Source: Candidatus Limnocylindria bacterium (GTDB lineage: Bacteria; Chloroflexota; Limnocylindria; P2-11E). From it: a stretch of DNA of 45,547 nucleotides. The stretch covers positions 1 to 45,547 of the forward strand of contig DATDEH010000017.1 of assembly GCA_036523395.1 (NCBI GenBank), given 5' to 3'. The notes under the pieces are model-generated. The model had not been told where the DNA came from, did no database searches, and saw nothing but the letters and a program-made list of their open reading frames with translations. Made by a program: the position numbers and the translations under genes. Below, one piece after another: positions 1 through 45,547 of the stretch (position 1 is its first letter; each line of letters starts with the position of its first letter).

Positions 1-204
1 CTTCTGATCATCGCCGGCGAGCTGGACCGCACGGTCGAGAAGAAGATGGTCGTCGCGAACTTCCGGAAGTACGCGCGCTCGACCGCGGTGACGGACTACC
101 ACGAGTTCTCCGGCCGCACGCACTGGATCTGCCGGCAGCCGGGCTGGGAAGAGGTGGCCGACTATGCGCTGGAGTGGCTCGCGAAGCAGGTGCCCGCGAC
201 CTAG
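1..204 (+). CDS. alpha/beta hydrolase, C-terminal fragment
   Basis: Only the last 67 codons are in the window; the frame is open from base 1 to TAG at 202-204. The fragment carries the two C-terminal landmarks of the alpha/beta hydrolase fold. An acid-bearing strand-turn (IIAGELDRTV) is followed after about 30 residues by GRTHWI, where the His would be the catalytic base. A closing amphipathic helix (VADYALEWL) is also typical of the family. The nucleophile elbow lies outside the window, so substrate and subfamily cannot be told. The next gene starts 18 nt downstream. Confidence 0.75.
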   Translation, partial: LLIIAGELDRTVEKKMVVANFRKYARSTAVTDYHEFSGRTHWICRQPGWEEVADYALEWLAKQVPAT

Positions 205-211
205 CCGCGCA

Positions 212-217
212 TACTTT
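212..217 (+). promoter_or_regulatory. putative leaderless -10 hexamer (TACTTT)
   Basis: TACTTT sits 5 nt upstream of the GTG at 223 and no Shine-Dalgarno sequence is present. It fits the TANNNT pattern seen before many starts in this window, but overlaps the end of the preceding gene region, so it is a weak case. Confidence 0.3.
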
Positions 218-222
218 CCCGC

Positions 223-786
223 GTGATCTACGACCTCGACGCCGGCCGGCCGGAACGCCCGGCTCGTGGCGTGCGCATGACCGCCGTCACCGTCGTCGCC
301 GTTGGGGTCGCCCTGGTGTACTTCACCGCGATGGCCTTCGCGCCCGGCCAGCGCGCCGCACAGACGCCGATCTTGACGTTCTCGACGCCGGCGCTCCCGA
401 CGATGGCAAGTCCGACCTTCAATACGCAACCGGTGCCGGATCGGACGCTCGTCCTTCCCGAGGAGGACGCGGTCAGGACGTTCCGGATCACCTCGCAGGG
501 TCAGACCGGCCTGGTGAACAACGACTCCATTGCGACGACGTACCGGTTGCGCGCGACCGGCGACCTCGTCACGGTCGCGCCGCTGCCGCAGAGCGAGGCG
601 CTCCCGTACACGTCGCCGCTGGACATCGATCCGCCGCTACGAGTGCGCGGCCAGCCGGCTCAGGCGACCATCACGTTCGGTGGGACGAGCGCGATCCGCT
701 GGGTCGAGAACACCGTGGTGTTCGAGATGTCGTCGCGGACGCTGAGCGTGGCGCAGCTCGTGGAACTGGCGAACAAGCTGCGCTGA
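223..786 (+). CDS. membrane-anchored hypothetical protein
   Basis: I do not recognise a family. The protein has 187 residues from GTG 223; an ATG at 277 would shorten it by 18 residues and place the hydrophobic segment nearer the N-terminus. One membrane segment lies at about residues 20-42 (TAVTVVAVGVALVYFTAMAF). A Pro/Thr/Ser-rich linker follows, then a soluble domain of about 120 residues, probably outside the cytoplasm. It is followed after one base by another single-pass protein, so the two are probably co-transcribed. No catalytic motif or cysteine pair is visible. Confidence 0.6.
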   Translation: MIYDLDAGRPERPARGVRMTAVTVVAVGVALVYFTAMAFAPGQRAAQTPILTFSTPALPTMASPTFNTQPVPDRTLVLPEEDAVRTFRITSQGQTGLVNNDSIATTYRLRATGDLVTVAPLPQSEALPYTSPLDIDPPLRVRGQPAQATITFGGTSAIRWVENTVVFEMSSRTLSVAQLVELANKLR

Positions 787-787
787 C

Positions 788-1240
788 ATGATCGAGGACG
801 TCGAAGGCGCCACTTCGGAGCCGACACGACACCTCCAGGCTGTCGCGCTCTCGGCGCTCAGCGCGGCGGTCTCCCTGATCGTGCTTCTCGTGCTCGTTCT
901 GCCTCGCTCGGAGGTGGGCGGCCCGCCGGCGGCATCGCCGGCCGCGAGCCCCAGCGCAGGCTCGTTCACGATGACTTTCGCCAGACCGGACGCGGGTGTC
1001 ACGTGGAACCAGGTGTTCTCGCGCGACGGGACCGTGCTGCTGCTGTGCTTCGCCGGCAGTGACGCGTCGCCGCTCGTCTTCGCCAGGCCGGATATCTGGG
1101 GACCGTTCGCCGTCGTCGCGCCAGAAACCCCCACGGCCCGTTTGGTCCCGGTACCCGTCGCTGCGGCGAACACCGGCTGGCTCTCTGTGAACTGCGCAAC
1201 GTCCGAAGTCTTCGTGCCCTGGGAGATGTTCGCGCGCTAG
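788..1240 (+). CDS. single-pass membrane hypothetical protein
   Basis: This 150-residue protein starts at an ATG one base after the stop of the preceding gene, suggesting translational coupling. It has a short charged N-terminus, a membrane helix at about residues 18-38, a Pro/Ala/Ser linker and a small exported domain with two cysteines. The layout matches its upstream neighbour (N-in anchor, low-complexity linker, exported domain), although the sequences are not obviously alike. I cannot assign a function. Confidence 0.6.
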   Translation: MIEDVEGATSEPTRHLQAVALSALSAAVSLIVLLVLVLPRSEVGGPPAASPAASPSAGSFTMTFARPDAGVTWNQVFSRDGTVLLLCFAGSDASPLVFARPDIWGPFAVVAPETPTARLVPVPVAAANTGWLSVNCATSEVFVPWEMFAR

Positions 1241-1246
1241 TACTCT
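1241..1246 (+). promoter_or_regulatory. putative leaderless -10 hexamer (TACTCT) for lhr
   Basis: TACTCT lies 6 nt upstream of the lhr ATG at 1253. There is no purine-rich ribosome binding site in the 12 bases between the previous stop and this start, which fits a leaderless transcript. Confidence 0.4.
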
Positions 1247-1252
1247 CTCCCG

Positions 1253-4200
1253 ATGGGGAGCGGCGCACTCGCGACCTTCCATGAGCCCACCCGCGACTGG
1301 TTCGAGAGCTCGTTCGCGGCGCCAACGCGCGCGCAGGAGCTCGCATGGCCGGCGATCGCGTCGGGTCAGAGCACGCTCGTGCTCGCGCCGACCGGGTCCG
1401 GGAAGACGCTCGCGGCGTTCCTCTACGCGATCGATCAGCTCCTGTACGCGGAGCCGGACGGCTGCCGCGTCGTGTACGTCTCGCCGCTGAAAGCGCTCGC
1501 CATCGATGTCGAGCGCAACCTGCGCGGGCCGCTCGTCGGCATCCGCCACGTCGCCGAGGGCATGGGCACGCCGCTCCGCGAGCCCAGCGTGGCGACGCGG
1601 ACCGGGGACACCCCGGCGCGGGACCGCGCGCGCTTCGCGAAGACGCCCGCGGACATCTTCATCACCACGCCGGAGTCCCTGTACCTCGTGCTCTCGAGCT
1701 CAGCGCGCGAGAGCCTGCGGAATGTTCGGACCGTGATCGTCGACGAGATCCACGCGATGGTCGCGACCAAACGCGGCGCGCACCTCGCGCTCTCGCTGGA
1801 GCGGCTCGAGGAGCTCGCCGGCCGTCCGTTGCAGCGCATCGGCCTCTCGGCCACGCAGCGGCCGCTCGATGAGGTCGCGCGTTTCCTCGGTGGCTTCAAC
1901 GCCGATGGCCAGCGCCCCGTGAAGATCGTCGACGCGGGTCACACCAAACAGCTCGACCTGCGCGTCGAGGTCCCGGTCGACGACATGTCGAAGCTGGGTA
2001 CTGAGACGCTCGAGATCCGCAGTGGCCCCGCATCGCGCGCCGACGCGCGGTCGAGCATCTGGCCGGCGATCTATCCGCGGCTTCTCGAGCTCATCCGCGA
2101 GCACCGCTCGACGCTCATCTTCGTCAACAGCCGGCGCCTCGCGGAGCGCATCGCGAACGCCGTGAACGAGCTCGCCGGAGAAGAGCTGGTCCACGCGCAT
2201 CACGGCTCGGTCGCGCGCGAGCAGCGCCTCCGGATCGAGGACGATCTCAAGGCGGGCCGGCTGCGCGCGCTCGTCGCAACGTCGTCGCTCGAGCTCGGCA
2301 TCGACATGGGCGCGATCGATCTGGTCATCCAGGTCGAGTCGCCGCCGTCGGTCGCGAGCGGCATGCAGCGCATCGGGCGCGCCGGCCATCAGATCGACAC
2401 GCCGAGCAAGGGCGTGATCATGCCGAAGTTCCGCGGCGACCTTCTCGCGTGCGCCGCGCTCACCGAGCGCATGCACGCCGGCGCGGTCGAGCAGTCGCGC
2501 TACCCGCGCAATCCGATCGACGTCCTCGCGCAGCAGATCGTCGCGATGGTCGCGGTCGAGCCGTGGACCGTCGACGACCTCGAGCGCGTCGTGCGGCGGG
2601 CGGCTCCGTTCTCCGATCTCGCGAGGCCGATCCTCGAAGGCGTGCTCGACATGCTCTCGGGCCGCTTTCCGTCGGACGAGTTCGCCGAGCTGCGGCCGCG
2701 CGTGGTCTGGGACCGCGTCGGGAATGCGCTGCGCTCCCGTGAGGGCGCCGGCCGAATCGCGCTGACGAGCGGCGGCACGATCCCGGACCGCGGGCTGTAT
2801 GGAGTGTTCCTCGTGGGCGCGGAGCCGGGAAAGGGACGCGTCGGCGAGCTCGACGAAGAGATGGTGTTCGAGACACGTCAGGGCGAGACCTTCCTCCTCG
2901 GCGCGTCGACCTGGCGGGTCGAGGAGATCACCCACGACCGCGTGCTCGTCTCGCCCGCGCCCGGTGTCCCCGGGAAGATGCCGTTCTGGAAGGGGGAGGC
3001 GGCGGGACGCCCGCTCGAGTTCGGCCGCGCGATCGGCGCGCTCACGCGAACGCTGCGCGCCTCGGATCCTGCCGAGGGAACGCGCCGGCTGATGGAGAAG
3101 CACGACCTCGACGAGCGCGCCGCGCGCAACCTGCTCCAGTACCTCGCCGATCAGTACGCGGCCGCAGGCGCGGTGCCCGACGACCGCACGATCATCATCG
3201 AGCGCTACCTCGACGAGGTCGGCGACTGGCGTGTCTGCGTGCTCACTCCGTTCGGCGGAAAGGTGCACGCGCCATGGGCGATGGCGATCGGCGCGATGGT
3301 CCGCGAGCGCAGCGCTCTCGAGATCGACGTGCTGTGGACGGACGATGGCATCGTCGCGCGATTCCCCGAGGCGGACGCGCCCCCGCCCGCGGACGTCGCG
3401 CTGCCCGATCCCGATCGCGCGCAGGACCTCGTTGTCGCGCGCCTCTCGGAGACGCCGCTGTTCGCGGCGCGCTTCCGCGAGGCCGCGGGTCGCGCGCTGC
3501 TGTTGCCGCGCCGCTTCCCGGGCAGCCGCTCGCCGCTGTGGCACACACGGCGTCGCGCATCCGAGCTCATGCAGGTCGCGTCCCAGTTCAGCTCGTTCCC
3601 GATCATCCTCGAGGCCTATCGCGAGTGCCTGCAGGACGTGTTCGACATGCCCGCGCTCATCGAGGTGCTGCGCGGCATCCGCAGCCGCGACATCCGCGTC
3701 GTCACCGTCGACTCGAAGACGCCGTCGCCCTTCGCGTCCTCCCTGCTCTTCACGTACGTCGGCAACTTCATCTACGAGGGAGATTCGCCGCTCGCGGAGC
3801 GACGGGCGCAGGCGCTGACCGTCGATCCGACGCAGCTGCGCGCGCTCCTCGGCGAGGCCGAGCTTCGCGAGCTGCTCGATGCCGAGGCGCTCGCCGAGCT
3901 CGAGCTCGATCTGCAGCACCTCGCGCCGGAACGCGCCGCGCGACACGCCGACGGCGTTCACGATCTGCTTCTCCGCGTCGGCGATCTCACGCGCGACGAG
4001 TTGGCGGCACGCGTGAGCGACCCGTCAGCGCTCGATGACTGGCTTGCCGCGCTCGAGCGGGATCGCCGGACGATCTCGCTGCTCATCGGCGGCGAGACGC
4101 GGCACATCGCGTCGGAAGACGCGGCGAAGTATCGAGATGCCCTCGGTGCCGTCGTGCCGCCGGGCCTGCCCGATGCGTTCCTCAGCAGCAGCGAGCGGCC

Positions 4201-5740
4201 GCTTGCGTCGCTCGTGCGCCGATACGCGCGGACGCATGGTCCGTTCGGCGTCGCGGATCTCGCGCGCCGGCTCGGTCTGTCCCCGCGTCTGGTGCTGGAC
4301 GCGCTGCGCGAGCTTGCCGACGCGGGCACCGTCCTGGAGGGCGAGTTCCGTCCGGGCGGGACCGGGATCGAATGGGTCGATGCCGGCGTGCTGCGGACGC
4401 TGCGTCAGCGCTCGCTCGCGCGTCTGCGCCGCGAGGTCGAGCCCGTCGAGCAGGCGGCGCTCGCCAGGTTCGCGACCGCGTGGCACGGTCTCGACGCCCC
4501 GCGCCCGGGCGAGGGCGCGCTGCTCGACGCGATCGCGCAGCTGCAGGGCGCCTTCGTCCCTGCATCCGACCTCGAGTCGCGAGTCCTTCCCTCGCGCGTG
4601 AGCGGTTATGACGAGGGCGACCTCGACGCACTCCTCGCGTCCGGTGCGGCCGTCTGGGTCGGCGGCGGCGCGAGCGGGCCACACGACGGCAAGGTCTCGA
4701 TCTTCCTCACCGAGCACCTCGCGCTCCTGCCCGAGCCGCGCGACGATCGGCCCACCGGCACGACGCACCAGAAGATCCGCGACCTGCTCGCGGCGCGCGG
4801 CGCGGTGTTCTTCCCGCAGCTGCTCGCCGGTCTGGGTGGCGGCTTCACGCCCGAGGTGCTCGAAGCGCTGTGGGATCTGGTCTGGTCGGGTGAGGTCACG
4901 AACGACACGCTCCAGCCGCTGCGCGGCTTCATCCGTTCGCCCGCGTCGCGCGCGCGCCGCCGTGCGAACGCCGCGCGCCGATCGACGTATCCGACGCGCG
5001 GGTCGATGCTGGTATCGGCCGAGCGTGCCGCGATCTATTCGCGGGAGAGCGCGGGTCGCTGGTCGCTCATCGATTCCCTGCGCGTGCCGAACCTCACACC
5101 GACGGAGCGCGTCACCGCGGGCGTCCATCAGCTGCTCGAGCGACACGGCATCGTGACGCGCGAGGCGGTGCAGGCGGAGGGCGTGTCCGGTGGATTCGCC
5201 GCCGTCTACGGGGTGCTGAAGGCGATGGAGGATGCCGGCCGCGTCCGCCGCGGGTACTTCGTCGCCGGACGTGGCGCGACGCAGTTCGCGCTGCCCGGCG
5301 CCGTCGACCGCCTGCGCGTCGTCCGCGACGCGGGCTCGTCGCGCGGGGACGAGTCGGCGCCGCGTGTCGTGACGCTCGCCGCCTCCGACCCGGCGAACCT
5401 GTACGGCGCCGCGCTGGCATGGCCGGAGCGTCCGGAGGGGCGCCGCCCGATGCGGTCGGCCGGAGCGCTCGTCGTCCTCATCGACGGCGTGCTCGCCGCG
5501 TGGCTCGCGCGCGATGAGCGCGCGCTGCTGACATTCACCGACGGCGAGGAACACGAGATCGCGACGGCACGCGGGCTCATCGCGACCGCGCTCGCGGCGG
5601 AGGCGAGCCCGGACCGGCGCGCGCCGTTCTTCCTGGATGAGGTGGACGGCCTGCCGGTCGACGAGTCTCCGCTGGCGGAGCCGCTGCGCACCGCGGGCTT
5701 CACGCGCACTCCACGCGGCTACTTGAAACGAAATGCCTGA
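1253..5740 (+). CDS. lhr: Lhr-family ATP-dependent 3'-5' DNA helicase (full length)
   Basis: Lhr is a superfamily 2 helicase linked to DNA repair. At 1495 residues this matches the long two-part form (E. coli Lhr is about 1540). Visible motifs are Walker A APTGSGKT (45-52), a DEAH-like DEIH box (164-167), motif III SAT (199-201), and the motif V/VI region with LELGID and QRIGRAGH near residues 345-380. The Lhr-specific winged-helix and core domains follow to about residue 870. A long C-terminal part of about 600 residues contains repeated winged-helix-like segments (for example PFGVADLARRLGLSPR). The last 8 nt overlap nei2, so the two are co-translated. Mycobacteria keep the same lhr-nei neighbourhood, which supports a joint repair role. 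Confidence 0.96.
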   Translation: MGSGALATFHEPTRDWFESSFAAPTRAQELAWPAIASGQSTLVLAPTGSGKTLAAFLYAIDQLLYAEPDGCRVVYVSPLKALAIDVERNLRGPLVGIRHVAEGMGTPLREPSVATRTGDTPARDRARFAKTPADIFITTPESLYLVLSSSARESLRNVRTVIVDEIHAMVATKRGAHLALSLERLEELAGRPLQRIGLSATQRPLDEVARFLGGFNADGQRPVKIVDAGHTKQLDLRVEVPVDDMSKLGTETLEIRSGPASRADARSSIWPAIYPRLLELIREHRSTLIFVNSRRLAERIANAVNELAGEELVHAHHGSVAREQRLRIEDDLKAGRLRALVATSSLELGIDMGAIDLVIQVESPPSVASGMQRIGRAGHQIDTPSKGVIMPKFRGDLLACAALTERMHAGAVEQSRYPRNPIDVLAQQIVAMVAVEPWTVDDLERVVRRAAPFSDLARPILEGVLDMLSGRFPSDEFAELRPRVVWDRVGNALRSREGAGRIALTSGGTIPDRGLYGVFLVGAEPGKGRVGELDEEMVFETRQGETFLLGASTWRVEEITHDRVLVSPAPGVPGKMPFWKGEAAGRPLEFGRAIGALTRTLRASDPAEGTRRLMEKHDLDERAARNLLQYLADQYAAAGAVPDDRTIIIERYLDEVGDWRVCVLTPFGGKVHAPWAMAIGAMVRERSALEIDVLWTDDGIVARFPEADAPPPADVALPDPDRAQDLVVARLSETPLFAARFREAAGRALLLPRRFPGSRSPLWHTRRRASELMQVASQFSSFPIILEAYRECLQDVFDMPALIEVLRGIRSRDIRVVTVDSKTPSPFASSLLFTYVGNFIYEGDSPLAERRAQALTVDPTQLRALLGEAELRELLDAEALAELELDLQHLAPERAARHADGVHDLLLRVGDLTRDELAARVSDPSALDDWLAALERDRRTISLLIGGETRHIASEDAAKYRDALGAVVPPGLPDAFLSSSERPLASLVRRYARTHGPFGVADLARRLGLSPRLVLDALRELADAGTVLEGEFRPGGTGIEWVDAGVLRTLRQRSLARLRREVEPVEQAALARFATAWHGLDAPRPGEGALLDAIAQLQGAFVPASDLESRVLPSRVSGYDEGDLDALLASGAAVWVGGGASGPHDGKVSIFLTEHLALLPEPRDDRPTGTTHQKIRDLLAARGAVFFPQLLAGLGGGFTPEVLEALWDLVWSGEVTNDTLQPLRGFIRSPASRARRRANAARRSTYPTRGSMLVSAERAAIYSRESAGRWSLIDSLRVPNLTPTERVTAGVHQLLERHGIVTREAVQAEGVSGGFAAVYGVLKAMEDAGRVRRGYFVAGRGATQFALPGAVDRLRVVRDAGSSRGDESAPRVVTLAASDPANLYGAALAWPERPEGRRPMRSAGALVVLIDGVLAAWLARDERALLTFTDGEEHEIATARGLIATALAAEASPDRRAPFFLDEVDGLPVDESPLAEPLRTAGFTRTPRGYLKRNA

Positions 5741-6635
5741 AGGCGACACGATCCACCGCGTCGCGAATGTGCTGAGACGCGCGCTCGCGGGCCGGATCGT
5801 GACGGGCTTCGAGATCGTCGCGCCGCGGATGAGCTCAGACGGCGCGCGCTTCCAGGTCGTCGGCAGCGTCGTCCGCTCGGTCGAATCGAACGGCAAGCAC
5901 CTGCTCATCACGTTCGCGCGGGGCGAGGATGACGTGGTGCTTCACACGCATATGAAGATGACCGGCATGTGGCACGTGTACCGGACCGGTGAACGGTGGT
6001 GGTCGCCGCGCCATGATGCGCGCGTGATCATCACCACCGACGAGTTCGTCGCGCCATGTTTCGCGCCACCCGTCGTCGAGCTCATGACGACGAAGGAGAT
6101 CGCGTTCCATGCCGTCCTGCCGGAGCTCGGGCCGGACATCATCCGAGATGAGTTCGACGAAGACGAGGCGATCCGGCGGCTGCGCGCGAGCCCCCCCGAG
6201 CGCGACATCGCGACCGCGCTCCTCGATCAGCGGACGATCTCCGGCATCGGCAACGTCTTCAAGTGCGAGGCGCTGTTCCTCGAGCGGGTCTCACCCTGGG
6301 CGCTCGTCGCCGATCTCGACGATGCGACGCTCCAGCGGCTCGTCACGCAGGCGCGGAAGCTGATGCGCCTCAATCGCGACGGGGGCGAGCGTCGCACACG
6401 TTTCGCGCTCAACCCCGCGGAGGGGATGTGGGTCGACGAGCGCACCGGTCTCCCGTGCCATGTCTGTGGAACGCCGGTCGCGTGGGGCTACCACCCGAGT
6501 GAATTCCGGAAGAGCTGGTATTGCCCGCGGTGCCAGAACGTGCAGTGGGCACCGACGACGGCGGAAGAGATCGGGCGGCTGGCAACGATGACGGCGGCCC
6601 GGATGTCGCCACCCGGGCCGCCGGCCAGTCGCTAG
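5733..6635 (+). CDS. nei: Fpg/Nei-family DNA glycosylase (Nei2-type endonuclease VIII)
   Basis: This bifunctional glycosylase/AP lyase removes oxidised bases. The mature N-terminus would be PEGDTIH: Pro2 is the Schiff-base nucleophile and Glu3 the general acid, which makes the ATG at 5733 certain. The N-terminal beta-sandwich is followed by the H2TH region (DQRTISGIGNVFKCEAL). A C-terminal zinc finger has Cys242, Cys245, Cys264 and Cys267. PEGDTI and the CxxC spacing are closer to actinobacterial Nei2 than to Fpg (PELPEV). At 300 residues it has an extra C-terminal tail of about 25 residues. It overlaps the lhr stop by 8 nt. Confidence 0.94.
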   Translation: MPEGDTIHRVANVLRRALAGRIVTGFEIVAPRMSSDGARFQVVGSVVRSVESNGKHLLITFARGEDDVVLHTHMKMTGMWHVYRTGERWWSPRHDARVIITTDEFVAPCFAPPVVELMTTKEIAFHAVLPELGPDIIRDEFDEDEAIRRLRASPPERDIATALLDQRTISGIGNVFKCEALFLERVSPWALVADLDDATLQRLVTQARKLMRLNRDGGERRTRFALNPAEGMWVDERTGLPCHVCGTPVAWGYHPSEFRKSWYCPRCQNVQWAPTTAEEIGRLATMTAARMSPPGPPASR

Positions 6636-7553
6636 AGGATGCCCCGGTCCGCGAACGCTGCGTGGACCTTGTTCGCCGCCTGATTGCCGTAGAGGCGCTG
6701 CGCGGTGTTGACGGTGCGAGTGGCGAGATCGGTCATCGTGGTGCCGGGGAAGTCGAACTGCGCCTCGAGGATGACGGTGTCGGCCTTCACGTTGCCGAGC
6801 GCGTTCCGGATGTCCCAGAGGGCGCGTGACCAGATCCGTCCGTCGTGGTGGACCTCACCGTTGAGGTCGATGGGGTAGTGCAGATCGTTGTCGACGCGTC
6901 GGAGGCAGTGCGGAGAGGTGGACCGGTAGCCCTCGCTGATCGCGCCCGCCTCTTCCGAGGCGAACGAGAAGTTCTGCGAGAAGTGGACCGCGTGGCCGTA
7001 CTCGTGAAGGATCACCTCGGCGTCCTCCGCGTCGTCGACGCCGCCTTTGCCGAACCGAAGCTCGTCCTTTGTGCGTCGTCGCGAACGAGCTGTCGAGTCC
7101 CCACTGGTTGATCCGCACGCGCTGTGGCTCTTTATTGACCGCGCGGAAGGTCGAGCCGAAGCCGAGGCTCTGGATGTACTTCTGCGCCTCGGTGATCCAG
7201 TAATACGCCATGACCTGCTCGCACTCGTCGTCGTGGCGGTTGTAGATGAAGGAATTCGTCGTCGAGTACGCGGGGTTCCCGGTCTCGCTGACGACCACCG
7301 CCCAATCGCCCGACAGGAATCCGCTCCCATCGAGGTTGGTGAGCGTCCGCACGACGTAGGCCGGCTGGAGCGCGGCGTAGTCCTCGTCGTTCTGATCCCT
7401 CGGCGACTGGTCCTGAAGCTGTGCCACGGGGTTCGGGAAGAACACCCGGCCGCTTCCGGTACTCGTGCCCGGGCCGGGCTTCGTTCCATACGCGTCGCCG
7501 CCGGACAGGACGAGAAGCGCGATGACCGCGAAGAGCGCGAGCAGCTGTCACAT
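6632..7553 (-). pseudogene. secreted M36 (fungalysin)-like zinc metalloprotease, disrupted
   Basis: Reading the minus strand, a strong ribosome site (GGGGAGGG, 5 nt spacing) precedes ATG 7553, but codon 2 is TGA. Read through, the frame encodes a good signal peptide (QLLALFAVIALLVLSGG) and about 150 residues of protease prodomain-like sequence. Near 7071-7085 the frame shifts. The second frame continues with TKDELRFGKGGVDDAEDAEV and the zinc motif HEYGH, then AISEG with the likely third ligand Glu. From memory of the family, about 35 residues normally following (GFGDY... to PHCLRR) are missing near 6925. The C-terminus is otherwise well conserved to RGIL. The TGA is one C-to-T transition from CGA (Arg). 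The 3' end overlaps nei by 4 nt, tail to tail. Assembly error could explain one lesion but hardly all three. Confidence 0.8.
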
Positions 7554-7708
7554 GAGAGCCCTCCCCTTTTCCGTGTAGGCCCGAAGACTACCGGCTCAGC
7601 CTGCCGGTGCGACTGTCACGTTCCGTCGCTCCGCCTGAAGCTGCCCCGTGCCTAAAAGAATGAGACCGAGCGAGATGAGGACGACCGGGGGCGCGAAGAG
7701 CAGGGCAG

Positions 7709-9127
7709 CTATGAGGCTTTCTTGAGCTCGGCGACGACCCGGCCGACGGCTTCCTTTGCGTCGCCGAACAGCATCCCCGTCTTGGGATCGAGATACAGCT
7801 CGTTGTCGATGCCGGCAAAGCCCGGCTTCATCGAGCGCTTGATCACGATGATGTTCTGGGCCTGGTCCACGTTGAGGATCGGCATCCCGTAGATCGGGCT
7901 CGTGGTGTCCTTGCGCGCCGCAGGGTTCGTCACGTCGTTCGCGCCGATCACCAGTGCGACGTCCGCGCGCTGGAAGTCTTCGTTGATCTGCTCCATGTCG
8001 AAGAGCTTCTCGTACGGGACGTTCGCCTCCGCGAGCAGCACGTTCATGTGGCCCGGCATGCGACCGGCGACCGGATGGATGGCGTACTTCACCTCGATGC
8101 CCTTCGCCTCGAGCAGGTCCGCGAGCTCGCGCACGTTGTGCTGCGCCTGTGCGACCGCGAGCCCGTAGCCGGGCACGATGATCACGCTCTGCGCGTAGCC
8201 GAGCAGGATCGCGGCATCCTCAGCGCTGACCTCGCGGAAGGAGCGGCCGTCGTCCGTCTTCGCGCCCGCCGTCACCGTGCCGGCGGCGCCGAACGCGCCG
8301 AAGAGGACGTTCCCGAGCGAGCGGTTCATCGCCTTCGACATGAGGCGGGTGAGGATGGTTCCCGAGGCACCGACGAGGGTGCCAGCCACGATGAGCATCT
8401 GGTTGCCGATCGAGAAGCCAGCCATCGCGACGGCGAGCCCGGTGTACGCGTTCAGGAGCGAGATGACGACCGGCATGTCGGCTCCACCGATGGGCATGAC
8501 GAGCGCGACGCCGAACGCCAGAGCGATCAGCCCGACCAGACCGAGCACGAGCTCTCTCGGCGCGGCGATCATGCCCGCAGCGTCGGCCACCAGCACCAGC
8601 GCGAGCAGGAGCATGCCGCCGAAGAGCCCACCGGTGACGAGCTGCTGGCCCGCGTACTTGAAGGCCTTCGCGTCGATGAGGCCCTGCAGCTTGCCGAACG
8701 CGATGATGCTGCCGGAGAACGAGACCGAGCCGATGATCAGACCCAGCAGGATCGCGACGACCTCGCCGACCGACGCGCCGCCCGCGCTCGCCGCGCGCAG
8801 GTACTCGAGCAGCGACACCAGCGCCGCCGCGCCACCGCCTGCGCCGTTGAAGATGGCGACCATCTGCGGCATCGCGGTCATCGGGACCTGTCGCGCGCCG
8901 ACGACCCCGATGACCGTGCCGATCGCCATCGCTGGTAGGACGAGGATCCACGCGGCGGCGACCTGCTGCTCGAGGAATGTCGCGATGACCGCCGCGAGCA
9001 TGCCCGCCGCGGCGACGCGGTTGCCCATCTGCGCGGTGGTCGGACCGGAGAGTCCCTTCAATCCGAATATGAAAGTGATCGCGGCGATCAAGTACACCCA
9101 CGGAACGAGCTCACGAAGCTGTTCCAC
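7709..9127 (-). CDS. pntB: NAD(P) transhydrogenase subunit beta
   Basis: PntB is the membrane and NADP(H)-binding subunit of the proton-translocating transhydrogenase, which moves hydride from NADH to NADP+ using the proton gradient. The 472-residue protein has about nine hydrophobic helices in its first 280 residues. The cytosolic domain III follows: GYGLAVAQAQ, the HPVAGRMPGHMNV stretch, VIGANDVTNPAA and the NADP-binding end KRSMKPGFAGIDN. The GTG start at 9127 overlaps the pntAB stop by one base (TAGTG). It is the last gene of the three-gene operon. Confidence 0.96.
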   Translation of the reverse strand: MEQLRELVPWVYLIAAITFIFGLKGLSGPTTAQMGNRVAAAGMLAAVIATFLEQQVAAAWILVLPAMAIGTVIGVVGARQVPMTAMPQMVAIFNGAGGGAAALVSLLEYLRAASAGGASVGEVVAILLGLIIGSVSFSGSIIAFGKLQGLIDAKAFKYAGQQLVTGGLFGGMLLLALVLVADAAGMIAAPRELVLGLVGLIALAFGVALVMPIGGADMPVVISLLNAYTGLAVAMAGFSIGNQMLIVAGTLVGASGTILTRLMSKAMNRSLGNVLFGAFGAAGTVTAGAKTDDGRSFREVSAEDAAILLGYAQSVIIVPGYGLAVAQAQHNVRELADLLEAKGIEVKYAIHPVAGRMPGHMNVLLAEANVPYEKLFDMEQINEDFQRADVALVIGANDVTNPAARKDTTSPIYGMPILNVDQAQNIIVIKRSMKPGFAGIDNELYLDPKTGMLFGDAKEAVGRVVAELKKAS

Positions 9128-9438
9128 TACTTCTTCTCCGCGGGCTTCGCCGGTCGCGGGCGCGCCTTGAACATCTGCAGCATCCGGTCGGTGACGACGA
9201 AACCGCCGACGACGTTGATCGTGCCGAGCACGACCGCGAGGAAGCCGAGCAGCGTGCCGAGCGGCCCCGGCAGCGCGGTCGCGACGAGCAGGGCGCCGAC
9301 GATGATGATCCCGTGGATCGCGTTCGCGCCCGACATGAGCGGCGTGTGCAGCGTGCTCGGGACCTTGGAGATGACCTCGTTGCCGACCCAGATCGCGAGC
9401 ATGAAGACATACGCGCCGAGAAGGACCTCGTTGCTCAC
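9127..9438 (-). CDS. pntAB: NAD(P) transhydrogenase subunit alpha, membrane part (PntA2)
   Basis: This 103-residue protein is the membrane domain that in E. coli is fused to the C-terminus of PntA. Here it is a separate gene, as in Rhodospirillum and many other bacteria. Three hydrophobic helices are visible (ANEVLLGAYVFMLAIWVGNE, IHGIIIVGALLVATALPGPL, TLLGFLAVVLGTINVVGGF), followed by a short basic tail. The GTG start shares four bases with the pntAA stop (GTGA). Confidence 0.95.
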   Translation of the reverse strand: MSNEVLLGAYVFMLAIWVGNEVISKVPSTLHTPLMSGANAIHGIIIVGALLVATALPGPLGTLLGFLAVVLGTINVVGGFVVTDRMLQMFKARPRPAKPAEKK

Positions 9439-10577
9439 GCGCGCGCTCCCGCGGCCGCCGGCTGCATCGCCTTCTTCACACCCTCGTGGACGACCTCACC
9501 ACCGTGTGTGATGACCGTGCCCTTCACGACCTCGTCGCCCAGGTTGAGGTCGAACGTTCCGTCCTTCTTGATCATCAGCGCGAGCAGGCTCGCGACGTTG
9601 CGCGAGTACATCTGGCTCGCGTGGAACGGCATCGTTGCCGGGATGTTGAGCAGGCCGATGATCGTCACGCCGCTCGAGACGACGGTCTTGCCGGGTTCGG
9701 TGAGCTCGACGTTGCCGCCGGTCTCGGCCGCGAGGTCCACGATTACAGAGCCCGGCTTCATCGTCGGGATCATCTCCTTGGTGATGAGCACCGGTGCCTT
9801 GCGACCGGGGATCGCGGCGGTCGTGATGATGATGTCGTTCTCGCGCGCGGCCTTGGCGAGGAGCTCGACCTCTTTGCGGTGCGCCTCCTCGGAGAGCTCT
9901 TTCGCGTAGCCGCCGGCGCCGGCCCCGCTCTCGCCGAGGTCGATCTCGAGGAACTTCGCACCGAGGCTCTGCACCTGCTCCTTCACGACGGGCCGGGTGT
10001 CGAACGCCTCGACGACAGCGCCGAGGCGGCGCGCCGTCGCGATGGCCTGAAGCCCGGCCACGCCGGCGCCGATGATCAGCGCCTTCGCAGGCGCGATCGT
10101 GCCGGCCGCCGTCGTGAGCATCGGGAAGAACTTCGGGAGCGCCGCCGCGGCGAGAAGGACCGCCTTGTAGCCCGCGACGGTCGCCTGTGACGAGAGCGCG
10201 TCCATCGGTTGCGCGCGGGTGATGCGCGGGATCGCGTCCATGCTCAGCGCGGTCATCTTGCGCTCGGCCAGCGTTCTCGCGAGAGCGATGTTGACCAGGG
10301 GCTGCAGGAAGGCGATCAGGACCGTCCCCTCGCGGAGTTTGCCCACCTCCGCGTCGGTCGGGCGCTGCACCTTCGCGACGAGCTCGGCGTCAAATGCGTT
10401 GTCGACGAGCTGCGCGCCGGCCTTCTCGTAGGCGTCATCCGGGAACGCGGACGCAACGCCCGCGCCGCGCTCGACGACGACCGTGTTCCCCGCCTTCGCG
10501 AGCCGCCCGACCGTCTCGGGGACGAGCCCGACACGCGTCTCGCCGGGCATGGTCTCCTTCGGGACGCCGATCTTCAT
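9435..10577 (-). CDS. pntAA: NAD(P) transhydrogenase subunit alpha, NAD-binding part (PntA1)
   Basis: This is the soluble NAD(H)-binding domain I, related to alanine dehydrogenase. It starts MKIGVPKETMPGETRVG, a signature of the family. It carries the Rossmann glycine motif GAGVAGLQA (about residues 171-179), the QSLGAKF segment, and AAIPGRKAPVLIT. The length of 380 residues is right for the split form. It is the first gene of the operon. Its start faces the M50 protease gene, 60 bp away, and has a TAGCGT hexamer 11 nt upstream in place of a ribosome site. Confidence 0.96.
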   Translation of the reverse strand: MKIGVPKETMPGETRVGLVPETVGRLAKAGNTVVVERGAGVASAFPDDAYEKAGAQLVDNAFDAELVAKVQRPTDAEVGKLREGTVLIAFLQPLVNIALARTLAERKMTALSMDAIPRITRAQPMDALSSQATVAGYKAVLLAAAALPKFFPMLTTAAGTIAPAKALIIGAGVAGLQAIATARRLGAVVEAFDTRPVVKEQVQSLGAKFLEIDLGESGAGAGGYAKELSEEAHRKEVELLAKAARENDIIITTAAIPGRKAPVLITKEMIPTMKPGSVIVDLAAETGGNVELTEPGKTVVSSGVTIIGLLNIPATMPFHASQMYSRNVASLLALMIKKDGTFDLNLGDEVVKGTVITHGGEVVHEGVKKAMQPAAAGARA

Positions 10578-10588
10578 TGGACGACGAA

Positions 10589-10594
10589 ACGCTA
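10589..10594 (-). promoter_or_regulatory. putative -10 hexamer (TAGCGT) for pntAA
   Basis: TAGCGT on the minus strand is 11 nt upstream of the pntAA ATG, with no Shine-Dalgarno sequence between. It forms half of a divergent pair with TACCGT at 10622. Confidence 0.4.
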
Positions 10595-10621
10595 GCAGGT
10601 GCGCTGACGCGTTGCGCGCGG

Positions 10622-10627
10622 TACCGT
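10622..10627 (+). promoter_or_regulatory. putative leaderless -10 hexamer (TACCGT) for the M50 gene
   Basis: TACCGT lies 10 nt upstream of ATG 10638. If it is the -10 element, an upstream GTG at 10626 would fall inside it and could not be the start. Confidence 0.4.
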
Positions 10628-10637
10628 GCGCGGCGGG

Positions 10638-12767
10638 ATGGAAGGTATCTGGGCGGTGCTGCGGGAGCGGCTCGACTACGCGTCGTTCGTGCCGCGGCTC
10701 GTCCCCGACATCGAGCGCGCTGAGCTCCGCCGGCGCGACGGCAGCACGTACTACGTGCTGAAGAACCCACGTGGCGAACGCGGCGCGGGTCTGTACGTGC
10801 GGCTCGAGCCGGAGGATCTACGCCTCGTCGATCTCATGGACGGCCAGCGGTCGGTTCAGGACATCCTGGTCGTGCATCTCGAGCAGCAAGGCACCTTCGC
10901 CCTCGACCGCCTGGCTCGAGTGACCGCGGTGCTCGGCGCGAACGGATTCTTCGGCGAAGAGCGCGCGCCCGTCTACGAGAAGCTGGCTGCGCGACGGGCG
11001 ATGCGCGATCCGCTGACGCGCGCGTCGATGCTCCTGCGCAAATTGATCATGTGGGACATCGCGCGGTGGAATAACGCGGACCGCGCGGTGGATGCGATCT
11101 ACCGGTTCGGCGGACGCCTCGCGTTCACGCGGATCGGCGGGACGTTGCTGGTGCTTCTCGCGCTGGCGGGGATCGTCGTCTGGATCCGAGAGCTGGGCAC
11201 CGGACGTCACGGGCTCGCGACGGTGAATGGCAACTACACGCTGGGGATCCTCGCCTTGACTCTCCTGCAGGTCGTCTCGATCTCCGTCCACGAGGCCGGA
11301 CACGCGCTGGCGATCCGACATTACGGCCGTCGGGTCCGCCGCCTTGGTCTGATGATCTACTACCTCTTCCCGTGCGCGTACGTCGACGCGACCGACATGG
11401 CGATGTCTTCGCGCGGACAGCGGATCGTCGTCTCCCTCGCGGGTCCCATCGGCGGCGCGACCGTCGGTGCGATCTGCGCGTTCATCGCGGCGTTCGAGGG
11501 CGGCATCGTCGGAAGCGTCGCGTTCCAGGGGGCCAGCCTCTTCACTTTTCAACTGGTGCTCAACCTCCTCCCGATCCTCGAGCTCGATGGATACAACGTG
11601 CTCGTGGATCTGCTGGACGCTCCATTCCTCCGTCAACGCTCGATGGCGTTCGCGCGGACGGCGATCGTTCGGAAGCTGCGACGTCGCGAGCGCTGGTCAC
11701 CCGGGGAGGTCGGTCTCGGTCTATTCGGGGCCATAGCGATCGTCACGTCTGTCCTCATCCTCGTCTTCTCGCTCACCCTGTGGCAGTCGCGGGTCGCCAC
11801 CGCGGCGAAGGAGCTGATCGCCTACGGACCGGTCGGCGTGCTCGGCCTCGCCCTGCTCGTCGTTGTCTTCGTCGGCCCTCTGCTGGTGGCCCTCGTGGCG
11901 CGGCTGGTCGGCGCGGTCCGTACCTTCGCGCGCCTACGCGGCGCGCGCGCGCGTCAGGCGCGGCTCGGGACCGTCCAGGAACGTGCTGCGGTGCTGGCGC
12001 GCGTGCGCTTCTTCGCCACCCTCTCCCGGCCAGCGCTCCTCGCCATCGCCTCTCACCTTGAGGAGCAGCCGGTGGAGGTCGGCGCGACCGTCGTGGTGGC
12101 CGACGAGGTGGGCGACCGGTTCTACCTCGTCCGCTCCGGACGGCTTCAGGCCATCGGACGCGACGGAGAGGTCCTGGGCACGATCCTCGCCGGGGAGGGC
12201 TTCGGCGAGATGGCGCTGCTGGATCGCAAGCCGCGCGGCGCGACGGTCCGCGCGCTGGAGCCGTGCGAGCTCTGGTCCCTGGACCGCGGGCACTTCGAAC
12301 GCTGGGTGCGCGACCGTTACGAGGTCGCCGCCCGCATCCGCGCGTCAGCCGAGGAGCGCGCCGCGCTGGCCTCGCTGCCGTTCTTCCGAGGCCTCGACGC
12401 ACTGGAGCTCGACCGGATCGCGGCGCGGCTCGTCACCCGCCGGGTGCCGGCCGGCCAGACCGTCTTCTCGGAGGGAGATCCAGGGGACCGTTACTACGTC
12501 GTCCGCGACGGCCAGGCGGAGGTGTCGATCGCCGGCGACGTCGTCCGGAGCCTGGGCCGGGGGGATTCGTTCGGGGAGCTGGCCCTTCTCTACGGGCATC
12601 CGCGGACCGCCACGGTGACCGCCCGGACGGATCTGGTGCTGGCCGGGCTCGGCCGGGAGGACTTCCTACGCCTCGTCCGGGGCTCCCGGGAAAAAATAGG
12701 CGAATTCCGCGCGCGAACGGCGCATTATGTCGGCGCCGGGCTGGGCTCGGCGGCGCGAGGAGCGTGA
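10638..12767 (+). CDS. M50 membrane metalloprotease fused to two cyclic-nucleotide-binding domains
   Basis: The protein has 709 residues from ATG 10638; a GTG at 10626 would add four. Residues about 5-100 form a small domain recalling the PqqD-type winged helix found at the front of putative peptide zinc metalloproteases. Then come membrane helices with the site-2-protease zinc motif HEAGH (His218, Glu219, His222) and the third ligand in ELDGYN (Asp317). Two further helices lie near residues 370-420. The C-terminal half holds two Crp-like cNMP-binding beta-rolls (about 455-560 and 575-690), each with the phosphate-cassette-like pattern GEGFGEMALLDRKPRGATV or GDSFGELALLYGHPRTATV. Both keep the Glu and Arg that contact the cyclic phosphate in CAP. 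An intramembrane protease gated by a nucleotide is the natural inference. The next small gene begins 21 nt downstream. Confidence 0.88.
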   Translation: MEGIWAVLRERLDYASFVPRLVPDIERAELRRRDGSTYYVLKNPRGERGAGLYVRLEPEDLRLVDLMDGQRSVQDILVVHLEQQGTFALDRLARVTAVLGANGFFGEERAPVYEKLAARRAMRDPLTRASMLLRKLIMWDIARWNNADRAVDAIYRFGGRLAFTRIGGTLLVLLALAGIVVWIRELGTGRHGLATVNGNYTLGILALTLLQVVSISVHEAGHALAIRHYGRRVRRLGLMIYYLFPCAYVDATDMAMSSRGQRIVVSLAGPIGGATVGAICAFIAAFEGGIVGSVAFQGASLFTFQLVLNLLPILELDGYNVLVDLLDAPFLRQRSMAFARTAIVRKLRRRERWSPGEVGLGLFGAIAIVTSVLILVFSLTLWQSRVATAAKELIAYGPVGVLGLALLVVVFVGPLLVALVARLVGAVRTFARLRGARARQARLGTVQERAAVLARVRFFATLSRPALLAIASHLEEQPVEVGATVVVADEVGDRFYLVRSGRLQAIGRDGEVLGTILAGEGFGEMALLDRKPRGATVRALEPCELWSLDRGHFERWVRDRYEVAARIRASAEERAALASLPFFRGLDALELDRIAARLVTRRVPAGQTVFSEGDPGDRYYVVRDGQAEVSIAGDVVRSLGRGDSFGELALLYGHPRTATVTARTDLVLAGLGREDFLRLVRGSREKIGEFRARTAHYVGAGLGSAARGA

Positions 12768-12788
12768 GGAAGCGGGGAGTGTGACAGG

Positions 12789-13004
12789 TTGGACTGCTGG
12801 ACATGCGAGCGGACTGCCTTGGGAGCGTGTCGCTTTTGCGGCCGCGGCACCTGCCGCGAGCACGCGAAGACGCACCCGTTCCTCATCGATGTGTTCCGCG
12901 GCAACAAGCACCAGACGCTCCGTGCGCTCGTCGTCGAAGACGCCCTGCACTGTGGCGTCTGTCGGCCGCGCGGCGATCCGGTCGATCTGCCTGAGCTTGA
13001 GTAG
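12789..13004 (+). CDS. small Cys/His-rich zinc-finger protein
   Basis: This 71-residue protein starts at TTG 12789, 21 nt after the M50 gene; no ATG or GTG is available in frame before the first Cys pair. Cysteines at 3, 6, 14, 17 and 22, His25 and His29, then Cys55 and Cys58, form a pattern like a B-box or treble-clef finger binding one or two zinc ions. The conserved-looking middle (HPFLIDVFRGNKHQTLRAL) has no match I know. Position and spacing put it in the same transcript as the protease. Its job is unknown; an adaptor or regulator of the protease is one guess. Confidence 0.6.
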   Translation: MDCWTCERTALGACRFCGRGTCREHAKTHPFLIDVFRGNKHQTLRALVVEDALHCGVCRPRGDPVDLPELE

Positions 13005-13068
13005 TAGAGGGGGGTAGGGAAATAGCCGAATGTCATCAGGATTACAGAGGACGCGTCGTACCGGTGGA

Positions 13069-13082
13069 CGAAGCGCGCTTCG
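13069..13082. promoter_or_regulatory. 14-bp perfect palindrome upstream of the repeat protein gene
   Basis: CGAAGCGCGCTTCG lies 46 nt upstream of ATG 13128, in the leader region of the repeat gene. It could be an operator for a dimeric regulator or an mRNA hairpin. I see no clear -35/-10 pair around it. Confidence 0.3.
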
Positions 13083-13127
13083 GTCAGGACCAATCTGCCG
13101 GCAGCACCAAAACGCAGGAGGATTGAC

Positions 13128-14231
13128 ATGTCGAAGGATGCACTCGCAAAAGTCGTCCAGCGCGCAATCAGCGACGCCGCCTTCCGGCGCCAGCTGAACT
13201 CGGACCCCACCGGCGCGCTTCGCGGTTTCGATCTCAGCACCGATGAGCTGTCTGCGCTCCGCACCGGCGATGCGGGCCGTCTCTCCACCTTGGGCATCGA
13301 CCAGCGCATGAGCAAGGCGTTCGCGATCGGAGGCGGGCTCGCTTCCACGCGCATGTCCCAGAGTGATCTGACGCCGGGCGGTGGTCCCTCGATGGTCGAC
13401 GACGCCTCGGGCGCGTCTGCCAAGACGGTCATCCCCGCAGACCCGACACGGCCTGGTGGCTCCGCCGATCTCGATGGTGGGATCAGCGGTACGAGCACGG
13501 TTCGCGCGGGCGACGACTACAAGTTCGCCGGCCGAGTGGCCCCGGAAGGTGGCAGCTCAGTCCGGACCGGCGACGACTGGAAGTTCACCGACCGCGTGGC
13601 CGCGGACACTGGCAACACAGTCCGGACCGGCGACGACTGGAAGTTCGCGGACCGCGCTTCACAGGGCGCCGTCGCACCGGTAGAGGGTTCGCCTGAGGCC
13701 ACCGCGCTTGAGAACAAGGCCAGCGGTGGTATGGCGAACTACCCAGCGCACGACGGACTCGCTGGCCCATCAGGTGCTAGCTCGGTCCGCGCCGGCGACG
13801 ACTGGGCTCGCAACAGCGCAGGGATCGCGGACTCCGGTCGCATCGGCTCTGCGCGTCTCGACGACGCCAGCGGCGCGGCCGACAAAGCGAGCGTGATCCA
13901 CGACGACCCCAACGGTTTCCTCGCAGCGAACGCCGACGCGGGCGGCTCGGTCGTCAGGGCGAACGTGATCCACGACGACCCGAATGGCTTCCTCGCGGCG
14001 AACGCCGACGCGACAGGCGGAGCGGACATGCCGACGACTGCGTTCATCGACGAATCAGAGAGCTATCTGACCAAGGTCGGCTACGACGCGACCGCGGATT
14101 CGGCCAGCGGTGGCGCGACCGCGATCCACGACGATCCCGATGGCTTCCTCGCCGCGAACCAGGACGCGAGTGGCGCTGACAGCGCAACCCCGACCACGGA
14201 CGCCGAGGGCGGACCGCACATCACTCCATAG
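13128..14231 (+). CDS. repeat protein with Os1348/NHLP-like leader
   Basis: The 367-residue acidic protein contains no cysteine and has a strong ribosome site (AGGAGGA at 13116-13122). Residues 1-68 match what I know of the Os1348-type NHLP leader clan: KVVQRAISDAAFRRQL, a DPTGAL segment, FDLSTDELSALR and a closing IDQRMSKAF. The rest is repetitive. Repeat A, VR(A/T)GDD(Y/W)KFxxR, begins at residues 125, 145 and 165 with a strict 20-residue period, and a decayed copy lies at 220. Repeat B, IHDDP(N/D)GFLAAN(A/Q)DA, begins at 257, 281 and 333. The DDASGA segments at 91 and 245 suggest a larger duplication. No membrane helix is present. It may be a multi-core peptide precursor or a secreted repeat protein; no classic modifying enzyme is adjacent. 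Confidence 0.85.
   Translation: MSKDALAKVVQRAISDAAFRRQLNSDPTGALRGFDLSTDELSALRTGDAGRLSTLGIDQRMSKAFAIGGGLASTRMSQSDLTPGGGPSMVDDASGASAKTVIPADPTRPGGSADLDGGISGTSTVRAGDDYKFAGRVAPEGGSSVRTGDDWKFTDRVAADTGNTVRTGDDWKFADRASQGAVAPVEGSPEATALENKASGGMANYPAHDGLAGPSGASSVRAGDDWARNSAGIADSGRIGSARLDDASGAADKASVIHDDPNGFLAANADAGGSVVRANVIHDDPNGFLAANADATGGADMPTTAFIDESESYLTKVGYDATADSASGGATAIHDDPDGFLAANQDASGADSATPTTDAEGGPHITP
13558..13646 (+). repeat. two exact 29-nt direct repeats, 60 nt apart, inside the repeat gene
   Basis: The 29-nt unit at 13558-13586 recurs without change at 13618-13646 and encodes VRTGDDWKF. A diverged copy precedes it at about 13498. The exact match at the DNA level, including third positions, points to recent tandem duplication within the gene. 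Confidence 0.85.
13896..14168 (+). repeat. three copies of a 45-nt coding repeat (IHDDPxGFLAANxDA)
   Basis: Copies lie at 13896-13940, 13968-14012 and 14124-14168. At protein level the first two are identical and the third has two substitutions. At DNA level they differ at several third positions, so they are older than the 29-nt repeats upstream, and selection seems to act on the peptide. Confidence 0.8.
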
Positions 14232-14257
14232 GAACGATCCACGCGGGTGGCATGGGG

Positions 14258-14285
14258 AACGAGCGGCTCGAAAGAGCCGCTCGTT
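14258..14285. terminator. bidirectional hairpin terminator
   Basis: A perfect 12-bp stem (AACGAGCGGCTC, 14258-14269) with a GAAA tetraloop pairs with 14274-14285. It lies between two convergent genes, and both strands end in AACGAG/CTCGTT followed by T-richer sequence. It would terminate the repeat gene and the Crp/Fnr gene. Confidence 0.85.
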
Positions 14286-14289
14286 TCGT

Positions 14290-14964
14290 CTAGTAGCGGA
14301 TCTCTCTTTTCAGCAGCGCCGGATCCACGATCTCTACCTGCCCGCGGCCGAGCTTCACCCCGCCGCGGCGCTCGAGATCCACGAGCACGCGGTTCACCGC
14401 GACGCGCGTCGCGCCGACGAACGAGGCAAGGTCCTCCTGGGTCAGCAAGATGACGTTCGGCGCGCCGAGCAGCTCGTTCTGATCGAGCAGGAGCTTCGCG
14501 ACGCGCCCGGGCAGATCCAGGAACACGAGATCCTCGATGTGGCCGGTGCTGCGACGGATGCGCGTCGCGAGCAGTGCGAGGAGCTGCCGCATCGCGTCGG
14601 GACTGCCGCGCAGCACGTCCATGAAGTCGCGATTCGCGAGGGCGAACGTGGTCGTCTCCGTGATCGCGGTGACGGTGGCGGAACGCGGCCCCTCGTCGAA
14701 GAGCGAGATCTCGCCAAAGACATCACCGCCGCGGTGCAGCGCGATCACGACCTCCTGCCCACCCTCTTCGGGCACGGAGACCTTCACGGTGCCGGACGCG
14801 ATGAGATACACGTGGCCCGCGGGATCGTCGCGGTGGAAGATGACCTCGTTGCGCTGGAAGTGCTTCGAGCGCATCCGCGCCGCGAGCTCGAGACGCTCGC
14901 GCTGTCCAAGCGGCGCGAAGACCGGCGAGTGCGCGAGGACGTCCGCGATCCCCGTCGCGTCCAC
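14290..14964 (-). CDS. Crp/Fnr-family transcriptional regulator
   Basis: The 224-residue protein has an N-terminal cNMP-binding beta-roll (about residues 10-125) with GDVFGEISLFDEGPRSATV, which keeps the Glu and Arg of the phosphate cassette. A dimerisation helix and a C-terminal winged helix follow, with recognition segment LASFVGATRVAVNRVL (about 171-186). No cysteine cluster for an Fnr-type iron-sulfur centre is present, so a nucleotide or other small molecule is the likely effector. GTG start 14964 is 4 nt after the LLM oxidoreductase stop, so the two are co-transcribed. Its product could regulate the neighbouring protease locus, but no binding site is established. Confidence 0.9.
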   Translation of the reverse strand: MDATGIADVLAHSPVFAPLGQRERLELAARMRSKHFQRNEVIFHRDDPAGHVYLIASGTVKVSVPEEGGQEVVIALHRGGDVFGEISLFDEGPRSATVTAITETTTFALANRDFMDVLRGSPDAMRQLLALLATRIRRSTGHIEDLVFLDLPGRVAKLLLDQNELLGAPNVILLTQEDLASFVGATRVAVNRVLVDLERRGGVKLGRGQVEIVDPALLKREIRY

Positions 14965-14968
14965 GGGA

Positions 14969-15904
14969 CTATGCGGCGACCCCGACGAGCTTCTCGAGAC
15001 GCGGTCGGACCTCGTTCGCGAGCCGTTCCATGCTCTCCGTGTCGTAGGGATAGGCGAAGCCGACGATGTAGCCGCGGATCCCGACGTCCCAGTAACGCTT
15101 GAGGTGCGTCGCGACCTCGTCGTTGTTCCCGATGAACGCGTTGGGGCGGTTCATGCCGTGATGGTGCTTCGCGATCTCGGAAAGAACGGCCTCGCCCTCA
15201 GCTTTCGTGTCGCGGACCACGAGCCAGCTGCCGCCATACGGCTCGACCTGCGAGGGATCGCGACCGGCGTCGGCGCAGTGCTGGCGCAGGATCTCGAGCT
15301 TGCGCGCCATCGTCTCCGGCGGACCGAAGCCGTGCCACATGTCCGCGTAGCGCGCCGTGGTGCGCAGCGTCTTCTGCTCGCCCCCGCCGCCGATCATGAT
15401 CGGAAGGCGCTTCTGCACGGGTCGCGTGTTCAGCACCGCGTTCCTGAGCGTGTAGTACCTACCCTTGTAGGTCACGCGCTCGCCCTCGAGGAGGGCTCGG
15501 ATGACCTTCGCCCCCTCGGCGAAGCGGCGCGAGCGCTCGCCCGGCGTCCCGAGATCGATCCCGTATGCCTTGTGCTCGGTCTGATTCCATGCGGCGCCGA
15601 TGCCGCAGATCGCGCGGCCGTTCGAGACCTGATCCAGCGTCGCGGAGATGTTCGCGATCACGGCCGGATGGCGGTAGGTGATACCCGACACCATCGCGCC
15701 GAGGCGCACGCGCTGCGTGACCGCCGCGAAGGCGGCCAGGATCGTCCAGGCTTCGAAGTTCGGCCGCTCCTCCTCACCCGAGAGCGCGTAGAAGTGGTCC
15801 CAGGTCCATACGGAGTCGATGCCGATGCGGTCGGCGAGCTGCGCGGCATCTCGCATCGCGGGCCAGGTCGTGTTCTGCGGCCAGAGTTGGAAGCCGAGTT
15901 TCAT
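14969..15904 (-). CDS. LLM-class F420-dependent oxidoreductase (TIGR03560-like)
   Basis: This 311-residue luciferase-like TIM barrel starts MKLGFQLWPQ. Family features are the WTWDHFYAL segment after strand 2, RVRLGAMVSGITYRHPAVIA, the GIGAAWNQTEHKAYGI segment, and PIMIGGGGEQKTLRTTARYA, where flavin or F420 phosphate would bind. The overall pattern resembles the Rv1855c-like group, but substrate cannot be told. Its ATG is 32 bp from the divergent aminotransferase start, and the -10-like hexamers of the two genes overlap. Confidence 0.88.
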   Translation of the reverse strand: MKLGFQLWPQNTTWPAMRDAAQLADRIGIDSVWTWDHFYALSGEEERPNFEAWTILAAFAAVTQRVRLGAMVSGITYRHPAVIANISATLDQVSNGRAICGIGAAWNQTEHKAYGIDLGTPGERSRRFAEGAKVIRALLEGERVTYKGRYYTLRNAVLNTRPVQKRLPIMIGGGGEQKTLRTTARYADMWHGFGPPETMARKLEILRQHCADAGRDPSQVEPYGGSWLVVRDTKAEGEAVLSEIAKHHHGMNRPNAFIGNNDEVATHLKRYWDVGIRGYIVGFAYPYDTESMERLANEVRPRLEKLVGVAA

Positions 15905-15916
15905 GAGCGAACGCGA

Positions 15917-15926
15917 AGCGTATGCT
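15917..15926. promoter_or_regulatory. overlapping divergent -10 hexamers (TACGCT / TATGCT)
   Basis: AGCGTATGCT contains TACGCT on the minus strand (12 nt from the LLM ATG at 15904) and TATGCT on the plus strand (10 nt from ATG 15937). The two promoters share DNA, so only one polymerase could occupy the site at a time. This also argues against ATG 15922 as the aminotransferase start. Confidence 0.45.
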
Positions 15927-15936
15927 CCTTTTTCTC

Positions 15937-17280
15937 ATGGCGCTCGACACCAAGCGACCGACCGACACCGCCGCGGTCGTGAGGGACACCAAGGACCACG
16001 TCCTCGTCTCATGGTCGGCGCAGGGCGCTCTCTCGCCGCTCGTCATCACCGGCGCGAAGGGGTCCTGGCTATACGCCGGCGAGCGGCGGATCCTCGATTT
16101 CTCTTCCGGCCTCATCAACGTCAACCTCGGCCACGGTCATCCGAAGGTCGTGCGCGCCATCCAGGAGCAAGCCGCGAAGCTGTGCTACGTCACGCCGTCG
16201 TTCGGTGAGGAGAGCCGCGCCGAGCTCGCGCGCCTCATGGCCGACATCACGCCCGGTGATCTCACCAAGACGCTCTTCACCACCGGCGGCAGCGAGGCCA
16301 ACGAGCACGCCCTCCGCATCGCGCGCATGTACACCAAGCGCCACAAGGTCCTCACGCAGTGGCGCTCCTTCCACGGTCAGACGCAGGGCGCCGCGACGCT
16401 CGGCGGCGACAACAGGCGGTGGGCGAACGAGCCCGGCATCACTGGCGTCGTGCGTTTCCTGAATCCCGACCCGTACCGTTCGATGTTCGGCAACGACGCG
16501 CAGAAGGCGCTCGCGCATGTGGAGGAGGTCCTCTGGTACGAAGGCCCCGACTATGTCGCGGCGATCTTCCTCGAGCCGATCGTCGGCAGCTCCGGCCTCA
16601 TCGTCCCACCCGAAGGCTTCATCCGCGGACTGCGCGCGCTCTGCGACAAGCACGGGATCCTGCTCATCCTCGACGAGGTCATGACCGGCTTCGGTCGCAC
16701 CGGCAAGTGGTTCGCGGCGGAGCACGATGGCGTCGTGCCGGACATGATGACCTTCGCGAAGGGCGTGAACTCGGGCTACGTCCCGCTCGGCGGCGTCATC
16801 GTCGACGAGCCGATCGCGAAGCACTTCGACACCAACGTCCTGTGGGCGGGGCTCACGTACGCCGGCCATCCCCTGGCGTGCGCGGCCGGCGTGGCCACGA
16901 TCGAGGCGTATCGCGAGGACGGTCTCATCGAGCGCGGCGCGCGCAGCGGCGAGCTCCTGATGCGCCAGCTGCGAGCCGTCGCCGAGCGTCACCCGTCGGT
17001 CGGCGACGTGCGCGGCAAGGGACTGTTCATCGGCATCGAGCTCGTGAAGGACCGTAGGACGAAGGAGATGCTGGAGCGCTGGAACGGACCGTCGGCGAAG
17101 CTGCAGACCGCGATCAAGAACGCGCTCATGCAGCGCGACGTCTACATCCTGAACCGCTGGAACATGCTCTTCATCGCGCCGCCGCTCAACGTCACCGAGG
17201 ACGAGATCGCATTCGGCGTGAAGGCGATCGACGAAGCGTTGACGGTCGCCGACCGGTACGCCGCGACCGGCGAGCTGTAG
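15937..17280 (+). CDS. class III PLP-dependent aminotransferase
   Basis: The 447-residue protein transfers an amino group, probably from an omega-amino compound, to a keto acid. Fold-type I landmarks are FTTGGSEANEHALRIAR (phosphate cup), SFHGQTQGA, the ILDEVMTGFGRTGKWF segment with the pyridine-binding Asp, and the Schiff-base lysine in TFAKGVNSGY (Lys275). The THPLACAA-like segment reads TYAGHPLACAAG. Taurine-pyruvate and beta-alanine-pyruvate aminotransferases look similar, but I cannot choose. An upstream ATG at 15922 would add five residues but lies inside the likely -10 element. An F420-type oxidoreductase of the CPS_4043 group lies close by on the other strand. Confidence 0.92.
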   Translation: MALDTKRPTDTAAVVRDTKDHVLVSWSAQGALSPLVITGAKGSWLYAGERRILDFSSGLINVNLGHGHPKVVRAIQEQAAKLCYVTPSFGEESRAELARLMADITPGDLTKTLFTTGGSEANEHALRIARMYTKRHKVLTQWRSFHGQTQGAATLGGDNRRWANEPGITGVVRFLNPDPYRSMFGNDAQKALAHVEEVLWYEGPDYVAAIFLEPIVGSSGLIVPPEGFIRGLRALCDKHGILLILDEVMTGFGRTGKWFAAEHDGVVPDMMTFAKGVNSGYVPLGGVIVDEPIAKHFDTNVLWAGLTYAGHPLACAAGVATIEAYREDGLIERGARSGELLMRQLRAVAERHPSVGDVRGKGLFIGIELVKDRRTKEMLERWNGPSAKLQTAIKNALMQRDVYILNRWNMLFIAPPLNVTEDEIAFGVKAIDEALTVADRYAATGEL

Positions 17281-17385
17281 GGACGGGTTCTGGCCGAGCA
17301 CGCACAAGTTTCGGCCGCGATCGACTCAGCCGGCGTTGGGGAGTTCGACGGCGATGAGTGGGCCGGTGGCGAATGCGTTCTCCAC

Positions 17386-17427
17386 CGTTCGCGGTCAAAC
17401 GCCGTGGTGATGCGGGGGCCGCGAACG
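17386..17427. other. weak 9-bp inverted repeat between convergent genes
   Basis: CGTTCGCGG (17386-17394) pairs with CCGCGAACG (17419-17427) over a 24-nt loop. It lies between the aminotransferase and the convergent 37-codon gene. It may act as a terminator for either, but the loop is long and no U-tract follows. I see nothing else in 17281-17452. Confidence 0.2.
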
Positions 17428-17452
17428 CGAATGAAGAGCGCGTGACTCTGAG

Positions 17453-17566
17453 CTAGACGATCCAGCGCGTGCGCGCGCGACGATGTGTGTCCGCGCCGTC
17501 CGCACCGATGAGGTTCGCGAGGACACCGAGGACGCCGAGCGCGCTGATCGCGATGAGAAGCTCCAT
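17453..17566 (-). CDS. 37-residue membrane peptide (MELL-type)
   Basis: ATG 17566 is preceded on the minus strand by a perfect GGAGGT ribosome site at 4 nt spacing, unusual in this window, and the frame stops at TAG 17455-17453. The peptide is one hydrophobic helix (LLIAISALGVLGVLANLIG) followed by GADGADTHRRARTRW, a positively charged tail that would stay inside. Its start and the GAD motif after the helix resemble the 67-residue protein at 18648-18851, so the two look like paralogs. Function is unknown. Confidence 0.6.
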   Translation of the reverse strand: MELLIAISALGVLGVLANLIGADGADTHRRARTRWIV

Positions 17567-17620
17567 TTCGACCTCCGTTCACGGATAGAACGGAGCCGTG
17601 GCGCCCCGTGTGAGATGAGG

Positions 17621-18634
17621 CTAGGCCGTGAGGGTCGGCGCGACATCCCTCAGAGCGGGGATTATTTCCCGGCCGTAGGTCGCGAGGATCTCCTCCTCGT
17701 CGCCGCTCATGAGGTAGATGTTGAACTGCTTCACGCCGACGGCGGCGAGCTTTCGGAGCTTCGCGATGTGCGCTTTTGTATCGCCGATGACACAGAAGCG
17801 TTCCACCGACTCATCGTCGACGAACGCCGCGTTCGATGACCCCGATTCAGCGTGGTGCTGGTAGTCGTATCCAGGCCGGCCGCGAACGTATGCGGTCAGT
17901 TCCGCCGGTAGTCCCTGCTCGCCGTATCGCTTCACAAGATCGACGACGTGATTGCTCACGAGGGCGGGGAACCAACGGACCGCGTCGAGCGCGCGTTTTC
18001 GGTCACCGAGGTGCGCCGGCGCTGCGGCCATGACGGCGACCGAGTTCGGGTCGCGACCCGCGTCGCGCGCGCCTTGTTGCAGGAGGCCCACACACCAGCC
18101 CACGAGGCTCGGGTCGGCGAGCTGGATGATCGCGCCGTCGGCGACTCGCCCCGTGAGCTCGAGCGCTTTGGGTCCGTAGCCGGCGATCCACACCGGCAGC
18201 CGGTAGTTCTCTACCCAGTCGAGACGCAGCTTCGTTCCCTCGTACGTGACCTCACGGCCCTCGCAGAGGTCGCGGATCACCTTGGTCGCCTCCTCGAGGC
18301 TCGCCAGCGTCGTCGGGGCCTTTCCCAGCACGCGCCGCGCGGAGTCGCCGCGGCCGATGCCGAGATCCATGCGGCCTTTGGAGAGGAGCTGGAGGACGGC
18401 GAGGGTGCTCGCGGTGACCGATGGCTCCCGCGTCGCGGGGTTCGTGACGCACGTCCCGAGCCGCATGCGCTCGGTGTTCTGCGCCATCAGCGTGAGGAGC
18501 ACGTAGGGCTCTTTCCAGAGCACGTGGCTGTCGAAAAGCCAGCCGTAGGTGAAGCCGCTTTGCTCCGCGAGCCGCGCGAGGCTGACCGCGCGCTCGAGCG
18601 TGACGTCCGGCTTCAGGGTGAACCCGAACTCCAT
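17621..18634 (-). CDS. LLM-class F420-dependent oxidoreductase (CPS_4043-like)
   Basis: The 337-residue luciferase-like barrel starts MEFGFTLKPDVTLERAV. Segments FTYGWLFDSHVLWKEPY, RMRLGTCVTNPATREPSV, GRMDLGIGRGDSARRVLG and LPVWIAGYGPKALELTGRVA match my memory of the TIGR03842 group. Members of that group are often found with pyrimidine or hydantoin degradation genes and class III aminotransferases. The nearby aminotransferase is consistent with this, but no hydantoinase is in the window. A TAGACT hexamer sits 10 nt upstream of the ATG, inside the end of the preceding small gene. Confidence 0.9.
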   Translation of the reverse strand: MEFGFTLKPDVTLERAVSLARLAEQSGFTYGWLFDSHVLWKEPYVLLTLMAQNTERMRLGTCVTNPATREPSVTASTLAVLQLLSKGRMDLGIGRGDSARRVLGKAPTTLASLEEATKVIRDLCEGREVTYEGTKLRLDWVENYRLPVWIAGYGPKALELTGRVADGAIIQLADPSLVGWCVGLLQQGARDAGRDPNSVAVMAAAPAHLGDRKRALDAVRWFPALVSNHVVDLVKRYGEQGLPAELTAYVRGRPGYDYQHHAESGSSNAAFVDDESVERFCVIGDTKAHIAKLRKLAAVGVKQFNIYLMSGDEEEILATYGREIIPALRDVAPTLTA

Positions 18635-18644
18635 AGGAGCCGCG

Positions 18645-18650
18645 AGTCTA
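18645..18650 (-). promoter_or_regulatory. putative internal -10 hexamer (TAGACT)
   Basis: TAGACT on the minus strand lies 10 nt upstream of ATG 18634 and overlaps the stop codon of the 67-residue gene. The oxidoreductase may therefore also be transcribed on its own. Confidence 0.3.
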
Positions 18651-18851
18651 GAAGCCCGGCCAGACGTCCTTCAGGATGCTGCGCTCGAACTGCGCGAGCT
18701 CGTGGCTGTACGCGTCGAACTGTCCGCGCCGGATCGCCTCGAGCGCGCGATCGTGATGGTCGAGCGCCCTCCCCTCGCGGCTGTCGTAGCCGAAGAAGTA
18801 GGCAGCCACGTCGAGTACAACGAGTGCGCCTGCGAATACCAAGAGTTCCAT
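18648..18851 (-). CDS. 67-residue single-pass membrane protein (MELL-type)
   Basis: ATG 18851 is preceded by GGCGGAG as a ribosome site. The protein begins MELLVFAGALVVLDVAAYFF, a membrane helix with one buried Asp, then GYDSREG and a soluble amphipathic tail rich in Asp, His and Arg (HHDRALEAIRRGQFDAYSHE). It resembles the 37-residue peptide 1.1 kb away in the first four residues and in the glycine-acid motif after the helix. It is the first gene before the CPS_4043-like oxidoreductase and shares a 90-bp divergent control region with the CGNR regulator. Confidence 0.75.
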   Translation of the reverse strand: MELLVFAGALVVLDVAAYFFGYDSREGRALDHHDRALEAIRRGQFDAYSHELAQFERSILKDVWPGF

Positions 18852-18880
18852 TGGACTCCGCCTTTCATTCCGGCGGTGTA

Positions 18881-18904
18881 ACCACCGTTGCCAGCAACAG
18901 TGGT
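18881..18904. promoter_or_regulatory. inverted repeat, likely operator
   Basis: ACCACCGTTG (18881-18890) and CAACAGTGGT (18895-18904) form a 10-bp inverted repeat with one mismatch around CCAG. It overlaps the -35 element of the CGNR gene and sits between divergent genes, a typical place for an autoregulator to bind. A nested repeat CGGTG-TAAC-CACCG lies at 18874-18887. Confidence 0.45.
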
Positions 18905-18916
18905 GTATGCTGTAAC
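18888..18916 (+). promoter_or_regulatory. promoter of the CGNR regulator gene
   Basis: TTGCCA (18888-18893) and TGTAAC (18911-18916) are separated by 17 nt, with 5 and 4 matches to the sigma-70-type consensus. Transcription would start near 18923, giving a short leader with the GGAGG site at 18933-18937. Confidence 0.45.
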
Positions 18917-18941
18917 CAGCGTCAAGGCCTACGGAGGTAAC

Positions 18942-19583
18942 ATGCGAGACATTCCGAGAGCGGACCACGATTTCGAATTCGTGGGTGGCTCGGTCGCGCT
19001 CGACTTCGCGAACACCCTCGGCGGCATGCACACCGCACCGACCCACGAGCACCTCGTCGAGTACGCGGATCTCGTTGAGTTCGGTCGCAGCGCAGGGACG
19101 CTGGCGCGCCCCGAAACGCGGCGACTCGCCGAAGAGGCCGCCCGGCAGCCCGCACGGGCCGCTGGCGTGCTGCGCCGCGCGATCGCGCTGCGCGAGGCGA
19201 TCTGGCGCGTCTTCGACGCCTTCGCGAAGAGCGAGCGCGCCGATCCTGCCGACTTCGCCACGATCCAGGGGGAAGAGCTCGCCGCGTTGAAGCACGCGCG
19301 CTTCGCGCAGAGCGGATCGGACGTCGCCGACCGATGGTCCGACGAGCTGTTGCTGGACCGACCGCTGTGGGACATCGCCCGCTCCGCAGTGGAGCTGCTT
19401 CGCTCGAAAAGCGATCTCTCCCGTGTTCGCGAGTGCGGTTCCGACACGTGCGAATGGCTCTTCATCGACAAGAGCCGCAATCACAGCCGTCGGTGGTGCG
19501 ATATGAACGACTGCGGCAACGTTGCCAAGGTCCGTCGCTTCCGGGCGCGACAACGCGCGCCTACGACGAAGGCGTCTCGCTAG
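18942..19583 (+). CDS. CGNR zinc-finger transcriptional regulator
   Basis: The 213-residue protein has the N-terminal ABATE stress-response domain (FVGGSVALDFANTLGG is its typical opening). Its C-terminal CGNR finger (RECGSDTCEWLFIDKSRNHS and RRWCDMNDCGNVAKVRRFR) holds four cysteines for zinc and DNA-binding basic residues. ATG 18942 is chosen over the upstream TTG 18888 because GGAGG lies 4 nt before it and the upstream codons fall inside the promoter. The product probably represses from the inverted repeat in its own promoter. Its end overlaps the convergent PPOX gene by 23 nt. Confidence 0.92.
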   Translation: MRDIPRADHDFEFVGGSVALDFANTLGGMHTAPTHEHLVEYADLVEFGRSAGTLARPETRRLAEEAARQPARAAGVLRRAIALREAIWRVFDAFAKSERADPADFATIQGEELAALKHARFAQSGSDVADRWSDELLLDRPLWDIARSAVELLRSKSDLSRVRECGSDTCEWLFIDKSRNHSRRWCDMNDCGNVAKVRRFRARQRAPTTKASR

Positions 19584-20001
19584 ACCACTCGCTCGCGCGC
19601 TCGATCTTCATGCGCACGAACGGCCGTCCCGCCAGCGACAGCGTTTCGTACTGCGCATACTTCGCGAGGAGCTGAGCCGCAGCCTTGTCGCGTTCCTCGC
19701 CGTTCTCGAGGATCGTCGCCACGCCCTCGAGCATGACCCACGCGAGTCGCGACCAGTCCTCGTCGTAGCGGTCGATCACCACGGCGACGCGGCCGTTCGT
19801 CTCGATGTTCCGCACGCGGCGCAGCGCGTGCCAGTCATCGTCGCGCTTGGGCTTGCGATCGAGTGGTGTGTACAGGACGTCGTCGCTCCAGACGAACACG
19901 ATCGGCACGACGTGCGGCCGCGCGTATTGATCCGAGGTGGCGAGATGCCCCACGCGAGCGGTCGAAAGGAGGTCGCGCGCGCCGGCGGAGAGACTAGGCA
20001 C
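19561..20001 (-). CDS. PPOX-class F420-dependent enzyme (Rv0121-like)
   Basis: This 146-residue split-barrel flavin/F420-binding protein shows VGHLATSDQYARPHVVPIVF (strand 1-2 hairpin), TPLDRKPKR, RRVRNIETNGRVAVVIDRYD and LAWVMLEGVATIL. This layout matches the TIGR03668 group in my memory. GTG 20001 overlaps the stop of the FGD-like gene by 8 nt, so the two are translationally coupled. In related enzymes the deazaflavin F420 binds in the cleft of a dimer. Substrate is unknown. Confidence 0.88.
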   Translation of the reverse strand: MPSLSAGARDLLSTARVGHLATSDQYARPHVVPIVFVWSDDVLYTPLDRKPKRDDDWHALRRVRNIETNGRVAVVIDRYDEDWSRLAWVMLEGVATILENGEERDKAAAQLLAKYAQYETLSLAGRPFVRMKIERASEWSSETPSS

Positions 20002-20986
20002 GGAGGCGGGGAAGGATCTCGCGCGCGTAGAGGCGCATCGCCCGCTCCTGATCCTTACCGGGGAAGTGGAAGACCAGGTGCGTGAAGCCCCACTCCACGT
20101 AGCGGCGGATCTTCTCGACGTGCTCGTCGGGATCGGTCGAAACGATGAAGCGCGTGTGCGCCTTGTCTGCCGCGGCCTCGGCGCGGCGCTCCATCTCGCG
20201 GGGATCCTCGACCCCCGCCTTGTCCTCGGGTGGTAACGCGAGCGCGGCCCACTCGCGTGTGTCGGCCATGGCGCGGCTGCGGTCCGTATCGAACGAGACC
20301 TTCATCTCGATGGTGCGCTCGATCTTCGCCGGGTCGCGTCCCGCCTCGCGCGCTCCGGTCTCGACCGCGGGCAGCAGCGTCTCGCGATAGAGCTCGTCGC
20401 CTTTCCCACTGGTGCAGATGAAGCCGTCCGCCTCCTTGCCCGCGTAGGTCGCGGTCTGCGGACCGGCGGCGGCGATGTACAGCTTCACGCCATCCTTCGG
20501 CTTGTCGAAGATCTTCGCCGCGCGCGTCTTGAAGTACTTGCCGTCGAACGTAACGTAGTCCTCCGACCACAGCAGCTTCATGAGCTTCACCGCCTCACGC
20601 AGGCGTCGGAAGCGCTCCGCGGGCTCCGGCCACTCGGTCGCGAGGACCGGCGTCTCGTTCATCGACTCACCGGATCCGACGCCGAGGAAGAAGCGATCCG
20701 GGAACAGCAGCGCGATCGTGGCCGCGGCCTGCGCCACGATGGCCGGGTGGTAGCGGAACGTCGGCGTCACCACGCTGGTGCCCATGCGCACCCGCGACGT
20801 CTTCGCGCCGATCGCGCCGAGCCAGGCCCACGAGAAGGGCGCGTGGCCACCGGTATCGCGCCACGGGTGGAAGTGGTCGCTCACGACGACGCTGTCGAAG
20901 CCGAGCTCCTCCGCGAGCACGCCGTACCGTAGGAGATCGGCGGGCGCGAATTGCTCCGCGGACGCTTTCCAGCCGAGTGTCAACAT
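19994..20986 (-). CDS. F420-dependent glucose-6-phosphate dehydrogenase-like oxidoreductase
   Basis: The 330-residue LLM barrel starts MLTLGWKASAEQF at ATG 20986. A GTG at 20995 would add three residues but abuts the TAGGAT hexamer. Residues His38 and Trp42 (SDHFHPWRD) and Glu107 (GVGSGE) line up with His40, Trp44 and Glu109 of M. tuberculosis Fgd1, the catalytic set, with a constant offset of two. Membership of the TIGR03557 F420-G6P family is therefore well supported. Whether glucose-6-phosphate or another sugar or alcohol is oxidised cannot be told. It faces cofE, which makes its cofactor's tail, across about 25 bp. Confidence 0.9.
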   Translation of the reverse strand: MLTLGWKASAEQFAPADLLRYGVLAEELGFDSVVVSDHFHPWRDTGGHAPFSWAWLGAIGAKTSRVRMGTSVVTPTFRYHPAIVAQAAATIALLFPDRFFLGVGSGESMNETPVLATEWPEPAERFRRLREAVKLMKLLWSEDYVTFDGKYFKTRAAKIFDKPKDGVKLYIAAAGPQTATYAGKEADGFICTSGKGDELYRETLLPAVETGAREAGRDPAKIERTIEMKVSFDTDRSRAMADTREWAALALPPEDKAGVEDPREMERRAEAAADKAHTRFIVSTDPDEHVEKIRRYVEWGFTHLVFHFPGKDQERAMRLYAREILPRLRA

Positions 20987-20995
20987 GGCCCGCAC

Positions 20996-21001
20996 ATCCT
21001 A
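20996..21001 (-). promoter_or_regulatory. putative leaderless -10 hexamer (TAGGAT) for the FGD-like gene
   Basis: TAGGAT on the minus strand lies 9 nt upstream of ATG 20986, with no better ribosome site. It touches the alternative GTG 20995 and so favours the ATG. Confidence 0.4.
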
Positions 21002-21011
21002 TGAGGAAGTC

Positions 21012-21764
21012 GTGACGCAGCTCACCGTCACCGCGATCAACGGTCTGCCGGAGATCCTGCCCGGCAAAGAGCTCGCGACCCTGATCCGCGACGCCGCGCG
21101 CGCGCAGCGTGAAGCGATCCGCGACGGCGACATCGTGGTCATCGCGCAGAAGATCGTTTCGAAGAGCGAGGGCCGCATCGTGCATCTCGCCGACGTCGTG
21201 CCGGGCGAGCGTGCGCGCGAGATGGCCGCCGAGGCCGGCAAGGACGCGCGCCAGATCGAGGTCGTTCTCGGGGAGTGCGCGAAGATCGTGCGCTGGGAGC
21301 GCGGGATCCTGATCTGCGAGACGCACCACGGGTTCGTCTGCGCGAATGCCGGCGTCGATCGCTCGAACGCGGGGGCGCCGGACACGGTGGTGCTCTTGCC
21401 GGTGGATCCAGACGCGTCGGCGACGCGGCTGCGCGACGCATTCCGTGCGGCGACAGGGGCGACCGTTAGCGTCGTCGTGACCGACACCTTCGGGCGCGCG
21501 TGGCGCGAGGGTCACACCAACGTCGCGATCGGCATCGCCGGGCTTCCCGCCCTCAAACGCTACGTCGGCCAGCGCGATCCGGAGGGCTATGAGCTGCGCG
21601 TGACCGAGATCGCTGTCGCGGACGAGATCGCCGCGGCCGCGGAGCTCGTCATGGGCAAGCTGGACCGCTGCCCGGTCGCTCTGGTGCGCGGATTCACGCT
21701 CGACGAGCCCGCGGAGACGGCGCAGGAGTACGTTCGGCCCGCGGACCGCGACCTGTTCCGCTAG
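21012..21764 (+). CDS. cofE: coenzyme F420-0:L-glutamate ligase
   Basis: CofE adds gamma-linked glutamates to F420-0 using GTP. The 250-residue length fits the stand-alone archaeal-type enzyme rather than the longer FbiB fusion. Visible motifs are INGLPEILPGKEL, the metal/GTP-binding GDIVVIAQKIVSKSEGR, ICETHHGFVCANAGVDRSN and TDTFGRAWREGHTNVAIG (about residues 157-174). GTG 21012 is chosen because AGGAAG precedes it and the protein then begins at the usual place; an ATG at 20985 would add nine residues and overlap the divergent gene. No other F420 biosynthesis gene is in the window. Confidence 0.92.
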   Translation: MTQLTVTAINGLPEILPGKELATLIRDAARAQREAIRDGDIVVIAQKIVSKSEGRIVHLADVVPGERAREMAAEAGKDARQIEVVLGECAKIVRWERGILICETHHGFVCANAGVDRSNAGAPDTVVLLPVDPDASATRLRDAFRAATGATVSVVVTDTFGRAWREGHTNVAIGIAGLPALKRYVGQRDPEGYELRVTEIAVADEIAAAAELVMGKLDRCPVALVRGFTLDEPAETAQEYVRPADRDLFR

Positions 21765-21784
21765 AAATACCGAGGGGTGTGCGA

Positions 21785-22195
21785 GTGAAACGGGAACTGA
21801 CAGTGGCCGAGCGCGATTTCCTTCATGAGACGCGCTTCGCGGTGCTCGGCACGACCAACGAGAACGGGTCCGCGCACCTCACGGTCATGTGGTACGTGCT
21901 CGAGGGTGACGAGATCATGTTCAACACCGCGGCCGGCCGGCGGAAGCCGGACAATCTCGCTCGCGATCCGCGTGCGTCGCTGATCGTCGTGGACGGCTAC
22001 CGCTTCGTGCGCGTCGATGGCACGGTCCGCGCGAACGACGACCAGACGGTGGCGCAGGCGGACATCCGGAAGCTCGCGCTGCGTTACTACCAGAGCGAGG
22101 AGCGCGCGCGGCGGGGCGTGGACGCGACGTGGGCGAAGCAGCACCGGATCACGTACCGGATGCCCGCACTTCGCGTGTACAGCTCGGGGTTCTGA
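21785..22195 (+). CDS. PPOX-class F420-dependent oxidoreductase
   Basis: The 136-residue split-barrel protein shows RFAVLGTTNENGSAHLTVMW, EIMFNTAAGRRKPDNLARDP and ASLIVVDGYRFVRVDGTV. The GRRKPDNL segment is typical of the TIGR03618-type F420 enzymes, where the Arg/Lys bind the cofactor tail. GTG 21785 is preferred over GTG 21779 because GAGGGG ends 7 nt before it. It lies 20 nt after cofE and runs into the next gene with a TGATG overlap, making a three-gene unit. Confidence 0.88.
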   Translation: MKRELTVAERDFLHETRFAVLGTTNENGSAHLTVMWYVLEGDEIMFNTAAGRRKPDNLARDPRASLIVVDGYRFVRVDGTVRANDDQTVAQADIRKLALRYYQSEERARRGVDATWAKQHRITYRMPALRVYSSGF

Positions 22196-22821
22196 TGCGG
22201 GACGCCGCGACGGCGACGCCCGAGCAGCGCTGGGAGCCTCTGACTCTCGAAGAGGTCAAGCGTCTCTTCGGGACGGTGGCGGCGCCGTGGTGGATCGCCG
22301 GCGGCCGGGCACTCGACATGTTCCTCGGGCACGAGACGCGCACGCACGCCGACATCGAGGTCGCGGTCCTCCGGCGTGACCAGAAAGCGTTCCTCGAGGC
22401 GCTCCGGAAGTGGGATGTGCAGATCGCGCATGACGGTGGGCTCATCCCGCTCAAGGCAGGCGATGTCATAAGCAAGCCGGAACATCACGAGCTCTGGGCG
22501 CGCGAGACACGTGACGGACCGTGGCGTTTGGAGCTGCTGCTCGAGGAGAGCGAGGGCAAGCGGTGGTCGTATCGGCGGAACGATCGCGTCGGACTCAACG
22601 TCGCGGATCTCGGACGACGCGATGCGTACGGCATCGAGTTCATACGGCCGGAGGTCGCGCTGCTGTACAAGTCCGCGTCACCGCGGCCTGTCGACGAGAC
22701 CGACTTCCTCTACGTATTGCCGCGGCTCGACGTCGCGCAGCGCGGCTGGCTCTGCGGTGCGCTATACACGATCGATCCGACGCACCGCTGGCTCGAACGG
22801 ATGAAGCTGGTCACGGAGTAA
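22195..22821 (+). CDS. AadB-like nucleotidyltransferase
   Basis: The 208-residue protein has the minimal nucleotidyltransferase motif: IAGGRALD (Gly36-Gly37, Asp41), then HADIEVAV with His51, Asp53 and Glu55 as likely metal ligands. This resembles the aminoglycoside 2''-adenylyltransferase family (PF10706), whose chromosomal members mostly have no known substrate. ATG 22195 shares one base with the upstream stop (TGATG). A strong terminator follows directly. Drug resistance should not be assumed. Confidence 0.82.
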   Translation: MRDAATATPEQRWEPLTLEEVKRLFGTVAAPWWIAGGRALDMFLGHETRTHADIEVAVLRRDQKAFLEALRKWDVQIAHDGGLIPLKAGDVISKPEHHELWARETRDGPWRLELLLEESEGKRWSYRRNDRVGLNVADLGRRDAYGIEFIRPEVALLYKSASPRPVDETDFLYVLPRLDVAQRGWLCGALYTIDPTHRWLERMKLVTE

Positions 22822-22822
22822 A

Positions 22823-22856
22823 GAGAACCCCCGCCGCTAGACCGGCGGGGGTTCTC
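22823..22856. terminator. hairpin terminator between convergent genes
   Basis: GAGAACCCCCGCC (22823-22835) pairs perfectly with 22844-22856 over an 8-nt loop, starting 2 nt after the nucleotidyltransferase stop and followed by GCTTT. It can serve the plus-strand unit and the convergent zinc-ribbon gene. Confidence 0.85.
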
Positions 22857-22880
22857 GCTTTCAGCTGATCGGTGCGCCGC

Positions 22881-23210
22881 TTAGGCGTATCGACGGGATG
22901 CTGAAGGCCGGACCTGCTCGAAGCAGGAGCTGCAGTACACGGGCTTGTCGCCGCGCGGCTGGAAAGGCACGCGCGCCTCGTTGCCGCAGTTGCTGCAGGT
23001 GGCCGTGAAGAACTCACGGGGTCCACTGGAGCCCTGGCCTGCGCCATAGCCGCCGGTGCTACCGCCTGCGCGGCGTGCCGCGCGACAGCTGGAGCATCGG
23101 CCTGGCTCGTTGACCAGGCCACGGGCCTGGTAGAACTCCTGTTCCCCAGAAGTCCAGATGAATTCCTGACCGCAGTCTTTGCAGGTCAGAGTCTTGTCGG
23201 TGAAGCTCAT
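22881..23210 (-). CDS. double zinc-ribbon protein
   Basis: The 109-residue protein has two CxxC...CxxC zinc ribbons, Cys10/13/39/42 and Cys72/75/93/96, joined by a Gly/Ser-rich linker. The first ribbon (LTCKDCGQEFIWTSGEQEFY) is the common small domain of unknown role, and the second has the CxxC-rich ending often written CxxC-CxxC-SSSS. GGGAGGA precedes the ATG by 11 nt. It is probably a nucleic-acid or protein-binding factor. The 155 bp between it and the acetyltransferase gene hold only its promoter and leader. Confidence 0.85.
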   Translation of the reverse strand: MSFTDKTLTCKDCGQEFIWTSGEQEFYQARGLVNEPGRCSSCRAARRAGGSTGGYGAGQGSSGPREFFTATCSNCGNEARVPFQPRGDKPVYCSSCFEQVRPSASRRYA

Positions 23211-23365
23211 AGTTGAAGCTTCCTCCCTTTATGTTGCTGACGCCTTGAGCACTCGCCAGGGTTCGGGAGGAAGAAAAGCCTCAGAACGCCCGCGTTGATC
23301 ACTCTTGCCGCCGCGTGTCCCTTGCGGGACGAGATCATTGTACCTTCTCTGCGGCGCTCACACCA

Positions 23366-23944
23366 TCATTTCGGGTGCTCTTCATCGCGCCATGGGCTCG
23401 GGAGCCTGTCCGATGGAAAGGTGCCCGGAAAGGCCTCCCCCAGCCATTCATCGAACCATTCGCCCGAGCGGAACCACGAGCGCGGGTACGTCCCGATCTG
23501 GGAATAACCCGATTTCTGATTCGCGCGCCAGCTGCCCTTGTTCGCGAGCGCGATCCAGTTGTGCGCGCGATGGAGGCCCATCTCGTTCCAGATGAACGCC
23601 ATCCGCAGGCGGATCGCCTCGCTCGCGATGCCTTTGCCGTAGAGATCGTGGCGTCCGATGAAGATCCCGGTCTCGCCGTCGCGGCTCGGCCAGCTGATGT
23701 CGAAGATCCCGGTGAAGCCGACGGTCTCGCCCTGGTAGGCGATCGACCACGAGACGCTGTCATGGCTCTCGAGATGCCGCTTGAGCCGCTCCTCCGCGGT
23801 GGCGATGGTCTCCGTCGTGAAGCGCGGACCCCAGAAGCGGGTGACCTCGGGCTGCATCTGCCAGCCGGTGAAGAGCTTGTAGTCCTCGAGCGTGGGCGGG
23901 CGAAGCTCGATGCCGTTGTCCCCGACGATCCGCGGTCCGAACAT
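23366..23944 (-). CDS. GNAT-family N-acetyltransferase (RimJ-like), second of a pair
   Basis: The 192-residue GNAT protein begins with IELRPPTLEDYKLFTGW, the usual first strand and helix. Motif A, where acetyl-CoA binds, reads DLYGKGIASEAIRLRM; motif B follows as GLHRAHNWIALANKGSWRAN. ATG 23944 shares one base with the stop of the upstream GNAT gene (TGATG). The two proteins share the same layout and are probably old tandem duplicates. Substrate is unknown. Confidence 0.88.
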   Translation of the reverse strand: MFGPRIVGDNGIELRPPTLEDYKLFTGWQMQPEVTRFWGPRFTTETIATAEERLKRHLESHDSVSWSIAYQGETVGFTGIFDISWPSRDGETGIFIGRHDLYGKGIASEAIRLRMAFIWNEMGLHRAHNWIALANKGSWRANQKSGYSQIGTYPRSWFRSGEWFDEWLGEAFPGTFPSDRLPSPWRDEEHPK

Positions 23945-24531
23945 CAGCGCGCGGCCCCGAACGGAACGTACTCGCGCTCGGTCTTCCCGAAGCGCTCGTC
24001 CCACGTCGCGCGCTCCATGAGGATCCACGTTTCGTCGACATAGCCGCCGTCGCGGTAGTGGACCTGATGGCCGCGTCCGAACTCGGCGTAGCCGAGCTTC
24101 TCCGCGATCCGCAGCGCGGCGACGTTGTCGGTGCGCAGCTCGGTGCCCGAGCGCTTCAGATCGAGGTAGTCGAAGAAGTACCGGTGCAGCGCGAGGGCGG
24201 CGTCCCAGCCGTACCCCTTGCGCCACTCATCGGGATCGATGATGAAGTGCTGGAGATTCGCGGACGGCGGTGACTCGAGACCGCCGACGCGCGCCCGCGC
24301 CAGGCCGATGAGACGTCCCTCGGTCTCGATCGACCAGAGCACGCCGCGCTGTTCCTTCGCCTGTTCCTTCAGGCGTTCTTTCCACGTCGCTGGCATCGCC
24401 GGCTGATGCCACACCCCGGCCGCGCGCCGCACGCGCATGTCGGCCATCCAGCGCGAGTACGCCGCGAGGTCGTCCTCCGTCGGTGTGCGCAGCGCGGTGC
24501 GCTTGCCTCTGATGATCCCGCCGAGTGCCAC
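23944..24531 (-). CDS. GNAT-family N-acetyltransferase, first of a pair
   Basis: The 195-residue protein starts at GTG 24531, 18 nt after the histidine kinase stop, with a TATCCT hexamer 8 nt upstream. GNAT marks are RTALRTPTEDDLAAYSRWM, IIDPDEWRKGYGWDAALAL (motif A) and SGTELRTDNVAALRIAEKLG with the typical N-AALR-E-LGY ending. It probably modifies a small amine or a protein N-terminus. It is a member of the same transcript as its neighbour and perhaps the two-component genes. Confidence 0.88.
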   Translation of the reverse strand: MALGGIIRGKRTALRTPTEDDLAAYSRWMADMRVRRAAGVWHQPAMPATWKERLKEQAKEQRGVLWSIETEGRLIGLARARVGGLESPPSANLQHFIIDPDEWRKGYGWDAALALHRYFFDYLDLKRSGTELRTDNVAALRIAEKLGYAEFGRGHQVHYRDGGYVDETWILMERATWDERFGKTEREYVPFGAAR

Positions 24532-24539
24532 GGCTCTTC

Positions 24540-24545
24540 AGGATA
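24540..24545 (-). promoter_or_regulatory. putative leaderless -10 hexamer (TATCCT)
   Basis: TATCCT on the minus strand lies 8 nt upstream of GTG 24531 in the 18-nt gap after the kinase gene, and no clear ribosome site is present. The acetyltransferase pair may have its own promoter. Confidence 0.4.
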
Positions 24546-24549
24546 CGGA

Positions 24550-25920
24550 CTAGACGGCGGGGAGACGCACCGTGAACTCCGCACCGCCGCCATCGACGTT
24601 GCGCGCCGTGATCTTGCCGCCGTGTGCGGTAGCGATCGCGTGCGCGATCGCGAGACCGAGACCCGCGCCGTCGCGCTGCGCGTTCTCGCCGCGATAGAAG
24701 CGGCGGAAGAGCCGCGTCTGCGCGCCGCCCGGAAGTCCGGACCCCGCATCGCGCACGCGCACGACGGCCTCGCCATCCTCCCGCGCTCCGCGCACGGTGA
24801 CCGCTGATCCATGCGGGGAGTGCTTCACCGCGTTGTCGATGAGGTTGATGAAGAGCTGCGCCAGCTTGTCAGGATCGCCGCGCACCGCGGGCAGCCCGTC
24901 GGTCGCGACGTTCAGCGTCACGCCGGCCTCATGCGCCTGCACCTCGAGCGCAGCGACCGCGCTGGTCACGAGCGCCGTCGCTTCGACGCGCTCGCGCGCG
25001 AGCTCGGGGCCGCCGGCCTGGAGCTTCGCCACCTCGAGGAGACCCTCGACCATGCGGATGAGCCGGCGCGACTCGCGCTGGATGATCTTCGCGGCCGACG
25101 GCGCGGCGTCGCCCGCAGCCTCGCCCTCCGCGATCGCCTGCGCGAAACCTTGGATCGACGTGAGTGGCGTGCGCAGCTCGTGCGAGATGTCAGCGAGGAA
25201 GGCTTGCTCGCTGTCGCGCGCGCGCTCGATCTCGCCCGCCATCTCGTTGAACGCGCCGCCCAGCTCGGCCACCTCGCCCGGGCCGGCGACGGGAACGCGC
25301 GTGCGGTACTCGCCGTGCGCGAAGCGCCGTGCGCCGCTGACGAGCTCGCGGAGCGGTCGCGTGATCGTCCGCGACAAGAGGCCCGCGACGATCAGCGCGA
25401 AACCCGCCGCGACGACGCCCGCCACGAGCAGCGACGGAAGCAGAGCGCGCAGCGCGTCGCCGAACGCCGCACGCGGTCGCGCCACCACGATGATCGCCGG
25501 GTTGACGTTGCCGCCGGTGGTGGCCGGACGGAATGCCTGCTGCACGAAGAGCCACTGGTCGCTGCTGTCGATGAACTGGCCGAACGTCCCCTGCGTCGGC
25601 GGCGGAAGCGTTTGGTTCACGAGCGAGTTCTCGCTATCGACGAGCACACGCCGGCTGTTCGCGATCACGAGCAACCGGGCATCCGCCGATGCGGCCTGTT
25701 CCTTCAGGGCGTCGATGACCTCGCGTGGCTGCTGCCCGTTCCGTAGCCCGGTCTGCATCGCGGTGAGAAGCGGCGCGGACAGCTCCTGCAGCCGCAGGCG
25801 AAGCACATCGTTCTCGTAGCGGACGAAGAGGCCGGAGATCGTGATGGCCGCGACGAGCAGGCCGACCGCGACGACACCGAGATACGACAGGAACAGCCGG
25901 CCCGCGACACTTCGCGGCAT
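24550..25920 (-). CDS. sensor histidine kinase (OmpR-partner type)
   Basis: The 456-residue kinase has a membrane helix at about 9-31, an exported sensor region to about 160, a second helix (162-182) and a HAMP linker (183-237). The HisKA domain follows, with phospho-acceptor His247 in FLADISHELRTPLTS. The ATPase domain shows the N box (FINLIDNAVKHSP, Asn359/Asn363), G1 DAGSG (391-395) and G2 GAGLGLAIAHAI. The sensor domain is small and not recognised. ATG 25920 shares one base with the response-regulator stop (TGATG). Confidence 0.95.
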   Translation of the reverse strand: MPRSVAGRLFLSYLGVVAVGLLVAAITISGLFVRYENDVLRLRLQELSAPLLTAMQTGLRNGQQPREVIDALKEQAASADARLLVIANSRRVLVDSENSLVNQTLPPPTQGTFGQFIDSSDQWLFVQQAFRPATTGGNVNPAIIVVARPRAAFGDALRALLPSLLVAGVVAAGFALIVAGLLSRTITRPLRELVSGARRFAHGEYRTRVPVAGPGEVAELGGAFNEMAGEIERARDSEQAFLADISHELRTPLTSIQGFAQAIAEGEAAGDAAPSAAKIIQRESRRLIRMVEGLLEVAKLQAGGPELARERVEATALVTSAVAALEVQAHEAGVTLNVATDGLPAVRGDPDKLAQLFINLIDNAVKHSPHGSAVTVRGAREDGEAVVRVRDAGSGLPGGAQTRLFRRFYRGENAQRDGAGLGLAIAHAIATAHGGKITARNVDGGGAEFTVRLPAV

Positions 25921-26606
25921 CAGGTGCTGGGCCCGACCATCTTGTATCCCACGCCCCAGACCGTCTCGATCTTCGCATCGGCGCCGGCGAGCTTGTCTCG
26001 CAGCTGCTTCACGTGCACGTCGACGGTGCGTGTCTCTCCCGGATACGCGAAGCCCCAGACGTCTTCGAGCAGGCGGTCCCGCGTCAGGACCATGCCGGGC
26101 TGCCGGCAGAACGCTTCGAGCAGCTCGAACTCCTTCGCGCGAAGCGCGACCGAGCGTTCGCCGACGAGCACTTCGTGCCGCGCCGGATCGACGCTGACGT
26201 TGCCGACGCGCAGGACGCGCCCACCGCCGGGCATGCCCGACGCGCGACGGAGGATCGCGCGTACGCGAGAGACGAGCTCGCGCGGATTGAACGGCTTCGC
26301 GAGGTAGTCATCCATTCCCGCGTCGAGTCCGGCGATCCGCTGCGCGTCCTCAGCACGCGCGGTGAGGGCGATCACCGGCGTGTCGGCGCGGCCGCGAAGC
26401 TCGTTGAAGAGATCGATGCCGTCGGTGTCGGGCAGTCCGAGGTCGAGCACGACCAGCGCCGGCTTCACCTCGTCGAATAGCACCCGCGCTCGCTCGCCGG
26501 TGGCCGCGTGCTCGACGATGTATCCCGCGTTGCGCAGGTAGAGCGTGACGAGCTCCGCGACCGACGCATCGTCCTCGACGACGACGATCCGCGCGGTACC
26601 GCTCAC
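25920..26606 (-). CDS. OmpR/PhoB-family response regulator
   Basis: The 228-residue protein starts at GTG 26606 (VSGTARIVVVEDD). The receiver domain has the acidic pair Asp12/Asp13, phospho-acceptor Asp55 in VVLDLGLPD, the switch Thr in ALTARAE, and Lys in AKPFNP. The C-terminal winged helix (LRAKEFELLEAFCRQPGMVL through RTVDVHVKQLRDKL) is of the OmpR type. A TATGCT hexamer 6 nt upstream suggests a leaderless transcript. The much longer open frame upstream overlaps the divergent PIG-L gene and has no domain. Confidence 0.96.
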   Translation of the reverse strand: MSGTARIVVVEDDASVAELVTLYLRNAGYIVEHAATGERARVLFDEVKPALVVLDLGLPDTDGIDLFNELRGRADTPVIALTARAEDAQRIAGLDAGMDDYLAKPFNPRELVSRVRAILRRASGMPGGGRVLRVGNVSVDPARHEVLVGERSVALRAKEFELLEAFCRQPGMVLTRDRLLEDVWGFAYPGETRTVDVHVKQLRDKLAGADAKIETVWGVGYKMVGPST

Positions 26607-26612
26607 CTGCCG

Positions 26613-26618
26613 AGCATA
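26613..26618 (-). promoter_or_regulatory. putative leaderless -10 hexamer (TATGCT) for the response regulator
   Basis: TATGCT on the minus strand lies 6 nt upstream of GTG 26606. With TATCGT at 26627 on the plus strand it forms a compact divergent pair in a 34-bp gap. Confidence 0.45.
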
Positions 26619-26626
26619 GCCTCGGG

Positions 26627-26632
26627 TATCGT
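26627..26632 (+). promoter_or_regulatory. putative leaderless -10 hexamer (TATCGT) for the PIG-L gene
   Basis: TATCGT lies 8 nt upstream of ATG 26641 with no ribosome binding site. The same hexamer precedes the molybdoenzyme gene at 43650. Confidence 0.45.
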
Positions 26633-26640
26633 CCGCGCCG

Positions 26641-27468
26641 ATGCCTCCAAAGCTCGCGACGATCCTCGCGCATCCCGATGACGAGACGTTCGGAACGGGT
26701 GGCACGCTCATCCGGTACGCGCGGGACGGAGTCGAGGTCCACAGCCTGTGCCTTACGGAGGGCGAGAAGGGCTGGGCCGGTGTCGACGACAAGATCGTTC
26801 CGCGCGAGCTCGTGGGACCGACGCGCGCGCGAGAGCTCGCGGAGGCGGGACGCCGGATGGGCCTGGCGAGTGTCACGTGCCTCAGGTACCCCGACGGCGG
26901 CCTCGCCGATGTCAACGAGGAATGGGTCGTCCGCGACATCGTCCGCTGGCTGCGCCTCGTGCGGCCGGAGGTGGCGATCATCTGGGGACCGGATGGCGGA
27001 TACGGCCATCCCGATCACATCGCGGCGGGCGAGCGCGCGCTCAAGGCGATCGAGCTCGCTGGAGTGCAGCGTCACGAGCCCGAGCTCGGCGCGCACTGGC
27101 ATGCGAAGCGGTGCTACCGGTTCGTCGCCTCGGCCGAGCTCATCGATCGACTCTCGTCGCTCATGCCGGCGTTCGCGCAGTACATGGAGACGCTCGCCGT
27201 GAAGCCTCAGCGCTGGACACGGGAGCGGCTCGGAGCCGTCATCGAGATCGGTGATGTGCTCGACGCGAAGGTGCACGCGATGGATGCGCACCAGACGCAG
27301 GCGCCCGATCTCCGCATGTGGGCGACGGCGCGCGCGCAGCTGCCGGAGATCTTCAACGAGGAGACGTTCATCCGCGAATACCCCGAGCCCGGCGGCCCGC
27401 CGATGGAGACCGATCTGTTCGCGGGCCTCCGCGCTCACGAGCAGGAAGAACCCGCGCGCCCCACCTGA
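26641..27468 (+). CDS. PIG-L (LmbE)-family zinc N-deacetylase
   Basis: The 275-residue protein shows the zinc and catalytic motif AHPDDE (10-15; His11 and Asp14 as ligand and Asp13 as base in the family) and the third ligand in YGHPDH (about 122-127). The family removes N-acetyl groups from sugars, as in mycothiol or bacillithiol synthesis (MshB, BshB) and GlcNAc-PI. A role in thiol synthesis or amide hydrolysis is possible, but no partner gene is adjacent. Its last 34 nt overlap the convergent lipoprotein gene. Confidence 0.9.
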   Translation: MPPKLATILAHPDDETFGTGGTLIRYARDGVEVHSLCLTEGEKGWAGVDDKIVPRELVGPTRARELAEAGRRMGLASVTCLRYPDGGLADVNEEWVVRDIVRWLRLVRPEVAIIWGPDGGYGHPDHIAAGERALKAIELAGVQRHEPELGAHWHAKRCYRFVASAELIDRLSSLMPAFAQYMETLAVKPQRWTRERLGAVIEIGDVLDAKVHAMDAHQTQAPDLRMWATARAQLPEIFNEETFIREYPEPGGPPMETDLFAGLRAHEQEEPARPT

Positions 27469-28130
27469 GCTAACCGCGGATAGTCGCCTGGCGCCAGTGA
27501 CGACTCCGACACGCTGAGCACCACGTCGTTCTTGCGCCAGCGCTCGGTCCCGAGACCCGTTCCGCACGAGCTCCAGCCCTGCTGCGTGAACGCGGAGCCG
27601 AGCGTTCCGCGTGCATTGTTGTTCGCGCCGCCGCAGTCAATGCTCCACTCGGTCTGCACTGTGCCGACGATGGGTGAGGCGGCGTAGGCGCATGCCTGTG
27701 GGAGGACGAAACCCGTTGGCGCTGGTGATGCGAACGTCGCTGGAAACGTGCCCGATGGAATGAAGTTCGCCACGCCACCCGGGACGAAGCCGGCAAATAG
27801 CGGACGAGGGATCCCGGCGAGCACTCCGGCGCACACGTAGTTTGCTGCGACGCCCCCGAGTCTCCCGGCAGGGATCGTGACCTTGAACGGATCGCGTCCT
27901 GGCGAATTCAAAACGAACGATCCGTTCGCGACACCGCTGTCGCTCACGAAGTCACTGATCGTTCCGCAGACGAATGCGAACGTTGCCGCTGTGGTCGCCC
28001 CTGGGGAAGGGGTGAGTGACGCCGTCGCGGGGGCTACGGTCGCCGTGGAGGTGGGCGAGGCCGTGCTGACCGAAGGCGGTCCGCAGGCCGTGACGGAAAG
28101 GCCAAGCAGCGCGGCGAAGAGTGATCGCAC
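27435..28130 (-). CDS. lipoprotein of unknown function
   Basis: The 231-residue protein starts at GTG 28130 with a lipoprotein signal peptide: SLFAALLGLSVTAC, where VTAC is the lipobox. A Thr/Ser/Ala/Pro linker leads to an exported domain of about 175 residues with six further cysteines (for example FVCGTISDF, NYVCAG, SIDCGGANN, WSSCGTG), which may form disulfides. I do not recognise the domain. The longer open frame upstream runs back through the neighbouring gene and is not used. It lies about 40 nt downstream of the NERD-like gene. Confidence 0.7.
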   Translation of the reverse strand: MRSLFAALLGLSVTACGPPSVSTASPTSTATVAPATASLTPSPGATTAATFAFVCGTISDFVSDSGVANGSFVLNSPGRDPFKVTIPAGRLGGVAANYVCAGVLAGIPRPLFAGFVPGGVANFIPSGTFPATFASPAPTGFVLPQACAYAASPIVGTVQTEWSIDCGGANNNARGTLGSAFTQQGWSSCGTGLGTERWRKNDVVLSVSESSLAPGDYPRLAQVGRAGSSCS

Positions 28131-28168
28131 ACGGGCATAGTGCGTCGGCCCGCAACATGCGGGCCGAA

Positions 28169-28717
28169 CTACACCGTTGCCAGCTTGATCGGGCTGGACA
28201 GTGCGCCGACCAGCTCGCGGGTGTGCTCGACGGAGCTGTCGCGCTGGGGGTGCGATTCGAGATGGCGGACCAGCGCGTCCATCCCAGCGATCACCGGTAC
28301 GCACGAGCTGCCGACGTCGTCGGGTTGCCCCCGGGTCAACACGACCACGCCATCGACGGCTGTGTAGATGAAGCCGCCGCTCGCGAGGTCGCTCTTCACT
28401 CGTGCCGCGTTCGCGCGTGCCCGCTTCGACGGTGAGTCGGAAAGAGGATGCGAGACACCGGGACCCGTCCGCCGGTACCAGTGATCCTGATAGCAGACGA
28501 GCGCGCCATCTTCGTCCCGCGGCTCGACGACGAGCACGCCGTGCGGTCCGAGCACGACGAGCGGAACGACGTCGGAGCTGACATCGCGCGGGGCGTAGCG
28601 CGCCATGACGACGAAATCGGTGGACAGTCGCTCGCTCAGGTACGACGCGGCACGCTCCGCGAGGCGGGCGCGCGGACGGTCGGCGAGCGCCGTGAACGCC
28701 GAGCGGATTCCCCCCAT
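28169..28717 (-). CDS. NERD-like domain protein
   Basis: The 182-residue protein looks like the small nuclease-related NERD domain. The strand-turn-strand VVPLVVLGPHGVLVVEPRDE followed by HWYRRTGPG resembles the family's core, in which an acidic residue and a conserved V-E-(V/P)-K/R set the putative active site. The Lys normally expected after the Glu is replaced here (EPRDED), so nuclease activity is doubtful. It may be transcribed with the downstream lipoprotein. No signal peptide or membrane helix is seen. Confidence 0.55.
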   Translation of the reverse strand: MGGIRSAFTALADRPRARLAERAASYLSERLSTDFVVMARYAPRDVSSDVVPLVVLGPHGVLVVEPRDEDGALVCYQDHWYRRTGPGVSHPLSDSPSKRARANAARVKSDLASGGFIYTAVDGVVVLTRGQPDDVGSSCVPVIAGMDALVRHLESHPQRDSSVEHTRELVGALSSPIKLATV

Positions 28718-28829
28718 TTGTGCTTACCGCCTCTCGGCGGTGGATGCTGGTCGCCGCCTCCGCCTGCCACAAGTAGGCCGGTCGTCATGCCCCTCTCGTA
28801 CCTCCGCGCCGGCGTGCATCATCGCTTTC

Positions 28830-29849
28830 ATGTCGCTTCGTTCTGAGATCGCGGAGCAGCCGGCCGCGGTGGCGCGCCTTCTCGACGAAGGCGCCGCGGA
28901 CGCCCGGCGACTCGGTGCGCTCCTCGCGCGCGCGAAGCACGTCACCGTCGCGGCGCGGGGCTCGTCCGATAACGCCGCGACGTACGGCAAGTACCTGTTC
29001 GAGGGTCTCGCGGGCATCGTCACCGCCTCGGCCGCGCCGTCGCTCATCACGCGGTACGGCACGCCGCCGCGCTACGCGGGTGGCGCGGTCATCGGGATCT
29101 CGCAGTCGGGCGCTGCGCCCGACGTCTCAGCGGTCATCGCCGCGGCGCGGCGGGACGGCGCGCTCACCATCGCGATCACGAACCGCGCGTCGTCGGCGCT
29201 TGGCCGTGCGGCCGAGCATGTCTTCGAGCTCCGCTGCGGACCGGAGCGCGCGGTCGCCGCAACGAAGACGTACACGACCTCGTGTGTCGGGCTCGCGATG
29301 CTCGCCGGCGCCGCGGCGGGGCGGCCGCTCGACTTCGCGGAGCTGCCGGAGGCGGTGCGCGAGGCGGTGGACAGCGAGCCGGACGGAGCGCGCATCGCTC
29401 GCAAGATCGGGCCGGCGCGCGCGCTCGTCGTCCTCGGTCGTGGCTATGGCTACGCCGCGGCGCTCGAGGCCGCGCTGAAGATCAAGGAGCTCGCGCGCGT
29501 CTGGGCCGAGCCGTACTCGAGCGCGGATTTCGCGCATGGTCCGCGCGCGCTGCTCGAGCGCGGCACACCGGTGCTGTTCCTCGCGGCACGTGGCGCGACC
29601 GAGCGCGAGACGCGCTCGCTGGCGGCCGCGATGCGCCTTCGCGGCGCGCGCGTGTACGCGATAACAGACGACGAAGCGCTTGCGGCGAGGGTGACCGACG
29701 CGGTGTTGCTGCGGTGCCGGGTGGGTGAGCTGCTCAGCCCGATCGTGCTCGTCGTCGCGGCGCAGAACGTCGCGGCGCACGTCGCGCGCCGCCACGGCCG
29801 CGACCCGGAGAAGCCCGCCGGGCTTTCGAAGGTGACCCGGACGCTCTAG
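28830..29849 (+). CDS. SIS-domain sugar isomerase/deaminase (NagB-II/GlmS-isomerase-like)
   Basis: The 339-residue protein contains two SIS domains like the isomerase half of GlmS, without the glutamine amidotransferase part. The first shows AARGSSDNAATYGKYLFE and SGAAPDVSAV, the second VLGRGYGYAAALEAALKIKE followed by AEPYSSADFAHGPRALLE, the phosphosugar-binding and catalytic His/Glu region of this group. Such proteins act as glucosamine-6-P deaminases (NagB-II) or as other aldose/ketose isomerases. Given the recycling operon nearby, conversion of GlcN-6-P to fructose-6-P is the likely role. ATG 28830 follows a 112-bp divergent region. Confidence 0.88.
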   Translation: MSLRSEIAEQPAAVARLLDEGAADARRLGALLARAKHVTVAARGSSDNAATYGKYLFEGLAGIVTASAAPSLITRYGTPPRYAGGAVIGISQSGAAPDVSAVIAAARRDGALTIAITNRASSALGRAAEHVFELRCGPERAVAATKTYTTSCVGLAMLAGAAAGRPLDFAELPEAVREAVDSEPDGARIARKIGPARALVVLGRGYGYAAALEAALKIKELARVWAEPYSSADFAHGPRALLERGTPVLFLAARGATERETRSLAAAMRLRGARVYAITDDEALAARVTDAVLLRCRVGELLSPIVLVVAAQNVAAHVARRHGRDPEKPAGLSKVTRTL

Positions 29850-30186
29850 CCGCTCTTGGCGCGGCCCGCTTGGGCTTGATCTCCTTCGCCGGTGCGGCGC
29901 GCTTGGCTTGCGCGTCCTCGCGGTCGAACGCGACGCTCAGCTTGTATCCATACGCAAGCGCGACGCGTTGCAGTGAGCGGAGCGACGGAAGGTAGCGCGG
30001 ATCTTCCATACGACGAAGCTGCGTCTGCGATGTGCCGAGCTTGCGCGCCGCCGCGCGCTCCGAGAGGCCGGCCTCGCGGCGAAGGCGCACGACGCCTTCG
30101 GCCACCGCGGCGGCGAGGGGGTCGGGACGCCGCGGCTCCTCGGGGGGCGTCGCTGCGACCGGTGTTGGTGTCGGTTCGTTCGGCAC
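29734..30186 (-). CDS. XRE-family helix-turn-helix protein with basic tail
   Basis: The 150-residue frame starts at GTG 30186, 24 nt after the GHL10 gene. The helix-turn-helix at about residues 35-80 reads VVRLRREAGLSERAAARKLG, then TSQTQLRRMEDPRYLPSL, a typical XRE fold. After about residue 98 the sequence becomes a Lys/Arg/Ala/Pro tail, and its last 116 nt overlap the convergent SIS gene. A neighbouring frame ends at 29846, right at the SIS stop, so a frameshift shortening the tail is possible. It would be the last gene of the recycling operon and its candidate regulator. Confidence 0.65.
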   Translation of the reverse strand: MPNEPTPTPVAATPPEEPRRPDPLAAAVAEGVVRLRREAGLSERAAARKLGTSQTQLRRMEDPRYLPSLRSLQRVALAYGYKLSVAFDREDAQAKRAAPAKEIKPKRAAPRAARASGSPSKARRASPGRGRGGARRAPRRSAPRRRARSG

Positions 30187-30210
30187 GGGGACAAGAGAGT
30201 AGCGCCGCCG

Positions 30211-31137
30211 CTACCCCTGGGCGAAAACGTCCAGAAGATCGGGTGAATCGGGATCGTACGCGAACAGGATCGCCCCCTCGCAGCCGGTCCTCGCTGCGAC
30301 GCGAACTTGCTCGCGCAAGAGCTGTGGCTCTCCTTTGTATGCCATGAGACCGCCCCACATCTCGGTGCGTGGCGCAGCCGCGCGCGCGCGAGAGAGCACG
30401 CGCTCGACCTCCGCGGTGTCGCGCCGGTACGCCATGGGGCACAACAGATCCACCAGACCCTCCGCCGCCCACTCGGGCCAGTGCTGCAGCACGCGGCCTC
30501 GCGCGACATCGGGGTCGGGGAACACCGCCGCGGAGATGACGATCCCCGGTCGTGCGCTCCGCAGCCGCCTTGCGCCCTCGCGCACCAGCGCGGTGACCTG
30601 GTCGTGGTCATCCGGACTCGCCGCGTAGGTCACCTGCGGGTAACGCACGTAGTCGTAGTGGAAGCCTTCGACCGCGTATCGCGACACGATGTCGGTGAAG
30701 ACCGCGAGGGTGTGCTCCCGCGCCGCCGCGCTCCGCGGATCGATGTAGATGCCCTCCCAATCCGAGCCGCCGACGGGGTCGAGGTACTTCACGCCGCCCG
30801 GGCGGAGCAACCAATCTGGGTGGCGGTTGACGAGGTGCGCGGTCGAGCTGGGCAGCGAACCGTGCTTGTCGGACCAGACGAAGAACACGTTGCCCCAGGC
30901 GTGGATGCGGACGCCGACCGCGGCGCCGAAGCGGACCAGATGCTCGAGCGGATCGAGGTCGGTTCCGGCCAGGGCGAGCGCCTGCGGCTCGAGCCGAGAG
31001 CGGTAATACGCGTCGCCGCGCCCGCGGACCTGAACGACGAGGTCGAAGATCCCGCGTGATGTCGCGTCGGCGAGGAGCTCGTCGATCGCGTGCGCGTTCG
31101 TGATGCGGTCACGCACGACCCACAGTGCTTTCCTCAT
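30211..31137 (-). CDS. GHL10-family glycoside hydrolase-like protein
   Basis: The 308-residue TIM-barrel protein resembles the GHL10 group (PF02638). It shows FDLVVQVRGRGDAYYRS, the GVRIHAWGNVFFVW strand, WEGIYIDPRSAAAREH and GFHYDYVRYPQVT, then YDPDSPD near the end. E. coli DigH, of this group, cuts denuded peptidoglycan glycans, which suits the recycling operon. No signal peptide is visible, so it may act inside the cell or on imported glycans. ATG 31137 overlaps the upstream stop by four bases (ATGA). Confidence 0.85.
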   Translation of the reverse strand: MRKALWVVRDRITNAHAIDELLADATSRGIFDLVVQVRGRGDAYYRSRLEPQALALAGTDLDPLEHLVRFGAAVGVRIHAWGNVFFVWSDKHGSLPSSTAHLVNRHPDWLLRPGGVKYLDPVGGSDWEGIYIDPRSAAAREHTLAVFTDIVSRYAVEGFHYDYVRYPQVTYAASPDDHDQVTALVREGARRLRSARPGIVISAAVFPDPDVARGRVLQHWPEWAAEGLVDLLCPMAYRRDTAEVERVLSRARAAAPRTEMWGGLMAYKGEPQLLREQVRVAARTGCEGAILFAYDPDSPDLLDVFAQG

Positions 31138-31892
31138 ATGTCGGCGAACGTCACGAGCGAGATGGCGAGGTCCTTCACCTTCGCGCGGACACGCGGGTCG
31201 GTGAGTGTCGCGAGCTCGGTCGCGCGCTCGCGCGCGTAGCCCGACCGCTTCGCCAGAGCTTCGTCGGGCTCACCCGGATGGCACATGAGCTCGGTGACGC
31301 CGCCCTTCGCCGCGATGCGCCCGAGAAGCGCGAGAAGCGAGTCGACGCCGACCTTGCCCTCGTGCTGGAAGTCGCGCACGAAGTGGTCGCACGTGCGCAC
31401 GCCGCGCGCGCGCAATCGGTCGCGCTGCTCGTCCGAGTGGATGCGCGCCGCGGCTCCGGTCTCGCGCGCGAGCTCCCCGATCGCCCACTCGAGCGCGGGA
31501 TGGTCGTGCACCCAGTGATGTGAATCGAGGTGCGTCGGCTCGCGGCCCAGGAGCTCTCGTGCTTTCAGGTACTGCGCGCGATATTCGATGAGGGCCTCCC
31601 TCCGATCGATATCCCGAGCGAGGAGCGCGATCGGACGAAAGAATCGTCCATCTCTGTCGACGAGTGTCGGGACGCGTTCGACGCCGGCCAGCGGCCGGTC
31701 GAAGGTCAATACGAGATGCACGCCCACATCGAGCGACGGCGTCGCGCGCGCGAGATTCGCGGCGCCTCTGGTGTGCGGAGCGTTCGTCATGAGCGTCGTC
31801 GCGCCGACGATCCCGTCCCGGTGCGCGCGGAGGATCCCCGCGGACACGCTCTCCGAATAGCCGAAGTCGTCGGCGTTGACGATGAGCTTCAT
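31134..31892 (-). CDS. ChbG/YdjC-family carbohydrate deacetylase
   Basis: The 252-residue protein has the family opening LIVNADDFGYS with the metal-binding Asp9, followed by HLDSHHWVHDHP with the His ligands and GVTELMCHPG. ChbG removes one acetyl group from chitobiose-6-phosphate in E. coli. Lying directly after murQ with an ATGA overlap, and with no nagA in the window, it is the only visible candidate to deacetylate GlcNAc-6-P or a related sugar here. That role is an inference. ATG 31892 is fixed by the overlap. Confidence 0.9.
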   Translation of the reverse strand: MKLIVNADDFGYSESVSAGILRAHRDGIVGATTLMTNAPHTRGAANLARATPSLDVGVHLVLTFDRPLAGVERVPTLVDRDGRFFRPIALLARDIDRREALIEYRAQYLKARELLGREPTHLDSHHWVHDHPALEWAIGELARETGAAARIHSDEQRDRLRARGVRTCDHFVRDFQHEGKVGVDSLLALLGRIAAKGGVTELMCHPGEPDEALAKRSGYARERATELATLTDPRVRAKVKDLAISLVTFADI

Positions 31893-32692
31893 CGCTCGAG
31901 CGCCTTGCGCACGCTCCATCCGGCGCTCTCGAGCCGCGCGCGCGCCTCGTCCTCGCTCAGGCCGCTCTCGTCCATCACCATCCGCACCGCGCGCTCGCGC
32001 AGCTTCGCGTTCGTAGGGCGCAGGTCGATCATGAGATCGCCCCGCGTTCGGCCCGAGCGGATCATCGCCGCGGTCGACAGCATGTTGAGCACCAGCTTCG
32101 TCGCGGTGCCCGCCTTTAAGCGGCTCGAGCCGGCGAGGACCTCGGGCCCGACGTCGACAACGACCGCGATGTCGGCGTCGTGTGCGAGCGGCGACGACCC
32201 GTCGCACGTGAGCGCGACGGTGCGCGCGCCGATCTCGCGGGCCATGACCATCCCGGCCGTGACGAACTTTGCGCGGCCGCTCGCGGAGATGCCGACGAGC
32301 ACATCGCCGCCGCGCACGTGCTCGCGGACGGCGCGCGCACCCGTGCTCGAGTCGTCCTCCGCCCCTTCGATCGACCGGCGCAGGGCCTCGTCGCCGCCCG
32401 CGATGATCCCGCGCACCAGGTCCTCCTCGACGCCGAACGTCGGCGGCGCCTCGCTCGCGTCGAGCACACCGAGCCGGCCGCTCGTGCCCGCCCCGATGTA
32501 GCGCAGCCGGTGCCCGCGTGCGAACGCTCGCACGGTCTCGTCGACGGCGCGCTCGATCTCCGGCAGCGCCGCGCGCACCGATGCCGGGACAGTCGCATCT
32601 TCGTCGTTCATCAGCTCGAGGATCTGGCGCGTTGTGAACGACTCCAGCCCGCGCGCCTTCGCGTTGCGCGCCTCGGTCGGTCGTTCGCTCAT
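31889..32692 (-). CDS. murQ: N-acetylmuramic acid 6-phosphate etherase
   Basis: MurQ splits the D-lactyl ether of MurNAc-6-P, giving GlcNAc-6-P and lactate. The SIS-fold protein has 267 residues from ATG 32692. Family signatures are IGAGTSGRLGVLDASE (66-81), with Glu81 matching catalytic Glu83 of the E. coli enzyme, IEGAEDDSS with Glu112 (E. coli Glu114), ISASGR, and GTATKLVLNMLST. A UBA-like helix pair closes the C-terminus (SEDEARARLESAGWSV). ATG 32692 overlaps the kinase stop (ATGA); an upstream GTG at 32704 would add four residues. Confidence 0.96.
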   Translation of the reverse strand: MSERPTEARNAKARGLESFTTRQILELMNDEDATVPASVRAALPEIERAVDETVRAFARGHRLRYIGAGTSGRLGVLDASEAPPTFGVEEDLVRGIIAGGDEALRRSIEGAEDDSSTGARAVREHVRGGDVLVGISASGRAKFVTAGMVMAREIGARTVALTCDGSSPLAHDADIAVVVDVGPEVLAGSSRLKAGTATKLVLNMLSTAAMIRSGRTRGDLMIDLRPTNAKLRERAVRMVMDESGLSEDEARARLESAGWSVRKALER

Positions 32693-33597
32693 TTCACGCT
32701 CCACGCGAGCGCGGCCGCGAGGCGCGCCGCGCCCATCGCCGGCTCCTCACGCACCGGTTCCACCGTCGCCTGCGGCAGCAGGCCGAGCAGCTCGAGCTGC
32801 ACGAGGCGCTGGAGGAGCGACAGGTTCTCGAACGCGCCGCCTGCGAGATACACCGGGCCCGCGGGAAGACCCAGCGTCAGCGCGACGACGGTCGCGGCTC
32901 GCGCGAGCGCGTTCGCGCCCCGCTGCAGGATCGAGTTCGCGATCGCATCGCCCTCGGCGGCCGCGCTCGCGAGCGCGCGCGTAGCCGCGCCGATCGCCGG
33001 CGCGGGGTGGGGACGTCCGTACACCAGCGGCAGGACGTCGCTGAACTGACCGACGCCGAGCTGTTGAAAGAGGAGCGCGGTCATGCGCGTCGGCGCGCCA
33101 CGTCCATCGACCGCGTGCGAGATCGCGCGGAGCGCCTCGAGGCCGCACCACACGGCGGAGCCTTCGTCTCCGATGAGGTAGCCCCATCCGCCGGCGCGGT
33201 CCTCTTCGCCTTCCTCGTTGCGGCCGTACGCGATCGACCCGGTGCCGGCGATGAGGACGACGCCGCAGCCGGTCGGATTCCCCGCGTAGAGCGCGGCGAT
33301 CGCGTCATGCGTCACGAGCAGCTTCGCGCCAGGCGGCGCGAATCGGGTCAGGATCTCGAGTCCTCGCGTGCGCTCGCCCTCGCGATCGCCGCCGGCGCAG
33401 GAGAGCACGACCGCATTCGCACCGCGGCCGCCGAGCGCCTCGGCGAGCGCCGCGGCGATCGCGCCCTGGGGGTCGGGTGAAGTGAGGAGGTTGCCACCGC
33501 CACCGGCGCCGCGCCCCACGACCGTGCCGGCGTGGTCCACCGCGAACGCGCGCGTCTTCGATGCGCCGGCGTCGATCCCGACGACGATGTCGTTCAA
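32689..33597 (-). CDS. BadF-type amino-sugar kinase (MurK/NagK-like)
   Basis: The 302-residue ASKHA-fold kinase starts at TTG 33597, forming a TTGA overlap with the anmK stop. It carries phosphate motif 1 GIDAGASKTRAFAVD (7-21), VLSCAGGDRE, LIAGTGSIAYG and GDEGSAVW, all features of the BadF/BadG N-acetylglucosamine kinase family. MurK of Clostridium, from the same family, phosphorylates both MurNAc and GlcNAc and is encoded next to murQ. The same job fits here: feeding MurNAc-6-P to MurQ. GlcNAc-only specificity is the alternative. Confidence 0.88.
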   Translation of the reverse strand: MNDIVVGIDAGASKTRAFAVDHAGTVVGRGAGGGGNLLTSPDPQGAIAAALAEALGGRGANAVVLSCAGGDREGERTRGLEILTRFAPPGAKLLVTHDAIAALYAGNPTGCGVVLIAGTGSIAYGRNEEGEEDRAGGWGYLIGDEGSAVWCGLEALRAISHAVDGRGAPTRMTALLFQQLGVGQFSDVLPLVYGRPHPAPAIGAATRALASAAAEGDAIANSILQRGANALARAATVVALTLGLPAGPVYLAGGAFENLSLLQRLVQLELLGLLPQATVEPVREEPAMGAARLAAALAWSVK

Positions 33598-34700
33598 GGC
33601 AGATGCACCGCGCCGCCGCGCACCGCCTGACGCGCGCCAGTCGCGCTTGGCAGGATGTTCGGGAGCTCGCGCATGCGGTACGCGGCCATGATCGCGAACG
33701 CGATGGCCTCGCGCGCGTGCGACGGCACGCCGAGCTCGTCGGTCTTCACCACGCGCAGCGGCGCCACGGCCCGCGCGAGCGACTCCATGAGCATCGGATT
33801 GCGGGCACCACCGCCTGCGACCGCGAGCAGATCCCACGTGATGCCATCAGGGGTCTCGCGTGCGAGAGCGTCCGCGATGCTGCGGGTCGTCACCGCGAGC
33901 GCGGTCGCGAGGGCGTCGTCGAGCGAACCGCCGTCCGCCGTGACGCGAGCCTGGAGGCGCGTCGCGTAGGGCCGGCCGAACTCCTCGCGGCCGGTGCTCT
34001 TCGGCGCAGGGCGCGCGAAGTACGGATGCGCCAGCGCTTCCTTGAGGGCGCTCTCGTTCACGCGGCCCGCGCGCGCGCGGCGGCCGTCGCGATCGAACGT
34101 TTCACCCGACGGCGCGATGAGGGCGTCGCTCGGCATGTTGGCCGGGCCGGTATCGAACGCGATGACGTCATCGGCGGACGCCGACGGGATCAATGTGAGA
34201 TTGGCGATGCCGCCGAGATTCAGAACGGCGATCGGCGCGCGCGATCCGAAGAGGACGTGATCGCCGAACGGCACGAGCGGCGCGCCCTCGCCGCCGGCGG
34301 CCATGTCGGCGCTGCGGAAGTCGTTCACCGTCGGCAACCCGGTCGCGCGCGCGACGCGGGACGCGTCACCGAGCTGCAGCGTCGTGTGCTCCGCGGGAAG
34401 GTGCGAGACCGTCTGGCCGTGGAGCCCGATCACGTCCGGTCGCCGCGGCAGCGTCGCGACGAACGCCGCCGCCGCGGCGGCATACGCATCGCCGAGCTGG
34501 CCGTGAAGGCGCGCGACGTCTGACAGCGCGAAGGGAGCGTCCGCCCCGGCGCGCAGCACCGCGTCCCGCAGTGCGGCCGGATACGCATGTTCGGCGGTCG
34601 CGATGATGCGCACGTTCGGATTCGGACCGGGCTCGACGTCGATCGCGGCCAGGTTCATGCCGTCGCCCGAGGTCCCGGACATCATCCCGACGGCGATCAC
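33594..34700 (-). CDS. anmK: anhydro-N-acetylmuramic acid kinase
   Basis: AnmK opens the 1,6-anhydro ring and phosphorylates the sugar to MurNAc-6-P. The 368-residue length is right. Signatures are MMSGTSGDG (6-14; ATP-binding loop), GLHGQTVSHLP, LGDASRVARATGLPTVNDFR, and AFDTGPANMPSDALI, which holds the catalytic Asp (Asp182 in E. coli). GTG 34700 is chosen because AAGGA precedes it and the protein then begins at the family position. A usual DGVD motif reads DGMN here. Its 3' end overlaps the kinase start (TTGA). Confidence 0.94.
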   Translation of the reverse strand: MIAVGMMSGTSGDGMNLAAIDVEPGPNPNVRIIATAEHAYPAALRDAVLRAGADAPFALSDVARLHGQLGDAYAAAAAAFVATLPRRPDVIGLHGQTVSHLPAEHTTLQLGDASRVARATGLPTVNDFRSADMAAGGEGAPLVPFGDHVLFGSRAPIAVLNLGGIANLTLIPSASADDVIAFDTGPANMPSDALIAPSGETFDRDGRRARAGRVNESALKEALAHPYFARPAPKSTGREEFGRPYATRLQARVTADGGSLDDALATALAVTTRSIADALARETPDGITWDLLAVAGGGARNPMLMESLARAVAPLRVVKTDELGVPSHAREAIAFAIMAAYRMRELPNILPSATGARQAVRGGAVHLP

Positions 34701-34737
34701 CTGGCGATTGTCCTTCCGTCGGACGGGCCCCGTCCGG

Positions 34738-35778
34738 TCAAAGGTTTGCCGATACCGCTTCGTGCACCGCGATGCGGAAGCGGTACGTGGCGTCGTCGTT
34801 GCCACGTCCGAAGTACACGCGGTTCGTGAGCAGGACGACCGAGAGGTCGAGCTGCGGATCGATCCACAGTGACGTGCCGGTGAAGCCGGTGTGGCCGTAC
34901 GCATCGACGCTGAAATGCCGGCCGACCATCGGGCCGGCGGGCGCGCGCAGAGCGAGGCCGAGCCCCCGTCGCACGTTCTTCTCCTTCACGTGCTCCGTCC
35001 GCGCGAGTGCGGCGAGATCGTTGCCGATGACGGCGCCGTCACGGAAGACTCGCGCGATCGCGGCCACGTCCGCGGCGGTCCCGAAGAGGCCCGCATGCCC
35101 GGACGTCCCCGTGAACGCGAAGGCGTTCTCGTCGTGGACCTCGCCGCGGAGGCGGCGCATGCGCCACTCGGTGTCTTCCTCCGTCGCGACACAGCGCTCC
35201 GAGAGACGCGGACCGAAGTCCGCGTTGATCGCCTCGACCGGACCGAGTACCCGCTCGCGCATGAGATCCGCGAAAGGCTCGCCGCCGATCGTCGCCAGGC
35301 CCTGCGTCAGCATGATGTAGCCGAGATCGCTGTACGTGAACGTGCCGAGATCCTGCGCGAGCGGCTCCTGCGCCGCGCGCCACACCGCCTCCTCGCGCGA
35401 CTGCGCTTCCTTCCACAGCGGCAGCCACCATTTCAGGCCGGCCGTGTGCGTCAACACGTGCGTCAGCGTGACGTCGTCCTTGCGGCCGCCACGGAAATCG
35501 GGGACGAGCTTGCTGAACGGAGTGTCAAGGCTGAGCACCTTGTCCTTGACGAACGAGAGCACCAGAGCGGTCGTCGCGAGCTTCGTCAGCGACGCCAGGT
35601 CGAAGAGGGCGTCGACGGTACACGGCGCGTCCGGACCCGCACGCGGGTCAGGACAAAGTGTCCCGATCGCGAACTCGTCGACCTCGCCGCGACGCTCGAC
35701 GCGCACCACACATGCGGTGCAGAGGGAGCCGATCGCGGCCTCGGCGACGGAACGCGCCGGCGCGGCGAGATCGCTCAA
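34738..35778 (-). CDS. class C beta-lactamase-like serine hydrolase
   Basis: The 346-residue protein has Ser63-Leu-Thr-Lys66 (nucleophile and base), Tyr149-Ser-Asp in place of YxN, and HTGFTG near residue 303 in place of the KTG triad. This is the penicillin-binding-protein/AmpC-like fold. Such hydrolases (for example Bacillus YbbE near murQ-nagZ) often lie in muropeptide recycling loci. Cutting stem peptides from, or esters on, cell-wall fragments is the likely role, rather than drug resistance. No signal peptide is seen. TTG 35778 forms a TTGA overlap with the upstream GH3 stop. Confidence 0.9.
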   Translation of the reverse strand: MSDLAAPARSVAEAAIGSLCTACVVRVERRGEVDEFAIGTLCPDPRAGPDAPCTVDALFDLASLTKLATTALVLSFVKDKVLSLDTPFSKLVPDFRGGRKDDVTLTHVLTHTAGLKWWLPLWKEAQSREEAVWRAAQEPLAQDLGTFTYSDLGYIMLTQGLATIGGEPFADLMRERVLGPVEAINADFGPRLSERCVATEEDTEWRMRRLRGEVHDENAFAFTGTSGHAGLFGTAADVAAIARVFRDGAVIGNDLAALARTEHVKEKNVRRGLGLALRAPAGPMVGRHFSVDAYGHTGFTGTSLWIDPQLDLSVVLLTNRVYFGRGNDDATYRFRIAVHEAVSANL

Positions 35779-37448
35779 GCGAAGTCGCGCAATCCGGCGC
35801 TGAGGGGAAAACGGTCGCTCACGGCGACCGGTAGAGAACCCGTGGGCTTGCGAGCTCCGGTGAGGATGTCGGCCACGGCCTGAAGTGTCGGCACTCTGCC
35901 GTCGTACGCGCAGACGCAGGCCGCGACCTTGGGCGCGAAGCGCACGTCGTACGGGCCGCGCAGAGACACCAGGACCGTTGGCTTCGCTGCCGCGAGACGC
36001 GTCACCAGCCTCAGTTGGTCGTCATTGATGCCGATGTCGGCCACGCCGACGACCACGACGTCCGCTGGCTTGGCTTCATCCAGCATGTTGGCGATGACCG
36101 ACTCAGAGAGGTTCGAGCCAAATGTGCGACCTGCAACGTCAGCGCGTGCACGAATGAGCTCCGTCACCAGGTCGCTGTCGCCGGGCATCGTCGTGAGTTC
36201 GGCCGTCCCGGTGGCGACCGCATACACGCGGCCGCGCAGCGGCAACACCCGTCCGTCGTTGTGCAGCAGCGTGATGCTCGAGCGCGCGATGTCGAGCGCC
36301 ACCGCGGCATTCGCGGCGAGGTCCGGCTGTGGAACGTTCGGCCGGTCGAGGATGCCGTACCGCAGCCTCGCATCGAGCAGGCGCGACAGGGTCGCATCGA
36401 GATTGGGCAGAGAGCCGTTGCGGATCGCCACTGAGATGAGGCGATGACCGTCGCGCTGCGCGTTCTCGTCGAAACGGAACAGGACGAAGTCCGCTCCGGC
36501 TTCGAGTGCACGCTCGCCGGCAGCGGCCTCGCCGATCGAGGCGAGCGCGCCCATCTCGAGATCGTCCGTGAGAACGATGCCCGCAAAGCCGAGCTCGCGG
36601 CGCAGGAGATCGGTCACGACGCGCCGCGACATCGATGCGGGAAGTGATGGCGTCGGATCGAGCGCCGGCACGATGAGATGCGCCAGCATGATCGCCGGCA
36701 CGCCCGCGGCGATCGCGGCACGGAACGGGGGTAGCTCGACGCGGTCGAGGCGCGCGCGGTCGACATCGATGATCGGAAGGGCCACGTGTGAATCCACGGT
36801 GGCGGCGCCGTGTCCGGGGAAGTGCTTCGCGCAGCAGAGCAGGCCGGCCGCGTCGTAGGCGCGGACCGCGGCGGCGACCAGCGTCGAGACGCGCTGCGGG
36901 TCCGATCCGTAGGAGCGGTTCCCGATGATCGGGTTGAGGGGCTCGTTGTTCACGTCCGCGACGGGCGCGAAATTCCAGTTCACGCCGTTGGCGCGCAGCT
37001 CGCCGGCCGTGATCGTCGCCGCCCGCTGGACCGCGGCGACGGGATCGGGCGTGGCCGCGAGGCCCATCTGGCTCGTGAACACCGTCATGCCACTGGCGAT
37101 CCGGACGACCGAGCCGCCCTCCTGGTCGAGCGCGAGGAAGAGCGGTGGGATCTTCGACTCGGCGGCGATGTGCTGCAGATCCGCGCAGACCTTCGCGAGC
37201 GCGGTGGCGTTCGGCGCGTTCTCCGCGCGGAGCACGATGCCGCCGAGGCCGCGTGTGCGGATCATGTCCTCCACTGCGCTCGTCACGTATGAGCTGTGGA
37301 ACCCGATCGCCATCGTTTGCCCCGCACGCTGATCGACGCTGAGGGACGCGAGGAACTTGGCGACGCGATTCGCTTCTGGTTCGGGCGCGGGCGCGGCGCA
37401 TGCGGCCAGCGTCGCGGCCGCGGCGCCGAGGAAGGTGCGCCGCTTCAC
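35775..37448 (-). CDS. GH3 beta-N-acetylhexosaminidase, lipoprotein (NagZ-like)
   Basis: The 557-residue protein begins MKRRTFLGAAAATLAACA, a twin-arginine-like signal with lipobox LAAC, so it should be anchored outside the membrane. The GH3 barrel shows LALDQEGGSVVRI, CAKHFPGHGAATVDSH with the Asp-Ser-His acid/base dyad special to NagZ-type enzymes, and VLTDDLEMGA with the nucleophile Asp. A second domain follows from about residue 375. It would cut GlcNAc-MurNAc bonds in wall fragments before uptake, as Bacillus NagZ does. GTG 37448 overlaps the upstream gene by four bases (GTGA). Confidence 0.93.
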   Translation of the reverse strand: MKRRTFLGAAAATLAACAAPAPEPEANRVAKFLASLSVDQRAGQTMAIGFHSSYVTSAVEDMIRTRGLGGIVLRAENAPNATALAKVCADLQHIAAESKIPPLFLALDQEGGSVVRIASGMTVFTSQMGLAATPDPVAAVQRAATITAGELRANGVNWNFAPVADVNNEPLNPIIGNRSYGSDPQRVSTLVAAAVRAYDAAGLLCCAKHFPGHGAATVDSHVALPIIDVDRARLDRVELPPFRAAIAAGVPAIMLAHLIVPALDPTPSLPASMSRRVVTDLLRRELGFAGIVLTDDLEMGALASIGEAAAGERALEAGADFVLFRFDENAQRDGHRLISVAIRNGSLPNLDATLSRLLDARLRYGILDRPNVPQPDLAANAAVALDIARSSITLLHNDGRVLPLRGRVYAVATGTAELTTMPGDSDLVTELIRARADVAGRTFGSNLSESVIANMLDEAKPADVVVVGVADIGINDDQLRLVTRLAAAKPTVLVSLRGPYDVRFAPKVAACVCAYDGRVPTLQAVADILTGARKPTGSLPVAVSDRFPLSAGLRDFA

Positions 37449-38914
37449 AACCGGACCGGCGCGCGACCGGGCGGCCGCAGCTCGCCCGAGAGCACGGCCG
37501 CGAGCGCGTCGAGCGAAGGCGGAACGTCGCTATATGTAAGGAGTGCCGGCGTGTTCGGCACCAGTGTCGCGTCATAGGGGCTGCGGATCGCGCAGAGCAC
37601 GCCACCACCGGACAGCAGCTCGCGGGCGCGCGCGGCCTGCTCGGGCTGGAACGACGCGTTCGACGTGACGACGATCACGGTGCCGTCGCCGTCGGGCAGG
37701 CGACCCTCGCGACCGAAGGCGAGGCGACCCGCGAAGCGCTGTCGGAGCGCACGCTCCAGACCACCGACGGGATCCGCGGTCTCTTCGACGAACGACTGCC
37801 GCGCCGACCCGAACGTCACGACTCGGACGAGCGCATCCAGGCGTGGTAGCTCGGGCCCATGGTGCGTCACCGAGCGCTTCGCGATCTCCGCCGCGAGGCG
37901 GCGCGCCGGCGTGTCGTCGATGTCGTCCTCCGGGACTTCCACCGCGAACCGCTCGCGGAAGATCGCCGCGCGCCCGAGGGCTTCCTTCACGCGCGCCGCA
38001 TCGACGCCGGCTTCGATCCAACCGGCAGCCGCGAGCTGGCGGTCGAGACCGGTCGTGACCATCGCCGCGTCGACGCCGGCCGCGATCGCACGCGTGACGA
38101 TCTGGTCGGGTGCATCGACGTCGGTGATGCCCTTCATGTCGAGCGAATCCGTGACCGCGAGACCGGTGAAGCCGAGCTCGCCGCGCAGGAGATCGGTGAG
38201 GATCGCGCGCGACACGGTGGCGCCGTCCTTTGGATCGAGCGCCGGATAGCGAACGTGCGCGGTCATCGCGCCGCTGGCGCCCGCGGCGAACGCCGCACGG
38301 AAAGGGACGAGCTCGCGCGTCTCGAGCGTGGCGCGATCGACGTCCGCCTCGGGTCGCACCAGATGTGAGTCCTGCGAGGTGTGACCGTGACCGGGGAAAT
38401 GCTTCGGCGTCGTCGCGACCCCCACGCGCTCGCTGCCGCGCACCCACGCCGCGGCGAACTCGGCGACGCGCGCCGCGTCGTCACCGAACGCTCGCGTTCC
38501 GATCACCGGGTTGCGCGGATCGGAATTCACGTCGCACACCGGCGCGTGATTCACCGCGATGCCGTCAGCGCGCAGGCCCTCTCCGACGGCGCGCCCCGCG
38601 CGCTCCGCGTACGCCGGGTCGCCCGTCGCGCCGATCGCCATCGCGCTCGGGAACGTCGCGCGGTAGCCGATGCGGATGACGGACCCGCCCTCCTGATCGA
38701 TCCCGACCGGCACGGGTGGAAGGCCACCGCGGCGCGCCGTGTCCTGGATCTCGCGCAGCATCGCGCGGACCTGCGTTTTCGATTCGATGTTGCCGCGGAA
38801 GGCGAAGAGCAGGACACCTCCCACGGTCCCGCGCTGGATCGCATCGAGGAGCGGACCCGGCGCCTGCGGCCCGTCGAAGCCGGCCCATACGAGCGCGCCA
38901 GGGCCGAGCTTCAC
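37445..38914 (-). CDS. nagZ: GH3 beta-N-acetylhexosaminidase, cytosolic (NagZ)
   Basis: The 489-residue protein is a paralog of the next gene but has no signal peptide, so it should act in the cytosol. Active-site marks are GIDQEGGSVIRIG, TTPKHFPGHGHTSQDSH (Asp-Ser-His dyad) and AVTDSLDMKGI with the nucleophile Asp in TDS. The C-terminal domain from about residue 340 is shorter than in the lipoprotein. It would release GlcNAc from imported GlcNAc-anhydroMurNAc or GlcNAc-MurNAc. GTG 38914 overlaps the first gene of the operon by four bases (GTGA). Confidence 0.92.
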   Translation of the reverse strand: MKLGPGALVWAGFDGPQAPGPLLDAIQRGTVGGVLLFAFRGNIESKTQVRAMLREIQDTARRGGLPPVPVGIDQEGGSVIRIGYRATFPSAMAIGATGDPAYAERAGRAVGEGLRADGIAVNHAPVCDVNSDPRNPVIGTRAFGDDAARVAEFAAAWVRGSERVGVATTPKHFPGHGHTSQDSHLVRPEADVDRATLETRELVPFRAAFAAGASGAMTAHVRYPALDPKDGATVSRAILTDLLRGELGFTGLAVTDSLDMKGITDVDAPDQIVTRAIAAGVDAAMVTTGLDRQLAAAGWIEAGVDAARVKEALGRAAIFRERFAVEVPEDDIDDTPARRLAAEIAKRSVTHHGPELPRLDALVRVVTFGSARQSFVEETADPVGGLERALRQRFAGRLAFGREGRLPDGDGTVIVVTSNASFQPEQAARARELLSGGGVLCAIRSPYDATLVPNTPALLTYSDVPPSLDALAAVLSGELRPPGRAPVRL

Positions 38915-39300
38915 GCGCGCCGGCGTCGGTAGCGCGAGATCGTGAGCTGGCCGAGCGGTCTCCCGCGCAGCGAGCGCGTGTCCTTCTCCAGGATGATCCG
39001 GCGTATCTGATCGGGGAGCGGGATGATCGGCGCGATCCGACGGCGGCTGCGCGGGCCCGCGATCCGTCCGCCGAGCGCGTCGAGGATGTCCTTCACGCGT
39101 TCGTCGATCTCGTGGATGTCGAGCGAGCGCTGGCCGAGGAAGAGAGCGATGCGCAGCTCAAGACGATCGCTCTCGCGGTAACCGACGCCGCGGCTGGTCT
39201 GGGCGTCGAGCACCGCGGAGTGGACGCGACGACGCCACTCGTTGCTGGGCGCGGTGTACCCCGGCAGGACAGCGGTGATCGTGAAGCGTCTCTTCGCCAC
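38911..39300 (-). CDS. RusA-like small protein (Holliday-junction resolvase fold, divergent)
   Basis: The 129-residue basic protein is the first gene of the recycling operon. Its plan resembles RusA: an N-terminal strand (FTITAVLPG), a YRESDRLELRIALFL strand, then SLDIHEIDERVKDILDALGG, which parallels the family's RDLDNxxK...DAL helix. A late LPDQIRRIILEKD strand-turn could hold the third acid, and GQLTISRYR closes the fold. The usual Asp-x-Asp-Asn is changed to Glu-Ile-Asp-Glu, so catalysis is uncertain. I assign this by pattern only. GTG 39300 has a TAGTGT hexamer 9 nt upstream and no ribosome site. Confidence 0.6.
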   Translation of the reverse strand: MAKRRFTITAVLPGYTAPSNEWRRRVHSAVLDAQTSRGVGYRESDRLELRIALFLGQRSLDIHEIDERVKDILDALGGRIAGPRSRRRIAPIIPLPDQIRRIILEKDTRSLRGRPLGQLTISRYRRRRA

Positions 39301-39309
39301 TGGAACAAC

Positions 39310-39315
39310 ACACTA
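39310..39315 (-). promoter_or_regulatory. putative leaderless -10 hexamer (TAGTGT) of the recycling operon
   Basis: TAGTGT on the minus strand is 9 nt upstream of GTG 39300 in a 37-bp divergent gap. It would drive the whole minus-strand recycling operon. Confidence 0.4.
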
Positions 39316-39325
39316 GCGAGGTAGG

Positions 39326-39331
39326 TACGAT
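39326..39331 (+). promoter_or_regulatory. putative leaderless -10 hexamer (TACGAT) for the GH20 gene
   Basis: TACGAT is 6 nt upstream of ATG 39338, too close for a ribosome site. Together with TAGTGT at 39310 it links expression of the GH20 enzyme and the recycling operon. Confidence 0.45.
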
Positions 39332-39337
39332 GCCGCG

Positions 39338-40903
39338 ATGACCGCACCGACCCTTCCACTGATCCCGATCCCGGCCAAGGTGACATCACGCGGAGGCCGC
39401 TTCGCGTTGACGGCATCGACGCAGATCGAGGCCGCCGATGCGCTCGGAGCCGTCGCGGAGCGTCTGCGCGATCACCTGCGCCCGGCGACGGGCTTTCCAC
39501 TGCCGATCGTCACGCGTGCGAGCGGACCGCGCATCGCACTCGGGCTCGATGAAGGCCTCGCACGTCTCGGCGACGAGGCTTATCGCCTCGCCGCTACCGC
39601 CGACACGGTCGCGATCTCAGCCCCTCGACCCGCGGGCCTCACGCACGGCACGGAGACGCTTCGTCAGCTGCTTCCGCCGTCGATCTTCCGGCATGCCGTC
39701 GTTCCCGGCGTGTCGTGGGATGTCCCCGGTGTCGAGATCGAGGACGCGCCGCGATTCTCGTGGCGGGGAAGCCATCTCGACGTCGGCCGCCACTTCATGC
39801 CGAAGGCGGCGGTGCTGAAGCACATCGATCTCCTGGCGCTGCACAAGCTCAACGTCTTCCACTGGCATCTGACCGAGGACCAGGGATGGCGGATCGAGAT
39901 CAAGCGTTATCCGAAGCTCACCGAGGTCGGTGCGTGGCGGAAGGACAGCATGGTCCCGCCGCTCACGCGGGACCCCGCGATGCGCAAGTTCTCGGGACAA
40001 CCGCACGGTGGCTTCTACACGCAGGACGACGTGCGCGAAGTGGTGCGGTACGCGACCGACCGCGGCGTGACCGTCGTGCCGGAGATCGAGATGCCCGGCC
40101 ATGCGCTCGCCGCGATCGCCGCGTATCCCGAGCTCGGCAACACCGGCGCGAAGCACGAGGTCCAAACGTACTGGGGCATCTCGGAGCACGTCTTCGGGGT
40201 GGGCGACAACGTTCTGGCGTTCCTCGAGAACGTCCTCGAAGAAGTGCTCGCGCTGTTCCCGTCGAAGTTCATCCACGTCGGTGGTGACGAGTGCCCGAAG
40301 ACGGAGTGGAAGGCGAGCCCCGCCGCGCAGGCGCGCATGAAGGAGTTCGGCCTCAAGGACGAGGACGAGCTGCAGAGCTGGTTCATCACGCACTTCGACA
40401 AGTGGCTCGCCGCCCACGGCCGGCGTCTCATCGGTTGGGACGAGATACTCGAAGGCGGGCTCGCACCGGGAGCGACCGTCATGAGCTGGCGCGGCGAGAA
40501 GGGTGGCGTCGCCGCCGCGAAAGCCGGGCACGACGTGGTGATGGCGCCGGAGAAGCCGACGTACTTCGATTACGACAACTCGGAGAACGAGCCGCTCCCG
40601 ATCCGCAGGCTGAACACGCTCGCCGAGGTGTATGGATACGAGCCGGTGCCCAAAGAGCTCAGCCCCGCGGAGGCCAAGCACGTTCTCGGCGCGCAGGGTC
40701 AGCTGTGGACCGAATACATGCCCGATCCGCAGCGCGTGGAGTACATGGCCTGGCCGCGACTTACAGCACTTTCCGAGGTGCTCTGGTCGCCGCCGGAAAC
40801 GCGCGACCCCGCGGACTTCGCTCAAAGGCTCGAGGCGCATCTGGAGCGACTGCGGATCCTCGACGTGAATTACTGGCGTCCGCGGGGGAAGCTCCCGAGC
40901 TGA
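39338..40903 (+). CDS. GH20 beta-N-acetylhexosaminidase
   Basis: The 521-residue enzyme removes terminal GlcNAc or GalNAc by substrate-assisted catalysis. An N-terminal GH20b-type domain (LPLIPIPAKVTSRGGRF onward) is followed by the barrel with SWRGSHLDVGRHFMP, NVFHWHLTEDQGWRIEI, VPEIEMPGHALAAI and the catalytic pair Asp317-Glu318 in HVGGDEC. Trp residues in VMSWRGEKGG and GQLWTEYM line the sugar site. No signal peptide is visible, so it probably acts in the cytosol on imported chito-oligomers or wall fragments. It is divergent from the recycling operon. Confidence 0.95.
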   Translation: MTAPTLPLIPIPAKVTSRGGRFALTASTQIEAADALGAVAERLRDHLRPATGFPLPIVTRASGPRIALGLDEGLARLGDEAYRLAATADTVAISAPRPAGLTHGTETLRQLLPPSIFRHAVVPGVSWDVPGVEIEDAPRFSWRGSHLDVGRHFMPKAAVLKHIDLLALHKLNVFHWHLTEDQGWRIEIKRYPKLTEVGAWRKDSMVPPLTRDPAMRKFSGQPHGGFYTQDDVREVVRYATDRGVTVVPEIEMPGHALAAIAAYPELGNTGAKHEVQTYWGISEHVFGVGDNVLAFLENVLEEVLALFPSKFIHVGGDECPKTEWKASPAAQARMKEFGLKDEDELQSWFITHFDKWLAAHGRRLIGWDEILEGGLAPGATVMSWRGEKGGVAAAKAGHDVVMAPEKPTYFDYDNSENEPLPIRRLNTLAEVYGYEPVPKELSPAEAKHVLGAQGQLWTEYMPDPQRVEYMAWPRLTALSEVLWSPPETRDPADFAQRLEAHLERLRILDVNYWRPRGKLPS

Positions 40904-40916
40904 GTCGCGTGCGGCA

Positions 40917-42107
40917 TCAATCGATACGGAAGGTCCCCGCCGGGCCCGAAACGATGAATCCACCTGTAGGTACAGCAGCGCCGTGATCGGCTTCGCTACT
41001 CGGGCGAAGGTCGATGCCGATGTCTCGCACCGCACCCGTTCGCAGGTCCATCAACACGACGAACCCAGCACGCACGACGAGCAGCGTCTCTCGCTGAGCG
41101 GCGAGGACCATGTCGCCGGGCAGGAGCTGAGCCGCCTGTTTTGTACGAATGGCGGTGACAGCGTCGAACGTGGACAGCGATCCCGAGTCTGGGTCTCGGA
41201 CCAGCAAAGTGTGCGGTCCAAACCACAGCGGATCGAGCCCGCTCCTGAATGGGAATGGATTGCCGTCCTCCACGATCGAACCGAGGGAGTAGTCCCACGG
41301 CATGACGCGGTCGTTCGCGACGATATGCGTGCGTGCATCACGGATCCCGGTCGCGAAGATCGCGGTCCCGTCGGGTGACGTGCTTGCCGAGGAAAGGCGG
41401 GCGTAGTCCGGCGACGACGCGAGGCGTACCGCGGTGCCGCCGGCAAGCGGTATGCGCATGACGTCCGCTCCGTCGCGATAGACCACGCGGTCGGCCGAAT
41501 CGAGGCCGAGCAAGAACACAGGTGTTGGCTCCGACGTCACCGAGGAAGTGACGAGCGTTCGAGTGCCGTTGCCGTCACGGCGTGCGACGCGGATCTCCCG
41601 CTGCACGATCGCGACGCAGCATCCTTCCTGCTGTTGCGCGACGATCAGCGTTCCGTCACGGGAGAGCGTCTGTCGCGAAAGCTGGAGCTCGGTCGACGTG
41701 ACGCGGCCGTTCAGCTCGAGGATCGCGAGCGGTGGCGCACGTTGCGGTACCTCGAGGGCGACGAACAGGCCACTCGAGTCGGGAAGCCACGCCCAGAATC
41801 TGCCGGCGTCGAATTCGCGCACCGGAATGCCGTCGATCGTGAAGAGCTGCAACGGCGAACCGTTCCGCTGCCCTTGCGCGACGAACCATCGCCCATCGGG
41901 CGACGACGCGGCGCCGCCCGGAACGGGCAAGACCCGATAGGCCGCTCGCGGGGAGGAGGCCGCAGGTGAGCTGCTCGCGGCGACGCTCGCGGTCGGTGGG
42001 AACGACGTGTTGGGAGACCCGGTCGTGCTCGAGACCGGCGGCGCGACGCAGGCGGCCGACGAGAGCGTCACGAGAGCTACGACGACGCTCTTCACCTGGA
42101 CGTGCAC
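40917..42107 (-). CDS. lipoprotein with propeller-like repeats
   Basis: The 396-residue protein has a lipoprotein signal (SVVVALVTLSSAAC, lipobox SAAC), then a Ser/Thr/Pro linker of about 45 residues. The rest looks like a beta-propeller: repeated strand blocks with SPDGRWFVAQG, LPDSSGLFVAL, LSRDGTLIVAQ and TSPDGTAIFATG, the SPDG turns of WD40/TolB-like proteins. No enzyme motif is seen. GTG 42107 is given; GTG 42095 would give a shorter, more usual signal peptide. It begins 7 nt after the molybdoenzyme stop and is probably in its transcript. Confidence 0.7.
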   Translation of the reverse strand: MHVQVKSVVVALVTLSSAACVAPPVSSTTGSPNTSFPPTASVAASSSPAASSPRAAYRVLPVPGGAASSPDGRWFVAQGQRNGSPLQLFTIDGIPVREFDAGRFWAWLPDSSGLFVALEVPQRAPPLAILELNGRVTSTELQLSRQTLSRDGTLIVAQQQEGCCVAIVQREIRVARRDGNGTRTLVTSSVTSEPTPVFLLGLDSADRVVYRDGADVMRIPLAGGTAVRLASSPDYARLSSASTSPDGTAIFATGIRDARTHIVANDRVMPWDYSLGSIVEDGNPFPFRSGLDPLWFGPHTLLVRDPDSGSLSTFDAVTAIRTKQAAQLLPGDMVLAAQRETLLVVRAGFVVLMDLRTGAVRDIGIDLRPSSEADHGAAVPTGGFIVSGPAGTFRID

Positions 42108-42114
42108 GTCCGGC

Positions 42115-43650
42115 CTAACGGCCGACGTTCACCTGGAGCACGGCGTAGCCGCTCGCGCCGTTGGGGAACGGCTCGCGGCTCACTGGCGTCTCGGTGTCGC
42201 CACGACCGTCGGTCGCGCGCGCCTGCACCGTGTTCGTCCCGACGTTGGCCGGGGTCCACTGCGCTGACCAGCGCCGCCAGGTGAGCGGACCTTCCGCCGC
42301 CTCCAGCTTCGCGGCCTGCCACGTCTTCGCGCCGTCGAAGGAGACCTCCACCTTGCTGATGCCGCGCGCGCCCGCGAAGGCGATGCCCGCGAGGGTGATC
42401 TCGCCGCCGTTCCACTTCAGCGTGCGCGCCGGAACGTCGATGCGCGTCCCGGTGTTGACGATCGCGCTGTCGGACCAGCCACCCTCCTGCCAGTGGCCGA
42501 GCTTGTCGAAGGTCACGACCTCGATCGAGCGAAGCCACTTCACGTTCTTCATCCCGTAGATGTTGGGCACGAGGGTGCGCACGGGGTAGCCGTGGTCCTG
42601 CGGCAGCGTTCTTCCGTTCATCAGGTAGACGAGCAGGGTCTCCGGCTCCATCGCCTTCGCGATGGGGAAGGAGTCGACGTAGCCGTCGACCGAGGTGAGC
42701 ACCACGTCGAAGGCCTTCGCCGTCGGCTTCGCGCGCTGCAGGAGATCGCGCATGCGCACACCGGTCCAGACAGCGGTGGAGATGAGCTCGCCGCCTGTCG
42801 GGTTGCTGATGCACTCGAGGGTGTGCACTTGCTCGATCGCGTCGAGGTCGAGCAGCTCGTCATAGGTGAGAGAGAACGGCGCTTCGACCGCGCCGGTGAT
42901 GTCGAGCTTCCAGGTGGCGATGTCGACGCGCGGCTTCACGAGCGTGGTGTCGACGGTGTAGTGATCCTCGTTCGCCGTGATGCGCGGCGTGATCCCGGGG
43001 AGCGAGTCGATCGCGGGGTCGGGTGCGGTGAGGGTCACGGCCTGGATGAGATGCCGCGCCATGGACGGAAGGTTTCCCAGCCGCGCGCCGGCGACCGGCA
43101 GCGCGCGCGAGAGCGGCAGCCCGCCGAGCGCTGCGACGGCTGCGACCGCCGCACCTCCGAGGAGGACGCGGCGGCGTGACTGCATGGGTTCCGCGTCACG
43201 CGCCACTGCGGCGGGTGCGAGGTACATCAGCGCGAGCGCGTTCGTTGCGAGGCCGACCGCGGAGTCGACGACGCTCGTGCCGAGGTCGATCTTCTCGGCG
43301 GCGAAGAGCTGCCCGAGGATCACGGCGAGGACCCACGGCGCTGCGACCGCGCCCATCACGGCCGCGTCACCGCGCCGGGGCGAGATGGCGAACATCCCGG
43401 CGATGCCGCCCGCGATGAGGAACAGGGTGAGCACGCCGATGACGAGGAGCGCCTTCGCCCAGAAGTGGAGCAGCTCGATGAGTGGGATGGAGATCCAGGC
43501 GGGCAGCACGTCGATGATCGCCTGACCGAGCGCGAACGGCGTGAACGGCAGCCCGACGAGCGAGACGAGGAACGCGACGTCCAGCGCGAGGAACATCGCG
43601 AGCACGCCGACGAGGAGGCCGGTGCGCTCTCGCGGCGTGAGACGTCCCAT
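42115..43650 (-). CDS. membrane-anchored sulfite-oxidase-type molybdopterin oxidoreductase
   Basis: The 511-residue protein has about five hydrophobic segments in its first 190 residues. The last of these follows an RRR motif (SRRRVLLGGAAVAAVAALGG) and resembles an uncleaved twin-arginine signal. The molybdopterin domain starts near residue 200. Cys280 in LECISNPTGG is the expected molybdenum ligand, and DHGYPVRTLVPNIYGMKNVK is the family's cofactor-binding segment. A C-terminal Ig-like dimerisation domain (ISKVEVSFDGAKTWQ) completes it. The Mo domain probably faces outside, with electrons passing through the membrane part. ATG 43650 has TATCGT 7 nt upstream and no ribosome site. Confidence 0.92.
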   Translation of the reverse strand: MGRLTPRERTGLLVGVLAMFLALDVAFLVSLVGLPFTPFALGQAIIDVLPAWISIPLIELLHFWAKALLVIGVLTLFLIAGGIAGMFAISPRRGDAAVMGAVAAPWVLAVILGQLFAAEKIDLGTSVVDSAVGLATNALALMYLAPAAVARDAEPMQSRRRVLLGGAAVAAVAALGGLPLSRALPVAGARLGNLPSMARHLIQAVTLTAPDPAIDSLPGITPRITANEDHYTVDTTLVKPRVDIATWKLDITGAVEAPFSLTYDELLDLDAIEQVHTLECISNPTGGELISTAVWTGVRMRDLLQRAKPTAKAFDVVLTSVDGYVDSFPIAKAMEPETLLVYLMNGRTLPQDHGYPVRTLVPNIYGMKNVKWLRSIEVVTFDKLGHWQEGGWSDSAIVNTGTRIDVPARTLKWNGGEITLAGIAFAGARGISKVEVSFDGAKTWQAAKLEAAEGPLTWRRWSAQWTPANVGTNTVQARATDGRGDTETPVSREPFPNGASGYAVLQVNVGR

Positions 43651-43657
43651 ATGTGGC

Positions 43658-43663
43658 ACGATA
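43658..43663 (-). promoter_or_regulatory. putative leaderless -10 hexamer (TATCGT) for the molybdoenzyme gene
   Basis: TATCGT on the minus strand is 7 nt upstream of ATG 43650. It lies in a 41-bp gap shared with the divergent S9 peptidase gene, whose ATG also has no ribosome site. Confidence 0.4.
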
Positions 43664-43691
43664 CGACTCGTTGCCAGACCTTCTTCCTCCG

Positions 43692-45547
43692 ATGACCGCG
43701 GAGGATCTCTACGCCTTCCGTTTTCTCGCCGACGCACAGCTCTCGCCTGACGGCGAGCGCGTCTCCTTCGTCGTGCGCACCGTTGCTCCGGAACGCGATG
43801 GCTACCGCTCGGCGATCTGGCTCGTGCCGTTCGACGGCTCGCGGGAGGCCGTCCGCTTCACGTCGGGAGGCGGCCAGGATGCGCACCCGCGCTGGGCACC
43901 GGACGGCCGGACGCTCGCGTTCCTGTCGGACCGCGGGGCGCCCGCGGGGGAGACGGCCGAGGGCAAGGGCAAGAAGGGGAAACCGAAGAACGTGTTCGTG
44001 CTCTCGCTCGACGGGGGCGAGGCAAGGCAGCTGACGACGTTCGACGACGACTGCGGTGACATCGTGTGGTCCCCCGACGGGCGCCGGATCGCGTTCACGT
44101 TGAAGGACGCCAGGACCGCGGACCCGGAGGACGACGGGCCGCGCGTCTACGAGCGCATGCGCTACAAGACCGATGAGGGATTCCTCTCCGATCAGCGCCG
44201 CAAGCACATCTGGCTCGTCGATGCGGCGGGCGGCGAACCTCGGCGTCTCACCGAGGGCGACTGGGACGACCAGCAGCTGGCGTGGTCGCCGGATGGTCGC
44301 GAGATCGCGTTCGTTTCGAACCGCAGCGCCGACCGGGAGCGCAACACCGTGGCAGATATCCACGTCGCCGCCGTCGTAGGCGGCGCGACGCGCCGCGTGA
44401 CCAACGAAGTCGGTCAGTACGGCAATCCGTCGTGGTCGCCCGACGGCAAGACGATCGCGTGCTACGGCGTCGAGAAGGCGCTCGGCTCCGCGTCGAAGAA
44501 CGTGCACCTCTGGCTCTGGCCGGCGGCCGGCGGCGGCAAGGGCGCCGACCTGCTCGCGAAGTGGGATCGCACCGTCGGTTCGGTCGTGATGAGCGACATG
44601 CGCGCACAGATCCCGACGCTGTCCCCAAGATGGAACGCCGACCGGACTCGCGTCATCTTCGTCGGCTCCGACCAGGGCACCGCGAACGTCTACAGCGTCC
44701 CCGTGGCGGGCGGCGAGGTGGTCGCGGAGACGCTCGGTGCGCATCAGGTCGTGAGCCTCTCGCTGGCGAACGACGCGCGTCGCTTCGCGTGCGTCTTCTC
44801 GCACGCGACATGCCCGGGCGACGTCGCGGCCGGCGAGCTCGGCAAGGGTCTTCGCTGCCTCACCGACCTGAACGGCGAGCTCATGAGGACGCGGCACATC
44901 ACGCCGCCGGAGCGCGTCGAGTTCAAGGGCGCCGACGGCTGGATGGTCGAGGGCTGGCTCATGAAGCCGCGCGGTTTCGACGCGTCGAAGAAGTGGCCGC
45001 TCGTGCTCGAGGTCCACGGCGGACCGCACTCGACGTACGGCAATGGGTTCTTCCATGAGTTCCAGGTGCTCACCGGACGAGGCTATGGCGTCCTCTACAC
45101 GAATCCGCGCGGCAGCCACGCCTACGGCGAGAAGTTCTCGAGCGCGTGCGTCGGCGATTGGGGCGGCAAGGACTACGAGGACCTCATGGCCGGCGTCGAT
45201 CACGCGCTCTCGACAGGCTGGGTCGACGAGAAGCGCCTGTACGTGACCGGCGGAAGCTACGGCGGGTTCATGACGAACTGGATCATCGGCCACACCACCC
45301 GCTTCCGCGCTGCCGCGACGCAGCGAAGCATCAGCAACAACATCTCAGCCTTCGGCACGAGCGACATCGGCTGGCACTTCTGGGAGCACGAGATGGGGGA
45401 GGCCACCCCGTGGCACAACGCCGACAAGCTGATCGAGCGCTCACCGCTCACGTATGTGCCGAAGGTGAAGACACCGCTGCTGATCCTTCACGCCGAGCGC
45501 GATCTCCGCTGTCCCATCGAGCAGGCAGAGCAGTTCTTCATCGCGCT
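43692..45547 (+). CDS. S9-family (prolyl oligopeptidase-type) peptidase, 3' end cut off
   Basis: The frame runs from ATG 43692 to the window edge, 618 codons. The first part, to about residue 400, is a beta-propeller with repeated SPDGR turns (DIVWSPDGRRIAF, LAWSPDGREIAF, PSWSPDGKTIAC). The alpha/beta hydrolase domain then shows LVLEVHGGPHSTYG, NPRGSHAYGEKF, the nucleophile Ser522 in GGSYGGFMTNW, and Asp604 in LHAERDLRCP. The catalytic His lies beyond the window. This is the acylaminoacyl-peptidase/DPP-like S9C type. No signal peptide is seen, so it is probably cytosolic. Confidence 0.95.
   Translation, partial: MTAEDLYAFRFLADAQLSPDGERVSFVVRTVAPERDGYRSAIWLVPFDGSREAVRFTSGGGQDAHPRWAPDGRTLAFLSDRGAPAGETAEGKGKKGKPKNVFVLSLDGGEARQLTTFDDDCGDIVWSPDGRRIAFTLKDARTADPEDDGPRVYERMRYKTDEGFLSDQRRKHIWLVDAAGGEPRRLTEGDWDDQQLAWSPDGREIAFVSNRSADRERNTVADIHVAAVVGGATRRVTNEVGQYGNPSWSPDGKTIACYGVEKALGSASKNVHLWLWPAAGGGKGADLLAKWDRTVGSVVMSDMRAQIPTLSPRWNADRTRVIFVGSDQGTANVYSVPVAGGEVVAETLGAHQVVSLSLANDARRFACVFSHATCPGDVAAGELGKGLRCLTDLNGELMRTRHITPPERVEFKGADGWMVEGWLMKPRGFDASKKWPLVLEVHGGPHSTYGNGFFHEFQVLTGRGYGVLYTNPRGSHAYGEKFSSACVGDWGGKDYEDLMAGVDHALSTGWVDEKRLYVTGGSYGGFMTNWIIGHTTRFRAAATQRSISNNISAFGTSDIGWHFWEHEMGEATPWHNADKLIERSPLTYVPKVKTPLLILHAERDLRCPIEQAEQFFIA

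Follow-up and report, generated by a model that had tools for sequence, protein, structure and literature searches.

What does a membrane metalloprotease with two cyclic-nucleotide domains do when its neighbours are a tiny zinc protein and a protein that joins a peptide-maturation leader to a long repetitive tail? The question is raised by a window of 45,547 nucleotides (the whole stretch of DNA that was analysed; GCA_036523395.1, contig DATDEH010000017.1, positions 1-45,547) from Candidatus Limnocylindria bacterium (Chloroflexota; P2-11E), a soil Chloroflexota bacterium. Four genes form the unit, encoding an M50 protease, the zinc protein, the leader-tail protein and a Crp-type regulator (Table 1); the gene coordinates and lengths given by an earlier, sequence-only reading are correct. 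We propose that the unit carries out proteolysis guided by a leader and controlled by a second messenger: RRE docking and a gated cut near the leader-tail junction would free the tail. We regard this proposal as evenly poised between right and wrong. A class of unit such as this is apparently undescribed, as a literature search for such combinations of components found no paper on one.

Table 1. Features of the unit, in coordinates of the window.
Feature	Position	Strand	Basis or remark
RRE-M50-CNB-CNB intramembrane metalloprotease (predicted), 709 aa	10638..12767	+	Pfam M50, cNMP_binding
RRE/PqqD-like domain of M50 (predicted), residues 26-101, beta-beta-beta-alpha-alpha-alpha	10713..10940	+	AlphaFold2, Foldseek
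HEAGH zinc/catalytic motif, residues 218-222	11289..11303	+	near-invariant, 33 homologues
NLLPILELDG, second M50 motif, residues 309-318	11562..11591	+	sequence
Phosphate-binding cassette, first cyclic-nucleotide domain, FGEMALLDRKPRGATV	12201..12248	+	
Phosphate-binding cassette, second cyclic-nucleotide domain, FGELALLYGHPRTATV	12570..12617	+	
Zinc protein, 71 aa, TTG start, CxxC / CRFCGRxxCxxH / CGVC	12789..13004	+	conservation
Os1348/NHLP leader + modular repeat tail, 367 aa	13128..14231	+	NF038399, PDB 6lk7
Leader domain, residues 1-63	13128..13316	+	
RMSK at leader-tail junction, proposed recognition/cut region	13305..13316	+	conservation
Repeat A, copy 1	13500..13538	+	
Repeat A, copy 2	13560..13598	+	
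Repeat A, copy 3	13620..13658	+	
Module VAPVEGSPEATA, common to six loci, two genera	13671..13706	+	position read from sequence
Module MANYPAHDGLAGPSG	13731..13775	+	position read from sequence
Repeat A, copy 4, degenerate	13785..13823	+	
Repeat B, copy 1	13893..13940	+	
Repeat B, copy 2	13965..14012	+	vs copy 1: 4 synonymous, 0 nonsynonymous codon differences
Module AFIDESESYLTKVGYD	14040..14087	+	position read from sequence
Repeat B, copy 3	14121..14168	+	
Symmetric hairpin between convergent genes, AACGAGCGGCTC-GAAA-GAGCCGCTCGTT	14258..14285	.	sequence
Crp/FNR-type regulator, fourth member, convergent	14290..14964	-	Pfam cNMP_binding + HTH_Crp_2

The 709-aa protein is predicted to be a site-2/M50 intramembrane protease, as it matches Pfam M50 (35.7 bits against a cut-off of 27.2) and carries both the HExxH and the NxxPxxxxDG motifs. 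Its relatives are 57-87% identical; HEAGH is intact in all class I family members examined, and N309, P312, D317 and G318 of the second motif are invariant among the 33 homologues compared. A GTG at 10626 offers an alternative start, but several relatives keep a MEGIW-type start. The front of the protein, which had been called PqqD-like from its sequence, is modelled by AlphaFold2 with an RRE/PqqD fold (most blocks at pLDDT 89-93, one at 82) and is by fold a predicted leader-binding domain. Foldseek pairs it with the RRE of leader-bound TbiB1 (5v1v; probability 0.91, E 1.2, TM 0.65 on the target) and with TglHI (probability 0.72), and the N-terminus of a homologue matches the RRE protein ApyI by sequence (E 3.7e-5). 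The top match of the M50 model is SpoIVFB (probability 0.99, E 0.024); all Foldseek E-values for this model exceed 0.001, which counts against a leader peptidase. Behind the protease core lie two cyclic-nucleotide domains (Pfam cNMP_binding, 141 bits), whose cassettes both read FGE...PRxATV with the ligand-cassette Glu and Arg, so that the protein is a predicted cyclic-nucleotide-gated one. At least one such cassette is recognised in each family M50 member, and the genome yields 19 class III cyclase-domain matches; both speak for the proposed system. The M50s of Micromonosporaceae have no recognisable nucleotide cassettes, hence gating is not universal.

Residues 5-62 of the leader-tail protein match NF038399, the Os1348 family of the NHLP clan, with 60.9 bits against a curated cut-off of 40, which bears out the suspected Os1348/NHLP-like N-terminus. 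The protein also matches PDB 6lk7 (E 4.7e-5), an 85-aa nitrile hydratase alpha chain entry that we take to be Os1348. The classical NHLP leader (TIGR03793) was rejected at 13.2 bits against a curated cut-off of 50.9. As first described, the 367 residues hold no Cys; a strong AGGAGG ribosome site precedes them. At the end of the leader, RMSK is present in 19 of the 19 class I leader proteins compared, and class II leader proteins have R-[MVI]-S-[KR] at the junction. RLSK occurs also in Os1348 proteins unlinked to any M50, and the motif may therefore be a feature of the leader fold and not a cut site. Only about one in two class I leaders has a GG shortly after RMSK.

How does the unit compare with known systems? 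The closest precedent is MpaP, an RRE-dependent intramembrane peptidase described as the remover of the daptide leader (PMC10036551); by analogy, the M50 of the window would do that same job. Like MpaP/DapP (NF041824, daptide_HExxH), it places an RRE ahead of the M50 core, and it matches that model over residues 49-411. However, its 137 bits are well short of the equivalog cut-off (300), it adds two cyclic-nucleotide domains, and where a daptide precursor has a short core, its precursor has a long hydrophilic tail of repeats. Membership of the daptides was rejected on that score and on the partner enzymes, as no DUF-RRE, oxidative decarboxylase, aminotransferase or methyltransferase gene was recognised in the unit or found conserved beside it. 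The YydH/LiaK epipeptide metalloproteases (NF058609) share the M50 core and the setting in peptide maturation, but the precursor differs and the unit has no adjacent radical-SAM epimerase; membership was likewise rejected (63 bits against 225; no hit in a genome search for radical-SAM genes of the SPASM type). The Os1348 cluster of Pseudomonas sp. Os17 (PMC7726476) shares the leader-domain family and has a metallopeptidase-like gene; its prototype, however, has 85 aa and no repeat tail, the cluster includes a SagB-type dehydrogenase, and the partner is a gluzincin-like HExxH protein where the unit has an M50. NHLP/NHLM systems (Haft 2010, PMC2887384) have in common with the unit an NHLP-clan leader, but in the window genome no NHLM ABC exporter reaches the cut-off, and the TIGR03793 score is low.

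Do the genes belong together? M50, zinc protein and Os1348-tail protein are clustered at 13 of the 13 class I family loci with the M50 on the contig, and the trio recurs in further families, so that the expected co-occurrence in relatives holds. Of the three outcomes named as refuting the sequence-only reading (no NHLP leader match, no RRE fold, no co-occurrence), none was seen, and its view of the repeats as cores freed under cyclic-nucleotide control is partly supported. The unit recurs in distant soil bacteria; similar units are found in other Chloroflexota families (for example L108, L113, L117, L118 and L120), in Actinomycetota MAGs and in cultured Micromonosporaceae. The zinc protein, rightly placed beside the M50 by the sequence-only reading, is a true third member: among 301 Chloroflexota genomes its gene is carried by 36 of the 37 with a strong M50 and by 16 of the 264 without (Fisher p = 7e-33). 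Os1348 co-occurs with M50 as well (p = 4e-16). A second, domain-swapped M50 (CNB-CNB-RRE-M50) adjoins its own short Os1348 gene in nine loci. In some Actinomycetota loci a tiny basic peptide of 35-53 aa occupies the Os1348 slot, with a putative short leader of MAEKKVTPK type, an RVSK/RVTK-type junction (R-V-[ST]-K) and then variable short repeats. These peptides have no Os1348 domain, and the RRE would therefore need to read another leader there.

We envisage the following sequence of events. The leader would dock on the RRE of the membrane M50, which would be regulated by its two C-terminal cyclic-nucleotide domains and by the zinc protein as partner. The protease may then cut close to the conserved R-[LMVI]-[ST]-K motif at the junction and free a long tail of repeated, reshuffled modules, probably disordered, that would most likely work beyond the cytoplasm. 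Expression would be tied to a signal of the same kind by the neighbouring Crp-type protein. A leader peptidase is favoured by the Os1348 score above cut-off, the intact M50 motifs, the RRE fold, the ApyI match and the gene linkage, and further by the domain-swapped M50 beside Os1348, the MpaP precedent and the junction kept in the tiny peptides. Against it speaks the hydrophilic tail, in which, in contrast to the usual substrates of M50 proteases, no membrane segment is evident. Were the proposal right, second-messenger signalling would be joined to leader-guided intramembrane proteolysis, part of the Os1348 leader family would gain a likely processing enzyme, intramembrane metalloproteases would have the conserved zinc protein as a named partner, and there would be pointers to a reservoir of bacterial peptides built from repeats. 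Cultured Actinoplanes, Asanoa and Phytohabitans carry the unit, so the proposal is directly testable.

Could the Os1348 domain instead be a regulatory subunit or anti-protease on the RRE, with the tail as sensor or spacer and other membrane proteins as the true M50 substrates? Such an arrangement, which we consider unlikely, would suit the class II M50s, whose neighbouring Os1348 proteins have only 81-97 aa and are nearly tail-less. It would also suit two loci (L217, L220) where the zinc-protein family lies beside a CNB protein, a MinD-like ATPase, a winged-helix protein and a PrsW-family intramembrane protease and no leader gene was detected, a setting that fits general nucleotide-controlled membrane proteolysis. 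However, the extreme diversity of the tails, the repeat-tailed Actinomycetota peptides and the tandem leader-tail paralogues with different tails (three at L042, two each at L043 and L046, several at L115) resemble products more than regulators. Tentatively, the leader-guided scheme might be extended to a widespread general toolkit of second-messenger-gated intramembrane proteolysis, present in Chloroflexota and Actinomycetota alike, in which an RRE-M50-CNB protease with a zinc adaptor would free hypervariable tails behind two unrelated leader types (Os1348 and MAEKKVTPK-type) with a similar R-V/M-[ST]-K junction, and the adaptor would also serve a PrsW-type protease.

Improbable to a like degree is a tail that serves as a secreted or surface structural or binding protein, leader and M50 being a new route of export or anchoring and not a peptide-signal or RiPP system. 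Micromonosporaceae tails do end in DxDxDG arrays like the calcium-binding loops of extracellular proteins, their M50 has a long C-terminal extension, and the tails of G101 are up to 1463 aa long, the one that was scanned having OCRE-like WxDP repeats. Yet the unit lacks any conserved translocation channel or anchor, such DxDxDG arrays are missing from window-family tails, and the Actinomycetota peptides are just 35-53 aa long. Is there a candidate for modification or export of the tail? At the locus the absence of an adjacent modifying enzyme or transporter, as originally remarked, was confirmed, and the lack of an adjacent export gene weighs against the leader-peptidase proposal. YcaO, SPASM radical-SAM and TIGR03975 enzymes were not found in the genome, which leaves the RiPP label unproven. 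Modification by an MNIO was rejected, the single such gene of the genome lying on another contig and none being found in 60 other genomes searched; the distant loci L119 and L171 have MNIO/rSAM neighbours. Double-glycine C39 export was also rejected, since profile positions 1-134 of TIGR03796, the C39 part, are left uncovered by every ABC match of the genome.

The tail contains the two families of short repeats originally described, A (VRxGDDWKFxDR) in four copies, the fourth degenerate, and B (VIHDDPNGFLAANADA) in three. It has 18 repeated 6-mers and an exact repeat of 16 residues, against maxima of 3 and 7 in 2000 composition-preserving shuffles, which excludes a chance origin. Across loci the tails are hypervariable and modular, with modules reshuffled. 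That they are slippage-expanded low-complexity sequence with no sequence-specific role, the leader alone mattering, is very unlikely: 62% Ala/Gly/Ser/Thr/Asp and pure repeats (TVDTG x8, NSAEAL x9) would fit, but the idea is already weakened by VAPVEGSPEA and YSGDDxAGP, found in six loci each across genera where shuffles reach 2, by repeats that differ partly by synonymous changes and by a tail dN/dS of about 0.3-0.4. Selection on the repeats was considered from a dN/dS of 0.03-0.17 in modules against 0.30-0.49 in spacers. As the modules were chosen post hoc, this comparison is circular; with only within-protein repeats, a non-circular test, the contrast is weak and nearly gone (0.27-0.31 against 0.33-0.38 in the rest of the tail), and the claim was dropped. 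The tail also holds single-copy modules beyond families A and B.

Identity of the zinc protein to its counterparts is 73-93% among 12 relatives of the family and 46-57% outside it. Its Pfam match to C5HCH is weak (E 2.4e-4); its AlphaFold model reaches no more than moderate confidence (pLDDT 72) and gives only weak Foldseek matches, to PHD/C5HCH-like and cross-brace zinc fingers. The convergent Crp-type gene, which belongs to the unit, went beyond the earlier description. This conserved regulator usually accompanies the trio, a copy 55-91% identical lying in or beside the unit at most family loci with a contig extending there. The symmetric hairpin between the convergent genes is likely a two-way terminator.

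The genetic unit of M50, zinc-protein and leader-tail genes, which lie where the sequence-only reading placed them, is real and widespread, and apparently undescribed so far. Its 709-aa M50 protein joins a protease core (HEAGH, NLLPILELDG) to two cyclic-nucleotide (CNB) domains, both with ligand cassettes. The suspected PqqD-like front domain is supported by an AlphaFold2 model built on 33 homologues (mean pLDDT 86), where residues 26-101 are predicted to form the three strands and three helices of the RRE/PqqD topology. Foldseek ranks the M50 enzyme SpoIVFB first for the model (probability 0.99, E 0.024), and the first ten results include two RRE matches, leader-bound TbiB1 (probability 0.91, E 1.2) and TglHI (probability 0.72, E 1.5); for this predicted fold the RRE E-values are weak, yet which proteins match is specific. 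By sequence, the RRE protein ApyI matches the N-terminus of a Micromonosporaceae M50 homologue (E 3.7e-5).

The 367-aa leader-tail protein has no cysteine, and its proposed NHLP-like start is an Os1348-family NHLP-clan domain (residues 5-62; NF038399, 60.9 bits, cut-off 40 bits); both observations of the earlier reading hold, as do the two repeat families of the tail. In sequence the protein resembles PDB 6lk7 (85 aa, entry title 'nitrile hydratase, alpha chain'), presumably the crystal structure of Os1348; its resemblance to chains of the borosin precursor SonA is weak. Repeat A has four copies, one degenerate, and B three, a repetition far above that of shuffled sequences. VAPVEGSPEA and YSGDDxAGP each occur in six loci across genera (at most two for shuffled tails), and module order differs between tails of close relatives. 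Tail dN/dS is about 0.3-0.4, and the tail is therefore constrained coding sequence. The modules appear to be under stronger constraint than the rest of the tail, but they were picked post hoc, and a within-repeat dN/dS test gave no confirmation.

The intervening 71-aa gene encodes a conserved double-site zinc protein. Its family recurs at loci L217 and L220, where a conserved cluster also encodes a PrsW intramembrane metalloprotease, a stand-alone CNB protein, a winged-helix-type protein and a MinD/ParA-like ATPase; these assignments were checked with Pfam for all at L217 and for PrsW at L220. Since it accompanies membrane metalloproteases of two unrelated families, both times in a nucleotide-sensing neighbourhood, it is likely an adaptor or regulator.

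The three genes co-occur as anticipated, in the same order, at 13/13 window-family loci having the M50 gene on the contig; flanking genes vary, and most loci whose contig is long enough also have a Crp-type regulator (55-91% identity) within the unit or next to it. In genomes of group f16 the genes are present but on separate contigs or far apart. Among 301 Chloroflexota genomes (M50 presence, E below 1e-30), the zinc protein occurs in 36/37 M50-bearing versus 16/264 M50-less genomes (p = 7e-33) and Os1348 in 34/37 versus 62/264 (p = 4e-16), p-values that overstate independence because the tests ignore shared ancestry. A second M50 class places the nucleotide domains first (CNB-CNB-RRE-M50), tail-to-tail with an Os1348 gene of 81-97 aa, mostly in common surroundings that we read from protein starts as ftsH/thpR.

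When named genomes were scanned with the zinc protein, the unit turned up in other Chloroflexota (tails with NSAEAL x9 or TVDTG x8), uncultured Actinomycetota and cultured Micromonosporaceae (e.g. Phytohabitans flavus, Asanoa hainanensis), whose leader proteins span roughly 220-620 aa, with C-terminal DxDxDG arrays in those read. In 12 loci from Actinomycetota MAGs, a 35-53-aa basic peptide (MAEKKVTPK...) occupies the unit's third position, usually followed by a Crp gene; its junction, [TASP]-[RK]-V-[ST]-[KRL] at residue 18-23, leads into a basic stretch that is often repetitive, with SATR or RDSK for example. The tandem Os1348-leader proteins of G101, another genome, include one scanned with Pfam, which has OCRE-type repeats.

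Most likely, the leader would dock on the RRE of the M50 protein, which would then cut near R-[LMVI]-[ST]-K, with nucleotide binding as the gate. The 19 class III cyclase domain matches in the source genome make a cyclic-nucleotide signal plausible. The junction is weaker as a specific cut site, since it also occurs in Os1348 proteins distant from any M50. Removal of the daptide leader is ascribed to the peptidase MpaP, described as RRE-dependent and intramembrane (PMC10036551). We class the unit as a predicted leader peptidase-like system, a variant of RRE-dependent intramembrane leader proteolysis distinguished by proposed nucleotide gating and modular tails. Membership of the daptide or epipeptide families fails.

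In the source genome, no YcaO, SPASM radical-SAM or TIGR03975 enzyme was found, and none of the ABC matches extends over the C39 portion of the NHLM exporter model; these absences are not absolute because the assembly is about 95% complete. Its single MNIO gene, on another contig than the unit, was not found in the 60 other genomes searched and may belong to a separate RiPP cluster (L215); it is the MNIO that relatives lack. The unit sometimes joins real RiPP enzymes, since its neighbour at distant loci is a radical-SAM methyltransferase (L171) or an MNIO enzyme (L119). Some other genomes have relatives of the window's luciferase-like genes close to the unit.

Positions of the unit and of further features (L, numbered loci; G000, source genome)
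Sequence	Positions	Strand	Feature
Window	3453-3538		42-bp-period tandem repeat within long helicase-like gene
Window	6632-7489		Zinc metallopeptidase-like gene (HEYGH), seemingly divided between two frames; may be frameshifted or broken
Window	10638-12767	+	M50 gene
Window	12789-13004	+	Zinc-protein gene
Window	13128-14231	+	Leader-tail gene
Window	14290-14964	-	Crp-type gene
Window	14969-15904, 17621-18634, 19994-20995		Three clustered luciferase-like (F420-type) oxidoreductase genes
L217	6758-10133		Zinc-protein cluster
L220	5564-8804		Zinc-protein cluster
L215 (G000 contig 44)	5316-7426		MNIO adjoining 229-aa protein with start like NHLP helix pair; Lys-rich 124-aa protein; tyrosinase-like gene
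L119	3189-8001		Os1348-type ORF (hmmsearch) between M50-CNB and MNIO genes; candidate true RiPP cluster
L115 and L114 (G101 contig 20)	639-13659 (L115)		Five tandem Os1348-leader proteins, called 317-1463 aa, beside M50
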